Assembly: GCF_003855095.1 (NCBI RefSeq)
Contig: NZ_CP033972.1
Coordinates: 2,356,001-2,420,000 of the forward strand
Length of the DNA stretch: 64,000 nt
Origin: Gordonia insulae
GTDB taxonomy: Bacteria; Actinomycetota; Actinomycetes; Mycobacteriales; Mycobacteriaceae
Direction: 5' to 3'
A program made the position numbers and the translations under genes. Shown one piece after another: positions 1 to 64,000 of the stretch. Position 1 is the first letter of the stretch. Every line of letters starts with the position of its first letter. The notes under the pieces are model-generated. The model saw only the letters and a list, made by a program, of their open reading frames with translations, made no database searches and was not told the DNA's origin.

Positions 1-722
1 TCGTGATCGATCCCGACGAGGTGCGCATCGATTCTGTGACGCAGGAGATCCTCGACGACCCCGAAACCGAGTCATCGGTCAAGGCCAAGGTCGCTTTGGC
101 CCGCAAGGTTGCCGAGGAGGGCGGGGCCGGCTCATCGAAGCGTCTCGTCCTGAGATACCTCGCCTCCCCCACCGAGATCTCGGGCGAGGGTCACATCGAG
201 TCCGTCAGCGTCATGCACAACAACCTCGACCGCAACGAGTCAGGAGCCGTCGTCGCGGTCGGAACGGATACCACCGAGGTGATCGACACGTCGCTCGTAC
301 TCCGGGCGGTCGGCTATCGTGGCGTGCCGGTACCAGGGGTGCCGTTCGACGACGCCCGTGGCGTCATCTCGAACGTCGATGGTCGGGTTGTCACACTGGA
401 CGGCGACGAACCAGTCCAGGGTGTCTACGCCACCGGATGGGTCAAGCGGGGGCCCTCAGGGGTCATCGGGACGAACAAGAAGTGCGCCGCCGATACCGTC
501 GACCTGCTGCTGCAGGACTACGTCGCGGGCGCACTCGCCGCTCCCGCAGACGACTCGGAATCATTCGCGGACTTGGTGTCCCAGCGAGCGCCGCACGTCG
601 TCGACTTCGCCGGCTGGTCCCTGATCGACAAGGCCGAGCGAGCCGCTGGAAAGCCCCGGAGGCGACCACGAGTGAAGTTCGTCGACACCGACTCGATGAT
701 GGAGGTCGTGCGCGGGGACTGA
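1..722 (+). CDS. fprA: Ferredoxin/NADP+ reductase, FprA type (3' part only)
   Basis: This is the C-terminal part of a flavoprotein that passes electrons between NADPH and ferredoxin. The reading frame is open to the left edge, so the FAD-binding N-terminus lies outside the window. What is visible matches the C-terminal half of mycobacterial FprA: a VGYRGVPVPGVPFDD segment near residue 105, then GWVKRGPSGVIGTNKK near 147, which in this family closes over FAD and NADP. The end, with a PRRRPRVKF stretch before the stop, is also family-typical. A redox partner for P450s or other monooxygenases is likely, but no ferredoxin gene is visible here. The GTG at position 3 is an internal codon, not the start. 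Confidence 0.85.
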   Translation, partial: VIDPDEVRIDSVTQEILDDPETESSVKAKVALARKVAEEGGAGSSKRLVLRYLASPTEISGEGHIESVSVMHNNLDRNESGAVVAVGTDTTEVIDTSLVLRAVGYRGVPVPGVPFDDARGVISNVDGRVVTLDGDEPVQGVYATGWVKRGPSGVIGTNKKCAADTVDLLLQDYVAGALAAPADDSESFADLVSQRAPHVVDFAGWSLIDKAERAAGKPRRRPRVKFVDTDSMMEVVRGD

Positions 723-1297
723 CACGTCCTCAACCACGACACGAGGACCTCACCTATCAGACGACGGACATTTCCGCGGTGGAAGGACCGGCGGTGAAGG
801 ACCGGTGGTGCTCGACCACTGCCGCCCCAGGTGGACGATCAGCGTGTTGTCTTCTGCCACAATCCATCGACAGTCAACGGAGCGGAAGCCCTCCGGCGCC
901 ACCACCAGATCTCCTCAGGAGGTCTCAGCCCATCGCGACAGCACCTCGGGTGGCAGCGACCGAGCCCAAGCGCACCTTTCTGACATAACTGGGTATCTTC
1001 TCTCCACCTACACAAGCCTGACGCGCGCAGGGTCTTCGAGTCCATCAACCATCCCCGAATCACGGAATCACCAGCGCACACAGCACGCCTCTGAGGGCCG
1101 GGAGATAACAGTTGGATAACATTCCGAGAAAACGATAGGAGTGACCGCCGTCATAGTCCACGATTCAAGGGTCCGTATCTGACACCACGTCTCCCAGTGG
1201 ATCCGATCTTCGCACCAACCCGAACGATTGGATACGAGACTCAATCCAACACCCATGTGCGGGCGCAATTCCGACGTCCCGATCTCAGGAGCACAGA
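723..1297. other. Intergenic region without a supported gene
   Basis: This 575-base stretch separates the reductase from the binding-protein gene. Reading frames in it are short, lack ribosome binding sites and have low-complexity Arg/Ser/Pro translations. It should carry the promoter of the binding-protein gene at its right end. A short inverted repeat near 1229-1250 is listed separately. I see no RNA gene. Confidence 0.5.
1229..1250. promoter_or_regulatory. Candidate operator upstream of the solute-binding protein
   Basis: TTGGAT and ATCCAA form a perfect 6-bp inverted repeat with a 10-base spacer, 48 bases before the start of the binding-protein gene. The position suits a regulator site or leader hairpin. 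No matching copy was seen in the transporter or catabolic promoters, so a shared regulator is not shown. Confidence 0.3.
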
Positions 1298-2566
1298 ATG
1301 AACAAGACAAGGACCGGCCGGCGGCTGTTGGCAACAACGTTGCTCTCTGCCGCCCTCACCGCAGGGATGGTCGCCTGTAGCAGTTCCGATGACGGCGGCG
1401 ACTCGGCAGCCGAACCCTCGGCCAACGAATCCGTTCTGGGCACACCCAACAAGGCAACCGGAACTCCCGTGACAATCGGGTTCGTCAGCGAAGGCAAGTC
1501 GCCGACTATCGACACGAGCGACGAGATCCGTGGCGCCCAAGCCGCGGCCGCCTACGCCAACGACTACCTCGGCGGCATCGGCGGACGTCCGATCCAGTTC
1601 AAGCCGTGTGAGGCACTCGCGCAGCCTGCCGTGGCAACCGATTGTGCGAACCAGATGGTCCAGGCCGGCGCCGCAGCGGTGGTCGGACCGACCCCGGGCG
1701 AACTCGACAACCTCGTCGACGTCCTGTCGCCCGCCGGTGTCCCGCTCGTCGTCCACAGCGGCACCACGCCGAAGGGCCTCAGCACCCCCGGGGTCTTCTC
1801 CCTGTCGAACGGCACCGCGTACTTCGCGATCACGGCCACCTCAGCCAAAGACGAGGGGCTCAAGGACACTCTCGCCGTGTCCATCGGCGTGCCGGGCGCG
1901 GAGGGACCCACCCGTGCGGTAGGCGGTATGGTTTGGGGTAATGCAGGTGTCGGGTACGATGTCGTCGGCATTCCGCCGGGCACCGCGGACATGACCCCGC
2001 AGATCAGTGCCGCAGGAGCCGACGCGGACAACTTCTTCGTCCTCGGCAATGACAGCTTCTGCACCAGCGCCTTCAAAGCAATCAAGACCACCAAGCCCAA
2101 TACCCCGATCTTCGCCATCGATCGATGCATCAGCATCGGTGGCGGCAGCTCGATCCCGAACGGTTACAAGGACATCAATGTCGCGGCCGCACTCAACCTC
2201 AGCCCCGACGCGGCCGATTCTCAGCTGTACTCGGCGATTCTGGCCAAGTACGGCGACGGCGCAAAGTTCGGCCAGCTCTCGTCTGCCGGATACGCCCCGA
2301 TGCTCGGCATGATCAAGGCACTCAACGCCGCCAAGGTCACCGACCCCACGAAGGAAACGGTCATGGAGGGTATGAAGACCGCGCCTCCGACGGAGTACCC
2401 GCTGACCGACGGAATCATGTTCCAGTGCAACGGCAAGCAGATCCCGATCTCACCGAATATCTGCAGCGCAGACGGCATCCTTGCCAAGGCCAACGAGAAC
2501 GGCGAACTCACCGACTACAAGAAGGTGACCATCGACCCATCGCTCTACGCCAAACCCACCTCCTGA
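1298..2566 (+). CDS. ABC transporter substrate-binding lipoprotein (Leu/Ile/Val-binding type)
   Basis: This is an exported lipoprotein that captures a small molecule for an ABC importer. A lysine/arginine-rich start, hydrophobic segment and lipobox ending at Cys27 (GMVAC) mark a signal peptidase II site. The mature protein has the periplasmic-binding fold type I pattern: VTIGFVSEGKSP near residue 65, a GIGGRPIQFKPCEA strand and a Leu/Ile/Val-type second lobe. Start choice is supported by CAGGAG seven bases before the ATG. It converges on the livF-livMG-livH genes at 3.2-6.7 kb and is probably their binding protein, since that operon has none of its own. The substrate may be an alicyclic or aromatic acid rather than an amino acid, by context only. 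Confidence 0.85.
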   Translation: MNKTRTGRRLLATTLLSAALTAGMVACSSSDDGGDSAAEPSANESVLGTPNKATGTPVTIGFVSEGKSPTIDTSDEIRGAQAAAAYANDYLGGIGGRPIQFKPCEALAQPAVATDCANQMVQAGAAAVVGPTPGELDNLVDVLSPAGVPLVVHSGTTPKGLSTPGVFSLSNGTAYFAITATSAKDEGLKDTLAVSIGVPGAEGPTRAVGGMVWGNAGVGYDVVGIPPGTADMTPQISAAGADADNFFVLGNDSFCTSAFKAIKTTKPNTPIFAIDRCISIGGGSSIPNGYKDINVAAALNLSPDAADSQLYSAILAKYGDGAKFGQLSSAGYAPMLGMIKALNAAKVTDPTKETVMEGMKTAPPTEYPLTDGIMFQCNGKQIPISPNICSADGILAKANENGELTDYKKVTIDPSLYAKPTS

Positions 2567-2581
2567 TCACTCGCTCGAACT

Positions 2582-2620
2582 GATTTGGCCGCCAGCCCGT
2601 TTCGGGCTGGCGGCCAAATC
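2582..2620 (+). terminator. Strong hairpin terminator after the binding-protein gene
   Basis: A perfect 18-bp stem (GATTTGGCCGCCAGCCCG and its complement) with a TTT loop lies 15 bases after the stop codon at 2566. There is no clear U-tract, as is usual in actinobacteria. It closes transcription before the convergent transporter operon. Confidence 0.75.
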
Positions 2621-3110
2621 CATTTGGGACGGAACCAGCCTCGGAGCGAGTGCCACGTTCCGCTCTGGAAGTCGGTCCGCATGTCGTTGTCGGGGTCGGT
2701 CGTCGCGCAAGTCCGGTGGCCACTGCCGAATCGATCACTGCGCGCCCGATCGCCGTTTGACTGCTGGTTGCGTGTCCGCTTCGTACGGCACGATGACCGT
2801 CTTCCACGGCGCGGCGGCGTGGTCGCCCGTGTCAGATCGCGAGCCGTCGTACGGACCGTGGGATCCAACTGAGGATCGCGCGCACGTTTGACTCCCGAGT
2901 TTGGTTCTCTCGAAACCGCTTCGACTTCGTGAGCGTCGCCTTGGACCCTCCCGTCCGACATCGTTGGACGCTGCGGCGGCCCGAGAGGCTCCCGACCGGA
3001 GATTCACTCGACCCGCTCGGCTCATCGGCTTCCAGGAGTGAAATCCCGCAGCTGTCGATTGGGTGTGAACAGTCTCGGACAACAGGTCTTCCTCGCCATG
3101 AATGAGACAT
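2621..3110. other. Spacer between two convergent terminators, no gene seen
   Basis: About 490 bases lie between two strong hairpins. Frames here give Arg/Ser-rich translations with no recognisable domain, and no convincing ribosome binding site. The base composition is less codon-structured than in neighbouring genes. I see no RNA gene or mobile-element remnant. Confidence 0.45.
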
Positions 3111-3148
3111 AGAGCCGGCCACCCCCGCGCGCGGGGGTGGCCGGCTCT
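3111..3148 (-). terminator. Hairpin terminator of the liv-type transporter operon
   Basis: A perfect 19-bp palindrome without loop bases in its written form (arms AGAGCCGGCCACCCCCGCG and its complement) lies 29 bases beyond the stop of livF. It may act in both directions, facing the hairpin at 2582-2620. Confidence 0.7.
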
Positions 3149-3177
3149 GTCGGTGAACTGGCTCTGCCGATGAACTG

Positions 3178-3939
3178 TCAGACGGCTTCGCCCAGGTAAG
3201 CCTGCTCGAGCAACGCTGGGTCCTTTGCGAGGTCGTCGGCCGGCCCGCGTAATCGCACACCGCCGTGCACGAGGACGAGCGCCTCGTCGGCGACCTCCAG
3301 AGCCAACTGCACGTGCTGTTCCACCAGCACCACAACGGCTTTGGTCTCGTCGGCGATCCGACGCACGATTGGCAAAAGCTCCTCGACGATGACCGGGGCC
3401 AATCCCATGCTCATCTCATCGATGAGAAGGGCGCGGGGATTCTGGGTCAACGCTCGCGCCACGGCGAGCATCTGTTGCTCTCCACCCGACAGCGCCCCGG
3501 CATTGACTTTGATGCGCTTGGCAAGGGCTGGGAACATCTCCATGGCCGCATCAACATCGAGCCCGCCGGACCTCTTAGCGATCGTCAAGTTCTCACGAAC
3601 CGTCAGCGATGTGAACAACGCTCGATCATCCGGAACCAGCACCAGTCCATGACGGTTGGCTTCTGCGGGACGACCGCTGCGCAATTGCTTGCCCTCGACG
3701 ACGACGTCGCCTCCCTTGCGGGGCAGCAACCCGGCCAAGGTGTTCATCAGAGTGGACTTCCCCGCGCCGTTGGGCCCCAGGATCGCCAGGACATTGCCGG
3801 CATGGAGCGAGAAGCTCACGTCTCGAACCACTTTGACCGAACCGTAGCCGGCCGACACCTCTCGGCATTCGAGAATCGGGCTTCCGGTGTGCACAGGCTC
3901 TTCCGGTTTGCCCTTTCCGGCAAGTAGCACGTCAGCCAT
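3178..3939 (-). CDS. livF: ABC transporter ATP-binding protein, LivF type
   Basis: This is one of the two ATPases that drive a branched-chain-amino-acid-type importer. The Walker A motif GPNGAGKST is near residue 55, the signature LSGGEQQ follows, and Walker B with LLIDEMSMGL comes after it. Length (253 aa) and the short C-terminus are those of LivF. Its start overlaps the end of the preceding livM-livG gene by 8 bases, showing translational coupling in a three-gene operon livH, livMG, livF. The hairpin at 3111-3148 ends the operon. The transported compound cannot be read from sequence; the divergent ring-degradation operon suggests an alicyclic or aromatic carboxylate. Confidence 0.9.
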   Translation of the reverse strand: MADVLLAGKGKPEEPVHTGSPILECREVSAGYGSVKVVRDVSFSLHAGNVLAILGPNGAGKSTLMNTLAGLLPRKGGDVVVEGKQLRSGRPAEANRHGLVLVPDDRALFTSLTVRENLTIAKRSGGLDVDAAMEMFPALAKRIKVNAGALSGGEQQMLAVARALTQNPRALLIDEMSMGLAPVIVEELLPIVRRIADETKAVVVLVEQHVQLALEVADEALVLVHGGVRLRGPADDLAKDPALLEQAYLGEAV

Positions 3940-5713
3940 GAACCTGAGCCTCTCTTCCTAGATATGCTTCCGCAACTGTTCGATTTGACCGGATCTCCGC
4001 CGGGGACCCGGACGCTATGAGCTCACCGAAGTTCAGTACGTGAACCTCGTCGCAGATACTCAGGACCAGATCCATGTCGTGATCGACCATCAGAATCGTC
4101 ACCCCACTCTCACAGATTCTTCGCAGTCGTTCTCCGAGCCAACGGCTCTCAGTGCTGTCGAGGCCACCTGCCGGCTCGTCCAGCAGCAACAGATTGGGTG
4201 AGCCGGCCAGAGCCCGTGCGATCGATACCAGCTGACGCTGTCCTTGTGACAGTTCGCCGGCTGGGCGCTCACTGATCTCAGTGATACCCAGGAGTTCGAA
4301 TACCTCAGTGAGGTGGCCGATATCGGTGTGTTCGGTCTTGACGTCGGGACGATGCACTGCGGCCGTTCGGCCCACCTTGACGTTCTCTGTCACGCTGAGA
4401 TCGTCGTACAGCTCGATCGCCTGAAAGGTACGGCCGAGGCCCGCACGAATCCGATTGTGCGGGGCGAGCCCGCCCATGGACGACCCCGACAGTGTGACGT
4501 CGCCGGTGTAGTCGGCAAATCCGGTGATGGCATCCATGAGTGTAGTCTTTCCGGCACCGTTCGGACCGATGAGGCCTACCAGCGCACCCTTCGGAACGTC
4601 TAGCGATACGTCCGACAGCGCAACCGCACCACCATACTTCACCGACACATCGGTGAGAATCAGCTCGGACTGCCCCGTCCGATCGAGAACCCGCGGCTGG
4701 GCCGGAAGCTCCTCGGTGGGTATGGCATCCGTGGCATGCGCATCCGGAGAGGCCTTGGCCTTGTCCCGCAGCGCTGCGGCCCGGCGGTTCGCCAACACAC
4801 TGTGTGCCGGGCCCACGATGCCCTCGGGGTTGAGGATCACAGTGAAGATCAGCAGGACGCTGGATACCACGACATACCAACCACTCACCGACCACAGTTC
4901 GTCGACGAAGATGAATATCAGCCCGTTAGCAGCGGAGACCCCCGCCAGGATGCCGCCGGCAACCGAGGTGATACCGGCCAGGTAGACCGTGGCGAAGAGC
5001 GCAACGCCGGCCATCGCCGAGTACGAGTCGAATGTCACGGTCTGCTGTTGGTAGGCCAGCAATGAGCCGCCGATGCCGGCGATGAACGCACCAATCGCGA
5101 AAGCCAGAATCTTGACCCGGACGACACTCACACCGGCTGCGGCAGCGGATCTCTCGTTTGCCCGGACGGCCAGCATCTCGGTCCCGAGTCGACTGCGCCG
5201 TAGCAGCGCGACCGAGACAGCGACCGCAACCAACACCAGTAGCACCAGCACACCGAACGTCACCCGCGGATACTCCAGGCCCTGACCAATGCTCAGGTCC
5301 CATCCGAACAGGCTGGGTTTCGGCGCCTCGACGCCACTGGTGCCGACGATATCGCCGTTGCGGAACCAGATCGCTTCGACCGCAAACGCCATTGCCAGCG
5401 TCACCACCGCGACTGTGAGACCTCGAATCCTCAGGGCCGGAAGTCCAATCACAACGCCGAGCGCTGCCGCGCAGATCGCAGCCACAAGCGGAGCGATCGG
5501 GAACGGAAGATGGAAGGTGTTGGCGATGGGTCCGAGCAGGAAGCCCGCGACTCCGGCGATCGTCAACTGGGCCAGCGATACCTGACCGGCGTACCCGGTG
5601 ACCACGACGGAAGACAACGCGATGATGGCCATGATGAAGCTGACGATCAGCCCCGTGCGCATGCGGTCGTCGAGCAGGAACAGAGCCACGATGCCGACGA
5701 TCGTCATCACCAC
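3932..5713 (-). CDS. Fused permease/ATP-binding protein of ABC importer (LivM-LivG)
   Basis: One polypeptide of about 590 residues carries both the second permease and the first ATPase of the importer. Residues 1 to about 310 are a LivM-type membrane domain with many hydrophobic helices and the GLPALRIRGLTVAVVTLAMA region. After a charged linker, residues 350-590 form a LivG-type ATPase with Walker A GPNGAGKTT, signature LSQGQRQ and Walker B LLLLDEPAGGLD. The fusion is common in actinobacteria. A GTG at 5713 and an ATG at 5707 are both possible starts; the ATG overlaps the livH stop as TGATG, a typical coupled junction, and is the more likely one. Confidence 0.88.
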   Translation of the reverse strand: MVMTIVGIVALFLLDDRMRTGLIVSFIMAIIALSSVVVTGYAGQVSLAQLTIAGVAGFLLGPIANTFHLPFPIAPLVAAICAAALGVVIGLPALRIRGLTVAVVTLAMAFAVEAIWFRNGDIVGTSGVEAPKPSLFGWDLSIGQGLEYPRVTFGVLVLLVLVAVAVSVALLRRSRLGTEMLAVRANERSAAAAGVSVVRVKILAFAIGAFIAGIGGSLLAYQQQTVTFDSYSAMAGVALFATVYLAGITSVAGGILAGVSAANGLIFIFVDELWSVSGWYVVVSSVLLIFTVILNPEGIVGPAHSVLANRRAAALRDKAKASPDAHATDAIPTEELPAQPRVLDRTGQSELILTDVSVKYGGAVALSDVSLDVPKGALVGLIGPNGAGKTTLMDAITGFADYTGDVTLSGSSMGGLAPHNRIRAGLGRTFQAIELYDDLSVTENVKVGRTAAVHRPDVKTEHTDIGHLTEVFELLGITEISERPAGELSQGQRQLVSIARALAGSPNLLLLDEPAGGLDSTESRWLGERLRRICESGVTILMVDHDMDLVLSICDEVHVLNFGELIASGSPAEIRSNRTVAEAYLGREAQVHG

Positions 5714-6693
5714 GGCGGTAGGAGCGACGTGAAGTGGCCGGGGGCACGTCCGAGGGTTTGCAGGATGATCTCGCCACGTGCAGGCAACGGCTTGGCACGG
5801 ATGAGCAGCACCGCCAGGATCAAGATCAATGGCACCAGTTCGGGAAGACCGGCGGACGGCAAGAAGTCGTATTGGGATGCCAGGTACTGCGCCTCGGACT
5901 GCAGCATGCCCACGGCGAGACCGGCGAACACTGCGACCACGACGAGGTCGAAGCGTGCCAAGATCGCGGCGGCCAGCGCCGGCACGATGAACAGGGTGTA
6001 GGCAACCGGTACCAGCGGGACGATCGGCGCAATCAGGATTCCCGCCAGACCCGCGACTGCAGAACTGAGCATCCAGTTGTATGCAGCGATGCGGTCGGGC
6101 GAGATCCCGCTGACGTACGCGCCGCGTTCGGTCTCCGCGGATGCCCGAGTCGCTAGCCCGAACTTGGTGTAGCGGAAGACCAGTGCAAGCAGCACGGACA
6201 GCACCACGATGGTCAGCGCGAAGTAGAAGCGGTCGGCCGACAACTGCAGGTCACCGGCCTGCCAGACGTCCGTCGGGAAGATGGGGCTCACCTCGACCGG
6301 GTCCGTACCGAGTTTCTGGGCCACCAGGCCGGCGATCAGCAGCGAGATGCCGAGTGCGGCCACTGCTCGCGCCACCAGAGGTGATGTACGCAATGGCCTG
6401 AAGACCAGCAGATAGAGGACCAGGCCAAGCAACGCGGCGATCACGAGGGACAGGCCCATCGCAGGCCACATTCCCATCGGTGTGCCCAGATCGATCGAGT
6501 CCACGCCGGGGATCAGCACGAGCAGTTGCCCCTGCCGAAGAAAAGCGTATGTGTACGCGGTGTACAGCGCGATCGCTCCAGTCGCGAAGTTCACGACCCC
6601 GGAGCTGCGATACGTCAGGACGATCGCGAGCGCCAGGGCACCGAAAACTGCGCCGTTTCCCAGTCCGAGAAGCAAAAACACCAGATGCTGCAT
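5707..6693 (-). CDS. livH: ABC transporter permease, LivH type
   Basis: This is the first permease subunit of the branched-chain-amino-acid-type importer. It is strongly hydrophobic with about eight membrane helices and begins MQHLVFLLLGLGNGAVFG, the family-typical N-terminus; the RSSGVVNFATG segment is also diagnostic. The reading frame is open to a GTG at 6735, but the ATG at 6693 is preferred because GAGGA lies before it and a good promoter (-10 at 6738-6743) would leave the GTG at the transcription start. The gene heads the operon livH-livMG-livF and is divergent from the BadI-like gene. Confidence 0.87.
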   Translation of the reverse strand: MQHLVFLLLGLGNGAVFGALALAIVLTYRSSGVVNFATGAIALYTAYTYAFLRQGQLLVLIPGVDSIDLGTPMGMWPAMGLSLVIAALLGLVLYLLVFRPLRTSPLVARAVAALGISLLIAGLVAQKLGTDPVEVSPIFPTDVWQAGDLQLSADRFYFALTIVVLSVLLALVFRYTKFGLATRASAETERGAYVSGISPDRIAAYNWMLSSAVAGLAGILIAPIVPLVPVAYTLFIVPALAAAILARFDLVVVAVFAGLAVGMLQSEAQYLASQYDFLPSAGLPELVPLILILAVLLIRAKPLPARGEIILQTLGRAPGHFTSLLPPW

Positions 6694-6737
6694 TGTGACG
6701 ACATTCCTCACCGGAGACCACTTGAAAGGTGACACTG

Positions 6738-6766
6738 ATGTTAGATCATGCTGCGACGTACGTCAC
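6738..6766 (-). promoter_or_regulatory. Promoter of the livH operon with palindromic operator
   Basis: Read on the minus strand, GTGACG (6761-6766) and TAACAT (6738-6743) are separated by 17 bases, a good sigma-70-type promoter that gives a leader of about 40 bases. The perfect 10-bp palindrome GACGTACGTC at 6755-6764 overlaps the -35 box, where a repressor would block polymerase. Confidence 0.5.
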
Positions 6767-6870
6767 CCCCTTGGCCCAGATTGATGTAGTTCACAGTGCG
6801 GTGCGCATCGGGTACGGGAACGCGCGCCCACTCCTCGGCCATCATCCGCTGCCGCATCTCACCCGCCCCT

Positions 6871-6909
6871 TTGACGCGCTCTGGCTGTGAATGTATGTTC
6901 ATTCAACAT
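6871..6909 (+). promoter_or_regulatory. Promoter and operator of the badI-like operon
   Basis: TTGACG (6871-6876) and TATGTT (6894-6899) are spaced by 17 bases, close to the housekeeping consensus. The inverted repeat ATGTT-CATTC-AACAT (6895-6909) sits on the -10 box, as expected for repression. The TetR gene at the end of this operon is the natural candidate regulator. This operator differs from the palindrome in the livH promoter. Confidence 0.55.
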
Positions 6910-6951
6910 GAACACTGACTTCACACCACACCGATCGAAGGAGTTGCGGAC

Positions 6952-7743
6952 ATGAACTACGAGGACATCGAGTACACCGTCGAGGGCTCGACCGCGATCA
7001 TCACGATGAACCGGCCGCAGCGGTACAACGCTTTTCGCGCGAAGACCGTCGAGGAGATGATCAACGCGTTCCGCCGGGCGTGGGCCGACCGCGATGTGCA
7101 GGCCGTGATCCTCACGGGCGCCGGCGAGAAGGCGTTCTGCACCGGTGGCGACGTGAAGCAGCGCGCCGAGACCGGCGACTACGGCCCATCCGAGAGCGGC
7201 ATGTTCGAGATCGGCAACCTACACAAGACCATCCGCGACATCCCGAAGCCGGTGATCGCGGCCGTCAACGGACTGGCCATCGGCGGCGGCCACGTTCTGC
7301 ACGTCCTCTGCGACCTCACCATCGCCGCCGACACCGCCCGCTTCGGCCAGTCCGGACCCAAGGTCGGCTCCTTCGACGCCGGGTTCGGATCGGCATTCCT
7401 GGCCCGGATCGTCGGCGAGAAGCGTGCCCGCGAGATCTGGTACCTGTGCCGCCAATACGACGCGGAAACCGCCGAGCGATGGGGCCTGGTGAACTGGGTC
7501 GTCCCCGCCGCCGATCTGCTCGACGAAGCCAAGAAGGTCGCCGCCGAGATCGCGGAGAAGTCTCCGACCACCATCAAGTTCCTCAAGCAGAGCTTCAACG
7601 CCGACACCGACCACCAGGCCGGACTGTCGAACATGGCGATGAGTGCGCTCGACCTGTTCACCCACTCCCCCGAGGGTCTCGAGGGCGCCACGGCATTCGC
7701 CGAGAAGCGGGCCCCGGAGTTCAACAAGTACGTCGGCGTCTGA
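6952..7743 (+). CDS. badI: Enoyl-CoA hydratase/isomerase-family ring-cleaving hydrolase, BadI-like
   Basis: The product is a crotonase-fold enzyme proposed to open 2-ketocyclohexanecarboxyl-CoA to pimeloyl-CoA. Oxyanion-hole segments are visible at residues 61-67 (AFCTGGD) and 109-114 (AIGGGH). The GSFDAGFG loop around Asp142 and the following REIWYLCRQY helix are shared by BadI and MenB, the two C-C bond hydrolase/synthase branches of the family. MenB (naphthoyl-CoA synthase) is the main alternative. BadI is favoured because the next genes are a BadH-like dehydrogenase, a CoA ligase and glutaryl-CoA dehydrogenase and no menaquinone gene is near. AAGGAG lies ten bases before the ATG. It is first in the operon. 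Confidence 0.75.
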   Translation: MNYEDIEYTVEGSTAIITMNRPQRYNAFRAKTVEEMINAFRRAWADRDVQAVILTGAGEKAFCTGGDVKQRAETGDYGPSESGMFEIGNLHKTIRDIPKPVIAAVNGLAIGGGHVLHVLCDLTIAADTARFGQSGPKVGSFDAGFGSAFLARIVGEKRAREIWYLCRQYDAETAERWGLVNWVVPAADLLDEAKKVAAEIAEKSPTTIKFLKQSFNADTDHQAGLSNMAMSALDLFTHSPEGLEGATAFAEKRAPEFNKYVGV

Positions 7744-7776
7744 ACCGCCAGACCCGACGAGCACAGAGGACACACC

Positions 7777-8523
7777 ATGAACAGCAGCATCGCAGTCGTC
7801 ACCGGCGCCGGTTCCGGCATCGGCAAGGCCATCGCACTGGCCTTCGCCGAGCAGGGCACCACCGTCGTCGCGGCCGACCTGAACCTCGACGCGGCCAAGC
7901 AGACCGCCGAGGCCGGCGAGACGATCATCCCGATGAGCGTCGACGTCGCCGACCGCGCCACGGTCGACACGCTCCGCGACGCGGTCACCGCGGAGGTCGG
8001 CGTCCCCGACATCCTGGTCAACGCGGCCGGCTGGGACCGCACCGATCAATTCCTCAACGCGACAACAGAGTTCGCCGAGAAGGTGGTGGCGATCAACTAT
8101 CTCGGCCCCGTACACATGGCCAGCGCGTTCCTACCCGGGATGGTCGAGGCATCGAAACGTGACGATTGGCACGGAGGCCGGGTCATCAACCTCGCCTCCG
8201 ATGCCGGTCGCGTCGGCAGTTCCGGCGAATCGATCTACGCAGGCGCCAAGGGCGGTGTCATCGCGTTGTCCAAGTCTTTGGCCCGCGAGATGGCACGGCA
8301 CCAGATCACCGTCAACGCCGTCTGCCCCGGCCCCACCGACACACCGCTGTTCCAGGCGCAGTCCGACAAGCTCAAAGAGGCACTCGTCAAGGCGATCCCG
8401 TTCCGGCGGCTCGCCCGCCCCGACGAGGTCGCCGCGCCCGTCCTGTTCTTCGCCTCGCCCGCGGCATCGTTCATCACCGGCCAGGTGATCAGCGTCAGCG
8501 GCGGCCTCACCATGGCCGGCTGA
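7777..8523 (+). CDS. badH: SDR dehydrogenase, BadH-like (2-hydroxycyclohexanecarboxyl-CoA dehydrogenase)
   Basis: This is a classical short-chain dehydrogenase of 248 aa expected to oxidise 2-hydroxycyclohexanecarboxyl-CoA to the ketone with NAD+. The cofactor motif TGAGSGIG is at residues 9-16, NAAG at 82-85, and the catalytic Ser141, Tyr154 and Lys158 are in place. The ASDAGRVGSSGE stretch, CPGPTDT and the C-terminal SVSGGLTMAG resemble BadH of Rhodopseudomonas as I recall it. It follows the BadI-like gene by 33 bases in the same operon, so its product is the likely substrate of that hydrolase. Substrate assignment rests on context. Confidence 0.78.
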   Translation: MNSSIAVVTGAGSGIGKAIALAFAEQGTTVVAADLNLDAAKQTAEAGETIIPMSVDVADRATVDTLRDAVTAEVGVPDILVNAAGWDRTDQFLNATTEFAEKVVAINYLGPVHMASAFLPGMVEASKRDDWHGGRVINLASDAGRVGSSGESIYAGAKGGVIALSKSLAREMARHQITVNAVCPGPTDTPLFQAQSDKLKEALVKAIPFRRLARPDEVAAPVLFFASPAASFITGQVISVSGGLTMAG

Positions 8524-8556
8524 CCGGTCGGCACACCAGATCATCGGAGACCTGCC

Positions 8557-10245
8557 ATGAGCCCCACCGACACCGCACGCCACGTGTATGACGCGCACCA
8601 GTACCGGACCTTCTTCGAGAACGAGTTCACCTATCTGAACGGCTTCCGGCGCAACGTCGCACGGTATGCCGAGGCGGTCGCCATGATCGACCCGGTCACC
8701 GACACCGAATGGACCTACGCCCAGCTGGGGCGCGCAGTCGACATGGTCGCTGCCGCGCTCCGAGAGCACGGGGCGGACGACGGCGATGTGGTGGCCTACC
8801 AGTTGCTGAACGGACCCGAGTTCGCCCAGCTCTACCTGGCCACCCAGGCCGCGGGGGTGGTGGGCTCTCCGGTGAACTTCCGCCTCGCGGTCGGCGAGAC
8901 CGCAGTCATCCTCGATATCAGCCGGCCGAAGGTCTATGTCTACGACACCGATCTGACCGCGGTGGTATCCGGAGCGATCGCCCGCGCCGACCACACCCCG
9001 GATGTACTCGTCGGCGTCGGCGACGGCGAACTCGTCGATGGTCCGACATCCCTGCGCTTCGCTGATCTGCAGTCCGATACCGCGTTGCCCACTCCGCCAC
9101 GGACCGTCTTCGACGAGACCACCCGTCTCTATACGTCGGGTACCACCGGGATGCCCAAGGCAGTGCCGATGAACAGCGCGATCGAGATCTTCTCGGCGCA
9201 CGACGTGATCATGGCGTTCCCGCTCTCCCCGGAGGACCGGACACTGAACATGACGCCGTGGTTCCACCGTGGCGGACTGTATTGTGCGGGACCGAATCCG
9301 ACCTTCTATCTGGGCTCGTCACTGGTGCCGATGCGGACGTTCGATGCCGACCTGACGCTGGACTGGGTGGAGAGGTACGGCCTGACCTTCCTGATCGGCG
9401 CACCCACCAACCTCGCGATGCTCGCCAACTCCCAGGAAGCGAACCGGCGGGACCTGTCCAGCCTGCGTGGCATCGTGACGATGGGCGCGCCGCTGGAGCG
9501 GGAGGCGACACTGCGCTATCAGAAGGTGCTGACTCCCCGAATCTTCAACGGCTACGGCAGCACCGAGGGGTTCTGGAACACCTTCCTGCGGCCGAGTGAT
9601 CTACCCGACCACGCCGGCACCGCCGGGCGGGCCTGCGTCGACGACGATGTCCGGGTGGTCAAGGTACGTCACGACGGGGAGCTCGCGAGCCCCGACGATG
9701 TGGTGGCCCGCGACGGCAGCGAGGTCGGCGAGATCATCATCCGATCACCCAAATGCGCCGCCGCCTATCATGATTCCCCGCAACAGGAACAGGCCAAGTA
9801 TCGGGGAAGCTGGTTGCACATCGGCGACCTCGCCACTTGGGATCGCGACGAGTTCGTCACCATCGTCGGCCGGAAGGACGACATGCTGATCTCCGGTGGC
9901 GAGAACGTGCACCCGGTTCAGGTCGAGGAGGCACTCAACAGCCATCCGGAGGTGGCCGATTCGCTCGTCGTCGGCGTTCCCGATGACCGTTGGGGCCAAG
10001 TGGTCGTCGCCTATATCCTCCCGGTCGACGGGACGTCGCCATCCGCCGAGGCACTCGACGAGTACTGCCGCACGCACCCGATGCTGTCGCAGTTCAAACG
10101 ACCCCGCGCGTATCGGTTCGTCGACGCCCTGCCGGTCTCGGCGACCGGCAAGAAACTTCACTACAAGGCAACCGAATCCGCCGCAGCCGAGATGTCGGCC
10201 GGCGAGTTCATCGCACCACAACCCCCCCAAGGAGCCACCCGATGA
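8557..10245 (+). CDS. Acyl-CoA synthetase (AMP-forming), possible cyclohexanecarboxylate-CoA ligase
   Basis: This 562-residue adenylate-forming ligase activates a carboxylic acid with ATP and CoA. The P-loop YTSGTTGMPKA is near residue 191, GYGSTEGFW carries the A5 region, WLHIGDLA the ATP-ribose-binding Asp, GRKDDMLISGGENV the hinge, and SATGKK near the C-terminus supplies the catalytic lysine. In the operon it would make the CoA ester entering the ring pathway, the role of AliA in Rhodopseudomonas. Its stop overlaps the next start as ATGA. Other acids, including medium-chain or aromatic ones, remain possible. Confidence 0.82.
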   Translation: MSPTDTARHVYDAHQYRTFFENEFTYLNGFRRNVARYAEAVAMIDPVTDTEWTYAQLGRAVDMVAAALREHGADDGDVVAYQLLNGPEFAQLYLATQAAGVVGSPVNFRLAVGETAVILDISRPKVYVYDTDLTAVVSGAIARADHTPDVLVGVGDGELVDGPTSLRFADLQSDTALPTPPRTVFDETTRLYTSGTTGMPKAVPMNSAIEIFSAHDVIMAFPLSPEDRTLNMTPWFHRGGLYCAGPNPTFYLGSSLVPMRTFDADLTLDWVERYGLTFLIGAPTNLAMLANSQEANRRDLSSLRGIVTMGAPLEREATLRYQKVLTPRIFNGYGSTEGFWNTFLRPSDLPDHAGTAGRACVDDDVRVVKVRHDGELASPDDVVARDGSEVGEIIIRSPKCAAAYHDSPQQEQAKYRGSWLHIGDLATWDRDEFVTIVGRKDDMLISGGENVHPVQVEEALNSHPEVADSLVVGVPDDRWGQVVVAYILPVDGTSPSAEALDEYCRTHPMLSQFKRPRAYRFVDALPVSATGKKLHYKATESAAAEMSAGEFIAPQPPQGATR

Positions 10246-11450
10246 GCACCTCGACCAGCACCCCGAAATTTTCCGCGCTCGACCCCCTCAATCTCGATCT
10301 CGGCTACTCCGACGACGAACTCGCAGTGCGGGATTCGGTGCGCGGATTCCTCGCCGAACACGTCACCCCGCACATCGGCGAATGGTTCGAGGACGGCGGC
10401 ATCCCCATCGCACGCGACCTGTTCAAGCAGTTCGGTCAGCTCGGGGTTCTGGGCATGCACTTGGACGGATATGGTTGCGGTGGTGCGAGTTCCGTGCATT
10501 ACGGCCTGGCAAGCCTAGAGCTGGAAGCCTGCGACTCGGGAATCCGGTCGATGGTGTCGGTACAGGGGTCGCTCGCCATGTACTCCATCTACAACAACGG
10601 CAGCGAAGAACAGAAACAACACTGGCTGCCGTCGATGGCCGAAGGCACCACAGTCGGCTGCTTCGGGCTGACCGAGCCCGACGCCGGCAGCGATCCGGCG
10701 TCGATGAAGACTCGCGCACGTCGCGACGGCGAGGACTGGATTCTCGACGGACGCAAGATGTGGATCACCAACTCTCCCATCGCCGACGTCGCCGTCGTGT
10801 GGGCCAAGACCGACACCGGCGTCCGCGGGTTCATCGTGCCCACCGACACCCCGGGCGTGAGCACTCCTGAGATCAAACACAAACTGTCCCTGCGTGCCTC
10901 GACGACCGGTGAGATCGTGTTGGACAACGTGCGGCTACCGGCGGACGCGCTGATGCCCGGCAACGACGACCTGCACAAGGGCAACGGGATCAAAGCCCCG
11001 CTGTCAAGTTTGACCGAGGCGCGCTACGGGATCATCTGGGGCTCGATCGGAGCCGCGCGCTCGGCCTGGGAGGCGGCCGTCGACTACGCCAAGCAGCGGA
11101 CCCAATTCGGCAAACCCATCGGCGGGTTCCAGCTCACCCAGGCCAAGATCGCAGACATGGCGATCGAGCTGCAGAAAGGTCAATTGCTGGCCCAGCACCT
11201 CGGCCGCCTGAAGGACTCCGTCGGACTGCGACCCGACCAGGTGAGCTTCGGCAAACTGAACAACACCCGCGAGGCCATCAAGATCTGCCGAGCCGCCCGA
11301 ACGATTCTGGGCGGCAACGGGATCTCGCTGGAATACCCGGTGATCCGGCACATGGTGAACCTGGAGTCGGTGCTCACCTACGAGGGCACACCGGAGATGC
11401 ATCAACTCGTGCTGGGACAGGCGTTCACCGGGGAGAACGCCTTCCGCTGA
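10242..11450 (+). CDS. gcdH: Glutaryl-CoA dehydrogenase
   Basis: This FAD enzyme oxidises and decarboxylates glutaryl-CoA to crotonyl-CoA and CO2. The 402-residue protein shows family signatures: DSGIRSMVSVQGSLAMY in the N-terminal helical domain, GCFGLTEPDAGSDP for flavin binding, MWITNSPIADV, and LTYEGTPEMH with the catalytic base Glu381. These are closer to GcdH than to general acyl-CoA dehydrogenases. The ATG at 10242 overlaps the ligase stop; a longer frame exists upstream but would lie within the ligase. Its presence makes sense if ring opening gives pimeloyl-CoA, since one round of beta-oxidation then yields glutaryl-CoA. Confidence 0.85.
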   Translation: MSTSTSTPKFSALDPLNLDLGYSDDELAVRDSVRGFLAEHVTPHIGEWFEDGGIPIARDLFKQFGQLGVLGMHLDGYGCGGASSVHYGLASLELEACDSGIRSMVSVQGSLAMYSIYNNGSEEQKQHWLPSMAEGTTVGCFGLTEPDAGSDPASMKTRARRDGEDWILDGRKMWITNSPIADVAVVWAKTDTGVRGFIVPTDTPGVSTPEIKHKLSLRASTTGEIVLDNVRLPADALMPGNDDLHKGNGIKAPLSSLTEARYGIIWGSIGAARSAWEAAVDYAKQRTQFGKPIGGFQLTQAKIADMAIELQKGQLLAQHLGRLKDSVGLRPDQVSFGKLNNTREAIKICRAARTILGGNGISLEYPVIRHMVNLESVLTYEGTPEMHQLVLGQAFTGENAFR

Positions 11451-11456
11451 TTGTCC

Positions 11457-11510
11457 CCAATCCGCTGGTCGAGGAGCGACGAGCGAGCACAGCGAGCCCG
11501 ACGCGCTTCG
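11457..11510. repeat. Candidate intergenic repeat (GGTCGAG...TTCGAAACC type)
   Basis: The 96-base gap between the two dehydrogenase genes holds a segment that starts CCGCTGGTCGAGGAGCGACG and ends CGCTTCGAAACC, with internal GAGCGA/GAGC repeats. Elements of this style recur between genes in Gordonia and related genomes as I remember them. Only one full copy is seen here, so repetitiveness is not shown within the window. Confidence 0.35.
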
Positions 11511-11546
11511 AAACCACCTTCACCACAAGCCATCAGGGAGAACTCC

Positions 11547-12692
11547 GTGACCTCACTCACGCACGACATCGAGCACAGACACTTCCGGGAGACGGTCGCA
11601 AAGTTCGTCGCCGACCAGATCACCCCGGCGCACGAGAGCTGGGAGGAGGCCGGGCTCTGGGATCGGAGCCTGTTCACCGAGGCGGGAAAGAATGGGCTGC
11701 TGGGCTTTCCGGTGGCCGAAGAGTTCGGCGGGCCCGGCGTCGATGACTTCCGCTACCACGCGATCGTCATCGAGGAGACCGCGCGGACCGGGGCGGCCGC
11801 GGAGGCCATCGCCTTCTCGCTGCAGAACGACGTGGTACTGCCCTACCTGGTCGAGATGACCACCGATGAGCAGAAGGCCAGATGGCTGCCGGGAGTGGTC
11901 TCCGGCGAGACGGTCCTCGGCATCGCGATGACCGAGCCGGGCGCGGGCAGCGACCTCACCGGTATCCGGACATCGGCGGTGCGCGACGGCGATCACTATG
12001 TCATCAACGGATCGAAGACCTTCATCTCCAATGGCCGTAACGGCGATCTCTTCGTCGTCGCCGCCCGCACCGGCCCGGACAGACACAAGGGCCTGACACT
12101 GTTCGTCGTCGAGGCCGACACCCCTGGATTCGAGCGCGGCCGCAAGCTCGACAAGATCGGGCTGCACGCCCAGGACACCAGCGAGCTGTCGTTCACCGAC
12201 ATGCGCGTACCAGTGGCAAACCGGTTGGGCGACGAAGGTGCGGGCTTCTACCAACTCGTTCACAACCTGCCGCAGGAACGCCTCTCGCTGGCCGTCGGGG
12301 CGGTCGCCGCGGCCGAGGGCACGTTTGCGCGCACACTGGACTATGTGAAGGAACGCACCGCGTTCGGGTCACCGATCGCGTCGTTCCAGAACACCCGGTT
12401 CGTCCTGGCCGAACTCGCGACCGAACTCGACATCGCCCGCACCTTTCTCGACGACTGCATCGCCGAACACGCGGCCGGCGAGCTGACGGCAGCACGGGCT
12501 GCCAAGCTGAAGTGGTGGGCCACCGAACTGCAGGTGCGCACCGCCGATCGCTGCCTGCAGCTACACGGCGGCTACGGCTACATGCGCGAGTACCCGGTGG
12601 CACGAGCCTTTGTGGACGCCCGCATCCAGACGATCTACGGCGGCACCACCGAGATCATGAAGACGATCGTCGCCAAGGATCTGGGCATCTGA
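11547..12692 (+). CDS. Acyl-CoA dehydrogenase (possible cyclohexanecarboxyl-CoA dehydrogenase)
   Basis: This 381-residue FAD enzyme introduces a double bond next to a CoA thioester. IAMTEPGAGSDL and FISNGRNGD are the flavin motifs and CLQLHGGYGYMREYPVAR the C-terminal FAD-binding stretch. The site where many family members have the catalytic Glu reads IYGGTTEIM, with Gly; the PQERL helix near residue 250 offers the Glu used by the long-chain/isovaleryl-type subgroup. The GTG at 11547 is chosen because AGGGAG lies six bases before it; the frame is open further upstream through the repeat. In the operon it could oxidise cyclohexanecarboxyl-CoA (AliB role) or pimeloyl-CoA. Confidence 0.8.
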   Translation: MTSLTHDIEHRHFRETVAKFVADQITPAHESWEEAGLWDRSLFTEAGKNGLLGFPVAEEFGGPGVDDFRYHAIVIEETARTGAAAEAIAFSLQNDVVLPYLVEMTTDEQKARWLPGVVSGETVLGIAMTEPGAGSDLTGIRTSAVRDGDHYVINGSKTFISNGRNGDLFVVAARTGPDRHKGLTLFVVEADTPGFERGRKLDKIGLHAQDTSELSFTDMRVPVANRLGDEGAGFYQLVHNLPQERLSLAVGAVAAAEGTFARTLDYVKERTAFGSPIASFQNTRFVLAELATELDIARTFLDDCIAEHAAGELTAARAAKLKWWATELQVRTADRCLQLHGGYGYMREYPVARAFVDARIQTIYGGTTEIMKTIVAKDLGI

Positions 12693-12696
12693 GAGG

Positions 12697-13371
12697 ATGA
12701 CAACCGTGACGAGGAGTACCGGAGGTACGACGTCTGTGGACGTCGCCGAGGCAGTGCGTGCAGTACGCGCATCCTCGCGGCGCCGACAGTTGCTCGATGC
12801 CGCGGTGGCGGTGATGGGACGCACCGGTTTTCATCAGATGTCGATGCAGGCACTCGCCGACGAGGCGGACGTCAGCGTCGGATTGTTCTACAAGTACTTC
12901 GGCAGCAAAGAAGACATCCTGCTGGCCGCCATCATCGACATCCTGGAAGCCTTCCGCGACCAGCTGCAGCCCGCGATGGACCAGGCCGGCGACGACCCGG
13001 TCATGCGGTTGATCGCGGGCTTTCGCCAGTACACGACCATCGTCGACCAGAATCGCGACGCGGTGGTCCTCACCTACCGCGAGAGCCGCACGCTCGACGC
13101 CGACGGGCGCGAGCGCATCAAAGAACTCGAAGTGGAGACGTCTGCGCCGATGCGTGACGCGATCTCCGCAGGGATCGATGCCGGCCTGATGAACGAAGTC
13201 GATCCGGACCTGGTGGTGTTCGACCTGATGATGCTCGCTCACGGCTGGGCACTCAAGCACTGGCACTTCGCACCCCATCAGTTGGCCGGCTACATCGCCG
13301 CGCAACTGCGGTTCACGTTGCCCGCGTTGGTTGTCGGCGACAAGCTCGACGAATACCTCGCGACGATCTGA
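12697..13371 (+). CDS. TetR-family regulator, last gene of the ring-degradation operon
   Basis: This is a dimeric DNA-binding repressor of about 220 residues. The helix-turn-helix is at roughly residues 45-75 (MSMQALADEADVSVGLFYKYFGSKEDIL), followed by an all-helical ligand-binding domain. It starts four bases after the acyl-CoA dehydrogenase stop; a GTG at 12706 with GAGAGG at good distance is an alternative start. It may bind the ATGTT-N5-AACAT operator on the operon promoter and respond to an acyl-CoA intermediate, an inference from position. Its stop abuts that of the convergent TetR gene as TGATCA. Confidence 0.82.
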   Translation: MTTVTRSTGGTTSVDVAEAVRAVRASSRRRQLLDAAVAVMGRTGFHQMSMQALADEADVSVGLFYKYFGSKEDILLAAIIDILEAFRDQLQPAMDQAGDDPVMRLIAGFRQYTTIVDQNRDAVVLTYRESRTLDADGRERIKELEVETSAPMRDAISAGIDAGLMNEVDPDLVVFDLMMLAHGWALKHWHFAPHQLAGYIAAQLRFTLPALVVGDKLDEYLATI

Positions 13372-13959
13372 TCACCGTCGAACGCCGGACCCGACCGAGG
13401 TCGCGTAGGCGGCCATCGCACGTCCCGCACTCCGCAACGGCTCCGCCGATCGCAGGGTGCGTGCCATCACGAACGCCCCCTCGAGCGCGGCGAGCAGCGC
13501 GATGCAGAGCGAACGGGCATCGTCTGCCGAATAGCCACGCAGCATGGCGAGTTGGGTCCCGCCGTCGATCCACGACGTGAAGACCTCGGCCGCCACGCTC
13601 CGGAGTTCCGGCTCGGCATCCGCGACCTCCCCGGCGACCGTGCCCACCGGACACATGTTGGCCCACCCGGTGGTCTCGATGTCGGTCGCGGCGGCGTCGA
13701 AGGCGCGCTCGATCGCTGCGGGCAGGTCGTCGCCCTCAGCCAGCAAACCGCCCACCAACTCGGCGTAGGCGGCTCCCATGGTGCGCAAGGACTTCTCGGC
13801 GATCTCGCGTTTGCCACCCGGGAAGTGGTGGTACAGCGACCCGTTCGGGACGCCGGCCGCATCGATCACCTTCTTGATCCCGGTGGCCGCATAACCCTGC
13901 CTGCGCAGTAGCTCGCCCATCGCCACCGTGATTCGTTCGTCGGTCTGCACGGTTTCCAT
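13372..13959 (-). CDS. TetR/AcrR-family regulator divergent to an alpha/beta hydrolase
   Basis: A 195-residue repressor begins with a helix-turn-helix (GIKKVIDAAGVPNGSLYHHFPGGK spans residues 27-50) of the LmrA/YxaF-like branch, whose members have this GSLYHHFPGGK recognition helix and a C-terminal domain with SWIDGG. It is divergent from the hydrolase gene at 14023 and the 63-base gap is full of inverted repeats, so it very probably controls itself and the hydrolase. The inducer is unknown. Confidence 0.85.
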   Translation of the reverse strand: METVQTDERITVAMGELLRRQGYAATGIKKVIDAAGVPNGSLYHHFPGGKREIAEKSLRTMGAAYAELVGGLLAEGDDLPAAIERAFDAAATDIETTGWANMCPVGTVAGEVADAEPELRSVAAEVFTSWIDGGTQLAMLRGYSADDARSLCIALLAALEGAFVMARTLRSAEPLRSAGRAMAAYATSVGSGVRR

Positions 13960-13960
13960 C

Positions 13961-14003
13961 CTAGAACATTTGCTCTAGAGTGATCGTTCTAGAGAGAACG
14001 TTC
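13961..14003. promoter_or_regulatory. Operator cluster between TetR and hydrolase genes
   Basis: Overlapping symmetric elements lie in the divergent gap: CTAGA-N8-TCTAG (13961-13978), two TCTAGA hexamers at 13974 and 13988, GTTCT-N4-AGAAC (13986-13999) and the palindrome GAACGTTC (13996-14003). CTAGA/AGAAC half-sites at this spacing are typical of sites bound by pairs of TetR-family dimers. Confidence 0.6.
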
Positions 14004-14022
14004 CAGCAATCGGGAGGTCATC

Positions 14023-14871
14023 ATGCAGCAGGTTCACGTGCCCGCGGGTCCGATCGAGTACACCGACGACGGCGAGGGGCCGCCCGTCGTCCTCCTCCAC
14101 GGTCTGTTCATGGACGAGACGCTCTGGGACACCACACTTCCCCTTCTTCCCGACGGCTTCCGGTACATCCGACCGATCCTGCCGCTCGGCGGACACCGGG
14201 TGCCGATGAATCCGGATGCCGACCTCGCACTACCCGGAATGGTCGATCTGGTCGCCGACTTCCTCGACGCCCTCGACCTGCACGACGTGACGCTCGTCCA
14301 CGCCGACTGGGGCGGTGGACTCTTCCTCACCGCGATCGGTCGGGACGACCGGGTGAGTGCGATGGTCGTCCTGCCTTGCGAGGCCTTCGAGAACTTCCCA
14401 CCCGGGCTGCCCGGCCGGATGGCCACTCTGGCAACCAAACTCCCGGGCGGCATCACCCTCGCGGCCCGCCAGCTCCGCATAGGGTGGCTGCGTCGCACGC
14501 CGTTGCTGTTCGGTTGGATGGTGCGGCGTCCGATCCCCGACGACGTCGTCCAACGGTGGACCGACCCGTCCCTGACGAACCCGGGAGTCCGGCGAGACCT
14601 GGAGAAGTACGCCGCAACCCGGCACGATCACGCCGCCCTCATCCGCGACACCGAGGCACTGGCCGGCTTCCGCGGCGACGCCCTGGTGTTGTGGTCACCG
14701 GAGAACCGGGTGATGCCGCCGGAACACGGACGCCGTCTCGCCGAGCTGATCCCCAACGCCCGGTACGCCGAGGTCCACGACGCCTACGTGCTGTCGATGC
14801 TCGATCAGCCGGCCGAGGTGGCGCGGGAGATCGGGGCATTCCTGACCCGGGTTCCCGCCGCCGGCAGGTGA
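14023..14871 (+). CDS. Alpha/beta-hydrolase with Asp in place of the nucleophilic Ser
   Basis: This 282-residue alpha/beta-hydrolase-fold protein begins with VVLLHG, the oxyanion strand. The nucleophile elbow reads HADWGGG, so Asp stands where hydrolases usually have Ser, as in haloalkane dehalogenases. However, the C-terminal site that normally holds the catalytic His reads DAYVLSMLDQP, without His. Related actinobacterial proteins with a D-x-GG elbow and DSYT-LDQP ends exist as I recall, without known activity. GGGAGG lies six bases before the ATG. It is controlled by the divergent TetR. Dehalogenase or esterase function cannot be assumed. Confidence 0.75.
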   Translation: MQQVHVPAGPIEYTDDGEGPPVVLLHGLFMDETLWDTTLPLLPDGFRYIRPILPLGGHRVPMNPDADLALPGMVDLVADFLDALDLHDVTLVHADWGGGLFLTAIGRDDRVSAMVVLPCEAFENFPPGLPGRMATLATKLPGGITLAARQLRIGWLRRTPLLFGWMVRRPIPDDVVQRWTDPSLTNPGVRRDLEKYAATRHDHAALIRDTEALAGFRGDALVLWSPENRVMPPEHGRRLAELIPNARYAEVHDAYVLSMLDQPAEVAREIGAFLTRVPAAGR

Positions 14872-14872
14872 A

Positions 14873-15946
14873 TCACCTCGCGATCAGCCGCGTGATCTCC
14901 TCGTCGATGAGGTGGACGGCACCTCCGAGCATCGCGAAGGCCTCGTTGGTGGTCTGACCGTGGTAGTAGCGGTAGTAGATCTGCTGGGCGATCACCGCGG
15001 AACGGAAGAAACCGAACACCTCGTACCAGCGCCAACGCTCCGGCGTCATCTCGAAACCCATGCGCTGACAATAGTATTCGACAAACTCCGCGCGGGTGAT
15101 CATGCCGGGGAGGTTGGTCGGCACACGACGCATCATCTGTCGCCGATCGTCGTCGTCGGCCTGCACCCAGTAGGCGAGCGATCCGGCGACATCCATCAGC
15201 GGGTCGCCCAACGTGGCCATCTCCCAGTCGAGGATGCCGATCACGCGCGTCACGTCGTCAGGGGCCAACACGACGTTGTCGAGCTTGTAGTCGTTGTGGA
15301 TGACGCAATTCGCGACATCGTCGGGCTGATTCTCGGCGAGCCACGCCATCACCGATTCGTAATCGGGCGCATCGTCGGTGCGCGCATTGCGGAACCGGGT
15401 CGACCAACCCTCGACCTGACGCCGGACATACCCGAGTCCCTTGCCGAGATCGGTGAGTCCGGCCGCCGCGACATCCACCGAGTGGAGCTCGACGAGCACA
15501 TCGATGAAGGCGAAGCACAGCCGACGCGCTTGATCCTCCGACAGCGGGACGTCGGCGGGCCACTCCTTGCCGGGGATGACACCATCGATCTTGCCCATCA
15601 CGTAGAAGTCGGCGCCCAGCACCGAGTCGTCGTCGCAGAACGCAACCATCGGCGCGACGTAGGGCAACACGCCAGAGAGCTTGGACTGGATCCGGAACTC
15701 GCGGCCCATGTCGTGCGCGCCCCGCGCCTTGGTGCCCTTCGGCGCCCGCCGGAGGATGACCTGCCGGTCCGGATAGGTCAGTTGAAACGTGAGATTCGAA
15801 GCGCCGCCGGAGAACTGACGGACCTCCGGCGTGCCGTCGAGCCCGGTCGCATCGTCCGCATTCGCGCGCAACCACTGCGCGACCCGCTCGACGTCGAACG
15901 CGTCCTCGTCCCGTACCGCCCTGGCACCCGCCACCTGACTGCTCAT
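14873..15946 (-). CDS. Phosphotransferase of the APH/ACAD10-11 kinase type (LvaA-like)
   Basis: This is a 357-residue kinase-fold protein of the aminoglycoside-phosphotransferase family. The catalytic loop HND-x4-N is at residues 217-224 and the metal-binding DWE at 240-242. N-terminal FSGGASNLTFQL is a glycine-rich loop. Acyl-CoA-linked members phosphorylate the 4-hydroxyl of 4-hydroxyacyl-CoAs (LvaA of Pseudomonas putida, N-terminal domain of mammalian ACAD10/11). The adjacent acyl-CoA dehydrogenase supports that role over antibiotic resistance. GGAGGGAGAC immediately precedes the ATG at 15946, which decides the start; the frame runs on upstream without support. Confidence 0.82.
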   Translation of the reverse strand: MSSQVAGARAVRDEDAFDVERVAQWLRANADDATGLDGTPEVRQFSGGASNLTFQLTYPDRQVILRRAPKGTKARGAHDMGREFRIQSKLSGVLPYVAPMVAFCDDDSVLGADFYVMGKIDGVIPGKEWPADVPLSEDQARRLCFAFIDVLVELHSVDVAAAGLTDLGKGLGYVRRQVEGWSTRFRNARTDDAPDYESVMAWLAENQPDDVANCVIHNDYKLDNVVLAPDDVTRVIGILDWEMATLGDPLMDVAGSLAYWVQADDDDRRQMMRRVPTNLPGMITRAEFVEYYCQRMGFEMTPERWRWYEVFGFFRSAVIAQQIYYRYYHGQTTNEAFAMLGGAVHLIDEEITRLIAR

Positions 15947-15983
15947 GTTGTCTCCCTCCGACTCCGACACGATCCATCGCGAC

Positions 15984-17249
15984 TCATCCGCGATACTTCC
16001 CCAACTCGATCCGCGCGACGACACCGCGGTGCACTTCGTCCGGCCCGTCCGCCAGCCGCAGGGCGCGCGCGCCGACCCACGATGCCGCGAGCGGGAAGTC
16101 GTCGGTGAGGCCGGCACCGCCGTGCAACTGGATCGCGAGGTCGATGACGTCGAGCGCCATGTTCGGCACCTCCACCTTGATCTCGCTCACCGCCGACACC
16201 GCCTCTGCGGATATCCCCTCCGCTCGCCCCTGATCGAGGAGCCAGGCCGCGTGTAACACCAGGAGCCGTGATCGGTTGATGGCGATGCGCGCGTCGGCGA
16301 TTCGTTCGCTGTTGCCGCCGAGCTTGGCCAGCGGCCGCCCGAATGCGGTGCGCTCCAACGAGCGACGGACGCCGAGCTCGAGCGCGCGCTCGGCGAGACC
16401 GATGGCCCGCATGCAGTGATGGACACGACCGGGACCCAGCCGCCCCTGCGCGATCTCGAACGCCCGGCCCGGACCGAGCAGGACATTCGACGCCGGCACC
16501 CGCACGTCATCGAACGAGACCTCGCCGTGCCCGAGCGGTTCGTCGAAGTAGCCCATGGTGGTGAGCATGCGGTCGACGGTCACCCCCGGGGTGTCGATGG
16601 GCACGAGCACCATCGTGTGTCGCGCGTGCCGGTCGGCGGTTGCGTCGGTGACACCCATGAAGATGAGGATCTTGCACTCGGGATTGCCGACGCCCGTGGA
16701 GAACCACTTGGTCCCGTTGATGATCACGTCGTCGCCGTCGGGGATCGCGGTGGCGGCCATGTTGGTCGCGTCCGACGACGCCACGTCGGGCTCGGTCATG
16801 CAGAAGGCACTGCGGATCTCACCCCTGAGCAGCGGCTCCAGCCACTGCTCTCGCTGCGGCTCGGAGCCGTAACGCAGCAGCACCTCCATGTTGCCGGTGT
16901 CGGGGGCATTGCAGTTGAACACGAGCGGGGCCAGCATCGACGAGCCCATGGCCTCCGCAATCGGCGCGTACTCGATGTTGGTGAGACCTTCGCCGCCGTC
17001 GGTGCCGAAGTCCGCCGCGTAGCGTCCCGCATGTTCCTTGGGCAGAAAGAGATTCCACAGGCCCGCGGCTCGGGCCCTGGCCTTGAGATCGCTCAGGATG
17101 GGAGGCGGCGTCCACCGGTCCTCGCCACTCTCCCGGCGTCGGGCGATGTCGCGATGCACCTCACCTTCGACGGGCGTGATCTCGTCGGCCATGAACGTGC
17201 GCACGCGTGCGGTCAACTCTGCCGACCGCGCGGAGGGAGCGAAATCCAT
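15984..17249 (-). CDS. Acyl-CoA dehydrogenase (LvaC/ACAD11-like)
   Basis: This 421-residue flavoprotein has the long N-terminal domain of the ACAD10/11 and LvaC branch. AFCMTEPDVASSDATNM and KWFSTGVGNPECKI bind flavin, and LHGGAGLTDDFPLAASW is the C-terminal motif. The end, DGPDEVHRGVVARIELGKY, lacks the usual catalytic Glu-Gly-Thr, in keeping with a branch that removes phosphate from 4-phosphoacyl-CoA rather than simply dehydrogenating. It lies 37 bases upstream of the kinase gene in the same direction. The ATG at 17249 fits the domain start; upstream codons are Arg-rich. The assignment as a partner of the kinase is by family knowledge. Confidence 0.82.
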   Translation of the reverse strand: MDFAPSARSAELTARVRTFMADEITPVEGEVHRDIARRRESGEDRWTPPPILSDLKARARAAGLWNLFLPKEHAGRYAADFGTDGGEGLTNIEYAPIAEAMGSSMLAPLVFNCNAPDTGNMEVLLRYGSEPQREQWLEPLLRGEIRSAFCMTEPDVASSDATNMAATAIPDGDDVIINGTKWFSTGVGNPECKILIFMGVTDATADRHARHTMVLVPIDTPGVTVDRMLTTMGYFDEPLGHGEVSFDDVRVPASNVLLGPGRAFEIAQGRLGPGRVHHCMRAIGLAERALELGVRRSLERTAFGRPLAKLGGNSERIADARIAINRSRLLVLHAAWLLDQGRAEGISAEAVSAVSEIKVEVPNMALDVIDLAIQLHGGAGLTDDFPLAASWVGARALRLADGPDEVHRGVVARIELGKYRG

Positions 17250-17298
17250 ACCCGCGACGCTAGTCGGTCGGAAACGATGGATGCGGCGAATCCCGCTC

Positions 17299-17883
17299 TC
17301 AGCGCTGTGCGCGGTCGGCCAGACGCTGTCGCCGTGGCATCGGCGCCCGGCGCGCACACAGCCAGGCACACCCGGCCACCCACACGGCACCGATCAACCA
17401 TCCCGCCAGCACGTCGGTGGTCCAGTGCACACCCAGATACACCCGAGTGCACCCGATCGCAATGGCCCCGGCGGGCGCGAGCAGCAGCACGATCGGGTGG
17501 GCGCGCACCCACGCACTCAGCCGGAAGGCCGCCACGGCCAGCAACCCGAACACGATCGTGCTCATCATCGCGTGGCCCGACGGAAACGAGTAGGTGTCGA
17601 TGTCGAGCAGGCGGTCGACCGTCGGCGGGCGCGGTCGTGCGAACAGGTGCTTGAGACCCACCATGAGCAGGTATCCGACCAGCGAGCCTGCCCCCACCAG
17701 AATCGCCTCGGGGTAGGCGCGGTACACGGCGAGTCCGATGCAGACCATCACCACGATCGTCGAGAGCACGAGCGTGTTGCCGGTTGCCGTGATGACCAGC
17801 GCGAGATCGGTGAGCAGACCCGTGCGGCCGTCGACCACGGTGTCGGTGATCGCGCGGTCGAAGCCGTTCGGACTCAGAAACAT
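17299..17883 (-). CDS. PAP2-family membrane phosphatase
   Basis: This 194-residue integral membrane protein removes phosphate from a lipid or polyprenyl phosphate at the membrane. All three PAP2 motifs are present: K-x6-RP at residues 78-86, PSGH at 101-104 and TR-x5-H-x3-D at 146-157, with Cys145-Thr146 before the Arg where Ser is common. Five or six hydrophobic helices separate them. It is divergent from the MMPL gene and shares the gap that carries the CAAG repeat array, so it might be co-regulated with it. Confidence 0.87.
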   Translation of the reverse strand: MFLSPNGFDRAITDTVVDGRTGLLTDLALVITATGNTLVLSTIVVMVCIGLAVYRAYPEAILVGAGSLVGYLLMVGLKHLFARPRPPTVDRLLDIDTYSFPSGHAMMSTIVFGLLAVAAFRLSAWVRAHPIVLLLAPAGAIAIGCTRVYLGVHWTTDVLAGWLIGAVWVAGCAWLCARRAPMPRRQRLADRAQR

Positions 17884-17921
17884 CTGTCCGCATCCGATCG
17901 GCCGGTCCGTGGGCGCGCCCT

Positions 17922-17954
17922 CAAGTCACCGCCAAGCGATCCGCAAGTCACGGA
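17922..17954. promoter_or_regulatory. Three 11-bp CAAG direct repeats before the MMPL gene
   Basis: CAAG begins at 17922, 17933 and 17944, giving CAAGTCACCGC, CAAGCGATCCG and CAAGTCACGGA in exact 11-bp register. One-turn direct repeats are the classic layout for tandem OmpR/PhoB-family response regulators. The array ends 40 bases before the MMPL start. A matching array lies before the hemerythrin gene. Confidence 0.6.
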
Positions 17955-17994
17955 TTCCACCCTAGCCGTGACATCCCGACCGGAAGGACGACTC

Positions 17995-20163
17995 ATGCAC
18001 ACCACCCTGCTGTATCGGATCGGGCACGCCGCCGCGGCGCATCCGATCCGTGCTCTGCTCGGCTTCGCCGCCGCGCTGGCCGTCCTCCTGGCCGCTTCGT
18101 CGGCGTTCGGCGGCGAGACCCAGGAGAACTGGGACGTCACCGGCACGCCGTCGCAGGCCGGGATCGAACTCCTGCGCGAGCATGTGCCGGGTGCCGGAAA
18201 CGCGTTCGCGCGCATCGTCGTGCACGCCGACGACGGCACCATCCCGGCATCGGCGATCAGCGGACTGCGCGACCGCCTCGGCGACATGGATCACGTGGCC
18301 ACCGTCACCGACGCTCGGTTCAGCGCCGACCGCGACACCGCGGTCCTCACGGTCGGCTACGACGTCCCGGTCACCGATCGCTCCATCATGGGCAACGCGG
18401 ACGGACTGACCGCGGCGATCACCCCCACCCGCGATGCCGGCCTGCGAGTCGAGATGAACGGATCGGTCCCCGAGACCGCTGCGGCGCCGATCAAGGGCCA
18501 CGCCGAGGTCATCGGCATCGCGCTGGCCCTGTTGATCATGGTGTTCGCCTTCGGCTCGGTGATAGCCGCCGGTTTGCCGATCGCCACCGCGATCGCCGGA
18601 CTGATCGCCGGCTCGGCCGGCATCACCCTGCTCGCCGGGATCATCAACGTCAGTCCGACGGCACCCATGGTCGCGAGCATGGTCGGCCTCGGCGTCGGGA
18701 TCGACTACGCGCTGCTGGTGGTCAGCCGGCATGTCGAGTTCCTGCGGCGGGGTCACACCCCGGTCGAGGCGGCCGCCCGGGCCGTCGCCACCGCGGGACG
18801 CTCCGCGGTGTTCGCCGCGACCACCGTGCTGGTCTCACTGATGGGATTGCGACTCGCCGGACTACCCACCTACTCGTCGTTCGGCTTCGCGACCGCGATC
18901 GCGGTGATCGCGATGCTCGGCGCCACCCTCGTCGTGGTGCCCGCGCTGTGTCGGGTCTCCGGTCGCCGGATCGTGCCGCGCACGGCACGGCGCGCGATGA
19001 TCACCGAGAACACCGATCGCATGCCCCTCACCGCACGGTGGGCCGGAAGGGTCGGCCGGCGACCGGTCGTCGCGGTCCTGCTCGCGCTGATCGTGATGGT
19101 CACCCTCGCCGCTCCGGCCGTCGCCATGCGGACCTGGCCGTCGGATTCGGGTGCACAGTCGAGCGAACTGACCACCCGCCGTGCGCACGACCTGCTGGCC
19201 GCCGAGTTCGGTGCGGGCACCAACGCCGACGTCGTCGTGGTCGCCCCGACGCAGGGTGTCGACCGGGACGAACTGTCGGCGGCCATGACCGCCGTCGCGC
19301 AGATTCCCGGGGTGACCGCGGTCGCACCGATCACCGAATCACCGGACCGCGCACTCGACATCGTGCCGATCACCATCGGTCACGACCCGGCGGACGCGGC
19401 CACCGGCGACGTCCTCGACGGCATTCGCGACCGCATCCCCGACGGCGCCATCCTCGCCGGTGAGACCGCGTACTACGACGACATCTCGCAGATGCTGCAA
19501 CGCAGGCTGTGGCTGGTGATCGGCTTCGTCGTCGCCGCGTCGGTCGTCCTGCTCACCGTCCTGTTCCGATCGGTCGTCGTCCCGATCAAGGCCGCCGCCA
19601 TGAACCTCCTGTCCGTCGCAGCCGCGTACGGGGTGATCACCGCGGTGTTCCAGTGGGGTTGGGGCCTGTCGCTGCTGGGTGTCGACCATCCGATCGCGGT
19701 GTCGAGTTGGGTACCGATCCTCGTCTTCGCGATCCTGTTCGGCCTGTCGATGGACTACGAGGTCTTCCTGCTGTCCCGCATCCGCGAGGACTGGCTGGCG
19801 TCCGGGGACGCGCGCGCCAGCGTGATCAGCGGACTCGCCAAGACGGGCCGGGTCATCACCACCGCCGCGGCGATCATGGTCGCCGTGTTCCTGAGCTTTG
19901 CCACCGAGACCGACATCCTGATGAAGATGCTGGGTCTGGGGATGGCGGTGGCGGTCTTCCTCGACGCCACGCTGGTGCGGATGGTCCTCGTACCGGCAAC
20001 GATGTCGCTGCTCGGGCGTGCCAACTGGTGGCTCCCGACCTGGCTGGACCGCATGCTGCCGCACATCGGACTCGAGACGGCAGACGACGACTCCGGCATA
20101 CCGGCCGCGCCCGGCGAAGACTCCCCCGACGTCGAGCCGGACAGAAAACTCACGCCCGCCTGA
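17995..20163 (+). CDS. MMPL-family RND transporter
   Basis: This 722-residue protein is a secondary exporter of the MMPL type, usually moving lipids or drugs. It has an N-terminal helix, an extracytoplasmic loop, a membrane bundle with GVGIDYALLVVSRHVEF, a second loop and a second bundle with LSMDYEVFLLSRIREDW. These two D-Y pairs carry the proton relay. The ATG at 17995 follows GGAAGGA; a longer in-frame stretch upstream overlaps the PAP2 gene antisense and is not coding. The substrate is unknown. The CAAG repeat array upstream suggests control by a response regulator together with the hemerythrin gene. Confidence 0.88.
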   Translation: MHTTLLYRIGHAAAAHPIRALLGFAAALAVLLAASSAFGGETQENWDVTGTPSQAGIELLREHVPGAGNAFARIVVHADDGTIPASAISGLRDRLGDMDHVATVTDARFSADRDTAVLTVGYDVPVTDRSIMGNADGLTAAITPTRDAGLRVEMNGSVPETAAAPIKGHAEVIGIALALLIMVFAFGSVIAAGLPIATAIAGLIAGSAGITLLAGIINVSPTAPMVASMVGLGVGIDYALLVVSRHVEFLRRGHTPVEAAARAVATAGRSAVFAATTVLVSLMGLRLAGLPTYSSFGFATAIAVIAMLGATLVVVPALCRVSGRRIVPRTARRAMITENTDRMPLTARWAGRVGRRPVVAVLLALIVMVTLAAPAVAMRTWPSDSGAQSSELTTRRAHDLLAAEFGAGTNADVVVVAPTQGVDRDELSAAMTAVAQIPGVTAVAPITESPDRALDIVPITIGHDPADAATGDVLDGIRDRIPDGAILAGETAYYDDISQMLQRRLWLVIGFVVAASVVLLTVLFRSVVVPIKAAAMNLLSVAAAYGVITAVFQWGWGLSLLGVDHPIAVSSWVPILVFAILFGLSMDYEVFLLSRIREDWLASGDARASVISGLAKTGRVITTAAAIMVAVFLSFATETDILMKMLGLGMAVAVFLDATLVRMVLVPATMSLLGRANWWLPTWLDRMLPHIGLETADDDSGIPAAPGEDSPDVEPDRKLTPA

Positions 20164-20169
20164 CGCGCA

Positions 20170-20202
20170 CAAGTGCGCTCCAAGTGAGGCCCAAGCGCCA
20201 TG
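20170..20202. promoter_or_regulatory. Three 11-bp CAAG direct repeats before the hemerythrin gene
   Basis: CAAG starts at 20170, 20181 and 20192 (CAAGTGCGCTC, CAAGTGAGGCC, CAAGCGCCATG), again exactly 11 bp apart. The array lies just after the MMPL stop and 62 bases before the next start. GAATCT at 20205-20210 could be a -10 box. The likeness to the array at 17922 points to one regulator. Confidence 0.6.
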
Positions 20203-20264
20203 TCCGAATCTGTTGAGGCCCCGAACACGACGGGGACAGCCCACCCGAACCGAGGAATCCCGAG

Positions 20265-21059
20265 ATGACCACCACGCACACCGCCGACACCGACCCCACC
20301 CCCGCGTCCGCCCTCCGTGGCTCGCACGCCCGCATCCCCGAGACCGGTGAACCGACCGTCGACCAGCTCCGGCTGCCCGGCCAGGCCGCGGCCCCCGACG
20401 GCCCGCTCGACCCGTTCATGATGTACCTCGCCCACCACGGTTTCCGGCGCGACCTCGCGGAGTTCGCCGAGGCGGTTCCGCACACGCCCGTCCCCGACCA
20501 CACCACCTGGCGCGCGCTGCAGGCACGCTGGTCGGTGTTCCGGGAGATCCTCCACCACCATCATGCGGGTGAGGACGCGTGGATCTGGCCCATGCTGGAG
20601 AGCCGCTGCACCTCCGCCGAGCGGGCCGTACTCGACGCGATGGAAGCCGAGCACGGGATGATCGACCCGCTGCTCGAGGCCTGCGACGCGGGATTCGCGA
20701 CGATGGCCGCCGGTGCCGACGCCGATGCGCGTGCCGAGCTGTCACGTGTGCTGGCCGAGACCCACGACCACCTCGCCGCACATCTCGCGCACGAGGAGAA
20801 CGACGCGCTGACGCTGATCCAGCAGCACCTGACCGTCGACGAGTGGACGGAGCTGGAGGAGAAGTTCGGCGAGGACTCGTCCCTCAGAGATGCTCTGCGC
20901 CTGGCTCCCTGGATGCTCAAGGGACTCGACGACGACACCCTCGGCATTCTCCGGCCGCGCATTCCGCGGCCCCTGTGGCTGTTCGCAAAGCTCGGCTCAC
21001 GGTCGTTCCGCCGAGCCGATCGTCGCGCATTCCGCTATCACCCCGACGCCACGCACTGA
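20265..21059 (+). CDS. Hemerythrin HHE-domain protein
   Basis: This 264-residue helical protein carries the hemerythrin-type di-iron site ligands: HHHHAGEDAWIWP near residue 100, EHGMIDPLL near 128 and HLAAHLAHEENDAL near 170. HHE proteins bind O2, NO or store iron; in mycobacteria they have been tied to redox and NO responses. A C-terminal segment with LWLFAKLGSRSFRRADRRAF is basic and not part of the iron site. GAATCCCGAG-type sequence precedes the ATG. It shares an 11-bp CAAG array with the MMPL gene upstream and may be cotranscribed or separately activated. Confidence 0.85.
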   Translation: MTTTHTADTDPTPASALRGSHARIPETGEPTVDQLRLPGQAAAPDGPLDPFMMYLAHHGFRRDLAEFAEAVPHTPVPDHTTWRALQARWSVFREILHHHHAGEDAWIWPMLESRCTSAERAVLDAMEAEHGMIDPLLEACDAGFATMAAGADADARAELSRVLAETHDHLAAHLAHEENDALTLIQQHLTVDEWTELEEKFGEDSSLRDALRLAPWMLKGLDDDTLGILRPRIPRPLWLFAKLGSRSFRRADRRAFRYHPDATH

Positions 21060-21069
21060 AGCACGGGCG

Positions 21070-22212
21070 TCAGCGCGTCGCCAGCGACCGCCCGATCACA
21101 AGTCGCTGGATCTGGTTGGTGCCCTCGAAGATCTGCGTGATCTTTGCCTCGCGCATGTAGCGCTCGACCCGGAAGTCCCGGGTGTAGCCGTAGCCGCCGA
21201 GCACCTGGACGGCGTCGGTGGTCACCTTCATCGCGGCATCGGTCGCAACGAGTTTGGCGGTCGCCGCGGCGCGGGAGTAGGGGCGCCCCGCGTCACGGCG
21301 GCGGGCCGCGTCGAGATAGGTCGCCCGCGCCGAATCCACCGCGGCCGCCATGTCGGCCAGCAGAAAACTCAGACCCTGATGATCGATGATCTTGCGGCCG
21401 AATGCCGTTCGCTCCTGCGCGTAGTCCACGGCGGCGTCCAGGGCGGCCTGCGCGAGGCCCGTCGCGACCGCGGCGATACCCAGACGCCCGGAGTCGAGTG
21501 CGGAGAACGCGATGGTCAGACCCTCCCCCTCGGCGCCGAGCAGACGTTCATCGGAGATGAGGGCGTCGTCGTAGGTGGCCGACGTGGTCGGCACCGCGTG
21601 CAGGCCCATCTTCTCCTCGGGCCTGCCGAAGGTCAGCCCGTCGGAATCCCGCGGCACGAGCAGGCAGCTGATGCCCTTCGAACCCTCACCGGTGCGGACG
21701 AAGACGTTGTAGACATCGGCGATGCCGCCGTGGGTGATCCAGGCCTTCGCGCCGTTGACGCGATACCCACCCTCGACGGCGGTGGCCTTGCACGTCAGGG
21801 CCGCGGCGTCCGACCCGGCCTGCGGTTCGGAGAGGCTGTACGCGCCGATGATTCTGCCGTTCAACAGATCCGGGAGCCACTGCTGCTTCTGCTCCTCGGT
21901 ACCGAAGTTGAACAGCGGGTGACAGGCCAACCCGTGCACACTGACCGCGACGGCGACGGCCGCCCATCGGGCGCCGAGTTCCTCGAGCACCTGCAGATAG
22001 ACCTCGTAGGGTTGGCCGCCGCCGTCCCACTCGACGGGATACGGGAGCCCGAGCAGGCCGGCCTCCCCCATCTCGGCGAACAGCCCCTCCGGGTACTTCT
22101 CCGCCTTCTCGTACTCGTCGGCGACCGGGGCCAGCCGTTTGTCGGCGAAGTCCCGGGTGAGCGCGATGAGGTCGTACGCCTCGTCGGTGGGCAGGAGTCG
22201 ATCGACCGCCAT
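21070..22212 (-). CDS. Acyl-CoA dehydrogenase (FadE type)
   Basis: This 380-residue FAD enzyme has LSEPQAGSDAAAL and AWITHGGIADV for flavin binding, VLGGYGYTRDFRVERYMREAK at the C-terminal FAD region and QIFEGTNQIQ carrying the catalytic Glu. It looks like a short- to medium-chain dehydrogenase. GGAGG five bases before the ATG at 22212 sets the start; a GTG four codons earlier lacks a site. It is divergent from a TetR gene, with palindromes in the 94-base gap, and is the likely target of that regulator. Confidence 0.87.
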   Translation of the reverse strand: MAVDRLLPTDEAYDLIALTRDFADKRLAPVADEYEKAEKYPEGLFAEMGEAGLLGLPYPVEWDGGGQPYEVYLQVLEELGARWAAVAVAVSVHGLACHPLFNFGTEEQKQQWLPDLLNGRIIGAYSLSEPQAGSDAAALTCKATAVEGGYRVNGAKAWITHGGIADVYNVFVRTGEGSKGISCLLVPRDSDGLTFGRPEEKMGLHAVPTTSATYDDALISDERLLGAEGEGLTIAFSALDSGRLGIAAVATGLAQAALDAAVDYAQERTAFGRKIIDHQGLSFLLADMAAAVDSARATYLDAARRRDAGRPYSRAAATAKLVATDAAMKVTTDAVQVLGGYGYTRDFRVERYMREAKITQIFEGTNQIQRLVIGRSLATR

Positions 22213-22238
22213 CAGAACCTCCACAGGGAACAGAAACA

Positions 22239-22265
22239 GTACTCAGGTACCAACCATAGTACTAT
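22239..22265. promoter_or_regulatory. Operator between ACAD and TetR genes
   Basis: GTAC-N4-GTAC at 22239-22250 and the perfect 10-bp palindrome ATAGTACTAT at 22256-22265 lie in the middle of the divergent gap. They share the core GTAC and are 17 bp apart centre to centre, fitting binding of two repressor dimers. Confidence 0.5.
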
Positions 22266-22306
22266 TGTGGCGACGAGCAGAACACCGCCGAGGGAGGAAC
22301 CGCCGG

Positions 22307-22900
22307 ATGACCCGCGCCGACCGCACCCGTTTCGCGACACGACGCCGCGGTGATCTCTTCGACTCCCTGCTCGGCCTGCTGCTCGACGAGGGCTTCGCCC
22401 ACCTGGGAGTGGCCGATCTCGCGGCACGGCTGCGGTGCTCCAAGTCGACGCTGTACACCCTCGCGGACAGCAAGGAGCAGCTCGTCATCAAGACCGTCAC
22501 ACACTTCTTCCGCACCGCCACCGACCACGTCGAGGCGAGCGTCGCGCAGGAATCCGGGGCACGCGAGCGGGTGATCACCTATCTGGTCGCGGTCGGCGAT
22601 GCACTCGCCCCGGCGTCGGAGAGGTTCATGGCCGATCTCCACGCATTCGGGCCGACCCGCGAACTCTACGAACGCAACACCGCAGCAGCCGCTCATCGCG
22701 TCCAGCAACTGATCTCCGAGGGCGTGGCCGCCGGCGACTTCCGCGACATCGACGCCGCCTTCGCCGCCGACCTCGCCGCGTCGATGATGAGTCGCATCCA
22801 GCGCCGCGAGGTCGCGACCGCGACCGGCCTCGACGACGCCAGCGCCTACCGCCAGCTCGCGTCGATCCTCACCACCGGCATCATCGCAGGCCCCGCCTGA
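22307..22900 (+). CDS. TetR-family regulator of the adjacent acyl-CoA dehydrogenase
   Basis: A 197-residue TetR-type repressor with helix-turn-helix near residues 35-60 (VADLAARLRCSKSTLYTLADSK). The recognition helix ends STLYTLADSKEQL rather than the common YYHFxSKE, a variant of one subgroup. The C-terminal domain is all-helical. AGGGAGGAAC precedes the ATG at 22307; the frame is open further upstream but would overlap the divergent ACAD gene. It probably represses itself and the ACAD through the GTAC palindromes. Confidence 0.83.
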   Translation: MTRADRTRFATRRRGDLFDSLLGLLLDEGFAHLGVADLAARLRCSKSTLYTLADSKEQLVIKTVTHFFRTATDHVEASVAQESGARERVITYLVAVGDALAPASERFMADLHAFGPTRELYERNTAAAAHRVQQLISEGVAAGDFRDIDAAFAADLAASMMSRIQRREVATATGLDDASAYRQLASILTTGIIAGPA

Positions 22901-25708
22901 TCAGCCGACGGTCCGTCGTTCGAGGTGGGTGACCCCACGCTGGTCCACCCACCATGGAACGCGGACATCGTGGTCGGCCCCGTTGCGTCGCAGTCGAACC
23001 CAGAGTTCGGCGTGCAGTCGTACCTCCCCGTGCCCGACGTCGCGACCCCAGAGTGCGGAGAACAGCACCGCCTCGGTCGACGTCGAGGCGGCGGCGGCCC
23101 CCTCGTCGCGCACCACGGCCCGCAACTCCTCGCCCGCCGTCGCGATATCGAGGATCTCCGCGAGGATCTCGGTCGCCTCGTCATCCGGATGACCGCCGAT
23201 CAGCACCAGCTGGTCGGGATCGAGCGCCTGGATCAGCCACGGGCTGTCGAGCACCACTGCGCGTTCCACCACGCTGCCGGTCGCGACGCGAACACCCTGC
23301 GGGACATTGAGATCCGCAGGATCGTAGGTGCCCCGGCGAGCGGCCGACACGATCGCGGCGTGCACGTCGGCGGCCACCCCGGGCGCGATCCGTCGTGCCG
23401 GGTCGGCCAGATGGTCGAGAAGCGTGTCGGCGTCGCGCGCCGACTCGACGTCGAGGCCGCCGAGGGCGGCGCGCAGCGCGTCGGCGTGCGGATGGTCGAG
23501 GACATCGCGTACACCCTCGACGGAGGCGTCCGACGGTGCCCGGTACCACCCCAGCGGGTGACCGTCGACGACCGCGTGATGCCGGAGCCACCATGCGGTG
23601 TAGCCGGAACGGTCGGCCAGGAGAGGCGCGATCGTGTCGTCGGCGGCCAGGAGGGTCAGCGCCTCGGACCACCGACGCTCGTCGACGAGGTCCAGGTCAC
23701 GGACTGCAGCAAGGGTTTCCGGAGGTTGCTCGTGAAGGTTCCACCACTCGTCCTCGTCGGGCAGGTCGTGATCGGCGGCGACCGGGAGGTCGTCGATGAC
23801 CGTGAGGAAGCCCCAGCCGACCCCGATGCGTCGCAGGGCGTCGGACCCGACCTGCGCGACCAGGTCGGCATCGACCACACCGAACGGGGCGTCGTCGATC
23901 AGCACCGCACCCAGCGGGCTGTCCGGGAGCAGGAGCTCGTCGGCGGGTCGCAACTCGCCGTCCTGATCGGGAATCGGCAGGGCCGACAACCATTCCGGCA
24001 CGGCCGCAGCCGTATCCGCCGCGAGCAGCGCGAACACCTCGTGGGCGATCGGAGCGAGTTCGTCGTCGTCGGCATGCTCCGTCAGATGCGCGAGGGCAGG
24101 GTCGGCGAGTGCATCGGTGACCGAGATCGACTGTGCGCCCAATCGTTCCACGAGCGGATGGTAGGCGGCGGATGCGACGGTGGGAATCCAGCGGACGGCG
24201 GTGTCGATGGCGCCGGTCACGAACAGGCCTCGCGCACCGATGTTCATCCGTCCGTCGGAGCGCGGGATCGGCAGCGTGCCGAGTTCCTCGGCGTCGATCG
24301 AGGTGGTGACCAGTGGCGCCAACGCGGCGTAGAGGTCCCGCCACCAGGCCGGGTCGTGTTCGGTCCCGATGAGCCGCTCGGCGAGGTCGGCGAGTCCCAT
24401 CTCGGTGACGCCGACGGACCGTAGCGCCGTGAGGTGGCGCCGCTCGGACACATCCGGGTGGGCGAGGTCGCCCATGATCGGCGCCAGCACACCGGCCAGC
24501 TCGTCGGTCAGATCCGCCAGCACCACCGCCCGGCTCGGGACGAGGTCGCCGTCATCGGCGGCGGGAAGCCAGACACTCTCCCGCAACTCATCGAGGACCG
24601 CCTCGATCAGGGTCGCGTCGTCGCGGTTGCGGACGCGCGTGGTGTCCGGGATGAGCAGTGGCCGCCACTGCCGCGCAAGTGCTCCGACCAGGTCACTGTA
24701 ACCTGTTGCCGCCGTGGAGATATCGGCATCCGGGTGGAGATTTCGCCGATCGGGGGTGAGTGCCAGATCGGTGATGCAGCGGGCGGGCAACGACAACTCG
24801 ATGTCGGTGGGCGTCGGTGCACGCAGGACGTCGCGTTCGGCGATGACCGGTCCGGCGCCCTCGATCTCGACCAGCCATCGGGTCCCGGCGTGCGACGACT
24901 CGATCCAGGTGCGCTCGCGGTGACCGTCTGGTGCGGTGGCCGAGACGGCGACGCGCACCGCACGCGTGTCCGGCTCCGCACCGTCCCGACGAATGGTCGT
25001 CACCGTCTCGGCGACTACGATCTCGGCAAGTGCGTCGAGTTCCAGGAGCAGGTCGGTGGCCTGCGCCGACGCCGTGGCCACAAGGGAATCCGCGGCGGTG
25101 GCATCACGCAGGTACAGGATGATCTCGGTGTCGAAGCCGGCGGCCGGTGGGGTCTCGTCGGGCCAGGCGAGCCGGAGCAGCGGCGCCGGGCCGGTCGTCG
25201 GTGCCCTCCGCGACCCCCCGGCGTCCCGCGCCTCAGGGGCCGATGCCCCCACGGCCTGCGAGGTCGAGGCACGGTCGAAGATCAGCGATCCCGTCGTCGA
25301 GCGGACCTCGACGCGGTCGGCGACGGCGGCGGTCGCGGTGAAGCCGACACCGAATCTGCCGACACCGGACGGGCCGGGCTCGTCCGGTTTTGCCGACACC
25401 CGCAGCGCCAGCAGTGAGCGCACGCCCCGAATGGTCAGGGGCGCACCGGTGTTGGCGACGTGCAGGGCGCTGCCGTCAACCCAGATGGCGAGGCGCCCCG
25501 TCGTCCCCGCGGCGGTGGCGGCGTCGGCAGCATTGGCCGCGAGTTCGGTGAACAGCCGATCGCGGTAGCCGACGGTGACCAGATCGTGTTCGGCGGCACT
25601 GTCTTCCGCGAATCGGGTCGGCGAGGCACGCCAGGCGTCCAGGGTGGCGGCGCGCAGCTCACCGAGCCCGAACGGGTCGGCAACCGCGTCCGGCGCCGTG
25701 TCGGTCAG
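22901..25708 (-). CDS. Sacsin N-terminal ATPase-like protein, probably CTG-started
   Basis: This very large protein (935 aa from the CTG at 25708, 840 aa from the first GTG at 25423) has a GHKL-type ATPase domain at its N-terminus like that of sacsin/Hsp90. The N box ELAANAADAA is at residues 55-64 (Asn59 would bind Mg), the degenerate G1 motif VANTGAP follows, and GVGRFGVGF is at 115-123. The N box lies upstream of any ATG, GTG or TTG in frame, so a CTG overlapping the upstream stop as CTGA, with GGTGGGG ten bases before it, is inferred as start. The remaining 700 residues are acidic and unrecognised. It is coupled to the DUF3027 gene. Its function is unknown; a chaperone-like role is a guess. 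Confidence 0.72.
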   Translation of the reverse strand: MTDTAPDAVADPFGLGELRAATLDAWRASPTRFAEDSAAEHDLVTVGYRDRLFTELAANAADAATAAGTTGRLAIWVDGSALHVANTGAPLTIRGVRSLLALRVSAKPDEPGPSGVGRFGVGFTATAAVADRVEVRSTTGSLIFDRASTSQAVGASAPEARDAGGSRRAPTTGPAPLLRLAWPDETPPAAGFDTEIILYLRDATAADSLVATASAQATDLLLELDALAEIVVAETVTTIRRDGAEPDTRAVRVAVSATAPDGHRERTWIESSHAGTRWLVEIEGAGPVIAERDVLRAPTPTDIELSLPARCITDLALTPDRRNLHPDADISTAATGYSDLVGALARQWRPLLIPDTTRVRNRDDATLIEAVLDELRESVWLPAADDGDLVPSRAVVLADLTDELAGVLAPIMGDLAHPDVSERRHLTALRSVGVTEMGLADLAERLIGTEHDPAWWRDLYAALAPLVTTSIDAEELGTLPIPRSDGRMNIGARGLFVTGAIDTAVRWIPTVASAAYHPLVERLGAQSISVTDALADPALAHLTEHADDDELAPIAHEVFALLAADTAAAVPEWLSALPIPDQDGELRPADELLLPDSPLGAVLIDDAPFGVVDADLVAQVGSDALRRIGVGWGFLTVIDDLPVAADHDLPDEDEWWNLHEQPPETLAAVRDLDLVDERRWSEALTLLAADDTIAPLLADRSGYTAWWLRHHAVVDGHPLGWYRAPSDASVEGVRDVLDHPHADALRAALGGLDVESARDADTLLDHLADPARRIAPGVAADVHAAIVSAARRGTYDPADLNVPQGVRVATGSVVERAVVLDSPWLIQALDPDQLVLIGGHPDDEATEILAEILDIATAGEELRAVVRDEGAAAASTSTEAVLFSALWGRDVGHGEVRLHAELWVRLRRNGADHDVRVPWWVDQRGVTHLERRTVG

Positions 25709-26496
25709 GGCGTCGCATCCCCACCGGCGCCCGCGGCGACGCTGACGATCTCGAGTGCGCCGTCGTCATAGGCGTCGTATGCGGGCGATCCGTTGCCGGC
25801 CGGTGCCGCGACGTCGGAATGGGCACCGCAGCCGTAGTCGGCGGCGACCACGTGGCCGTCGGCCGCGTACTCGTTGGCGCAGACGCCGAACGCCGGTCGC
25901 AGTGCACCGGCGAGCGGGATGTAGAAGCCGCAGGTCGCGCAGGAGAAGGCGGCTGCAGCGGCCATGTCGGTGTGCGGCCCGAAATCGCCGTCGTACCACC
26001 GCTGCGCCGCATCGTCGCGTCCCTCGGGGCTCAGCAGCCGCCGGCGACCGAGACCGAGCTCACCGGCGATCTGGCCGATCTCGTCGGGATCGACCTCCTC
26101 GGAGTCGAAGCGGAACTCGTCACCGGTGTCGATCTGATTCGGAACCAGGCGCCGGTCATCCGGGTCGGCCGCCAGGACATCGCCCGGAGTGAGGTCGCCG
26201 GCCGCGACGCGCTCGTTCCACGGCACCCAATTCGGCGCGAGCAGTGATCCCTCGCCCGGCAGCAGCACCATCTCGCTGACGGTGATGTCGTCGGTTCCGG
26301 GCGAGCCCGCCAACACGACACACCACTGCCAGCCGCGGTAGCCCGCGAGGTCCGCCTCGAAATAGTGGGCCACCGCCCAGTCACCCTCGAGGGTGCTCTC
26401 CAGGTGCGCACCAGGTTGTTGCCCGTCGTCGACGAGCGCGGTGCGCGCCACGTCGACAGCGGCGAGCAGCCGGTCACCGTCGAATGCAAGAGTCAC
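25705..26496 (-). CDS. DUF3027 protein with Cys-rich C-terminus (Rv0877-like)
   Basis: This protein of about 263 residues belongs to an uncharacterised actinobacterial family. It shows the family core GYRGWQWCVVLAGSPGTDDI followed by MVLLPGEGSLLAPNWVPWNER, then an acidic stretch. The C-terminus has CATC, a later Cys-Ala-Asn and CGAH, which could bind a metal such as zinc. GTG at 26496 is the best start, giving the length of the M. tuberculosis homologue; the open frame upstream is Arg-rich. It is divergent from the MFS gene, the same arrangement as Rv0877/Rv0876c, and overlaps the sacsin-like gene by four bases. Confidence 0.72.
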   Translation of the reverse strand: MTLAFDGDRLLAAVDVARTALVDDGQQPGAHLESTLEGDWAVAHYFEADLAGYRGWQWCVVLAGSPGTDDITVSEMVLLPGEGSLLAPNWVPWNERVAAGDLTPGDVLAADPDDRRLVPNQIDTGDEFRFDSEEVDPDEIGQIAGELGLGRRRLLSPEGRDDAAQRWYDGDFGPHTDMAAAAAFSCATCGFYIPLAGALRPAFGVCANEYAADGHVVAADYGCGAHSDVAAPAGNGSPAYDAYDDGALEIVSVAAGAGGDATP

Positions 26497-26618
26497 GGTA
26501 CAAGTGTGCAACACCGCACGAGGTCGGCGGCACCGACCCGGCACTTTCGAACCGCGGACAACGCGCGGGAGACAGCCGTGCCGACACCGAGTCGGGGGGA
26601 TGAGGAACAATTGGCGTT

Positions 26619-28586
26619 GTGAACCGACCCAGTCCCCGCTTCCCTCGAGGGGAGCGAAGTGAACCGGCGGGGCCAGACCCCCGCGGCGCGGGTCGCGATG
26701 TCGGCGCAGGTGACGATGACGACCGCCGCAGCCGTCGACAGCACCCGGGAACCGCGAATTACCCGGCCGACGAGGGTCGGACGACCCATCGCCCGGCCAC
26801 CGGACGCGGTCGCGGCGACCACGCCTATCTCCCGCCGCGCACGCACAATCCCCATCTGCCACCGCTCGATGACCACGATGACGACGGCGCGACCGAACGG
26901 ATCGGCACCACCAAGGCGATGCCCACCGCCGGCTCGGCGGGTACCGGGATTCCCAAGAAGATCACCGTCGCGCGGGTCGCCGCGATGCGCAGCCGCGAAC
27001 TGACCGGTCGCGGCATCGGCAAGATCTATCGCGCCGCGACCGCCGACGGCGCGGATCGATCCGGCCTCACCGCGCTGACCCTGCCGGTGATCGCGAACTT
27101 CGCGGTCGACGCGGCGATGGCCGTCGCGCTGGCCAACACGTTGTTCTTCGCCGCGGCGACCGGCGAGTCCAAGACCAACGTCGGCCTGTACCTCGCACTG
27201 ACCATCGCGCCGTTCGCACTGATCGCGCCGCTGATCGGACCCATGCTCGACCGCTTGCAGCATGGCCGGCGCATCGCCATGGCGACGACCTTCGGTCTGC
27301 GGGTGGTGCTGGCCCTGCTCATCCTGGCGAACTCGTCGTGGGACGCGACCACGCAGCAGTTGCAATACGACCCGTGGGTCCTCTATCCGTGTGCGCTGGG
27401 ACTGCTGGTGCTGTCGAAGTCGTTCGGGGTGCTCAAATCCGCGGTCACGCCCCGCGTCGTCCCGCCGACGATCGACCTGCCACGGGTCAATTCGCGGCTC
27501 ACCACCTTCGGCCTCATCGGCGGCACCATCATCGGTGGCGCGGTCGCGGCGTTCTTCGAGTTGTTGTTGGCCAAGGTCCTGCCCGTGCACATCCCTGGCG
27601 CGATGGCGTGGTTGGCGGTCATCGCCGCGGTGGGTGCGTGGCTGTGCATGCGCATCCCGTCGTGGGTGGAGGTGACCGAAGGTGAGATCCCGACGACGCT
27701 CACCTACCACGGCAACCACCACACGGCCTCGGCTCCGAAGCCCGGGTCCGGGGGACGCAAAGGCGCCCGCGAGACGGCTTCCGAGCTGGCCGCCAAGATG
27801 CGACAGCCGTTGGGTCGCAAGGTCGTCGCCGGACTGTGGGGCAACGCGACCATCCGCATCCTGACCGGGTTCCTGACCCTCTACATCGCGTTCTACGCGA
27901 AGGCCCAGCAGGACGTGCACTCCGACTGGACACAGCTGGTGCTGTTGGGCGCTGTCGGCGCCGCTGCCGGAGTCGGCAACATGATCGGCAACGGCCTGGG
28001 CACCCGGATGGAGCTGAAGAATCCCCCGAAGATCGTGCTGTGGTGCACCGCGGCATGTTTCGTCGTCGCCGCCCTGGCCGCCGTCTTCGGCAACATCGTC
28101 GTCGCCACGGTCGCCGCGTTCGTCGCATCGGGAACCAGTGCGATCGGCAAGGTGTGCCTGGACTCGTCCATCCAGGACGATCTGCCGGAGGAGTCCCGGG
28201 CATCGGCGTTCGGCCGGTCGGAGACCGTCCTGCAACTGGGCTGGGTGTTCGGCGCCACCCTCGGCGTACTGCTCCCGACCACGCTGTGGATCGGGTTCAC
28301 CGTCGTCGCGGTGCTGCTCGGCATCGGACTGCTGCAGACGGTGCTGACCACCCGCGGATCGTCGCTGGTCCCCGGCATCGGCGGCGAGCGGCCCGACTAT
28401 GCCGAGCCGACGGTCGCCATCCGCGTCTCGGGGACGCCCGACACCATCCGGCGCCCGAGTAGCCGGGTCTCCCCCGCCGACGCCCCCACCCGGGCGCACC
28501 AGGCCCCGCCGGATGGCCGCCGCGGACCGGCGGCCGACCCCACCCGAAAGATGCCGAGCCACACCGAACACCCAGGACGGCCGTAA
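26619..28586 (+). CDS. MFS transporter (Rv0876c-like) with long disordered N-terminus
   Basis: This 655-residue membrane protein has about twelve hydrophobic helices from residue 150 to 590 in the major-facilitator pattern, including GPMLDRLQHGRR, the loop 2-3 motif in altered form. The first 130 residues are charged and low-complexity, and the last 70 are Pro/Arg-rich, so both tails are probably cytosolic and disordered. GAGGAA precedes the GTG start at 26619. The following DUF2771 gene starts three bases after its stop. The substrate is unknown; conservation across Mycobacteriales suggests a cell-envelope or housekeeping role. Confidence 0.82.
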   Translation: MNRPSPRFPRGERSEPAGPDPRGAGRDVGAGDDDDRRSRRQHPGTANYPADEGRTTHRPATGRGRGDHAYLPPRTHNPHLPPLDDHDDDGATERIGTTKAMPTAGSAGTGIPKKITVARVAAMRSRELTGRGIGKIYRAATADGADRSGLTALTLPVIANFAVDAAMAVALANTLFFAAATGESKTNVGLYLALTIAPFALIAPLIGPMLDRLQHGRRIAMATTFGLRVVLALLILANSSWDATTQQLQYDPWVLYPCALGLLVLSKSFGVLKSAVTPRVVPPTIDLPRVNSRLTTFGLIGGTIIGGAVAAFFELLLAKVLPVHIPGAMAWLAVIAAVGAWLCMRIPSWVEVTEGEIPTTLTYHGNHHTASAPKPGSGGRKGARETASELAAKMRQPLGRKVVAGLWGNATIRILTGFLTLYIAFYAKAQQDVHSDWTQLVLLGAVGAAAGVGNMIGNGLGTRMELKNPPKIVLWCTAACFVVAALAAVFGNIVVATVAAFVASGTSAIGKVCLDSSIQDDLPEESRASAFGRSETVLQLGWVFGATLGVLLPTTLWIGFTVVAVLLGIGLLQTVLTTRGSSLVPGIGGERPDYAEPTVAIRVSGTPDTIRRPSSRVSPADAPTRAHQAPPDGRRGPAADPTRKMPSHTEHPGRP

Positions 28587-28589
28587 CCC

Positions 28590-29150
28590 GTGTATGTGAA
28601 CAGTGCCGAGAAGAAGACGCTCGCGATCATCGCGGCGGTGATCCTCGCCTTCGTCGTGATCGTCGGTGGCGCCGTCGCGCTGCTGACCAAGGACACCTGG
28701 TCAGGTGACGCGGCCGACGACGATCACGCCTATCTCCAGCTCGCGGTCGGCGATCAGCTCGTCCGGGTGGAACCCACCCGCATGTGCGACGTCCTGCTGA
28801 AGAACTGCGAACCCGCGAACGTCTCCGACATCACGGTGCAGCGGGTGCCGGTACCGGTCGGTGAGTCGGTGATGTTGTCGGTGTCCGAGGACATCGCGAA
28901 GTGGCCGTGGAACCTGGTCATCCAGTACCTGACACCGCAGGGACTCGACGGCACGTCGGTGCCGATGCGGTCGAACTCCACCTACACCACGGTGCTGCAT
29001 TCGACACGCGATCGCATCCTGGTCAACATCGAGGTCCAGGTGCCCTCGGCCATCTCCGATGCCGCCAACAACAACGTGATCGCCCGCGGCTACCTGGCCG
29101 CCGACACCACCCCCGACGACCTCGAGGTGCCCAACCCGGATCTGCGCTGA
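28590..29150 (+). CDS. DUF2771 membrane-anchored protein (Rv0875c-like)
   Basis: A 186-residue protein with one N-terminal membrane helix (LAIIAAVILAFVVIVGGAVA, residues 11-30) and an extracytoplasmic domain with a Cys pair (MCDVLLKNC) that may form a disulfide. The family is uncharacterised and restricted to actinobacteria. It is cotranscribed with the MFS gene and keeps that link in M. tuberculosis as I recall, so the two may work together at the envelope. Start is the GTG at 28590. Confidence 0.75.
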   Translation: MYVNSAEKKTLAIIAAVILAFVVIVGGAVALLTKDTWSGDAADDDHAYLQLAVGDQLVRVEPTRMCDVLLKNCEPANVSDITVQRVPVPVGESVMLSVSEDIAKWPWNLVIQYLTPQGLDGTSVPMRSNSTYTTVLHSTRDRILVNIEVQVPSAISDAANNNVIARGYLAADTTPDDLEVPNPDLR

Positions 29151-29179
29151 CGCGTTCGGAGTCGGGTTCGTGGCCCTGG

Positions 29180-29605
29180 TTAGTGCTCGAGTTCGCGGGT
29201 GACCGCGCGCACGACCTCGGAGATCCGCTGCGACGTCTTGCGGTCGGGATACCGTCCCTTGCGCAGTTCCGGTTGCACCGCGCCCTCGAGCAGGGTGATC
29301 AGATCGGCGACCATGCCGTGCAGTTCGTCCGGCGTGTGCCGCTTGACCTCTTTACGGGCCGCCTCGCGTGCGGCCTCGCGGGTGTTTTTGGCCACGCTGG
29401 GCGCGGGCTCCAGAACGGTGACGGTCAGCGCCTGAGGTCCTCTGCGGCCCGCGGCCATGCCGAACTCGACCCGTTGCCCCGGCTTCAGCGCGGCAACGCC
29501 CTCGGGAAGCGCGGATGACCGGACGTAGACGTCCTCACCGCTGTCCTGCGCGAGGAAGCCGAAGCCCTTGTCCGCGTCGTACCACTTCACCTTGCCGGTC
29601 GGCAC
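29180..29605 (-). CDS. cspB: Cold-shock-domain protein with C-terminal extension (CspB, Rv0871-like)
   Basis: This RNA/DNA chaperone of 141 residues has a cold-shock domain at its start: [18 protein letters not shown] carries RNP1 (KGFGF) and [10 protein letters not shown] follows where VFVH (RNP2) is common. The second half, [19 protein letters not shown] and [24 protein letters not shown], is the extension found in the mycobacterial Rv0871 type rather than small CspA. Start is set at the GTG at 29605 (VPTGKVKWY) because GAGG lies nine bases before it and the length then matches the family; ATG at 29620 is an alternative. A large hairpin lies in its leader. Confidence 0.87.
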
Positions 29606-29646
29606 TGTGCTCACCCTCATCTGTACGTCGGAGTTCCATGACAAAA

Positions 29647-29717
29647 GCGCCCCACATCTGACTCAAAGCTGGCCTCGCGGATGCGAGGCCCGGCTCCAAT
29701 CAGATGAGCAGAGGCGC
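29647..29717 (-). ncRNA. Structured leader of the cold-shock gene
   Basis: Three nested perfect stems are present: GCGCC/GGCGC (29647-29651 with 29713-29717), CATCTGA/TCAGATG (29655-29661 with 29700-29706) and GGCCTCGC-N4-GCGAGGCC (29671-29690). On the minus strand this folds into one long interrupted hairpin 42-112 bases before the cspB start. It could be a temperature-responsive 5' leader, an upstream terminator, or a separate small RNA. Which of these is not decided by sequence. Confidence 0.45.
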
Positions 29718-29827
29718 CAATGACCCTTGAGTCTAGCCAACGTGACTCCGAACGGACACGTGGATTACCTCACCGCGGCCCGGTGCGCACCCGCCGCGGC
29801 CGCCGTACCACGAGAGTGTGATCTACC

Positions 29828-30046
29828 GTGGAAGACATGAAGAGCCAATCGTCCCCGCGTCTGTTGCAGGCGGCCGGGGTCGTGTTCGCGATCGGCCTCG
29901 CCGCGATCGTGGCGTTGTTCGTGACCCCGATGGTCACCGACGGGGGCACCGCGCCCACCTTCGTGTACGTGCTGACGATGTGCGCACCCCTCGGGTTCGT
30001 CCTCGGCCTCGTCTTCGCGCTGCGCTCGGGACGGCGGGCCAGATGA
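29828..30046 (+). CDS. Small membrane protein with two helices
   Basis: A 72-residue protein (69 from the ATG at 29837) with two hydrophobic helices, LLQAAGVVFAIGLAAIVALF and a second from FVYVLTMCAPL to VFALR, and a basic C-terminus. No family is recognised with confidence. The stop overlaps the start of the flavin reductase gene as ATGA, so it heads the operon that continues to moaA and moaD. Confidence 0.65.
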   Translation: MEDMKSQSSPRLLQAAGVVFAIGLAAIVALFVTPMVTDGGTAPTFVYVLTMCAPLGFVLGLVFALRSGRRAR

Positions 30047-30591
30047 GCCTCGATTCCGCTCTGCCCGTCGCCGACGACCTCGCGCCGGCGACCGATTCCG
30101 CGGTGCTCAAGCGCGCCTACAGCTGCTTCCCGTCCGGTGTCGTCGCGGTCGCCTGTCGCATCGACGGCCCCGACGGCACCTCCGCGTTGGTCGGGATGGC
30201 GGCCAGCGCGTTCACCACCGTCTCCCTCGATCCGCCGCTGGTGTCGCTGTGTGTCCAGAACACGTCGACGACCTGGCCCCGACTGCGCTCGGCGCCGGCG
30301 ATCGGCGTGAGTGTGTTCTCCCGCGATCAGTCCGACCTGTGCCGCCAACTGGCCGGCCCCAGCGATGCCAGGTTCACCGGCATCACCCCGTCGGGCACCG
30401 ACGACGGTTCCGTGTTCATCCCCGATGCGGCCGCCGCCCTGTCGTGCTCGTTGCACAACGAGATCCCGGCCGGCGACCACACGCTCGTGCTCCTGCGGAT
30501 AGAGGCGCTGCGCTGCGATCCCGGCGTCGAGCCACTCGTGTTCCACGCCAGCACCTTTCGTTCACTGGAAGCGCTGAGGGAACGCTCATGA
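30043..30591 (+). CDS. Flavin reductase-like domain protein
   Basis: This 182-residue protein has the FMN-binding split-barrel fold of flavin reductases of the HpaC/ActVB type. The pattern is visible as FPSGVVAVACR, GMAASAFTTVSLDPPLVSLCV with the Ser/Thr that contacts FMN, and SPAIGVSVFS-like sequence, ending with the strand where HASTFRSL replaces the usual H-GGY/F. It reduces free flavin with NAD(P)H or carries a flavin itself. It overlaps both neighbours by ATGA and is thus translated with moaA. Why a flavin reductase is linked to cofactor synthesis is not clear. Confidence 0.82.
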   Translation: MSLDSALPVADDLAPATDSAVLKRAYSCFPSGVVAVACRIDGPDGTSALVGMAASAFTTVSLDPPLVSLCVQNTSTTWPRLRSAPAIGVSVFSRDQSDLCRQLAGPSDARFTGITPSGTDDGSVFIPDAAAALSCSLHNEIPAGDHTLVLLRIEALRCDPGVEPLVFHASTFRSLEALRERS

Positions 30592-31679
30592 CCCTCGTTT
30601 CACTCGGCCTCCCGTCCACCCCGTCGTCGGATCCGGTGGCGGTCGCCGATGCGCCGACGACCGGCCCGCTGCGGGATCGGTTCGGTCGGGTCGTCAGCGA
30701 CCTGCGCGTGTCGGTGACCGACCGGTGCAATCTGCGGTGTACGTACTGCATGCCCGCCGAGGGACTCGACTGGCTGCCCGCCGACGATGTGCTGACTACG
30801 CCCGAACTGATCCGCGTACTCACCGTCGCGGTCCGTGACCTGGGCATTCGCGCCATCCGATTCACCGGTGGCGAACCGTTGCTGCGCCGCGACCTGGAGG
30901 ATCTGATCGGCGCGGTGTCGAGCCTGCCGGAGGCACCCGAGATCGCGATGACGACCAACGGCCTCGGCCTGACCCGCCGGATCGACGGCCTCGTCGCCGC
31001 CGGGTTGCACCGCGTCAACGTGTCGCTGGACACCGTCAATCCCGCCCGGTTCGCCGAGATCACCCGCCGCGACCGCCTGCACGACGTGCTCGACGGCCTC
31101 GCGGCGGCGCGTCGCAGCGACCTGCGGTCTGTGAAGGTGAACGCGGTGCTGGCCGGGCACGACGACCTCGACCGACTGCCCGATCTCCTCGCCTTCTGCC
31201 TCGAGCAGGGCTACCAGCTGCGCATCATCGAACAGATGCCGCTGGACGCCGATCATCGGTGGGACCGTTCGACGATGGTCACCGCAGACGAGATCCTCGC
31301 CGCGCTGCGGACGCGCTTCACCCTGCTGCCCGACCCACGGCCACGCGGAAGCGCTCCCGCGGCGACCTGGCTGGTCGACGGCCATGATCTCGACGGCGAC
31401 CCGGCCCGGGTCGGGGTGATCGCATCGGTCACCCGACCGTTCTGCGGTGACTGTGACCGCACCAGGCTGACCGCCGACGGCGCCCTGCGCAATTGCCTGT
31501 TCGCCCGATCCGAGACCGATCTCCGCGCCCTGCTGCGCGGTGGCCTCGACGACGATCGCCTCGACGCCGCCATCGCCGATCTCTGGCGCGGCAACGCGTG
31601 GGTCAAGGCAGCGGGTCATGGTGTGAACGGTCCGGAGTTCCATCAACCCGACCGGCCGATGTCGGCCATCGGGGGCTGA
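30588..31679 (+). CDS. moaA: GTP 3',8-cyclase MoaA
   Basis: MoaA is the radical-SAM enzyme that begins molybdenum-cofactor synthesis by converting GTP to the cyclic intermediate handed to MoaC. The 363-residue protein has the iron-sulfur motif C-x3-C-x2-C at residues 47-54, FTGGEPLLR for SAM binding, a second cluster motif in CGDCDRTRLTADGALRNC, and the C-terminal Gly-Gly needed for activity. The ATG at 30588 overlaps the flavin reductase stop; a longer frame upstream is only its shadow. It corresponds to Rv0869c (moaA2). moaD follows by six bases. Confidence 0.95.
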   Translation: MTLVSLGLPSTPSSDPVAVADAPTTGPLRDRFGRVVSDLRVSVTDRCNLRCTYCMPAEGLDWLPADDVLTTPELIRVLTVAVRDLGIRAIRFTGGEPLLRRDLEDLIGAVSSLPEAPEIAMTTNGLGLTRRIDGLVAAGLHRVNVSLDTVNPARFAEITRRDRLHDVLDGLAAARRSDLRSVKVNAVLAGHDDLDRLPDLLAFCLEQGYQLRIIEQMPLDADHRWDRSTMVTADEILAALRTRFTLLPDPRPRGSAPAATWLVDGHDLDGDPARVGVIASVTRPFCGDCDRTRLTADGALRNCLFARSETDLRALLRGGLDDDRLDAAIADLWRGNAWVKAAGHGVNGPEFHQPDRPMSAIGG

Positions 31680-31685
31680 CACCCG

Positions 31686-31934
31686 ATGCAGATCACCATC
31701 CGGTACTTCGCTGCCGCACGCGCCGCGGCAGGCACGGAATCGACGGTCGTCGACGTCGACGACGACGCGACCCTGGGGCAACTCGAGACGACGCTCGCCG
31801 GCACCAACCCGGACCTCGAGCGCGTGCTGGCACGGTCGTCGTATCTGCGGGACTCGATCGCCGTCTGCGATCGGGCCGTCCGATTGGGCCCGTGCAAGAC
31901 CCTGGACGTGTTGCCCCCGTTTGCCGGTGGCTGA
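31686..31934 (+). CDS. moaD: Molybdopterin synthase small subunit MoaD
   Basis: This 82-residue ubiquitin-like protein carries sulfur as a C-terminal thiocarboxylate to make molybdopterin. MQITIRYFAAARAAAGT and the end DVLPPFAGG, with the terminal Gly-Gly, are diagnostic. It works with MoaE, encoded about 1.8 kb away on the other strand. It is the last gene of the flavin reductase-moaA-moaD operon; the GGGTC-GAAA-GACCC hairpin at 32032-32045 lies downstream. Confidence 0.93.
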   Translation: MQITIRYFAAARAAAGTESTVVDVDDDATLGQLETTLAGTNPDLERVLARSSYLRDSIAVCDRAVRLGPCKTLDVLPPFAGG

Positions 31935-32183
31935 CGCCACATCGCGCGTGTGAGCTTCCTCACATAACGGGACGATAACGAGATGGACACAAGTCGACTA
32001 TCGCCCCGTGAGCAGGGATGACTCCGAATCTGGGTCGAAAGACCCATTCTGGTCCCGAAAATCGGCTTGCCAACAACGTGATTCGCGCACGCAGACGTCG
32101 TACTGTGACTGAACGACGCCCTCGGGGGTCACAAGCAAGTAACCAAATGCATAACGTCCCGTCGGCCGCGCCGAACCTCGCTC
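31935..32183 (+). other. Promoter region upstream of the rpfA riboswitch
   Basis: About 250 bases between moaD and the riboswitch hold no gene. A hairpin with GNRA-type loop, GGGTC-GAAA-GACCC at 32032-32045, could end the moa transcript. The rpfA promoter must lie here or just inside, but no box stands out enough to name. Confidence 0.4.
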
Positions 32184-32365
32184 CGCTACGGGACGCACCT
32201 GAAACATCTAGGAGCGAGGACGGGGGACCCACCCTCCGTACAGAGACCGGGCATCGGATCACTGCGACACCGATTCGATGTCCTTGGGGTTAAGTCCCGG
32301 CGTGATTCACGTCAGGCCGAGACCGGGCACCTCTCGCCCGAACCCGACAGCTGACTTCGTAGGCG
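32184..32365 (+). promoter_or_regulatory. c-di-AMP riboswitch (ydaO/yuaA type) in the rpfA leader
   Basis: The leader matches conserved ydaO segments in order: P1 strand CGCTACG (32184-32190), CTGAAA, GGGGGACCCA (32222-32231), a variable hairpin CATCGGATC/GATTCGATG (32252-32260 with 32272-32280), TTGGGGTTAAGTCC (32284-32297), GCCCGAACCCGACAGCTGAC and the closing strand CGTAGGCG (32358-32365). In related actinobacteria this aptamer switches off rpf genes when c-di-AMP is high. The RBS GAGAGGAAC follows 6 bases later, so control of either termination or initiation is possible. Confidence 0.9.
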
Positions 32366-32386
32366 CGTGGAGAGAGGAACACCACC

Positions 32387-33025
32387 ATGTCCGGACGTCA
32401 TCGCAAACCGACGACAGCCACGACCACCAAGACCCTCGCCAAGGTCGCTCTCACCGGAGCCGTCCTGGGCGGCGGAGCTGCGATGCTGGGCACCGGTTCG
32501 GCCAACGCCGCCACCGACGCCGAGTGGAACCAGGTCGCCCAGTGCGAGTCGGGCGGCAACTGGGCCATCAACACCGGCAACGGCTACCAGGGCGGCCTGC
32601 AGTTCAGCCCGAGCACGTGGGCCGGACACGGCGGCACCGAGTTCGCCCCGAGCGCCGACCAGGCCTCGAAGCAGGAGCAGATCGTCGTCGCCGAGCGTGT
32701 CCTGGGCAGCCAGGGCAAGGGTGCATGGCCGGTGTGCGGCACGGGCCTGTCGGCCTCGACCCCGCGCAGCGCTCCCGAGCAGGCTCCGAAGCTGCAGCTC
32801 CCGCAGCTGCCCGCACCGTTCAACTGGGGCGCGACCCCGGAAGCCAAGAGCACCGGTGACGTGAAGAAGCAGCTCGACACCGCGGTGGACAAGGCGCACG
32901 AGAACGGCAAGATCTCGCCCGAGGTCAAGAACCTCTGGGAGATGGCTGCCAAGAGCGGTTACGAACTCACCCCGGATCAGATCAACCTGTTCAACCAGAA
33001 CAAGGACAAGCTGCCGACTCCCTGA
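32387..33025 (+). CDS. rpfA: Resuscitation-promoting factor (RpfA-like)
   Basis: This secreted muralytic enzyme cleaves peptidoglycan and helps dormant cells regrow. The 212-residue precursor has a signal peptide ending near GSANAA (residue 42), then the Rpf domain (residues 43-118) with [14 protein letters not shown], whose Glu after Cys is the catalytic residue, [15 protein letters not shown], and the Cys of WPVCG for the disulfide. The C-terminal 90 residues are Pro-rich then charged and helical. It is preceded by the c-di-AMP riboswitch and flanked by moaD and moaE, the position of Rv0867c. Confidence 0.95.
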
Positions 33026-33050
33026 GTCGCAGCAGTCACCGTCGAGGTGA

Positions 33051-33072
33051 CGCCGGCCGGTCACGGCCGGCG
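33051..33072 (+). terminator. First hairpin after rpfA
   Basis: CGCCGGCCG-GTCA-CGGCCGGCG gives a 9-bp GC-only stem 25 bases after the rpfA stop, with no U-tract. It may act together with the stronger terminator at 33110. Confidence 0.5.
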
Positions 33073-33109
33073 GACCGACGGGGAATATGGCTGATGGCCC
33101 CAGTTCGAA

Positions 33110-33146
33110 GGGTCCCGCACGATGTCAATCCGTGCGGGGCCCTTTT
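33110..33146 (+). terminator. Intrinsic terminator of rpfA
   Basis: GGGTCCCGCACG pairs with CGTGCGGGGCCC (one G-U pair) around a 9-base loop and is followed by TTTT on the plus strand, a full Rho-independent terminator and one of the few with a U-tract in this window. Confidence 0.85.
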
Positions 33147-33211
33147 CCATTCTCCGAACGGTCCCGCGACGTCCTCCCGGGACGGCCTCCCGGGACGTTC
33201 ACCCGTGACGT

Positions 33212-33709
33212 TCAGTCGCGGCGGGTGAGCACGTGGCGTTCGCGCAGTGGCAACGCCACCCACATGACCAGGAACACGATCAGCGCGGCGACGGCGGCCG
33301 CGATGGCTGCCCAGCCGCCGAACACGATGTCGAAGATCACGGTGACGACCCCGGTCAATGCGACGCCGAGCAGCCCGATGCCGATCAGCGTGAGCAGGTG
33401 AGCCCGATTCACCAGCCGGTCGACGGCGTGACGTCGGAACAGCATCCGATGCAGCGCCACCGGGGAGATCAGCGTGATGGTGGACAGCACGGCGAACACC
33501 AGGCTGATCACGAAGATGTGCTGCTGACGCGGGGTGAGCTCCTCGAAGCCCTCCTGGAACGGGATGGTCAGCATCAGACCGGTGAGGATCTGCCCGCCGG
33601 TCTGGACCACCCGCAGTTCCTGCAGGAGGCTGGCCCAGTTCCGATCCAGGCGCTCGGCCCGGGTCTCGTGCCGTTCCGGCTCCGCGCTGTCCCCGGGCGG
33701 CCCGCTCAC
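33212..33709 (-). CDS. DUF6328-type four-helix membrane protein
   Basis: A 165-residue protein with a charged N-terminus ([20 protein letters not shown]) and four hydrophobic helices from residue 45 onward. [21 protein letters not shown] and FEELTPRQQ are typical of a family formerly labelled as a putative antiporter. No catalytic motif is visible. The GTG at 33709 overlaps the moaE stop as GTGA, so it is translated with the moa genes upstream; an ATG at 33724 is an alternative start. A link to cofactor synthesis is not evident. Confidence 0.75.
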
Positions 33710-34152
33710 GCCGAACCCACCCATTCATCGGTGCCGTCGCCGAAGAACTGATGTTTCCACACCGGTAATTGCGCCTTGACCTCGTCGACGAGTCGCGCGC
33801 AGGTCTCGAAGGCGGCCCGTCGATGATCGGCGGCGACGGCCACCACGAACGCCACGTCACCGATGGCCAGATCACCGACGCGGTGCGAGACCGCCACCGC
33901 CCGTACGCCGGTGGCCTCGGCGGCTATCGTCTCCACGACCTCGGCCAGCACGGTCGGCGCGGTGGGGTGGGCCGAGTAGACCAGCCGGGTGACGTCGCGT
34001 CCGCCATCGTGGTTGCGGACCGCGCCGACGAAGCCGACCACCGCCCCGGCGCTGCCGCCGGCGGCGTCCACGACCGACGCTTCGTGGTCGGCCAGGTCGA
34101 TCGCCGACTCGGACAACGATGTTCGAACCACCCGCGCGACACGGTCGGGCAT
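33706..34152 (-). CDS. moaE: Molybdopterin synthase catalytic subunit MoaE
   Basis: MoaE makes molybdopterin by adding two sulfurs supplied by MoaD. The 148-residue protein has [33 protein letters not shown] (where many homologues have LEYEAY), [20 protein letters not shown] and [21 protein letters not shown] containing the catalytic lysines. The stop of mog and this start overlap at 34152. It corresponds to Rv0866 (moaE2). Confidence 0.92.
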
Positions 34153-34649
34153 CAGTGGTCACCTCCGCGGATCTGGTCGAGTGCGTGGTCGAGGACGCCG
34201 TCGAGCACCGACAGCCCGTCGCGTACGCCGCCGGTCGAGCCCGGCAGGTTGATCACCAGGGTCGACGCCGCCACGCCGGCCACACCCCGCGACAGGATCG
34301 CCGTCGGCACCTTCGGGAGGCCGGCCGAACGGATTGCGTCGGCGAGGCCGGGGATCTCGACGTCGAGCAGGTCCCGGGTCTCCTCGGGTGTTCGGTCCGT
34401 CGGCGAGAGTCCCGTGCCGCCGGTGGTGACGACCAGATCGGCCTCGGCGTAGATGCCTGCCCGCACCGCGTCCCCGACGGGTGTGCCATCGGAGACGACG
34501 ATCAGCTCCTCCACGACGAAGCCCCGCCCGGTCAGCCAGTCACTGATGATGGGCCCCGTGCGGTCGGTGTACTCACCGCGGCTGGCCCGGGTGGACGCCA
34601 CGACGACACGGGCGACCCTCGGTCGGTCGGGGGTCGACGGGTCAGTCAC
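34152..34649 (-). CDS. mog: Molybdopterin adenylyltransferase (MogA/MoaB family)
   Basis: This 165-residue protein adenylylates molybdopterin before metal insertion. The motif [15 protein letters not shown] at about residue 89 and [11 protein letters not shown] near residue 134 are the substrate-binding loops of the MogA/MoaB family. It overlaps moaC upstream by eight bases and moaE downstream by one base, so moaC-mog-moaE-DUF6328 form a tightly coupled operon. It corresponds to Rv0865. Confidence 0.92.
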
Positions 34650-35142
34650 GCCGCCACGTCCCCGACTTGCCGCCGGTTTTCTCGAGTAGTCGGATGTCCC
34701 CCATCGAGGCGCGGCGATCGACCGCCTTGACCATGTCGTGCAGGGTCAGGCCGGTGACGGCGACCGCGGTCAGCGCTTCCATCTCCACGCCGGTCTGTCC
34801 GCTGGTCGCCACAGTCGCGGTGACGTCGATGTGATCGTCGGCGACGGCGAAGTCGATCTCGACCGACGACAGGGCGAGCTGATGGCACAGCGGGATCAGC
34901 TCGTCGGTTCGTTTGGCGGCCATGATGCCCGCGATGCGGGCGGTGGCCAGCACATCACCCTTGGGTAGACGGCCGTCGCTGAGCAGGCCGATCACCTCAG
35001 CGGTTGTCCGGAAGGTACCGCCGGCCACCGCGCGACGATCGGTGCGGGTCTTGCCGCCGACGTCGACCATCCGAGCCGCGCCGGTCGAGTCGATATGACT
35101 CAACCCCGTCTCGGTCGGCCCGTTCGCCTCGGTACCGGACAC
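34642..35142 (-). CDS. moaC: Cyclic pyranopterin monophosphate synthase MoaC
   Basis: MoaC completes the first pathway step after MoaA. The 166-residue protein contains KGDVLATARIAGIMAAKRT, PLCHQLALSSVEIDF with the active-site His, and MEALTAVAVTGLTLHDMVKA with the catalytic Asp-Met-x-Lys, all family hallmarks. It sits eight bases after the small acidic/basic gene at 35151 and is Rv0864-like (moaC2). Confidence 0.94.
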   Translation of the reverse strand: MSGTEANGPTETGLSHIDSTGAARMVDVGGKTRTDRRAVAGGTFRTTAEVIGLLSDGRLPKGDVLATARIAGIMAAKRTDELIPLCHQLALSSVEIDFAVADDHIDVTATVATSGQTGVEMEALTAVAVTGLTLHDMVKAVDRRASMGDIRLLEKTGGKSGTWRRD

Positions 35143-35150
35143 CGGCAGCG

Positions 35151-35336
35151 TCAGCGGTTGATGACCGTCTTCGACTGCAGGAACGGCAGGTCGTCGAGCG
35201 GCAACGGGAACTCGGTGTCGCCGAACGGCGACAGTGCACCGGACAGTCCGGCGGCGAACTCCGAGACCGCGTGCGCGTGATCGCCGTCATCGGTCTTGGG
35301 CCAGCCGTTGTCCACGTACTTCTTCTTCTCAGCCAC
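35151..35336 (-). CDS. Small conserved protein upstream of moaC (Rv0863 position)
   Basis: A 61-residue soluble protein beginning [20 protein letters not shown] and ending [10 protein letters not shown]. No domain is recognised. Its place as the first gene of the moaC operon matches Rv0863 in M. tuberculosis, which is longer. It has no membrane segment or Cys. The gap to the divergent helicase-like gene (78 bases) carries the promoters of both. Confidence 0.65.
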
Positions 35337-35414
35337 GCGCTCATTGTGCCATGTGGCCTCGACGGCCGTGCCGGGGAAACCACTCCGGTCGTGCCGCTCA
35401 GTAGAATCGACCGA

Positions 35415-37748
35415 ATGACTGCAGATGACCAGGGCGGCAGCCTGGCCGACGACCTGGCGCTGCGCACCGACGACGAGCTGGTGGAGCTGCTCACCGCGCG
35501 CCCGGATCTCGCCTCGCCCCCGCCGGCCGGGACCGGGGTCCTGGCCTCGCGCGCCCTGTCGGCGGCGTCATCCGCGCTGGCCGGAGAGGATCTCGACCTC
35601 CCGGCGGTGGCCGTTCTGGAGCAGGCCATCGCGTTGGGCACCGAGCCGTCGGGCCGCATCCCCGCGCTGACGAGCGTCACCGCGATCGTCGAGAAGCTGT
35701 CCGGCCGTGCGGTGAAGAGCGACATCGTGGACCGGGTGCACCTGCTGCGCGACCGCGCCCTGCTCTGGGGTCCCGACGATGCGCTCCGATCCGGGGCGCA
35801 CGCCCCGGGGGCACTGCCGTGGCGGGCACACCACCTCACCGGACCGATCGCCGACCGGAGTGCCGACGAGCTGCGCGCCACCCTGGACGCCCTCGACGAC
35901 CGTGAGCGCGGCCTCCTCGAAACCCTGTCCCGCGGTCCCGCGCTCGGCCGCAGCCGCGACGCCGCACCCGACGCCGACCCCACCCAGCCGGTCGCCCGGC
36001 TGATCGCCGCCGGCCTGCTCGCCCGCATCGACGACCAGACCGTGGAACTGCCGCCGACGGTCGGTCAGCTGCTGCGTGGTGAGCCGCCGCTGCGCACCGA
36101 CGATCTCGGCGCGCCGCAGCTGCACGATGACGCCCGGAGCCGGTTCAGCGCATCGTCGATCGACGCCGCCGCCGGCGGCGAGGCGCTCGAGCTGATCCGG
36201 CACGCCACCACACTGATCCGGGTCCTCGGGGCGACACCGGCCGCCGTACTGCGCTCGGGTGCGCTCGGGGTGCGCGAGCTGCGCCGACTGGCGAAGGTCA
36301 CCGGACTCGACCAGCAGCGCATCGCCTTCATCGCCGAACTGCTCGCCTATCTGCGTCTGATCGACGCCGGGTTCCCGGATCCACCACCCGCATCGGACAC
36401 CGGCGAGCAGGCGTTCGCGCCGACCACCGCCGCCGACACCTGGTTGCACCAGTCCCCGGACCGACAGTGGCTCGCGTTGCTCGGGGCGTGGCTGGAGATG
36501 CCACGCCGAGCATGGCAGGTCGGCGAACCCGATCGTGACGGCAACGCATTGGCGGCGCTGTCCGGCGAGCTGCACGACGCCTACGCACCCGTACAGCGTC
36601 ACGCAATCCTCGAGACCCTCGCCGGGGGCACCCGGGCGGCACCGGTGGCGACCGATGCTCTCGTCGCCGCCCTGCACTGGCACCGTCCTCGGCAGATCCG
36701 TCGCTACTCCCGACATGTTGTCGACGAGACACTCAGGGAGGCAAGGGAACTCGGCGTGGTCGCGCACGGCGCGCTGACCACCGTGGGACGCGCGGTCCTC
36801 GACCGGACCGACGACGAGTCCGACGCGGCGGTTCTCGCCGCGATGCGCAAGGCACTACCCGAGCCGGTCGATCATTTCCTCACCCAGGCGGACCTGACCC
36901 TCACCGTCCCGGGGCCGATGACCCCGGAGCTCGCCGAACAGGTGGAACTCGTCGCCGACCTCGAATCCGGCGGTGCGGCATCGGTGTACCGGGTGTCGGA
37001 GAACAGCGTGCGCCGCGCCCTGGACGCCGGCCGCAGCAGCAGCGAGCTGCTCACCATGTTCACCGCGCACTCCCGGACGCCGGTCCCCCAGTCGCTCACG
37101 TATCTGATCGAGGACGTCGCCCGCAAGCACGGGCAGTTGCGGGTGGGCGTCGCCGCCGCGTTCGTCCGGTGCGAGGACGCCACCACCCTGGCCGCCGTGC
37201 TGCGCAGCGAGGCCGCCGAGAGCCTGGCACTACGCGCGCTCGCACCGACCGTCGCGGTGTCGCAGGCCGACGTCCGCGACGTCATCGATCGGCTGCGCGC
37301 CGCCGGTTTCGCACCGGCGGGCGAGGATTCGTCGGGCACCCTGGTCGATCTGCGGGAACGCGGGAGCCGGGTCACCGTCGCGCGTGCGCGTCGTCATGCA
37401 CAGCCACGCCGGCCCGCACCGTCATCCGACCAGCTCCGTACCGTGATCGCCCGGCTGCGTTCCCAGGACCGGGCCGCCTCCGCACGCCCGGCCTCCCCCG
37501 CACAGTCCGCGTCCCCGGTCCGCGCATCCGGCGGCGGCGAGTCGGCGACCGCCCTGATCCAACTGGCGCTGCGGGTGAACCGTCGGCTGCGGGTGGACTA
37601 TGTCGACGCCCACGGATCCGCCAGCCGACACGTCGTCTCACCCCGCACCCTCGGCGCCGGTCAACTGATCGCCGTCGACTCGGGAACCGAAGAGGAACAA
37701 CACTTCTCGTTGCATCGGATCACCAGTGTCGAACTGTTGGAGACCTGA
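35415..37748 (+). CDS. XPB/Ssl2-like helicase-associated protein (Rv0862c-like)
   Basis: This 777-residue protein has no helicase motifs of its own but carries a C-terminal domain found in XPB/Ssl2 helicase relatives (Helicase_C_3), roughly residues 480-600, where [29 protein letters not shown] is visible in pieces. The N-terminal part has repeated winged-helix-like stretches ([37 protein letters not shown]). The end resembles a WYL-like domain ([22 protein letters not shown]). It is next to the XPB helicase in Mycobacteriales, with rtcB between them here, and is probably a partner in DNA repair or transcription. The ATG at 35415 starts the family-typical sequence. Confidence 0.82.
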
Positions 37749-37882
37749 CGGCACACGGCATGCCGGTCGTCGTGTCGAGATCACCGACGGCCCAGGATAA
37801 TTCGTTCGCCAATACCCGCCGCGGGGCCGTACGGTTACCGGGGCCGTCGACCGACGGGCCGCACACCGAACAAGGAAAGATC

Positions 37883-39079
37883 ATGAACACCCGCTTCCCC
37901 GTTCCCCTTTCGGGCGCTTCCGCCTCGACCCTGCTGTGGGCCGACGAGGAGTCGATCGAGCACGAGGCCCGCGATCAACTGCGGCGTGTCTCGACGCTGC
38001 CGTGGGTGCACGGGGTCCGCGTGATGCCGGATGTCCACGTGGGCAAGGGCGCGACGGTCGGATCGGTGATCGCGATGCGCGACGCGGTCTGCCCGGCCGC
38101 GGTCGGCGTGGACATCGGCTGCGGTATGGCCGCCGTCCGCACCGATCTCGTTGCCGCCGACCTGCCCGATGACCTGTCGGGCCTGCGGTCCGCGATCGAG
38201 GCGGCGGTGCCGGTCGGGTTCGCCGCGCACAAGCGCCCGGTGAACCTGCGGCCGATGCAGGTCGGCGGCGGATGGGGCGACTTCTGGGCCCGCTTCGGTG
38301 GCCTGCATCGCGGTGTCCGCCAGTTGGATACGCGTGCACACAAGCAGCTCGGCACCCTGGGCGGCGGCAACCACTTCATCGAGATCTGCCTCGACGACGA
38401 CGGCGCCATGTGGATCATGCTGCACTCCGGATCCCGCAACATCGGCAAGGAGCTCGCCGACCGGCACATGTCCGTCGCCGCGTCACTGCCGCACAACGCC
38501 GATCTGCCCGATCGGGATCTGGCGGTGTTCCTGTCCGGCACCCCGGAGATGGACGCCTACCGTCACGATCTCGACTGGGCGCAGGAGTACGCCGCGCGTA
38601 ACCGTCGGGTCATGCTCGCGCTGGTGTGCGCCGCGGTGCGGGAGACCTTCGCCGACCGCGTTGTGCGATTCGACGACCCGATCAGCTGTCACCACAACTA
38701 CGTGGCCACCGAGCACATCGACGGCCTCGAGTTGCTGGTGACCCGTAAGGGCGCGATCCGCGCGGGCGACGGCGAGCTCGGCCTGATCCCGGGCTCGATG
38801 GGTACCGGCTCGTATGTGGTCCGCGGGCTCGGGTCGGCGGAGTCGTTCTACTCGGCGTCGCACGGCGCCGGCAGACGGATGAGCCGGTCCCGGGCACGCA
38901 GGATGTTCACCGCCGAGGACCTCGTCGAGCAGACCGTGGGCGTCGAGTCGCGCAAGGATGCCGGCGTGGTCGACGAGATCCCGGCGGCCTACAAGGACAT
39001 CGATGCCGTGATCGAGGCCCAGACCGACCTGGTGGAGGTGGTCGCCCACCTGCGGCAGGTGGTCTGCGTGAAGGGTTGA
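37883..39079 (+). CDS. rtcB: RNA-splicing ligase RtcB
   Basis: RtcB joins RNA ends carrying 2',3'-cyclic or 3'-phosphate with 5'-OH, using GTP and Mn2+. The 398-residue protein has VGVDIGCGMAA with the metal-binding Asp-x-x-Cys, GTLGGGNHFIEI, HSGSRNIG, SCHHNYV, PGSMGTGSYVVRG and SHGAGRRMSRSRAR with the His that takes GMP. It is the shorter bacterial type. CAAGGAAAG precedes the ATG at 37883. It sits between two XPB-related genes that I recall as adjacent in M. tuberculosis, and no RtcA or archease gene is near. Confidence 0.93.
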   Translation: MNTRFPVPLSGASASTLLWADEESIEHEARDQLRRVSTLPWVHGVRVMPDVHVGKGATVGSVIAMRDAVCPAAVGVDIGCGMAAVRTDLVAADLPDDLSGLRSAIEAAVPVGFAAHKRPVNLRPMQVGGGWGDFWARFGGLHRGVRQLDTRAHKQLGTLGGGNHFIEICLDDDGAMWIMLHSGSRNIGKELADRHMSVAASLPHNADLPDRDLAVFLSGTPEMDAYRHDLDWAQEYAARNRRVMLALVCAAVRETFADRVVRFDDPISCHHNYVATEHIDGLELLVTRKGAIRAGDGELGLIPGSMGTGSYVVRGLGSAESFYSASHGAGRRMSRSRARRMFTAEDLVEQTVGVESRKDAGVVDEIPAAYKDIDAVIEAQTDLVEVVAHLRQVVCVKG

Positions 39080-39085
39080 GGGTGG

Positions 39086-39119
39086 GCCCGGCGGCGTCCC
39101 GGACGCGGCGCCGCCGGGC
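39086..39119 (+). terminator. GC-rich hairpin after rtcB
   Basis: GCCCGGCGGCG and its complement form an 11-bp perfect stem around a 12-base loop, seven bases after the rtcB stop. The next gene starts 51 bases later, so it may be an attenuator rather than a full stop. Confidence 0.6.
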
Positions 39120-39170
39120 TCCTCGACCACCGGCTCGACGCAGGTGGCGCGCATCTGGACAATGGAGCGG

Positions 39171-40838
39171 GTGACCGACGGACCCCTGATCGTGCAATCC
39201 GACAAGACGCTGCTGCTCGAGGTCGACCACCCCGACGCGCCCGCCGCACGTGCGGCGATCGCACCGTTCGCCGAACTCGAACGCGCTCCCGAGCATGTGC
39301 ACACCTATCGTGTGACGCCGCTCGCGTTGTGGAACGCGCGTGCTGCGGGGCATGACGCCGAACAGGTCGTCGATGCGCTCGTCACCTACTCCCGCTATGC
39401 CGTGCCGCAGCCCTTGCTCATGGACGTCGTCGACACCATGGGCCGGTTCGGGCGGTTGCAGCTGGTCAAGCACCCGGCACACGGCCTGACCCTGGTCAGT
39501 TTCGACCGCGCGGTGCTCGAGGAGATCCTGCGGAACAAGAAGGTCGCGCCGATGCTCGGCGCCCGCCTCGACGACGACACCGTGGTGGTGCACGCGTCCG
39601 AACGCGGTCGACTCAAGCAGGTCCTGCTCAAGGTCGGCTGGCCGGCCGAGGACCTGGCCGGCTACGTCGACGGCGAAGCCCACCCGATCGATCTGGACCA
39701 GGGCGATTGGCACCTACGTGACTACCAGGCGCTGGCCGCCGACTCGTTCTGGGCCGGCGGCTCGGGTGTGGTGGTGTTGCCGTGTGGTGCCGGCAAGACC
39801 ATGGTCGGCGCGGCCGCGATGGCCAAGGCGCGCGCGACCACCCTGATCCTGGTCACCAACACGGTCGCCGGACGCCAGTGGAAGCGCGAGCTGGTGGCCC
39901 GCACGTCGTTGACCGAGGACGAGATCGGCGAGTACTCCGGCGAACGCAAGGAGATCCGTCCGGTCACCATCGCGACCTATCAGGTGATGACCCGCAAATC
40001 CAAGGGCGAGTACCGCAATCTCGACCTCTTCGACTCCCGCGACTGGGGACTGATCATCTACGACGAGGTGCACCTGTTGCCCGCGCCGGTGTTCCGGATG
40101 ACCGCCGACCTGCAGTCCCGTCGTCGGCTCGGTCTGACCGCCACCCTGGTCCGCGAAGACGGCCGCGAGGGCGATGTGTTCAGCCTTATCGGACCCAAAC
40201 GCTACGACGCGCCGTGGAAGGACATCGAGGCACAGGGCTGGATCGCGCCCGCCGAGTGCATCGAGGTCCGGGTGACCCTCACCGACGAGGAACGGTTGCA
40301 ATACGCCGTCGCCGAGGCCGACGCGAAGTACAAGTTGTGCTCGACGGCCCACACCAAGGTCAACGTGGTGAAGTCGATCCTGGCGCGCCACCAGGACTCT
40401 CCCACCCTGGTGATCGGCGCCTACATCGACCAGCTCGAGGAGCTCGGCGCCGCGCTCGACGCCCCGGTGATCCAAGGGTCCACGAAGAACAAGGAACGCG
40501 AGGCCCTGTTCGATCGTTTCCGGTCCGGCGAACTGCAGACCCTGGTGGTCTCCAAGGTGGCCAACTTCTCCATCGACCTGCCCGAGGCGTCGGTCGCGGT
40601 GCAGGTCTCGGGCACCTTCGGTTCGCGGCAGGAGGAGGCCCAGCGACTGGGTCGGCTACTGCGTCCGAAACGTGATGGCGGACAAGCGCATTTCTACTCG
40701 GTGGTCTCTCGCGACACCTTGGATGCGGACTATGCCGCGCATCGCCAGCGATTCCTCGCCGAACAGGGTTACGCCTATCGGATCACCGACGCCGACGACC
40801 TGCTGGGGCCGACGATCGGCGAGGAGTCACCGAGCTGA
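39171..40838 (+). CDS. DNA repair helicase XPB
   Basis: This 555-residue 3'-5' superfamily-2 helicase is the bacterial relative of eukaryotic XPB/ERCC3 and matches Rv0861c closely in recalled sequence. The N-terminal domain (VTDGPLIVQSDKTLLLEV) is followed by Walker A LPCGAGKT near residue 203, the DEVH box (YDEVHLLPAPVF) near 298, SRRRLGLTATL, and QRLGRLLRP as motif VI. It unwinds DNA and is expected to act in nucleotide excision repair or promoter opening. The GTG at 39171 gives the conserved N-terminus; frames further upstream add Arg-rich residues. Confidence 0.93.
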   Translation: MTDGPLIVQSDKTLLLEVDHPDAPAARAAIAPFAELERAPEHVHTYRVTPLALWNARAAGHDAEQVVDALVTYSRYAVPQPLLMDVVDTMGRFGRLQLVKHPAHGLTLVSFDRAVLEEILRNKKVAPMLGARLDDDTVVVHASERGRLKQVLLKVGWPAEDLAGYVDGEAHPIDLDQGDWHLRDYQALAADSFWAGGSGVVVLPCGAGKTMVGAAAMAKARATTLILVTNTVAGRQWKRELVARTSLTEDEIGEYSGERKEIRPVTIATYQVMTRKSKGEYRNLDLFDSRDWGLIIYDEVHLLPAPVFRMTADLQSRRRLGLTATLVREDGREGDVFSLIGPKRYDAPWKDIEAQGWIAPAECIEVRVTLTDEERLQYAVAEADAKYKLCSTAHTKVNVVKSILARHQDSPTLVIGAYIDQLEELGAALDAPVIQGSTKNKEREALFDRFRSGELQTLVVSKVANFSIDLPEASVAVQVSGTFGSRQEEAQRLGRLLRPKRDGGQAHFYSVVSRDTLDADYAAHRQRFLAEQGYAYRITDADDLLGPTIGEESPS

Positions 40839-40882
40839 TCCTGCGCGGCACGGAGGGGGATTCCGCCGACAGGAAATTGGCA

Positions 40883-40951
40883 GGTGACCGTGAGGTCACC
40901 GCAAGCGTCGGCGAGAACAGTTGAGTTGTCGGGGATGACAGAGAACTCAAC
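40883..40951 (+). promoter_or_regulatory. Two inverted repeats before the 42-codon reading frame
   Basis: GGTGACC-GTGA-GGTCACC (40883-40900) looks like an operator. GTTGAGTT-N16-AACTCAAC (40920-40951) would form an 8-bp stem in a transcript just before the small gene. Both are perfect. They sit in the 128-base gap after the XPB gene. Confidence 0.45.
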
Positions 40952-40966
40952 GAGAAAGCGATCGCG

Positions 40967-41095
40967 ATGAATCCACGCAGGAACGCGAGTGTTGCCGCTC
41001 CGATCACGTCACCGGGCAGTCCCACCTACCGCCGTCGGCGCAGGTTCGATCCGGCGACCAAGCGCTGGGAATGGGTCTGGGCCCAGACCAGCTGA
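40967..41095 (+). CDS. Possible 42-residue basic protein
   Basis: An ATG-started frame encodes MNPRRNASVAAPITSPGSPT followed by an Arg-rich run and FDPATKRWEWVWAQTS. The mix of Arg cluster and Trp-Glu-Trp ending looks like a genuine small protein rather than random sequence. The ribosome site is weak (GAGAAAG, 9 bases away). Two perfect inverted repeats precede it and a strong hairpin follows its stop by 17 bases, which supports a separate transcription unit. No homologue is recognised. Confidence 0.42.
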   Translation: MNPRRNASVAAPITSPGSPTYRRRRRFDPATKRWEWVWAQTS

Positions 41096-41112
41096 CGCCA
41101 CCCGCAATCGAG

Positions 41113-41150
41113 CCGACCCCGTGCCCGCGGTTCCGCGGGCATGGGGTCGG
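41113..41150. terminator. Bidirectional hairpin terminator
   Basis: CCGACCCCGTGCCCGCGG pairs with the following 18 bases with one G-U pair and a TT loop. It separates the plus-strand genes ending at 41095 from the convergent membrane protein ending at 41156 and probably serves both. Confidence 0.75.
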
Positions 41151-41155
41151 CGCCG

Positions 41156-42244
41156 TCACGACGTCGGTTCGGCCAGGCAGAAGCCGGTCGGCTTGGGCAG
41201 CGCGAAGTACACCGACAACTGCTCGCTGCTGCACGACGGCCGGCCGTCGGTGCGCTGATCCACCCGCACGACCTCGGTGCCGGTCGCCTTGGTGGCGCCG
41301 CACTCGACCTTCTTGTAGTCCGACAGGCTGGCGGTGGGCAGACCCCCCATCGGGATCTGATAGCACTCGCCCTGCACCAGGTTGGGGACGAGGCACAGCT
41401 GCTCGCCGGTCTGCTCGCCGCCCTTGGTCCAGTAGAGCCGGGAGTAGTCGTCGGATGGGCACTGGCCGCCGGAGGTGAGCTTCTGGGCGACGAAGAAGGT
41501 GAACTTGCTGCTGGACGAGCAATCCGTCTTGGTCGCGCTGATGTTGTCGTCGGTCTGGTTACCGGTGATCGAGACGCAGTCGCCGACCGCGACGTCGTCG
41601 GTGTCGGTCACCGCGTCACGGGTGATGAACGCGAACACGCCGATGATGGCGATCACCAGGACCACAACCACGCCGATGATCCACCAGAGTTTCTTGTTCG
41701 ACTTCTTGCCCGCCGGCTGGCCGGGATACTGCCCGGCGGGGTACTGACCGGCCCCCGGATACGGCTGGGCACCCGGGTACTGCTGTCCACCCGGCTGAGC
41801 ACCGGGGTACTGCTGGGCACCGGGGTACTGCTGGGCACCGGGATACGGCTGAGCCCCGGGATACTGCTGACCGCCCGGCTGAGCCCCGGGGTACTGCTGC
41901 GCACCGGGATATGGCTGAGCACCTGGGTACTGCTGAGCACCGGGATACTGCTGCGCACCCGGAAACGGCTGGGCCCCGGGTTGTTGCTGCGCATCGGGAT
42001 ACGGCTGGGCTCCGGGGTACTGCTGAGCACCGGGGTACTGCTGCGCACCCGGATACGGCTGAGCCCCGGGATACTGCTGAGCACCGGGGTATTGCTGCGC
42101 ACCCGGATACTCCTGCCCGCCCGGAGGCTGTGGCGCCCCCTCGGGCGCGGGGCCATCACTCGACGAGTGGGGTGGCTGGGAGGGGTCCGGGCCGTTGCCC
42201 CCCTGCGGAGAATCCGGATGCGGTGGAACCGGCGGCGTCGTCAT
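41156..42244 (-). CDS. Proline-rich repeat, membrane-anchored LppU-like protein
   Basis: This 362-residue protein has three parts. Residues 1-178 are cytosolic, proline/glutamine-rich and from about 45 to 175 made of PGAQQY/PGAQPY hexapeptide repeats. Residues 187-207 form one membrane helix after a Lys-rich stop. The extracytoplasmic part (210-362) has conserved Cys residues (VGDCVSITGN, KTDCSSSSKFTFFVA, QLCLVPNLVQGECYQIP, CSSEQLSVYFALPKPTGFCLAE), resembling the LppU/SCO3897 family. Proline-rich N-tails of this kind often help recruit cell-wall or division proteins. It is divergent from dapC. The ATG at 42244 starts the proline-rich sequence. Confidence 0.77.
   Translation of the reverse strand: MTTPPVPPHPDSPQGGNGPDPSQPPHSSSDGPAPEGAPQPPGGQEYPGAQQYPGAQQYPGAQPYPGAQQYPGAQQYPGAQPYPDAQQQPGAQPFPGAQQYPGAQQYPGAQPYPGAQQYPGAQPGGQQYPGAQPYPGAQQYPGAQQYPGAQPGGQQYPGAQPYPGAGQYPAGQYPGQPAGKKSNKKLWWIIGVVVVLVIAIIGVFAFITRDAVTDTDDVAVGDCVSITGNQTDDNISATKTDCSSSSKFTFFVAQKLTSGGQCPSDDYSRLYWTKGGEQTGEQLCLVPNLVQGECYQIPMGGLPTASLSDYKKVECGATKATGTEVVRVDQRTDGRPSCSSEQLSVYFALPKPTGFCLAEPTS
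41720..42112 (-). repeat. In-frame PGAQ(Q/P)Y tandem repeats
   Basis: About 20 copies of an 18-base unit coding PGAQQY or PGAQPY, with PGGQQY variants, occupy residues 45-175 of the LppU-like protein. The DNA units differ at third positions (GGTA/GATA, TGCTG A/G), so the repeat has drifted, but length variation by slippage is likely. Confidence 0.85.
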
Positions 42245-42328
42245 AGACGCAGATCGTACCGTCGGCAGCGGCCATCGGGGGCGTGATGCCGCCTGCCCGA
42301 ATGACACCCGATGTGTCAGCCTGGACCC

Positions 42329-43483
42329 GTGCGCACCGTATCCCGCCTCCGCCCGTTCGGCACGACGATCTTCGCCGAGATGTCCGCCCTGGCCGTCGAA
42401 CATTCGGCGGTCAATCTCGGCCAGGGGTTTCCCGACACCGACGGCCCCGCATCGATGCTCACGGCGGCGCAACGCGCGATCGCCGAGGGCCACAATCAAT
42501 ACCCGCCCGGTGCGGGAATCCCGCAGTTGCGTCACGCCGTCGCCCGACACCAGCGCCGCCACTATGAGCTCGACTACGACCCGGACACCGAGATCCTGAT
42601 CACCGTCGGTGCGACCGAGGCGATCGCCGGTTCCATCGTGGGGCTGGTCGAGCCGGGCCGTGAGGTGGTGATGATCGAGCCGTACTACGACTCCTACGCC
42701 GCCACCGTCGCGATGGCCGGCGGAGTCCGCCGCACGGTACCGCTCGTCGCGGACGGCGACGGGTTCCGCCTGGACCGCGCACGGTTAGCGGAGGCATTCG
42801 GCCCGGCAACGGCGGTGATACTGGTGAATTCGCCGCACAATCCCACCGGCACCGTCCTCTCCGACGACGACCTCGCCGAGATCGCCCGCCTCTGCATCGA
42901 GCACGATGTGATCGCGGTGACCGACGAGGTCTACGAGCATCTCCTCTTCGACGGCCGGGTGCACACCCCCCTCGCCTGTTTCCCGGGCATGCGCGAGCGC
43001 ACGCTCCGAATCTCGAGTGCCGCGAAGACTTTCAACTGCACCGGCTGGAAGGTCGGCTGGGTGAGCGGCCCGACCGACCTCGTCGGCGCCGCCCGTTCCG
43101 CGAAGCAGTTCATGTCGTATGTGGGGTCGGGGCCGTTCCAGCCGGCGGTCGCCGGTGCACTCGACGAGGAGATGGATTGGGTGCACACGTCGGCGGCGGA
43201 CCTGGCCTCCAAACGCGACCTGCTGTCCACCGCATTGCGCGAGGCCGGGTTCGGTGTCCATCGCAGTGAGGCAACCTATTTCGTCTGCGCCGACCCACGA
43301 CCACTCGGTTTCGACGACGGGGAGACCTTCTGCCGGACGCTGCCCGAGCGGATCGGGGTGGCAGCGGTGCCGGTCAGTGCGTTCGTCGACGATGTCGAGC
43401 CCTGGCGGCACATGGTGCGGTTCGCGTTCAGCAAGCGCGACGACGTGATCACCGAAGCGGCGCAACGTCTTCGGCTACTCTGA
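42329..43483 (+). CDS. dapC: PLP-dependent aminotransferase (N-succinyldiaminopimelate aminotransferase, DapC)
   Basis: This class I aminotransferase of 384 residues is the Rv0858c homologue, expected to act in lysine and diaminopimelate synthesis. VNLGQGFPDTDGP, NQYPPGAGIPQLR, VNSPHNPTGTVL, TDEVYEHLLFDG and SSAAKTFNCTGWKVGW (with the PLP lysine) are all family motifs; RFAFSKRDD near the end carries the carboxylate-binding Arg. A GTG at 42329 (VRTVSRLRPFGTT) fits the homologue; an ATG six codons earlier has no ribosome site. Kynurenine-type aminotransferases are close relatives, so the substrate is inferred from synteny. Confidence 0.88.
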   Translation: MRTVSRLRPFGTTIFAEMSALAVEHSAVNLGQGFPDTDGPASMLTAAQRAIAEGHNQYPPGAGIPQLRHAVARHQRRHYELDYDPDTEILITVGATEAIAGSIVGLVEPGREVVMIEPYYDSYAATVAMAGGVRRTVPLVADGDGFRLDRARLAEAFGPATAVILVNSPHNPTGTVLSDDDLAEIARLCIEHDVIAVTDEVYEHLLFDGRVHTPLACFPGMRERTLRISSAAKTFNCTGWKVGWVSGPTDLVGAARSAKQFMSYVGSGPFQPAVAGALDEEMDWVHTSAADLASKRDLLSTALREAGFGVHRSEATYFVCADPRPLGFDDGETFCRTLPERIGVAAVPVSAFVDDVEPWRHMVRFAFSKRDDVITEAAQRLRLL

Positions 43484-43541
43484 CCACGACCACGGGGCAA
43501 CCACGGGGCCGGGTGCCGCAGTGGCGGCGCGGCAACAGGCC

Positions 43542-44525
43542 TCAGCGCAGGGCGGGCATGACCTCGTTCACGAACAGGTCCAGCGAGCTGCTGTCGTGAG
43601 CGATGTCGGGGAAGTAGAAGATCCCGTAGGACATCCCGAGATCGGCGAGGGCGGTGAGATTGTCGATCACCTGCGATGGCGTGCCGACAGCCGGCATGCC
43701 GCGGAACGCACCGAGACTGGCCTTGGCCGCCTCGGCGGGCACGTGCCTCGCGAGACGCTCCTCGAGCGCGGCGAGCCGTTGTTCCACCTCGTCGGTGGTC
43801 TCGGCGAGGACGACGTTGTAGTTGGCCGACCGCACGATGGAGTCGTAGTCGCGTCCGAGGTCGGCGCAGTGTTGTTGCAGCACCGACGATTTGTGCGCGA
43901 AGCCATCGGGCGTCCCGTCGAAATTGGTGTAGTCGGCGTAGCGGGCGGCGATCCGCAACGTCTTGCGCTCGCCGCCACCGGCGATCCACAACGGCAGGCG
44001 GCCGGCGACCGGTTGCGGCGCACAGATCGCGTCGTCGACCTGGTAGTGCTTACCGGCGAAGGTGGCGCGACCACCTTCCCACGCCTGCTTCATGATCTGC
44101 ACGCCCTCGTCGAGGCGGGCGAGTCGCTCACCTGCCGACGGGAAGCCGTAGCCGTAGGCGCGCCACTCCTGTTCGTACCATCCGGCACCGATGCCCATCT
44201 GCACACGCCCGCCCGAGATCAGGTCGGCCGTGGCCGCCACCTTGGCCAGGTACATCGGATTGCGATAGCTCATCGCCGTGCACATCTGACCGATGTCGAC
44301 CCGAGAGGTCGTGGCGGCGAATGCCGACACCAGCGACCAGGCCTCGTGGGTCGCCTCGTCGGTCGGCATCGGCACGGTGTGGAAGTGGTCATAGACCCAG
44401 ATCGAATCCCAGCCGCTCTCCTCGGCCGACGTCGCGAGCGACGACATCACCGACCATTGCTCGGCCGGCGCGATGCCGGTGAGGTCGAGCCGCCAACCCT
44501 GGGGAATGAAGAGTCCGAAGCGCAT
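43542..44525 (-). CDS. LLM-class F420-dependent oxidoreductase
   Basis: A 327-residue luciferase-like TIM-barrel protein beginning MRFGLFIPQGW, with GWDSIWVYDHFH, GQMCTAMSYRNPMYLAKVAAT, DLISGGRVQMGIGAGW and PLWIAGGGERKTLRIAARYAD, the pattern of actinobacterial F420-binding members. It would reduce or oxidise an unknown organic substrate with F420. The ATG at 44525 is the family start. It is divergent from a TetR gene 150 bases away, its likely regulator. Confidence 0.87.
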   Translation of the reverse strand: MRFGLFIPQGWRLDLTGIAPAEQWSVMSSLATSAEESGWDSIWVYDHFHTVPMPTDEATHEAWSLVSAFAATTSRVDIGQMCTAMSYRNPMYLAKVAATADLISGGRVQMGIGAGWYEQEWRAYGYGFPSAGERLARLDEGVQIMKQAWEGGRATFAGKHYQVDDAICAPQPVAGRLPLWIAGGGERKTLRIAARYADYTNFDGTPDGFAHKSSVLQQHCADLGRDYDSIVRSANYNVVLAETTDEVEQRLAALEERLARHVPAEAAKASLGAFRGMPAVGTPSQVIDNLTALADLGMSYGIFYFPDIAHDSSSLDLFVNEVMPALR

Positions 44526-44674
44526 ACGCACCACGCTACCCAACGCGCCGGCGCGCACCCCCCGACTCATCCATCTCGTCCACTCACGAGCCGGGGTCCG
44601 CTCCGGCGGATGTCCTACACTGATCTCCAGCCCGGCCGGTGTTGTGCCGGCGGCAGGTGGGGAGTGCGGCGACG

Positions 44675-45325
44675 ATGGCGAGGGCTCGGAACGCGCAGGT
44701 CGAGACCACGCGCGCACGAATCCTGTCCACGGCGGAACGTCTGTTCGCCGAGCAGGGTGTCGCCGCGGTCTCCAACCGACAGATCTGCGAGGCCGCCGAT
44801 CAGGGCAACAACTTCGCGGTCGGCTACCACTTCGGCGGCAAGAACGAGCTCCTGCTGGCCATCCTCGAACACCACAACACCCATATCGAACCGCTCCGCA
44901 GGCAGATGCTCGATGCCCTCGGCCCGGTGGTCGAGATCCGTGACTGGATCACCTGTCTCGTCCAGCCGCAGACCGACTACTTCGAATCCCTCGGAACACC
45001 AACGTATTTCGCACGGTTCTGCGCACACGTGACGACCGATCCGAAGTTTCAGGTCATGCTCTATCAGCAGGCGACCGTATCCGAGGCGTTGATGTCGGTC
45101 CTGGCCGGCCTCTACGGATCACTTCCGGCACTGCCGGACGAGGTGCTGGCGTGCCGAGACTCCATGGCACGCAACATGATCCTGCACACCCTCGCCGACT
45201 TCGAACGCTCGCTGGCCGACGCGGACCCGTCCGCCGGGAATGCGGCACACTCGTGGTCCGACATCCGCGACATCCTCGTCGATGCGCTTGTCGGGGTGTG
45301 GTTGGCTCCGGTCAGCGCTCGGTGA
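44675..45325 (+). CDS. TetR-family regulator divergent to the LLM oxidoreductase
   Basis: A 216-residue repressor starting MARARNAQVETTRARILSTA with helix-turn-helix near residues 35-60 (SNRQICEAADQGNNFAVGYHFGGKNELL). The recognition helix with Gly-Asn-Asn and Gly-Gly-Lys differs from the usual Tyr-His-Phe-x-Ser-Lys. GTGGGGAG lies before the ATG at 44675. TACACT at 44616 may be its -10 box. Target and ligand are unknown; the divergent LLM oxidoreductase is the likely target. Confidence 0.82.
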   Translation: MARARNAQVETTRARILSTAERLFAEQGVAAVSNRQICEAADQGNNFAVGYHFGGKNELLLAILEHHNTHIEPLRRQMLDALGPVVEIRDWITCLVQPQTDYFESLGTPTYFARFCAHVTTDPKFQVMLYQQATVSEALMSVLAGLYGSLPALPDEVLACRDSMARNMILHTLADFERSLADADPSAGNAAHSWSDIRDILVDALVGVWLAPVSAR

Positions 45326-45433
45326 CGGAGACCGCACGCCCACTCGGGTGAGTCAGTCGACTGCGACAAATCCTGCGAGACGGTTTCCACACGCGAGAAA
45401 AACGCTGGTTCTGGTCACCCCCGGGGCCCCCCG

Positions 45434-45480
45434 GACCCCGGGGTCGACAACAGTAAAGCACGGCTGAGTCACCTGACTCA
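45434..45480. terminator. Inverted repeats between convergent genes
   Basis: The palindrome GACCCCGGGGTC (45434-45445) and the repeat TGAGTCA-CC-TGACTCA (45465-45480) lie in the 157-base gap between the convergent TetR and beta-propeller genes. They probably stop transcription from both sides; neither has a U-tract. Confidence 0.4.
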
Positions 45481-45482
45481 AA

Positions 45483-46472
45483 TCATCGGCGAAGCGTGAC
45501 GTCCAGGATCGCGCCGCCCTCGGTTCCCGCGAGCAGGCGGTTCGGCATCCCCGGGCGCTGGACGATCGCCGTCACCGGTTGGCCGACGCCGGCGACACAG
45601 ACGCGGCGGGTCGGAAGGTCGATCGTGGCGATCTGCCCGGTCGTCAGCGCCACGACCAGGGTGCGGGCGTCCAGCGCGGCGAGGTCGTCGAGCAGGCCGG
45701 GCGCGGGCGCGGTCACGTCGGCGGCGACGGTGGTGGCCGCCGGATCGTCGATCGGCACCCGCAGGACACGCCCGGTGAGGCTCGTGGTGAGAGTGACATA
45801 CAGATCGTTCCCGACGACGACGATGCCATTGGTGCTCGTCCCGTTGACCGTCGCCGACGGCGCCAGGTTCTTCGGCGACATCCGGGACCACGGCTCATCG
45901 ATCCGGCCAGCGCGATCGATGCGCACGACGCCGAGATTGCCGTCGGCCACGTAGAGTCGGCCGGCCGCATCGAACGCCATGCCGTTCGGCATGCCCAGCC
46001 CCGAGGCGAAGACCTCGGCCCGGGGGACGGCCGCGGTCGGGTCCATCCGCAGTACCTGGCCGGTCAACGGCGTCCCGGGGAACATGTTGGCGGTGGTGTC
46101 GCCGGACGCGACGTAGAGCAGCCCGTCCGGACCCTGCCGGACCGCACCGGGCGCGGTGACCGGCACCGATGCCGTGCGCCTGCCCGACTCGTCGAAGCGT
46201 TCGACGACGTTGCCAAAGGTGCGCGATACCCACAGGTTCCCTGCCGTCACACCCGGCCCGTCGGCTGCACTCCCGACGGAATCGTAGGTGAGATTCTCCG
46301 CCCAGCCGGTCGGCGACGGCGCGGGTTTCGCCACGGTCACCGACACCGCCGGGCACGCCGGTCTCGCATCCGCCGTCGCCGTGGCCCCCACCGCAATCGA
46401 CGAGACGAGAGCCCCGAGTGCCCCGACGATCGCCCCGGCACGCCGCGCCGCTGCGCTGCCCGATATCCCCAC
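45483..46472 (-). CDS. Secreted beta-propeller protein (SMP-30/NHL-like)
   Basis: A 329-residue exported protein with a signal peptide (hydrophobic helix to about residue 36, ending DARPA) and a propeller of repeated strands: GPDGLLYVASGDTTANMF, GMPNGMAFDAAGRLYVADG, NGIVVVGNDLYVTLTTS. The blade pattern is that of gluconolactonase/SMP-30 and NHL proteins. No clear catalytic metal site is seen, so it may bind rather than hydrolyse. Function is unknown. Confidence 0.75.
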   Translation of the reverse strand: MGISGSAAARRAGAIVGALGALVSSIAVGATATADARPACPAVSVTVAKPAPSPTGWAENLTYDSVGSAADGPGVTAGNLWVSRTFGNVVERFDESGRRTASVPVTAPGAVRQGPDGLLYVASGDTTANMFPGTPLTGQVLRMDPTAAVPRAEVFASGLGMPNGMAFDAAGRLYVADGNLGVVRIDRAGRIDEPWSRMSPKNLAPSATVNGTSTNGIVVVGNDLYVTLTTSLTGRVLRVPIDDPAATTVAADVTAPAPGLLDDLAALDARTLVVALTTGQIATIDLPTRRVCVAGVGQPVTAIVQRPGMPNRLLAGTEGGAILDVTLRR

Positions 46473-46557
46473 GATGATCTCCCCGCCTCGACGATGTGCT
46501 TCTGTGCAGGTCAGACGGTATCCGACCGCACCCGCCCATGGGTAGGTTCACCGATCG

Positions 46558-46585
46558 AACAAACAAGCAGTCTGGACTGTTTGTT
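46558..46585. promoter_or_regulatory. Nested operator before TetR-BVMO-choD
   Basis: An outer perfect repeat AACAAACA (46558-46565) with TGTTTGTT (46578-46585) encloses CAGTC-TG-GACTG (46568-46579), slightly off centre. It lies 23 bases before the TetR start, where autoregulation would act. Confidence 0.65.
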
Positions 46586-46607
46586 GATTTCTGGCTACTC
46601 TTCGCCC

Positions 46608-47192
46608 ATGACCGACGACACCGCCGCGCCGGCGCCGCGCACCCAGGCGCAACGCACAGCCGCCACCCAGGCGAAAGTGCTCGACGCGACGGTCGACGCG
46701 CTCGTCGAACTCGGCTACTCGGGGACCACCACGCAGGAGGTCAACCGTCGGGCCGGGGTGTCGCGTGGGGCGCTCCTCCACCACTTCCCCACGCGCGAGT
46801 CACTCGTCGTCGCCGCGGTGTCCCATCTGGTCGACCGCCGTCTCGCCGAACTGCTGTCGCGGCCGCGGACCGGCGACGAGGATCTCGACATCCTCGTCGA
46901 GGCGTTCAGCGGTCCGCTGTTCGACGCCGCCCTCGAACTCTGGGTGGCCGCTCGGACCGACCGCGGGCTCCGCGAGGCGATGATCCCGTTGGAGCAGAAG
47001 GTCTCCGACGCGTTGGCAGCCGGCTCAGCCGAACTCTTCGGCGCCCGTTACAACGCCGCACAGATCGAACTCACCGTGGAACTCGCCCGGGGCCTTGCGG
47101 TCTCGCGCATCCTGCGAACTCCGGAATCCGACCGCGCCTTCGTCGGTCGGCTGCTCCCCGTGTGGAAGGAAATACTGCAAAGCCATGTCTGA
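46608..47192 (+). CDS. TetR-family regulator heading the BVMO/choD operon
   Basis: A 194-residue TetR-type protein. The helix-turn-helix spans about residues 42-65 (TTTQEVNRRAGVSRGALLHHFPTRESL), of the type with LLHHFPTRE recognition helix. The gene overlaps the monooxygenase start by eight bases, so the regulator is made together with the enzymes. The nested palindrome in its promoter is the probable binding site. The ATG at 46608 begins MTDDTAAPAP; the upstream open frame has no support. Confidence 0.85.
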   Translation: MTDDTAAPAPRTQAQRTAATQAKVLDATVDALVELGYSGTTTQEVNRRAGVSRGALLHHFPTRESLVVAAVSHLVDRRLAELLSRPRTGDEDLDILVEAFSGPLFDAALELWVAARTDRGLREAMIPLEQKVSDALAAGSAELFGARYNAAQIELTVELARGLAVSRILRTPESDRAFVGRLLPVWKEILQSHV

Positions 47193-48741
47193 CTCCTCAT
47201 CCCCCTCCCCCGAGGTCCCCACATCATTGCCCGATCGGGTCGACGTGCTCGTGGTCGGAACCGGATTCGGCGGTCTCGCGGCCATCCACCGCCTCCGCAC
47301 CGACCATCCCCGACTCCACGTCGCCGTGATCGAACGCGCAGCCGGACCGGGTGGCGTCTGGCGCGACAACGACTATCCGGGCGCCGCGTGCGATGTCCCG
47401 ACGTCGCTGTACTCCCTGTCCTTCGCCGACAATCCCGACTGGTCACACACCTACGGCCGCCAGCACGAGATCCGTCGCTATCTGGAATCCGTTGCGCACC
47501 AACACCGTGATGTGATCCGCTACGACTGTCCGCTCACCGGGGCGACCTGGGACGACGACGCCCGGGAATGGGTCGCGGACACCGGCCTGGGAACGGTCCG
47601 CGCCCGACACCTCGTCGCGGCACCCGGCGCACTGTCCGAACCCGGTGTCCCGGATCTGCCCGGTTCGTCCGACTTCGACGGCACCGTGTTCCACACTGCC
47701 CGGTGGCAGCACGACCAGGACCTCACCGGCCGCAGTGTCGCCATCGTGGGCAGCGGCGCGTCGGCGATCCAGGTGGTCCCGGAGATCGCCGACAAGGTCG
47801 CGCATCTGACCGTGTTCCAGCGCACCCCGGCATGGGTGGTCCCGCGGCTCGACCGGTCCATCGGGCCGGTAGAGCGCTCTGTGTACCGGACGCTTCCGTT
47901 GACCCACAAGATCATCCGCGGGCTGACCTACCTGTACCGGGAGGCGTACGTGGTGATGATGGCGCGGCAGCCGAGGCTCCTGCCACTCGCCACCGCGCTG
48001 GCCAAGACACAGCTGCGTGTACAGGTGCCCGACCGTCGACTGCGGCGCCGTCTGACACCCGACTACACCATCGGATGCAAGCGAATGCTGCTGACCAACA
48101 AGTGGTTCCCGGCCCTGCAACGCGACAATGTCACCGTAACGGGGGCGATCGCGGGCCTGACGGCCGGCGGTGCCGTCGACGCCGACGGCACCGAGCACCC
48201 CGTCGACACCGTCATCTTCGCCACCGGATTCACCCCGACGGCCCCACCGATCGCCCGGATCCTCACGGGTCGCGGCGGGCGCACCCTGGCCGAGACCTGG
48301 GCCGGCTCACCGAATGCGTACCGCGGTGTCTCGATCCACGGGTTCCCCAATCTGCATCTGATGTACGGCCCCAACACGAATCTGGGCCACAGCTCCATCG
48401 TCCTGATGCTCGAACCGCAGGCCGCGTACATCTCGACCGTGCTGCGCCATCTGGACGAGCGCGGCCAACTCACCGTCGAGGTGACCGCCGACGCGCAACG
48501 CCGCTACGCCGACGAGATGGATCGCGAATTGTCCGGGACCGTATGGAATTCCGGGGGATGCTCGAGTTGGTACATGGACTCGTCCGGCCGCAACTCGGTC
48601 ATGTGGCCGACGTTCACCCGGACCTATCGCACGATGATGACGCACTTCGACGACGCCGACCACACCATGACCGCACGCGGCGACACTGCGGCCCCGACGC
48701 TGTCGGCGGAGGCCGGCGACGCGCTCGGAGCCGCCCGATGA
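47185..48741 (+). CDS. Flavin-containing (Baeyer-Villiger-type) monooxygenase
   Basis: This 518-residue FAD/NADPH monooxygenase inserts oxygen into a ketone or aldehyde. FAD motif GTGFGG is near residue 25, the Baeyer-Villiger fingerprint F-x-G-x3-H-x3-W is FDGTVFHTARW near residue 165, and the NADP motif GSGASA follows near 190. The C-terminal TGFTPTAP is the conserved ATG-like motif. It overlaps the TetR gene upstream and, as ATGA, the ChoD gene downstream. A steroid-like or cyclic ketone substrate is suggested by the ChoD neighbour but not shown. Confidence 0.87.
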   Translation: MSDSSSPSPEVPTSLPDRVDVLVVGTGFGGLAAIHRLRTDHPRLHVAVIERAAGPGGVWRDNDYPGAACDVPTSLYSLSFADNPDWSHTYGRQHEIRRYLESVAHQHRDVIRYDCPLTGATWDDDAREWVADTGLGTVRARHLVAAPGALSEPGVPDLPGSSDFDGTVFHTARWQHDQDLTGRSVAIVGSGASAIQVVPEIADKVAHLTVFQRTPAWVVPRLDRSIGPVERSVYRTLPLTHKIIRGLTYLYREAYVVMMARQPRLLPLATALAKTQLRVQVPDRRLRRRLTPDYTIGCKRMLLTNKWFPALQRDNVTVTGAIAGLTAGGAVDADGTEHPVDTVIFATGFTPTAPPIARILTGRGGRTLAETWAGSPNAYRGVSIHGFPNLHLMYGPNTNLGHSSIVLMLEPQAAYISTVLRHLDERGQLTVEVTADAQRRYADEMDRELSGTVWNSGGCSSWYMDSSGRNSVMWPTFTRTYRTMMTHFDDADHTMTARGDTAAPTLSAEAGDALGAAR

Positions 48742-50459
48742 TCGGCCGCACAGCCAAGGTTCGCGACCCCGAGGCACATTTCGACGTCATCGTCGTCGGG
48801 TCCGGATTCGGCGGCTCGGTGGCCGCACTCCGGCTGTCCGAGAAGGGATATCGCGTCGGTGTACTCGAGGCGGGCCGACGGTTCGCCGACGACGAACTGC
48901 CCGCGACCAGCTGGCGCCTACGGGACTACCTGTGGGCTCCGGCGCTGGGCTGCTTCGGTGTCCAGCGGATGCATCTGTTGCGTGATGTCCTGGTGATGGC
49001 GGGTGCCGGGGTCGGCGGCGGCTCCCTCAACTACGCCAACACGCTCTACCGCCCACCGTCGGCGTTCTTCGACGATCCGCACTGGGGATCGATCACCGAC
49101 TGGGCCGACGAACTCGCTCCCTACTACGACCAGGCGGAGCGGATGCTCGGCGCCACCACCTATCCGCATGTCACCCCGGCGGACGACGTGATGCGAGAGG
49201 TCGCCGCGGAGTTCGGCGTCGGCGACACCTTCGTGGCCACCCCGGTCGGGGTCTTCTTCGGCGAGCCCGGGGTGTCCGTGCCGGACCCGTTCTTCGGCGG
49301 GGCCGGTCCCGAGCGTACCGGGTGTACCGACTGCGGCGCCTGCATGACCGGGTGTCGGGTCGGCGCCAAGAACACGCTGGTGAAGAACTACCTGCATCTC
49401 GCCGAACAGGCCGGGGCACAGATCATCCCGATGACGTCTGTGCACGAGGTCCGGCCCGATCCCGGCGGCGGGTACACCGTCGGGGTGCATCGCACCGGAC
49501 GACGTCGCCGGACGCGCATGTACACCGCCGACGAGATCGTCCTGGCCGCCGGCACCTACGGCACCAACAAACTGCTGCTGTCGATGCAGCAGTCGGGCGC
49601 ACTCCCCCGCCTGTCCGACCGATTGGGCCGCGTTGTCCGGACGAACTCGGAGGCGGTGCTCGCCGCGACCGCACGCGACCGCACGGTCGACTACACCCAG
49701 GGTGTCGCCATCACCTCGTCGTTCCACCCGAACGACCACACCCACATCGAGCCCGTCCGATATGGCAAGGGCAGCAACCTGATCGGTCTGCTGCAGGCGG
49801 TCTTGGTGGACGGCGGGGGCCGCGTACCGCGCTGGATCAAGGCGGTGGTCGCGATGCTGACCCACCCGGCCGCGACGATGCGGTCGCTGTCGGTGCGCCA
49901 TTGGTCGGAGCGCACGATCATCGCCCTGGTCATGCAGACCGCCGACAACTCGATCGAACTCTTCGCGCGGCGCGGCCGGATCGGCCCGCGGCTGGCCAGT
50001 CGCGCCGGCGACGGCGATCCGCCGCCACGCTGGATTCCCGAGGGCCACCGGGCCGTTCGGTCGGTCGCCGAGCGCATCGACGGCGATGCGGGCGGATCCG
50101 TCGTCGACCTGCTGAACATCCCGATGACCGCACACTTCCTCGGCGGCTGCGCGATCGGGTCGGATGCACGCTCCGGTGTCGTCGACGCCTATCACCGCGT
50201 GTTCGGCCATCCAGGGCTGCACGTCGTCGACGGCGCGACGGTGTCTGCCAATCTCGGCGTCAACCCGTCGCTCACCATCACGGCGCAAGCCGAACGTGCG
50301 CTGGCGATGTGGCCCAACCGTGGCGACGTCGACCAGCGTCCCGAGGAGGGCACCGGTTACCTACCGGTCGACGCGATCCCACCGGCACACCCCGCGGTAC
50401 CCGCCGATGCGCCCGGTGCGCTGCGGCTGCCGATCACCCCGGTGCGACGACGCGCCTGA
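48738..50459 (+). CDS. choD: GMC-family oxidoreductase, ChoD-type cholesterol oxidase
   Basis: This 573-residue flavoprotein closely follows ChoD (Rv3409c) as I recall it: VIVVGSGFGGSVAALRLSEK for FAD, GAGVGGGSLNYANTLYRPP, TGCTDCGACMTGCRVGAKNT with four Cys, GVAITSSFHP, NSIELF and NIPMTAHFLGGCAIG, which has the His-Phe that lies at the flavin. It has no signal peptide and is likely cytosolic or membrane-associated. The four-Cys segment resembles an iron-sulfur or zinc site. ChoD has been annotated as a cholesterol oxidase although that activity is debated in mycobacteria. Confidence 0.88.
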   Translation: MIGRTAKVRDPEAHFDVIVVGSGFGGSVAALRLSEKGYRVGVLEAGRRFADDELPATSWRLRDYLWAPALGCFGVQRMHLLRDVLVMAGAGVGGGSLNYANTLYRPPSAFFDDPHWGSITDWADELAPYYDQAERMLGATTYPHVTPADDVMREVAAEFGVGDTFVATPVGVFFGEPGVSVPDPFFGGAGPERTGCTDCGACMTGCRVGAKNTLVKNYLHLAEQAGAQIIPMTSVHEVRPDPGGGYTVGVHRTGRRRRTRMYTADEIVLAAGTYGTNKLLLSMQQSGALPRLSDRLGRVVRTNSEAVLAATARDRTVDYTQGVAITSSFHPNDHTHIEPVRYGKGSNLIGLLQAVLVDGGGRVPRWIKAVVAMLTHPAATMRSLSVRHWSERTIIALVMQTADNSIELFARRGRIGPRLASRAGDGDPPPRWIPEGHRAVRSVAERIDGDAGGSVVDLLNIPMTAHFLGGCAIGSDARSGVVDAYHRVFGHPGLHVVDGATVSANLGVNPSLTITAQAERALAMWPNRGDVDQRPEEGTGYLPVDAIPPAHPAVPADAPGALRLPITPVRRRA

Positions 50460-50485
50460 CCGACGTCTTCTGCCGCGAGGCGCGG

Positions 50486-51298
50486 TCAGAAGTACTGCGC
50501 GCCACCGTCGATCGAGATGTGCTCGGCGGTGATGAACTTCGATTCGTCGGAGGCCAGGAAGGCGACAACGTTGGCGATCTCGTCGGCCTCGGCGACGAAC
50601 TGGTTGAGGAAGGTCATCCCCATCCCGGCGAGACGGGGATTGGCCGCATTGGTCTGCTCGATCCGGGAGACCATCTGTCCGGAACCCATCGGGGTCGCGA
50701 CGGCTCCGGGGTGGATGCTGTTGACCCGGATGTTGTGGTTGCCGAGCTCGGCGGCGAACGCGCGGGTCATGCCGACCAGCGCATGTTTGCTGGTGGTGTA
50801 GTGGACCATGAACGGCTGCAGCTTCTTGCCGGCCAGCGAACTCGTCGCGATGATCGATCCGCCGCCGCGCTCGATCAGGTGCGGCGCCGTCGCGGTCACG
50901 GTGTTCCACACACCGATCACGTTGATGTCGATCGTGTCGCGGAAGCTGGTCGGCGTCACCTCGTCCCAGGTCTCCGGGATGCAGATGCCGGCATTCGCGA
51001 CCACCACGTCGAGACCACCGAAGATCGACACGCCCTCGTCCACAGCGGCTCTCAGCGCATCGAGGTCGCGGACATCGCACTGCACGAGGTGGGCCTTGGC
51101 GCCCTGCTCCTCGATGAGCCGGCCGGTCTCCTCGACGTCGGCCGCGGTCGCCGAGTCATACGGGACGCCGGGCAGCGGGCCCGCGAGGTCCACGCCGATG
51201 ATCTGTGCGCCTTCGGCGGCCAGTCGGACAGCGTGCGCCCGGCCTTGGCCGCGGGCCAGACCGGTGATGAAGGCGACCTTGTTGTCGAGTCGTCCCAT
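50486..51298 (-). CDS. Mycofactocin-type SDR oxidoreductase
   Basis: This 270-residue short-chain dehydrogenase belongs to the branch that uses non-exchangeable NAD and passes electrons to mycofactocin. The cofactor motif reads TGLARGQGRAHAV, and after the acidic NAD-binding Asp comes the insertion GPLPGVPYDSATAADVEET that distinguishes this branch. Catalytic Ser, Tyr and Lys are in TSSLAGKK and YTTSKHA. The gene converges on choD. Alcohols such as carveol or steroid alcohols are typical substrates of relatives. No mycofactocin biosynthesis gene is in the window. Confidence 0.85.
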   Translation of the reverse strand: MGRLDNKVAFITGLARGQGRAHAVRLAAEGAQIIGVDLAGPLPGVPYDSATAADVEETGRLIEEQGAKAHLVQCDVRDLDALRAAVDEGVSIFGGLDVVVANAGICIPETWDEVTPTSFRDTIDINVIGVWNTVTATAPHLIERGGGSIIATSSLAGKKLQPFMVHYTTSKHALVGMTRAFAAELGNHNIRVNSIHPGAVATPMGSGQMVSRIEQTNAANPRLAGMGMTFLNQFVAEADEIANVVAFLASDESKFITAEHISIDGGAQYF

Positions 51299-51385
51299 GA
51301 TGGGGCTCCTTTCGGATGACGGTTTCTCGGGGTGGCGAGCCCTCGCGGGAACGAGGTCTCGGGTGAGCCGTTCCGGCTCCGGACG

Positions 51386-52003
51386 TCAGAGCGGGAGGCC
51401 CCGTTCGAGAAGATCGATGGCCTCGAGCAGGGTGGCGAGCAGATCGTCCCCGTCCAGGTCGTCGGACTCGGCGAAGTGGAACATCACACCGCCGGCCGCG
51501 GCGATGAACACACGCAGCCGCAGATCGTCGGACGATCGGCCGGTGTAGTCGGCAAAGAAGTCGGTCAGCTCGGAGATCGCCCGATCCGACTCGATCTGGT
51601 AGGCGGTGCGCAACGCGGGTTCGGCCTGGATGAGTCGCATCCGGTCGGCGTTGTCGACCCACTCGTCCGCCGCCCCGACCCGGAACAGGTCGGTGACCAG
51701 TCGGCGTAACAGGTCGAAATGCCCGAGTCCCGGCGGAATCGCGGCCAATGCCTCCTCCCGCGCTTGTTCGAGATCGTCGGCGAGGACCACCTGTTCCTTC
51801 GACGCGAAGTACCGGAAGAACGTCGTGTGCGAGACCTCGGCCTCGCGTGCGATCTGTTCGACGGTCGTCTGCGCATACCCCTGCTCGGCGAACAAGCGCA
51901 TCGCCGCGTCACGGATCGCCTTGCGGGTACGCATCTTGTTCTTCTCCCGCAGACCGATCCGACGCCCCGGGCCTGCGCCCGGGGTCGTCGTCGGTGTGGC
52001 CAT
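51386..52003 (-). CDS. TetR-family regulator of the MMPL operon
   Basis: A 205-residue repressor with helix-turn-helix near residues 45-70 (TTVEQIAREAEVSHTTFFRYFASKEQVV) and a C-terminal domain of the type seen in MftR-like TetR proteins. It starts 19 bases after the MMPL stop, in the same operon, and probably binds the symmetric site at 54309-54327 in the operon promoter. The ATG at 52003 is the domain start; codons upstream overlap the MMPL end. Confidence 0.85.
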   Translation of the reverse strand: MATPTTTPGAGPGRRIGLREKNKMRTRKAIRDAAMRLFAEQGYAQTTVEQIAREAEVSHTTFFRYFASKEQVVLADDLEQAREEALAAIPPGLGHFDLLRRLVTDLFRVGAADEWVDNADRMRLIQAEPALRTAYQIESDRAISELTDFFADYTGRSSDDLRLRVFIAAAGGVMFHFAESDDLDGDDLLATLLEAIDLLERGLPL

Positions 52004-52022
52004 GCTCGCCGTCCTCCTCGAT

Positions 52023-54263
52023 TCAGCTCGTCGAACCCACGGGCTCCCGCGGTGTCGACTCGTGGTCGGAGGCCGGCAGCCCGCGGTCGCGGACGGCGCC
52101 ACCCTCGATGTCGAAGTTCACCACGACCCGATCCAACCACTTCGGCAGACCCCACGCGCGATCTCCGAGCAAGGCGATAATCGCCGGAACCACCAGCATG
52201 CGGATGATGAAGGCGTCGAACAGGATCGCGACCGCGAGGGAGAACCCGAGCATCTTGGCTGTCGTGTCCGGCGACAGCATGAACGCGGCGAACACGCTGA
52301 TCATGATGATCGCCGCCGACGTCACCACCCGGGCGCCGTGCCGGTACCCGGCGACGATGGCGTCCTTCGCCGACATGCCGTGGATGTATTCCTCGCGCAT
52401 TCGTGTCACCAGGAACACCTGGTAGTCCATCGCGAGCCCGAACACCACGCCGATCAGGAAGATCGGCAGGAACGACAGGATCGGCTTGGGGTTGTCGATG
52501 AGGCCGAACGTCCCTTCCTGGAAGATCGCGACGGTCACGCCGAACGTCGCCAGGACCGAGAAGATGAACCCGACCGTGCCGATCAACGGCACCCAGATGG
52601 ACCGGAAGACCCCGATCATGATCAGGAACGCCAGCCCGACGACGACCACGAGGTACGGGATCAGCGCCTTGTCCAGCTTGGCCGAGAGATCCGACATGAT
52701 CGCGGTCTGCCCGCCGACGTGGAGCTGGGCCCCAGCGGCCTCCGCCGTGGAGGTGTAGGCGCGGATCTCCTCCATCAGGTCATGCGTGGCCCCATCGGAT
52801 GGTGCACTCGTGGGTGTCACCGAGATCAAGGCGGTGTCCGCCCCGACATTCGGTCGCGCCTGTCCGTTGCCGATCCACGTCAGTGTGGTGGTGTTCGCGA
52901 CGTCATCGAGGGTCTTGATGTGCGCGACGGTCCGCTCCGCGACGCCGCTGATGTCACCACCGTCGTCGTCGTGCAGCACCACGAGCAACGGACCGTTGAT
53001 GCCCTCACCGAAGCCGCGTTGCAGCAGCGATTGCGCAGGTGCCTCGTCGTCGCTGGTCAGCGACATCCCGAGTTCCAGCTTCGTCATCGGGATGGCGGCC
53101 ATGACCAGAACGGCCAGTCCGGCGATGATGAACGGCAACGGCCGCTTGACGACCGTCCGACCGACCTTGACGCCCAGGGTGTCCGCGGTGTCCGACTCCT
53201 CGGCGTGTTTGATCCACGGAATCCGCGGCAGGAAGGCGAAACGTCCGACCGCGCCGAGCAACGCCGGAATGAGGGTCAGCGCGGCGAGGACGGCGACGGC
53301 GACGGCCACCGCCGCACCCATGCCCATCTGGGTGATGAGCGGGATGCCGATCACCATCAGGGCCGCCACGGCGATGATGACCGTCAGACCGGCGAACACG
53401 ACCGCCGAACCAGCCGTTCCCACGGCACGTCCGATCGCATCCGCCGGACTACCACCCCGCCGTCGTTCGGTCCGGAAGCGCGAGACGATGAACAACGCGT
53501 AGTCGATCGAGACCGCGATGCCGAGCATGGTCACGATGCCGGTGGCCGTCTCGTTGATGCTGAGGAACTCCGCCGAGAGCGTGAGCAACATGATCGTGAG
53601 CATCACGCCGACCAGTCCGGTGACGAGCGGGATGAAGGCGGCCACGATCGCACCGAACGCGACGATCATCACCACGAACGCCACGGCGAAACCGATCAGC
53701 TCGGCCGTGCCGCCGGCCTCCATCACCTGCATCAGCGAACCGGTGGCCTCCACCTGGAGTCCGCCGGCGCGGTGATCGGCGAGCAACTCCGTCAGTTCCT
53801 CTTTCTGGTCGACGGTGAGGTCCATGATCTCGACGTTCTGGCGGATCTGGATCAGACCGACCTTCCCGTCGTCGCCGACCACCGAGGACGCGAGCGCCGG
53901 CTGCGCCCGAGCAACCGTCAGCGGGTTGACCACGGTTGCCGCGTCGGTCAGTTCGGGAAGTTTCTGCAGGTCGGAGACGAGTGCGTCGATCTGCGCCGAG
54001 TGCGCGGCCAGCCCGTCGTCGGCGGCCACCAGCACACTGGTCGACGCCTGCGACTGCTGCTTCATCACATCGGGGAAATACTCCTCGACCTGCGACGTCG
54101 CGGTTCCGGAATCGGTCCCGGGCAGACTGAAGTCCTTCGCGAACTTGGGGCTCAACGCGCCGACCAGGCCCGAAACCGTGAGAGCGGCCAGCAACCAGAC
54201 CGCGATCACCCACCACTTGTGCCGGAAGGAGAACCTCCCGACCCGAAACAAGAACGACGCCAT
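52023..54263 (-). CDS. MMPL-family RND transporter
   Basis: A 746-residue exporter with the MMPL layout: helix near residues 18-40, a loop with DFSLPGTDSGTATSQVEEYFP, six-helix bundle with GIAVSIDYALFIVSRFRTER, second loop, and a second bundle with GLAMDYQVFLVTRMREEYIHG. Both Asp-Tyr pairs for proton transfer are present. It is followed by its TetR regulator and led by a strong operator. Substrate unknown; drug or lipid export are the usual roles. Confidence 0.9.
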   Translation of the reverse strand: MASFLFRVGRFSFRHKWWVIAVWLLAALTVSGLVGALSPKFAKDFSLPGTDSGTATSQVEEYFPDVMKQQSQASTSVLVAADDGLAAHSAQIDALVSDLQKLPELTDAATVVNPLTVARAQPALASSVVGDDGKVGLIQIRQNVEIMDLTVDQKEELTELLADHRAGGLQVEATGSLMQVMEAGGTAELIGFAVAFVVMIVAFGAIVAAFIPLVTGLVGVMLTIMLLTLSAEFLSINETATGIVTMLGIAVSIDYALFIVSRFRTERRRGGSPADAIGRAVGTAGSAVVFAGLTVIIAVAALMVIGIPLITQMGMGAAVAVAVAVLAALTLIPALLGAVGRFAFLPRIPWIKHAEESDTADTLGVKVGRTVVKRPLPFIIAGLAVLVMAAIPMTKLELGMSLTSDDEAPAQSLLQRGFGEGINGPLLVVLHDDDGGDISGVAERTVAHIKTLDDVANTTTLTWIGNGQARPNVGADTALISVTPTSAPSDGATHDLMEEIRAYTSTAEAAGAQLHVGGQTAIMSDLSAKLDKALIPYLVVVVGLAFLIMIGVFRSIWVPLIGTVGFIFSVLATFGVTVAIFQEGTFGLIDNPKPILSFLPIFLIGVVFGLAMDYQVFLVTRMREEYIHGMSAKDAIVAGYRHGARVVTSAAIIMISVFAAFMLSPDTTAKMLGFSLAVAILFDAFIIRMLVVPAIIALLGDRAWGLPKWLDRVVVNFDIEGGAVRDRGLPASDHESTPREPVGSTS

Positions 54264-54308
54264 GGTCTTCCCTTCGAATCCGACGTGCGACGACGCGGTT
54301 CATCACAA

Positions 54309-54343
54309 AGTGTTAGTGACTACCACTTGTTACTGGATAACAA
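54309..54343. promoter_or_regulatory. Operators in the MMPL promoter
   Basis: A 19-base near-palindrome, AGTG-T-TAGT-G-ACTA-C-CACT (54309-54327), has eight of nine pairs in each half. A second repeat TTGTTA-N5-TAACAA (54327-54343) adjoins it. They lie 46-80 bases before the MMPL start, the place for TetR control. Confidence 0.65.
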
Positions 54344-54457
54344 AACATTCCGGCCTTCGCCACCACGAGGTGCGGTTTTGTGGCCGACCACTCCCCCGTC
54401 CGACCGAGCGACGTGGATCATCGAACACACGTTCGCATCGTCCGGTAGGCTGGGCCG

Positions 54458-55084
54458 ATGACCGCGGGCATACAGGGGTCGCTCTTCGATCAGCAGGAAG
54501 ACGAGACCCGCATCAGGTCTCTCGACGCGATCACACGCCGACCGCTCGCCGATGGCGCATGGGTCGATCTGCGGCCGGGGTGGATCTCCGGATCAGACCT
54601 GCTGTTCGATCGCCTTCGCGCGCAAGCCGCCTGGCGGGCCGAACGCCGCCGCATGTACGACCGTGTCGTCGATGTTCCGCGGCTCGTCGCGACCTATCTG
54701 GACGCCGGCACCTTCCCGGATCCGCTCCTGGTGCAGGCACGCGATGCCCTGACGCGCCACTACCGGCCGGAGCTGCCCGAGGGCTTCGCCACGGCGGGCC
54801 TCTGTCTCTACCGCGACGGCGCCGACAGCGTGGCGTGGCACGGCGACCGGATCGGCCGTGGTTCCGCCGAGGACACCATGGTCGCGATCCTGTCGCTGGG
54901 TTCGCCGCGCCCCCTCGCGTTGCGCCCGCGCGGCGGCGGCGCTGCGCTGAAGTTCGTCGTCGGCCCCGGCGATCTGCTGGTGATGGGCGGCAGTTGCCAG
55001 CGGACATGGGAGCATTCGGTCCCCAAGACCGTCGGCGTCGGCCCTCGGATCAGCGTCCAGTTCCGGCCGCCCGGGGTCTGGTAG
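54458..55084 (+). CDS. alkB: AlkB-type 2-oxoglutarate/Fe(II) dioxygenase
   Basis: This 208-residue enzyme repairs alkylated bases in DNA or RNA by oxidative demethylation. Iron ligands are visible as His128-x-Asp130 (WHGDRIGR) and His186 (TWEHSVPK), and the 2-oxoglutarate-binding arginines are Arg197 and Arg203 (PRISVQFR). FATAGLCLYRDGADSVAWH is the nucleotide-recognition region. It stands alone, divergent from the MMPL gene. The ATG at 54458 is well placed. Confidence 0.9.
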   Translation: MTAGIQGSLFDQQEDETRIRSLDAITRRPLADGAWVDLRPGWISGSDLLFDRLRAQAAWRAERRRMYDRVVDVPRLVATYLDAGTFPDPLLVQARDALTRHYRPELPEGFATAGLCLYRDGADSVAWHGDRIGRGSAEDTMVAILSLGSPRPLALRPRGGGAALKFVVGPGDLLVMGGSCQRTWEHSVPKTVGVGPRISVQFRPPGVW

Positions 55085-55187
55085 ACCGTTCCCGGCACTC
55101 CGGACATCGACACAACCCACGATCCCGGCGTCGTCGCGGTGATGGTTGAATCGGGGAGTTGCCCCGGGGTCGAGCCGAAAGAGAACC

Positions 55188-55712
55188 ATGATCCGAAAGT
55201 CCGCCGCCGCCACCATGCTGACCGCTGCCGCGATCGCCGCCGCCGCCGCACCTGCGGCCGCAGGTCCGCTCGACAGCCTGTTCGGGAGTTCCGGATCGGG
55301 GAGTTCGGATCTCCTCGACACGGGTAGCGCGGCGCTCGGATCGTCGGGAAACAAGCCGCAGCACTTCGGGAAACTGGGACGACCCGACGCACCCAACGGT
55401 GTGAAGTCCATCAACGTCTGGGTGTATGCACCCAAGGCGCAACCCATCTCCCCCGGTGTCTACCCAAGGAACTCACAGCTCGGGGTGCGGTGGAACTCGA
55501 CCATCGACTCCGGTCCGGTGATCGACGGCAATGAGTGCGCAATGCAGATCGCGTTGTCGGGACCCAAGATCCCGGCCAAGGCCAAGCTGACCAAAACCGC
55601 CGACTGCACCGCCGTGAAGTCCTTCTCGCTGCGGGCGCCCGGCTCCTACGCGATCACCGTCACCGACGGGATCTCCGGTGCGTCGAACTCCATCAAGTTC
55701 GACGTCCAGTAG
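55188..55712 (+). CDS. Small secreted protein of unknown function
   Basis: A 174-residue precursor beginning MIRKSAAATMLTAAAIAAAA, a signal peptide cleaved near AAAGPL, followed by a Gly/Ser-rich linker and a domain with VKSINVWVYAPKAQPISPGVYP, NECAMQIAL and KTADCTAVKSF, the two Cys probably paired. The folding pattern suggests a beta-sandwich. No family is recognised. GAAAGAG lies five bases before the ATG at 55188, chosen over an earlier frame start. Confidence 0.68.
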   Translation: MIRKSAAATMLTAAAIAAAAAPAAAGPLDSLFGSSGSGSSDLLDTGSAALGSSGNKPQHFGKLGRPDAPNGVKSINVWVYAPKAQPISPGVYPRNSQLGVRWNSTIDSGPVIDGNECAMQIALSGPKIPAKAKLTKTADCTAVKSFSLRAPGSYAITVTDGISGASNSIKFDVQ

Positions 55713-55733
55713 GTTCCGGGCTTCGGGCCGACG

Positions 55734-56609
55734 TCACACCCCGAACGTGATGTCGGTCAGCTTCTCCGACGCTGTCCACAGTCCGTCGCGGAACACCTTG
55801 TCGTCGGCGCGCTTGTTGTAGCCGGAGATCCCCGGGGCTCCGTGAGCGCCGAACATCTGGGTCGGACCGTAGAAGGTGCCGTTGGTCGCGTCGGGCGAGG
55901 TCGCCGCGTACAGCGTCGGCAGGGCGCCGGCGGCGGCCGACTGCGCGAACACCTTGTTCGCGACGTTCATGAACACGTCCTCGACCGTGCCGGACTTGCC
56001 CTGCAGTTCGGTCGCGGCATAGCCGGGATGGGCGATGAGCGACGACGTCGCCGAACTACTGGCGGCCAGCCGCTCGGCGAGTTCTTTGCCGAACATCAGA
56101 TTGGCCATCTTGGAGTCACCATAGGCGCGCCAGCGGCGATAGCGCCGCTTCTCCCAATTCAGGTCGCCGAGGTCGATCCGGCCGAACTGATGCATCGACG
56201 ACGACAACGTCACGACGCGATCGGTGATCTTCGGCAACACCAACGCGGTCAGTGCGAAGTGTCCCAAATGGTTTGTGCCCATTTGCATGTCGAATCCCTG
56301 CGTCGTGCGGCGCAGCGGGATGGCCATCACACCGGCGTTGTTGATGAGCACGTCGGCGCCGGTGAGGTCGTCGGCGAAGGCACGCACCGAGTCGAGGTCG
56401 GCGAGGTCCAACCGCGCGATCGTCGCGGACGATCCGATCTCCCGCGCCACCACCTCGGCCTTTTCCGTGTTCCGGCACGCGAGGACGACGTTCGCGCCGG
56501 CGGCCGCGAGCGCTTTCGCGGTCTCCGCGCCCAGACCGCTGTTGGCGCCCGTGATGACCACCGTTCGGCCCGATTGATCCGGGATGTCTGCTACCGACCA
56601 CTCACCCAT
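55734..56609 (-). CDS. SDR oxidoreductase of the retinol-dehydrogenase-like type
   Basis: A 291-residue short-chain dehydrogenase with TGANSGLGAETAKALAAAGA at the NADP site, CRNTEKA, DLADLDSVR, NNAGVMAIP, VTLSSSMHQFG and the active-site Tyr-Gly-Asp-Ser-Lys. A C-terminal HPGYAATELQG and FYGPTQMFGAHG are typical of the protochlorophyllide/retinol-dehydrogenase-like branch common in actinobacteria. AGGGGGC precedes the ATG at 56609. Substrate unknown. Confidence 0.85.
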   Translation of the reverse strand: MGEWSVADIPDQSGRTVVITGANSGLGAETAKALAAAGANVVLACRNTEKAEVVAREIGSSATIARLDLADLDSVRAFADDLTGADVLINNAGVMAIPLRRTTQGFDMQMGTNHLGHFALTALVLPKITDRVVTLSSSMHQFGRIDLGDLNWEKRRYRRWRAYGDSKMANLMFGKELAERLAASSSATSSLIAHPGYAATELQGKSGTVEDVFMNVANKVFAQSAAAGALPTLYAATSPDATNGTFYGPTQMFGAHGAPGISGYNKRADDKVFRDGLWTASEKLTDITFGV

Positions 56610-56670
56610 GCGCTCGCGCCCCCTGTTCATCGAATGATGTGACCCACGCTATTGACGGCACCCGGGGCCG

Positions 56671-58392
56671 TCAACGGCGGACCCGCATGAGTGGCAGCCG
56701 CAGCAGCCCGATCAGTCCCACCCGTCGGGCCGGCCGCAGCAGTCCCGAGATCACCCCGGCGACCGTCGGCGCCGACGGCTCGGCAACCATCGAATCGGGC
56801 ACGAACACCTCGGTCGGTCGAGGTCGGCCGCGGAGCGTCCGCGTGCCCACCGAACGCCAGTGATCGGCTTCGTCACCCGCCGCGGCGATCGCGGCGTCAC
56901 CCGCGAGGACCGGCACCGTCGCATGCTTGGCGAGCTCGGAGAGGCGAGCGCACTCGTTCACCGGGTCACCGATCACGGTGTACTCGTAGCGTTGCTCGGC
57001 TCCGACGTTGCCGGCGAACGACATGCCATAGGAGACCCCGATCCCCCACCGCACCGGTAGTTCCTCGAGCCGAGTCGCCAGATCGCGGGCGGCACGCAGC
57101 GCGGCGCCGGACGGGTCGTCGATGGCGACCGGCACCCCGAACACCGCCAGTGCCGCATCGCCCTCGAACTTGTTGACGAAGCCGGAGTGGGTGTCCACGA
57201 CGTCGGCGACGATGGTGAAGAAGCTGTTCAGCAACTTCACGGTGGTCTGCGGATCCTGTTGGGCGGCAATCGACGTCGATCCGACGATGTCGACGAACAA
57301 CACCCCGGCGAGGGCATTGGTGCCGTGCATCCCGACCCCTCGTTCCAAGGCCAGCTCCGCGACCGTGTCGCCGACGTGGCGGGCGAACAGTTCACGCATG
57401 CGTTCGCGCTCGTCGAGCCCGGCGACCATCTCGTTGAATCCGTGTTGCAGGACACCGAGTTCCGATGAGTCGTACACCGCGACCTGGGCCGTGAGGTCTC
57501 CGCCGTCGACGCGCTCGACCGCGCGCCGAAGATCGAGCAGCGGATCGGCGATCGCCCGGCCGACCAGCACCACGACGCGTGCGCCCGCGGCCAGTCCCAC
57601 GAGCGCGAGGACCGCGGATGCCCAGTCGACGGGCCCTATCGCCGGCGGCAACATACCCGCCCATCGGCCCCCGTTGAGGATGAGCAGGCCGACCATCGGT
57701 ACCGCCGAACTCACTGCCCACACCGCGAACATCCGCGAGCGCACACCGTGCACCACATGCTGAGCCGGATTGTCTTTGAGGGCGACCACCGCCAGCGGGC
57801 GGGCCGCGCGTTCGGCGAAGACATACGTGATGCAGGAACTGGAGAAGCCCGCCATCATGAACGCCACCGCCACCCCGACCACGGTCTGCGCGGTGAGTTC
57901 ACTCGCGGCAACGACATACGCCAGGACGGCGACGGTCCATGCGACGAGGGTGGTGGATACCTGGAGTCCGGGGATGCGCTGCACCGCCCGCCGGCGGGCA
58001 TGGTCGGCGGGACGCCCGCTGACGAACCAGCGCAGCTGCGGCTTGAACACCGCGAGGCCCAGGATCACGTTGATCAGCAGGCCGGTGATGATTGCGATGA
58101 CCACGGCGGGAAAGTTGGGTGCACCGATCGTGGTGTCGAAGTTGAGCTGCCCGCCGTTGAAGGCGAGTTGCACCAGCAGAAATGTCTCGACGCCGACAAG
58201 GCAGTTCGCCGAACCGATGGTGACCGCCGCCGCGCCCGTGGCCCAGCGGGCCATCCGGGCGCGTTCGGCGATGGTGAGATCGGTCCAGCTGCGGTGTTGC
58301 GGCGCGCGCAGGTGACCCCAGAACATCGACGGCAGTACAAGCCCGCCCCACGACCCGACGGCGTCGGCCCGGGGGCCGCGTGGTCGCACCAT
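56671..58392 (-). CDS. Class III adenylate/guanylate cyclase with membrane anchor and HAMP domain
   Basis: This 573-residue protein resembles the Rv1318c/Rv3645 group. Six membrane helices occupy about residues 45-285, followed by a HAMP linker (residues 287-340) and the cyclase domain (350-530). GVLFVDIVGSTSIAA and FEGDAALAVFG carry the metal-binding Asp residues, NKFEGD the substrate Lys, YEYTVIGDPVNECARL the second substrate Asp and the transition-state Asn and Arg. All residues for a homodimeric active enzyme seem present, so it should make cAMP. The signal sensed by the membrane part is unknown. Confidence 0.9.
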   Translation of the reverse strand: MVRPRGPRADAVGSWGGLVLPSMFWGHLRAPQHRSWTDLTIAERARMARWATGAAAVTIGSANCLVGVETFLLVQLAFNGGQLNFDTTIGAPNFPAVVIAIITGLLINVILGLAVFKPQLRWFVSGRPADHARRRAVQRIPGLQVSTTLVAWTVAVLAYVVAASELTAQTVVGVAVAFMMAGFSSSCITYVFAERAARPLAVVALKDNPAQHVVHGVRSRMFAVWAVSSAVPMVGLLILNGGRWAGMLPPAIGPVDWASAVLALVGLAAGARVVVLVGRAIADPLLDLRRAVERVDGGDLTAQVAVYDSSELGVLQHGFNEMVAGLDERERMRELFARHVGDTVAELALERGVGMHGTNALAGVLFVDIVGSTSIAAQQDPQTTVKLLNSFFTIVADVVDTHSGFVNKFEGDAALAVFGVPVAIDDPSGAALRAARDLATRLEELPVRWGIGVSYGMSFAGNVGAEQRYEYTVIGDPVNECARLSELAKHATVPVLAGDAAIAAAGDEADHWRSVGTRTLRGRPRPTEVFVPDSMVAEPSAPTVAGVISGLLRPARRVGLIGLLRLPLMRVRR

Positions 58393-58546
58393 ACGGCCAC
58401 CTCCCTGCCCAGCGGCTACCCGTCAGCCTACCCAACCCGCCGATGATGCAGGTCACACAAGAACGGGAGCCGATGCCGCGCACGTGTGGCGCGGCACCGA
58501 CTCCCGTCGGAGAGGTCGAACGCGGAGCTCGGCTCCGGGCTCGGGA

Positions 58547-59095
58547 TCAGGCAGGCTGGCCGGCCTCGATCTCGAGGGTGATGGTGACCTTGTCACCGAC
58601 GACGACGCCGCCGCCCTCGAGCGGCATGTCGATGTCGATGCCGAAGTCCTTGCGGTTGAGAACGGTCTTGGCCTCGAAGCCGGCGACCGGTCCGTGGCCC
58701 ATGCCCGGGTTCACACCGTTGAACTCGAGGTCGAGCTCGACGGCCTTGGTGACGCCCTTGAGGGTGAAGTCGCCGGTGAGGACGTAGTCGTCGCCCTTGG
58801 GCGCGACACCGGTGGAGACGAAGGTGGCCTTCGGGAACTTCTCGGCGTCGAAGAAGTCGGCGGACTTGATGTGGCCGTCACGCTGCTCGTTGCCGGTGGT
58901 GATCGAGGTGACGTCGATCTCGGCCTGGACGGCGGGGGTGCCGTCCTCGGCGATGGTGATGGTGCCGGTGAAGGACTCGAAGTTGCCGCGCACCTTGCTG
59001 ACCATGAGGTGCTTGACGGAGAACGCGACGGCGGAGTGGGCCGGGTCGATGGTCCAGGTGCCGGCGGCGATGGGGGCGGTTACGGCTGTGGTCAT
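58547..59095 (-). CDS. YceI-family lipid/polyisoprenoid-binding protein
   Basis: A 182-residue lipocalin-like beta-barrel that binds long isoprenoids in its cavity. WTIDPAHSAVAFSVKHLMVSKVRG and FTLKGVTKAVELDLEFNG are family signatures. There is no signal peptide, so it is cytosolic, as are many actinobacterial members. GAAGGA lies eight bases before the ATG at 59095. A symmetric CGGACC-GT-GGTCCG is 80 bases upstream. Confidence 0.9.
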   Translation of the reverse strand: MTTAVTAPIAAGTWTIDPAHSAVAFSVKHLMVSKVRGNFESFTGTITIAEDGTPAVQAEIDVTSITTGNEQRDGHIKSADFFDAEKFPKATFVSTGVAPKGDDYVLTGDFTLKGVTKAVELDLEFNGVNPGMGHGPVAGFEAKTVLNRKDFGIDIDMPLEGGGVVVGDKVTITLEIEAGQPA

Positions 59096-59174
59096 GGTGA
59101 CATTCCTTCGGAGTGGTCTCGTGGTGTGCTTCGATTGGTCCTCGTGGGCCTGTGCGGCCCAACACCAGTGCAAA

Positions 59175-59188
59175 CGGACCGTGGTCCG
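59175..59188. promoter_or_regulatory. Candidate operator upstream of yceI
   Basis: CGGACC-GT-GGTCCG is a perfect 6-bp inverted repeat with a two-base centre, 80 bases before the yceI start and 38 bases from the end of the Nudix gene. It may be a regulator site for yceI. Confidence 0.35.
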
Positions 59189-59225
59189 ATTCCATTCCCG
59201 ATCTCGGAAGTTTTTTTCGGAGTCC

Positions 59226-59858
59226 TCAGCGCCAGGCGAAAACCGGCTGCTCGTAGCCGTCGACGCGGGTGTGCCGATCGCGCAGGACCACCTCGGCGAA
59301 CTGATAGATGACCGCAGCGGTCGGTGCATGGACCAGCGCGCCGACGATCGGCAACTGGATCACCGGCCGCTCGGACTCGGGGATCGTCAGGAATCGCGGT
59401 TGCACCATCAGCTCGTCGAAGGTGACGAAGAACAGCTGGGCCACCTCGTCGGGGTTGGGGTCCGGGGTGTGGGTCTCATCCGTCCAACACACGACGGGCG
59501 TGATGACGAAGCCCGACCGGGTCGCATAGTCATCGAGCATGCCCAGCACGCTGTCGGCGGGCAGCTCGATGCCGATCTCCTCGTGGAGCTCGCGCAGCGC
59601 GGCGGTCGGCTCGTCCTCACCTGGATCGAGCCGCCCTCCCGGAAGCGCGTACTGCGCGGCGTGCCGCCGCATCGTCGCCGGCCGCTTGGTCAGCCAGATG
59701 CCCTGGCTGCCATCGCGCTCCGCGATGGTGATGGCGACAGCAGCGGCCCGTGAGTCGGGGACGTCGGCCGCACGGCGTTCGAAGCCCGAGATGCGGGCGG
59801 ACACGGCGGCGCGGTCGAGATGCGTGCGCTGGGACTGCGCGCGATCGTGATCAGTCAC
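59226..59858 (-). CDS. Nudix hydrolase, CoA pyrophosphatase-like
   Basis: A 210-residue Nudix protein with the full box G-x5-E-x7-REL-x-EE-x-G at residues about 74-96 ([11 protein letters not shown] then [13 protein letters not shown]). The preceding [17 protein letters not shown] resembles the NuCoA region of CoA-splitting members such as NudL. It would cleave CoA or its esters to 3',5'-ADP and phosphopantetheine. It overlaps the membrane-protein gene upstream by ATGA. Confidence 0.87.
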
Positions 59859-60931
59859 ACCCTCAGTTGATCACGTCCGGCGCCCTGCGCCGCAACCCGC
59901 TCACCCAGGTGGTAGGTGATGACCGCGAGCGCGAAGAGCCCGATGGCCAGGTTGAACACGGCACCGAAGCCCTCCAGAGCGAAGTCGACGAGGGCGTTGG
60001 TCAACGCGGAGACCAGCGCCGCCAAGCGGAGCGAGCGCAACGGCCAGACACGCGTCGTCCGGTTACGCGCGATCATCGCGGGGAGAGCGAGGGCCAGTGT
60101 GAGGACACCGCTGATGAACACGATCCAGCTCGCATTGCTGTTGCGACTGAGCTCGAAGTAGAGCTCGACGTCACCCATGTCGCGATCGTTGAAGTAGGAG
60201 CCCAGAATCCCGACGAACAGTGTGAGCGCCGAGCTCACCACCAGCAGCCAGCCGACCACGGGCACCCATCGCGGACTGCGGAACATCCCGGGGATCAGCG
60301 TGGTCGCGCGGTCGCGCAGGCGCATCAGTCGGTCCGGGGTGTCCTCGCTCGCGTCGAGCAGCGAGTGGATGTGGCCAATGACCGCCGGATCGGCTCCCCG
60401 GTCGGCGGCGAGTTCGAGGAACTCGACGGCCTGCCGGCGCCGGCGGCTCGGCAGCCCGTGCGAGACGCCGTCGGCAGCGATGGTCGCCGCGTTGGCCATC
60501 GCCTCGGCCGCGGTCGGCTTCTTGACGTCGCGGACCACTCGACTGATGAGCAGGAGTACGACCACCAGGACGTACATGATCTCGGCCGACGGGCCGTAGA
60601 AGTAGTCGTTGTCCTTGGTGACGAACTTGCCGACCTCGTCGAGGAACAGCCCGAACCCGATGCCACCCATCACGATTGCTGTAACGCGTGTCGCCGGCCC
60701 GAGGAACAGCCAGCCGACGACGAGAGCGAGCATCATCAGCGCACCGCCCCACAGGGCGTGTGCGATGTGCAATGTCCCGCCCCCGACCTGCGGGTAGCCG
60801 GTCAGCTGGAGGTACAGGCGAGTGATCAGGATCGTGGCGATCGCGATGATCAGGAACCATTCCACCGCGGCCGTCCCGTAAATGCTGCGGATCACCACCG
60901 CATTGCTGCGCGAACGCCGCGATTCGGTCAT
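59855..60931 (-). CDS. Polytopic membrane protein of unknown function
   Basis: A 358-residue protein with about eight membrane helices in two groups of four, separated by a cytosolic stretch (residues 150-225) rich in Arg and Asp that contains [20 protein letters not shown]. The first group has [17 protein letters not shown] and [23 protein letters not shown], a well-conserved-looking loop. No family is recognised. It is cotranscribed with the Nudix gene. The ATG at 60931 is preferred to a frame start 12 codons upstream. Confidence 0.75.
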
Positions 60932-60968
60932 GGTCGAAGTATGGCGAGGGAACCCGTCCCCACGCACC

Positions 60969-61451
60969 TCAATCGTCGCAATTCGCCCGCGGCCATCCGA
61001 TTGTCTCGGCAGTCACGATTCGCGGCACCGCCGGAAGTGTCGCGCACACGAGCCAGATCGTCACTCGTTGCGGGTCGGTTTCATCGGGATCGCTCGACCC
61101 GGAGAACCGTCGTGCGGCATGGTCGGTCGCCGCATCGAGTCGACTCATCGCCGTGGTCAGGTCGTCCAGTGCGGCTCGCCCGCCGTCGGGTATCCGCGTC
61201 GGCGACCGTCCGATGCACCCGTGTGCCCGGGGTCGCCACCACAAGACGATCGACCGGAGCGACGCGCGCATGTCGTCGCGCGACGGCGCGGTCTCGCATT
61301 CCGGCGTAGCGCTCGATGCGGGTTCGAACATGCCGGTCCGGTCATCCGCATGGGCGGAGATCTCATTGCCGAGTCCTGCCACCGCCGCGATGGTCGCCGC
61401 GACGACGACCCCGACGATCAGCGGAGATCGCGCGTCCCTCATGCCCGACAA
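60969..61451 (-). CDS. Small exported protein of unknown function
   Basis: A 160-residue protein with an N-terminal hydrophobic signal or anchor (LIVGVVVAATIAAVAGLG, residues 11-28), followed by a domain with three or four Cys residues (CETAP, HGCIG, VCATLP, NCDD). The Cys pattern suggests disulfides outside the cell. No family is recognised. It ends the plausible operon that starts with the type VII-like gene at 63647; its start abuts the upstream gene. Confidence 0.6.
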   Translation of the reverse strand: MSGMRDARSPLIVGVVVAATIAAVAGLGNEISAHADDRTGMFEPASSATPECETAPSRDDMRASLRSIVLWWRPRAHGCIGRSPTRIPDGGRAALDDLTTAMSRLDAATDHAARRFSGSSDPDETDPQRVTIWLVCATLPAVPRIVTAETIGWPRANCDD

Positions 61452-61826
61452 CTACCGTTCAGCTCCCCCATAGCGCCGCAGTTGCGCGAGCATGTGCGCC
61501 CGAACGTCCTCGATGATCTCGTCCCGCCGCCCGTCCGGTAGCCACCCGCCGCGCAGCCCGTCGATCTCGGCGTCGACCGCCTCGGCGACCCGACGCGCGA
61601 ACTCGGCGTTGCGGGCATCCACGTCGACGGCCCACCGCCGGAGATCGGCCAGCTCGTCGCCGGTCCGACCCGGATCTGGTTGCCGCTGCACCTCTTCCGG
61701 GGTTCGGGTTTCGATGACGACGTCAGGGAACTCGATGTTCTGCGCTCGCCGGGTGGCCGTCCCGAGGTCACCCATCGCAGATTCGAGAGCCCGGTATGCG
61801 TCCTCGAATCCCGCCGGATAGCTCAT
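61452..61826 (-). CDS. Small charged helical protein in the type VII-like cluster
   Basis: A 124-residue soluble, mostly helical protein (MSYPAGFEDAYRALESAMGD at the N-terminus). Heptad-like helices with DAEIDGLRGGWLPDGRRDEIIEDVRAHML suggest oligomerisation or helix-bundle pairing. No family is recognised. It lies four bases after the DUF3558 lipoprotein stop and its stop adjoins the next gene, so it is translated in the same operon. Confidence 0.6.
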   Translation of the reverse strand: MSYPAGFEDAYRALESAMGDLGTATRRAQNIEFPDVVIETRTPEEVQRQPDPGRTGDELADLRRWAVDVDARNAEFARRVAEAVDAEIDGLRGGWLPDGRRDEIIEDVRAHMLAQLRRYGGAER

Positions 61827-61830
61827 TTCC

Positions 61831-62391
61831 TCACCATCCCAAGGCCTTCAGGACCTTCTCGGTTTGTGGGACCGCCTTCTCACAGAGGTTGGACTCCATA
61901 TCATCGGACGGATTCACGTCGACGCTGAGTACGTAGCCTTCTGGAACGCGGGGCGTCTGCACCATCGCCTTGCAGGTTCCGTTGTCACCGGGCAACAGCT
62001 GGTATCCCATTCCGTCACCGACCGGATACTTGCGCGCAGCCGTGGCCAGAAGCCCGTTGGCGTCGACGGGCATGAAAACGCCCATCTTCAACCAGCCATA
62101 GCCGTTTTCCACGGGCCACTTGCATTCCGGGAGCCCGCGGAAGCTCGTCGGCGTCGGCGCATCTGTCACCTCACCATCCGTCAACGGTGCGACATCATCC
62201 GGCGTGAGGGTCTCGCACAGCTGCTCAGGCGAAAAGCCCGTCGGGTTCGGATCAGTTGCCGGCGTCTCGACGACAGGTGGCACCGGACTCGGCCCCAACG
62301 TTTCGCTCGACGTATCCGACGTGGTGGTACATGCCGACAGCGTGAACAGCACAAGCAGGCCAGCGATGATCGTGGAACTCCGTGATGTCAC
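61831..62391 (-). CDS. DUF3558 lipoprotein
   Basis: A 186-residue lipoprotein with lipobox LFTLSAC (Cys20) and a domain with Cys pairs, QLCETLTPDDVAPL, LPECKWPV, GTCKAMVQTP and NLCEKAV, matching the DUF3558 family common in Corynebacteriales. These are extracytoplasmic, of unknown function. The GTG at 62391 overlaps the type VII-like gene stop as GTGA, which sets the start. Confidence 0.8.
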   Translation of the reverse strand: MTSRSSTIIAGLLVLFTLSACTTTSDTSSETLGPSPVPPVVETPATDPNPTGFSPEQLCETLTPDDVAPLTDGEVTDAPTPTSFRGLPECKWPVENGYGWLKMGVFMPVDANGLLATAARKYPVGDGMGYQLLPGDNGTCKAMVQTPRVPEGYVLSVDVNPSDDMESNLCEKAVPQTEKVLKALGW

Positions 62392-63647
62392 GGTGCATCC
62401 TCCCAGAGAGTCGGACCCGTTCCCGGGTCGTACGCGGACGACGGTCGGCGGTCGAGACGATCCCATTGGGCAACGGTTCCGATGTCATTCCCCAATTGCT
62501 CTGCATCACGCGCCTTGTCGAGCCTGTCGGTGAAGGGCTTGAGCTGCTCCTTGACCTCGGCCTCCGCTTTGCCTTTCGCGAAACCTACCGGATCCTTGCA
62601 GAATTCGATGAAGTCCTTCAGTGCCGCCATACCTCTCTCGACCTCGTCGAGGAGGACCTTGGTCGCGTCGTACACCTCGAGAATGAGTCGCCGGACTTGC
62701 TCGATCGCGGCGGCTGTACCCACGTAGGGCACCCACTTGGATGCCAACTTGAGAACGTCGGTCACCCCGTCGACCTTGATGAGACGTCCCAGTCCTTCTT
62801 TCACCAGCCGGATGATCTCCTTCGCGGCCTTCTGGAGCTCGTCGGCCGCGAGCGTGAGCCCACGTTCCAGCAGCCGACCGATCGAGCCTTCCCAGTTCAG
62901 ACCGCGCACCATGTCGGTGCTGTACGAGGAGTAGGCCGTGGCCGCTTTCCCATCCCAGTGCACGTCGACTTCCTTGTGCCCACTGATGAGATCGCCCGCG
63001 ATGATGTCGAACGCGCCGCCGGCTTTGCCATATGTCTTGCCGATTCGTTTGAGCTCCATCCAGTTCCCTGCGACCGGATCGAGCGCCTGTTCGATCGGAC
63101 TCCAGCCGGTCAGCTTCCGGATCGCCGAGTCGGCGTCACCCAACCATCCCGCGGCTTCCTGGATCAGTGCGTTCCAGTCGACACCCTCAACAGGCGGGGC
63201 GGCCGCGTCGACCTCACGGGGGCTGGTGAAAGTCCTCGACCCGGGTACATCGTCGACCTCCTCCCACCGCACGACGGGGTCGGGAGCGAGCCCGAACTCA
63301 ACGTCGCCGGGCGGTATGAACGGATTGGTGTTGAACGACTTCGTCTGCGTGTGCCTGATGCCCAGTCCGGACTCGTGATCGGTGCTGGTGTAGTCCCACG
63401 CGGCCTGTTTCAGGTTGGCTCCGGTCTGCGAAAGCACCGGCGGCATCTTGTCGAGCCGTGACGCGGTGGCCTCGTGAAGGGAATCGACCGGCCCCTTCAG
63501 AGTCGACATCAACCCCTTGAACTCACCCGTCGACTGCGCGTGGCCGTCGACGAGATTGACCGCCTTCCACGCATTTCCGTTCAACGCGATCAGATAGTTG
63601 CCCAGCCCGCTGATCCATTCGGGATCGGCCTTCAGCGATTCGCCCAT
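62388..63647 (-). CDS. Type VII secretion-like protein with two helical hairpin domains
   Basis: A 419-residue protein with no signal peptide. Residues 1-95 are a helical hairpin of the EspC/DUF2580-like style, ending in Tyr86-Thr-Ser-Thr-Asp90, which fits the Y-x3-D/E type VII export signal. A Pro-rich linker follows, and residues 160-330 form a second helical region with HWDGKAATAYSSYSTDM, a W-x-G-type turn, and amphipathic helices (ELQKAAKEIIRLVKEGLG). The C-terminus has no recognised toxin domain. It is cotranslated with a DUF3558 lipoprotein. It may be an ESX substrate; no ESX core gene is in the window. Confidence 0.65.
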   Translation of the reverse strand: MGESLKADPEWISGLGNYLIALNGNAWKAVNLVDGHAQSTGEFKGLMSTLKGPVDSLHEATASRLDKMPPVLSQTGANLKQAAWDYTSTDHESGLGIRHTQTKSFNTNPFIPPGDVEFGLAPDPVVRWEEVDDVPGSRTFTSPREVDAAAPPVEGVDWNALIQEAAGWLGDADSAIRKLTGWSPIEQALDPVAGNWMELKRIGKTYGKAGGAFDIIAGDLISGHKEVDVHWDGKAATAYSSYSTDMVRGLNWEGSIGRLLERGLTLAADELQKAAKEIIRLVKEGLGRLIKVDGVTDVLKLASKWVPYVGTAAAIEQVRRLILEVYDATKVLLDEVERGMAALKDFIEFCKDPVGFAKGKAEAEVKEQLKPFTDRLDKARDAEQLGNDIGTVAQWDRLDRRPSSAYDPGTGPTLWEDAP

Positions 63648-63786
63648 TAGTCCCCCACGTCGCCCCGGAGCGCTGCTCCCCTGTCAACTCCCTCACGGAG
63701 TTGGACGCACCCGAGGCCTCGACGGTTCCATCCGATCCCGACAACACCAGAACTGGGGACAGGGTGATGTGAGGGCGCTCACATCG

Positions 63787-64000
63787 TCAGCGCGCGCTCC
63801 ACCCGCCGTCCATCGGATACGAGGTCCCGGTGACCATGGCCGCGTCGTCGGAGGCCAACCATGCGACCAGTGAACCGACCTCCTCGGGACGAACCAGTCG
63901 CTTGATCGCACTTTCGGTGAGCATGACCTTCTCGACGACCTCGTCCTCGTCCATGTCGTGTACTCGCGCCTGGTCGGCGATCTGCTTGGCCACCAACTCC
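63787..64000 (-). CDS. bdhA: 3-Hydroxybutyrate dehydrogenase-like SDR (3' part only)
   Basis: The C-terminal 71 residues of a short-chain dehydrogenase run off the right edge. VAKQIADQARVHDMDEDEVVEKVML, then RLVRPEEVGSLVAWLASDDAAMVTGTSYPMDGGW, match D-3-hydroxybutyrate dehydrogenase more than general SDRs, especially the QIADQA helix and MDGGW end. It would interconvert hydroxybutyrate and acetoacetate. The N-terminus and active site are not in the window. Confidence 0.72.
   Translation of the reverse strand, partial: ELVAKQIADQARVHDMDEDEVVEKVMLTESAIKRLVRPEEVGSLVAWLASDDAAMVTGTSYPMDGGWSAR

Follow-up and report, generated by a model that had tools for sequence, protein, structure and literature searches.

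Two genes in the window analysed here, a 64-kb stretch of the Gordonia insulae chromosome (C1:2356001-2420000 of a one-contig genome of 5.96 Mb), are each preceded by three CAAG units in exact 11-bp register. This raises the question of which protein reads these repeats and which genes it joins into one response. In a sequence-only reading of this DNA, the arrays were ascribed to a shared regulon controlled by OmpR/PhoB-family tandem binding, and a distant two-component system was implied. Our analysis supports the shared regulon and the conservation of the arrays in relatives. As for the regulator, the arrays are very probably operator-promoters of SARP-family (AfsR/PimR-like) activators, serving a five-member dispersed regulon for which SARP-F and SARP-H are the candidate regulators, predicted to bind the arrays. 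In Gordonia such activators appear to act on dispersed genes for export, redox reactions and oxygen binding instead of an antibiotic gene cluster.

Triple CAAG arrays in the window and in the chromosome

The pattern CAAG-N7-CAAG-N7-CAAG occurred exactly twice in the window, both times on the + strand and at the places where it had been described. The first array (17922-17947; units at 17922, 17933 and 17944) is the predicted SARP operator of an MMPL family transporter gene (17995..20163, + strand, 722 aa; Pfam PF03176, 4.2e-62), and the second (20170-20195; units at 20170, 20181 and 20192), located between the MMPL stop codon and the next gene, that of a gene encoding a hemerythrin HHE-domain protein (20265..21059, + strand, 264 aa; Pfam PF01814, 3.3e-14); both match the pattern exactly. 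From the CAAG frequency 0.0017 arrays would be expected per 64 kb, and none of 100 dinucleotide shuffles of the window contained a triple array. The divergent PAP2 phosphatase gene (17299..17883, - strand; Pfam PF01569) had been considered a possible participant in the same response; no array faces this gene, the best candidate within 200 nt having 5/12 mismatches, and we judged it to lie outside the regulon.

A scan of the whole genome, which had been proposed as a check, returned five exact arrays, all of them intergenic, on the coding strand and shortly upstream of a start codon, with none inside genes. Their targets encode a FAD/BBE-type oxidase, the MMPL transporter, the hemerythrin, a 178-aa protein and a lipoprotein of the LppU/SCO3897 family, the distance from the third CAAG to the preferred ATG being 85, 47, 69, 22 and 49 nt, respectively. 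Genes were called here from open frame and base composition, without a gene caller, and the automatic start pick chose a GTG instead at 20 nt for the MMPL gene and at 16 nt for the 178-aa protein. The latter has no Pfam family, and its gene is divergent from that of a copper P-type ATPase. The FAD-oxidase array lies between the oxidase gene and the gene encoding SARP-F (1054 aa), directly behind the latter. The three arrays outside the window, the SARP gene beside one of them and the fixed -10 box described below had been overlooked in the sequence-only reading.

When one mismatch was allowed in CAAGY units, no extra site appeared in this genome (reversed control pattern, 12); at two mismatches the reversed control gave 8 sites versus 7 for the true pattern, so that site number alone proves nothing at that stringency. 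A two-mismatch site at C1:4676160 lacked a plausible downstream gene and was taken as chance. Every unit had been described as CAAGT or CAAGC. This holds for units 1 and 2 of the five exact arrays, but not for unit 3, after which the base is free (A twice); in the genus, A or G follows the first CAAG in 10 of the 127 composite arrays.

The array and its -10 box are conserved before genes and co-occur with SARP genes

In both arrays of the window a -10 hexamer follows 10 nt after the third CAAG: CACCCT (17958..17963, + strand), with a predicted transcription start at ~17970, before the MMPL gene, and GAATCT (20206..20211, + strand), with a predicted start at ~20218, before the hemerythrin gene. 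This geometry is a property of the genus. In an alignment of CAAGY-type arrays from 42 Gordonia genomes, NANNNT was found exactly 10 nt past the third CAAG in 117 of 118 cases, the first base of the hexamer being G in 71 arrays, C in 42, A in 5 and never T; the sole exception (L130 in genome G052) is a tandem CAGCAAC repeat. The CACCCT hexamer recurs in MMPL arrays of other species. In eight targets of the genus an open frame starts with an ATG located exactly 22 nt past the third CAAG (in one, L125, a second in-frame ATG is a possible true start); their mRNA would then be leaderless, with the hexamer at positions -12 to -7. Counted in this way, the second and third CAAG are centred at about -35.5 and -24.5.

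The relaxed composite pattern, CAAGN7CAAGN7CAAGN10NANNNT, was present in 45 of 59 Gordonia genomes (127 sites) and its reversed control in none of the 59, so the comparison with related species that had been suggested for these arrays speaks for their conservation. An earlier pattern, which demanded Y after the first CAAG, had detected 118 arrays in 42 of the 59 genomes, and three genomes (G019, G036 and G048) then seemed SARP-positive and array-negative; because the relaxed pattern found arrays in all three, the Y requirement was too strict. Exactly these 45 genomes also contain a protein that matches SARP-F at E<=1e-30 (13 candidates scored per genome); both array and match are absent from the remaining 14. 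The chance of such an exact overlap is 1/C(59,14)=7.5e-14 if shared ancestry is ignored, and part of the co-occurrence is linkage, since the FAD array and SARP-F form one locus. The hemerythrin gene, mostly unlinked to SARP genes, agrees with the co-occurrence: its close relatives (at least 49% identity) were found in 25 genomes, all within the 45 that carry arrays. Twenty-three of these have an exact array before the gene, G054 has a one-mismatch array with a -10 box, and G033 has none; in G033 the hemerythrin gene begins ~40 nt past the stop codon of an MMPL gene that itself carries an array.

Downstream of the 118 Y-type arrays, to which the target clustering and the -10 count were confined (10 extra relaxed-pattern arrays were left out), we found genes for FAD oxidases (36), LppU-like lipoproteins (24), hemerythrins (23), MMPL transporters (15), MFS transporters (9) and other proteins (11). 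The arrays before hemerythrin and MMPL relatives come from 23 and 15 genomes, respectively, G. insulae included in both. These genes were picked automatically; the procedure gave none for L050, L094, L114 and L116 and an implausible one for L090 and L111. By hand, L094 resembles an LppU lipoprotein and L111 an MFS transporter; the counts were left as computed. The fetched locus also contained a SARP gene in 35 of 36 cases for the FAD arrays, in 9 of 9 for the MFS arrays, in 0 of 24 for the LppU arrays and in 1 of 23 for the hemerythrin arrays of the genus, although a neighbour gene could be missed where less than 3.5 kb was available on one side (6 of the 118 arrays).

Comparable promoters occur beyond Gordonia. 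With a stricter composite, in which the Y, V and S positions were fixed, matches were obtained in 91 of 401 family genomes and in 13 of 31 genera including Gordonia (12 of 30 without it), and the reversed control gave 2 matches in the 401 genomes. Twenty of the 54 array-positive genomes outside the genus were fetched. In seven of these loci (L151-L155, L157 and L158) the array is accompanied by genes for a hemerythrin and a SARP, in two (L156 and L159) by genes for an MFS transporter and a SARP, and in L148 by a membrane-protein gene together with a SARP gene. The remaining ten (L143-L147, L149, L150 and L160-L162) showed no SARP match within ~4 kb; among them, L150 encodes a hemerythrin according to Pfam and L149 reads alike, while the products of L146 and L160 are ABC ATPases whose C-terminus is of the DrrA type, with L143-L145 and L147 resembling them.

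SARP-F, SARP-H and the rival readings

SARP-F (C1:1366614-1369778, beside the FAD-oxidase array) and SARP-H (C1:4149613-4152924) are SARP-STAND paralogues that combine a winged helix and a BTAD domain with a STAND/NOD ATPase, as do large AfsR-like SARP regulators. Pfam identified Trans_reg_C (PF00486, 1.5e-10), BTAD (PF03704, 1.2e-29) and AAA_16 (6.4e-22) in SARP-F, whose P-loop is GEPGAGKT, and the same three domains in SARP-H (3.9e-10, 8.9e-33 and 1.3e-14); it listed no TPR family in the C-terminal region of either. The C-terminal end of EmbR is an FHA domain. The N-terminal part of SARP-F matches the structures of EmbR and AfsR, EmbR (PDB 2fez) being the best solved-structure sequence match to its DNA-binding and BTAD part (2.5e-36), but SARP-F carries the AAA_16 ATPase in place of EmbR's C-terminal domain. 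SARP-F is not AfsR itself, as it scored 131.8 bits against the NCBIfam AfsR equivalog, whose cut-off is 1430.

The genome of G. insulae encodes five BTAD proteins. By eye, the recognition-helix region reads QAYISGLR in SARP-F and QVHISNLR in SARP-H, and the array-linked SARPs shown share the form Q-x-[YH]-[IV]-S-x-L-R, with one exception (G007_L055, HAYISGLR). The three other SARPs of this genome depart from this form. The resemblance is not exclusive to array-linked proteins, given that G030_L244 has QAYVSTLR and no array in its 11-kb locus. The L234-type SARPs of G. insulae are unlikely array regulators, because the BTAD proteins of array-less genomes resemble that class of 1060-1117 aa; the 14 array-less genomes hold 9 such proteins in all, and the resemblance was judged for the 5 of 9 listed, by length and match range only.

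Which of the two candidates serves the arrays of the window is a finer question. In a tree of the SARP N-terminal parts, where several branches are long and some joins were flagged as unsure, the SARP-F clade has 23 members, all of them accompanied by an array in their locus, and SARP-H falls in a clade (99/98) with SARPs whose neighbourhood in g21, g22 and g29 includes a hemerythrin array. Thirteen Gordonia loci showed 60-78% identity to SARP-F. Among the 45 array genomes, 23 have a SARP-F match of at least 60% identity and 22 have distant relatives only, implying that other SARPs must read the code in the latter; G008, G037 and G007, for instance, carry FAD, hemerythrin or MMPL arrays and have no SARP-F at this threshold. 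SARP-H alone could therefore serve the MMPL and hemerythrin genes of G. insulae, and SARP-F only the neighbouring FAD oxidase. Besides the SARP-H clade, G008 speaks for this division, as its hemerythrin and MMPL arrays are found together with a SARP-H-type protein and in the absence of a SARP-F orthologue. Moreover, a SARP-H-type protein is encoded in each of the 10 genomes that combine SARP-F with an MMPL array (G. insulae itself, four more by the tree, and the rest judged from weak matches), so the MMPL gene may be under the control of SARP-H. In G. insulae the surroundings of SARP-H contain no array. G003 and G034, on the other hand, possess no BTAD protein besides a SARP-F orthologue, and each genome has three arrays, one of them before hemerythrin; the hemerythrin gene must there be served by SARP-F or by a protein without BTAD. 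We consider the strict division conceivable, although somewhat doubtful. The CAAG code seems to be read by two or more SARP types, and G003 and G034 set against G008 suggest that it is probably shared, the regulator of the window arrays being SARP-F, SARP-H or both.

The spacing of the arrays had led to their assignment to the OmpR/PhoB family, and an 11-bp tandem spacing is indeed also typical of these proteins. One-turn tandem repeats and the winged-helix fold are common to them and to SARPs, and Trans_reg_C is present in both candidates. That part of the assignment is supported; the response regulator is not, and no receiver domain was found in SARP-F or SARP-H. Response regulators of the OmpR/PhoB family depend on a receiver domain and on a partner kinase, and none is conserved beside the arrays. 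An OmpR-type gene does lie ~5 kb from the LppU array of G. insulae, but it is the only such neighbour in the fetched loci (1 of 118), compared with a SARP gene in 48 of 118 (49 by tblastn). Together with the exact correspondence of arrays and SARP matches in 59 genomes, this makes tandem sites of a response regulator from a distant two-component system improbable, and we rejected such a regulon for want of a linked regulator conserved in the fetched loci. The expectation that the regulator is encoded far from the window agrees with our data; its two-component nature is not supported. Even less can be said for chance or compositional repeats without function. One of the 118 arrays, L130, is a simple repeat without a -10 box, and the triple motif taken without the -10 box has 42 reversed-control matches in the 59 genomes, versus 118 for the true one. 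Against this stand the empty shuffles (0/100), the absence of the reversed composite from all 59 genomes, the fixed -10 box in 117 of 118 arrays and the like promoters in other genera, and we regard this explanation as practically negligible. The reading of the arrays as operator-promoters of SARPs is thus the one retained below.

Comparison with known operators and proposed mechanism

According to the accessible text of PMC10936776, the direct repeats of SARP operators are 11 bp (or 22 bp) apart and the 3' repeat lies 8 bp from the -10 box. The exact 11-bp register of the Gordonia arrays agrees with this rule, and so does the distance to the -10 box if the heptamer is read as NCAAGNN, a register chosen afterwards, of which the constancy of the 10-nt spacing is independent. 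A poor -10 box, also part of the rule, is seen in a hexamer whose first base is never T, from which dependence on an activator would be predicted. At afsS, in the same text, the AfsR repeats occupy -40 to -30 and -29 to -19 (derived from a 22-bp box centred at -29.5), so that they are 11-bp repeats centred at about -35 and -24, much as in Gordonia, and the poor -10 box, CACTGT, likewise belongs to the NANNNT class. AfsR is also a large SARP with a NOD ATPase. It differs in having two repeats of another sequence in place of three CAAG units and in being a global regulator of Streptomyces, and no CAAG array was seen for it in that text.

The operators of the Streptomyces SARP-LAL regulators PimR, SanG and PolR, as described in the available part of PMC5930380, are built from two to three direct repeats, each around a CAAG core, and the main PimR operator comprises three CGGCAAG heptamers with 4-bp spacers, which gives the 11-bp period of the Gordonia arrays. 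PimR-type regulators likewise fuse a SARP domain to a large ATP-binding half. In Gordonia, in contrast, the likeness to that heptamer is confined to CAAG and the preceding bases are mostly C instead of CGG, and we did not assign the arrays to the PimR/SanG/PolR subtype. Furthermore, the Gordonia array abuts a fixed -10 box and the targets are scattered export and redox genes, whereas that of PimR has no overlap with the -35 box and serves the gene of a biosynthetic-cluster regulator.

These likenesses point to a mechanism in which SARP monomers would occupy the three 11-bp-spaced CAAG units cooperatively, all from the same side of the helix. Of these units, the two nearest the -10 box (centred at about -35.5 and -24.5) would sit where the AfsR repeats sit and replace the -35 element, and the bound SARP would recruit RNA polymerase to the poor -10 box (NANNNT, first base not T) without use of a -35 box. 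The STAND ATPase half presumably reads an intracellular signal, under the control of ATP or a ligand. In G. insulae the predicted regulon would comprise the five exact members scattered on the chromosome, namely the MMPL exporter, the hemerythrin, the FAD oxidase, the LppU-like lipoprotein and the 178-aa protein. The presence of exporters, a FAD oxidase and a hemerythrin among the targets suggests that the regulon protects against a toxic or redox-active compound.

SARPs are known above all for activating antibiotic biosynthesis, and antibiotic gene clusters are where they are usually sought. The mechanism and the regulator family are already known. A literature search, mostly without subscription papers, returned among the matches listed none with a dispersed non-biosynthetic regulon of Gordonia and its kin, none with the signature of a triple CAAG and a fixed -10 box, and none tying SARP/AfsR to such hemerythrin genes. 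PMC5069765 was the one match for hemerythrin together with AfsR, and PMC9822766, which among the papers listed was the one with hemerythrin and the letters SARP, is a blood-substitute study.

In summary, a 42-bp signature that a pattern search can find points to the presence in Gordonia of a dispersed SARP regulon. It connects SARP-STAND regulators with hemerythrins and with MMPL/MFS exporters, it offers a predicted activator for a group of bacterial hemerythrins, it yields predicted start sites, some of them of leaderless mRNAs, and it reduces the question of the regulator to two proteins and five promoters. More tentatively, we propose that SARP-STAND proteins of mycolic-acid actinobacteria may sense a toxic metabolite or antibiotic inside the cell and switch on a dispersed protective regulon of MMPL, MFS and DrrA-type ABC exporters, FAD oxidase, hemerythrin, lipoprotein and tiny leaderless proteins, through one strongly conserved promoter type, a triple CAAG with a poor -10 box, that would be common to several SARP clades and passed between lineages.

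Genes beside the arrays in Gordonia

A conserved 38-aa ORF encoding a small protein (for example, MHHELLSSPAFQIARRLIVITATCTVILLAAYHPDLLP) and read as leaderless lies immediately 3' of the array in three Gordonia species (loci L050, L114 and L090); it directly follows the array on the plus strand in L114, with its start at 4049, and on the minus strand in L090, and in both of these loci it is preceded by genes judged by eye to be nirB/nirD-like. In G. insulae, the gene of the 178-aa array target and a copper P-type ATPase gene point away from each other (L007), and between the two genes lies the palindrome ATACCCCCTGGGGGTAT (region L007:5570-5660), which we take to resemble a CsoR-type operator. 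In another Gordonia genome, G007, a Ser/Thr protein kinase gene was found downstream of an array (L054:4001-5000; Pkinase, 3.9e-31), and an array with two mismatches (L239:4891-4932) is located between a SARP gene and a divergent gene for a distant hemerythrin. The orthologues of SARP-F, one of two candidate SARP-STAND activators of G. insulae, were each read as two pieces in the respective assemblies of G054 (L133) and G041 (L108).

Composites in other genera

The composite of array and -10 hexamer was also present upstream of a DrrA-type ABC transporter gene in three other genera (L143-L147 and L160), an assignment for which the Pfam search covered L146 and L160. No SARP match was detected within about 4 kb of the composite at these loci.

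A variant array beside another SARP gene

The G. insulae genome carries a CCAG/CAAG/CCAG variant array with a -10 hexamer (C1:5811366-5811407, equivalent to L230:1501-1542 and L233:6367-6408), upstream of a gene for a membrane protein; another SARP gene (BTAD at C1:5810537-5810971) is oriented divergently to this gene. Two-mismatch array sites in general were not more frequent than the control. The product encoded behind this variant shares 46% identity over 208 aa with the array target of L148, from genus g27, which likewise lies close to a SARP gene. The variant array may represent a second SARP dialect.
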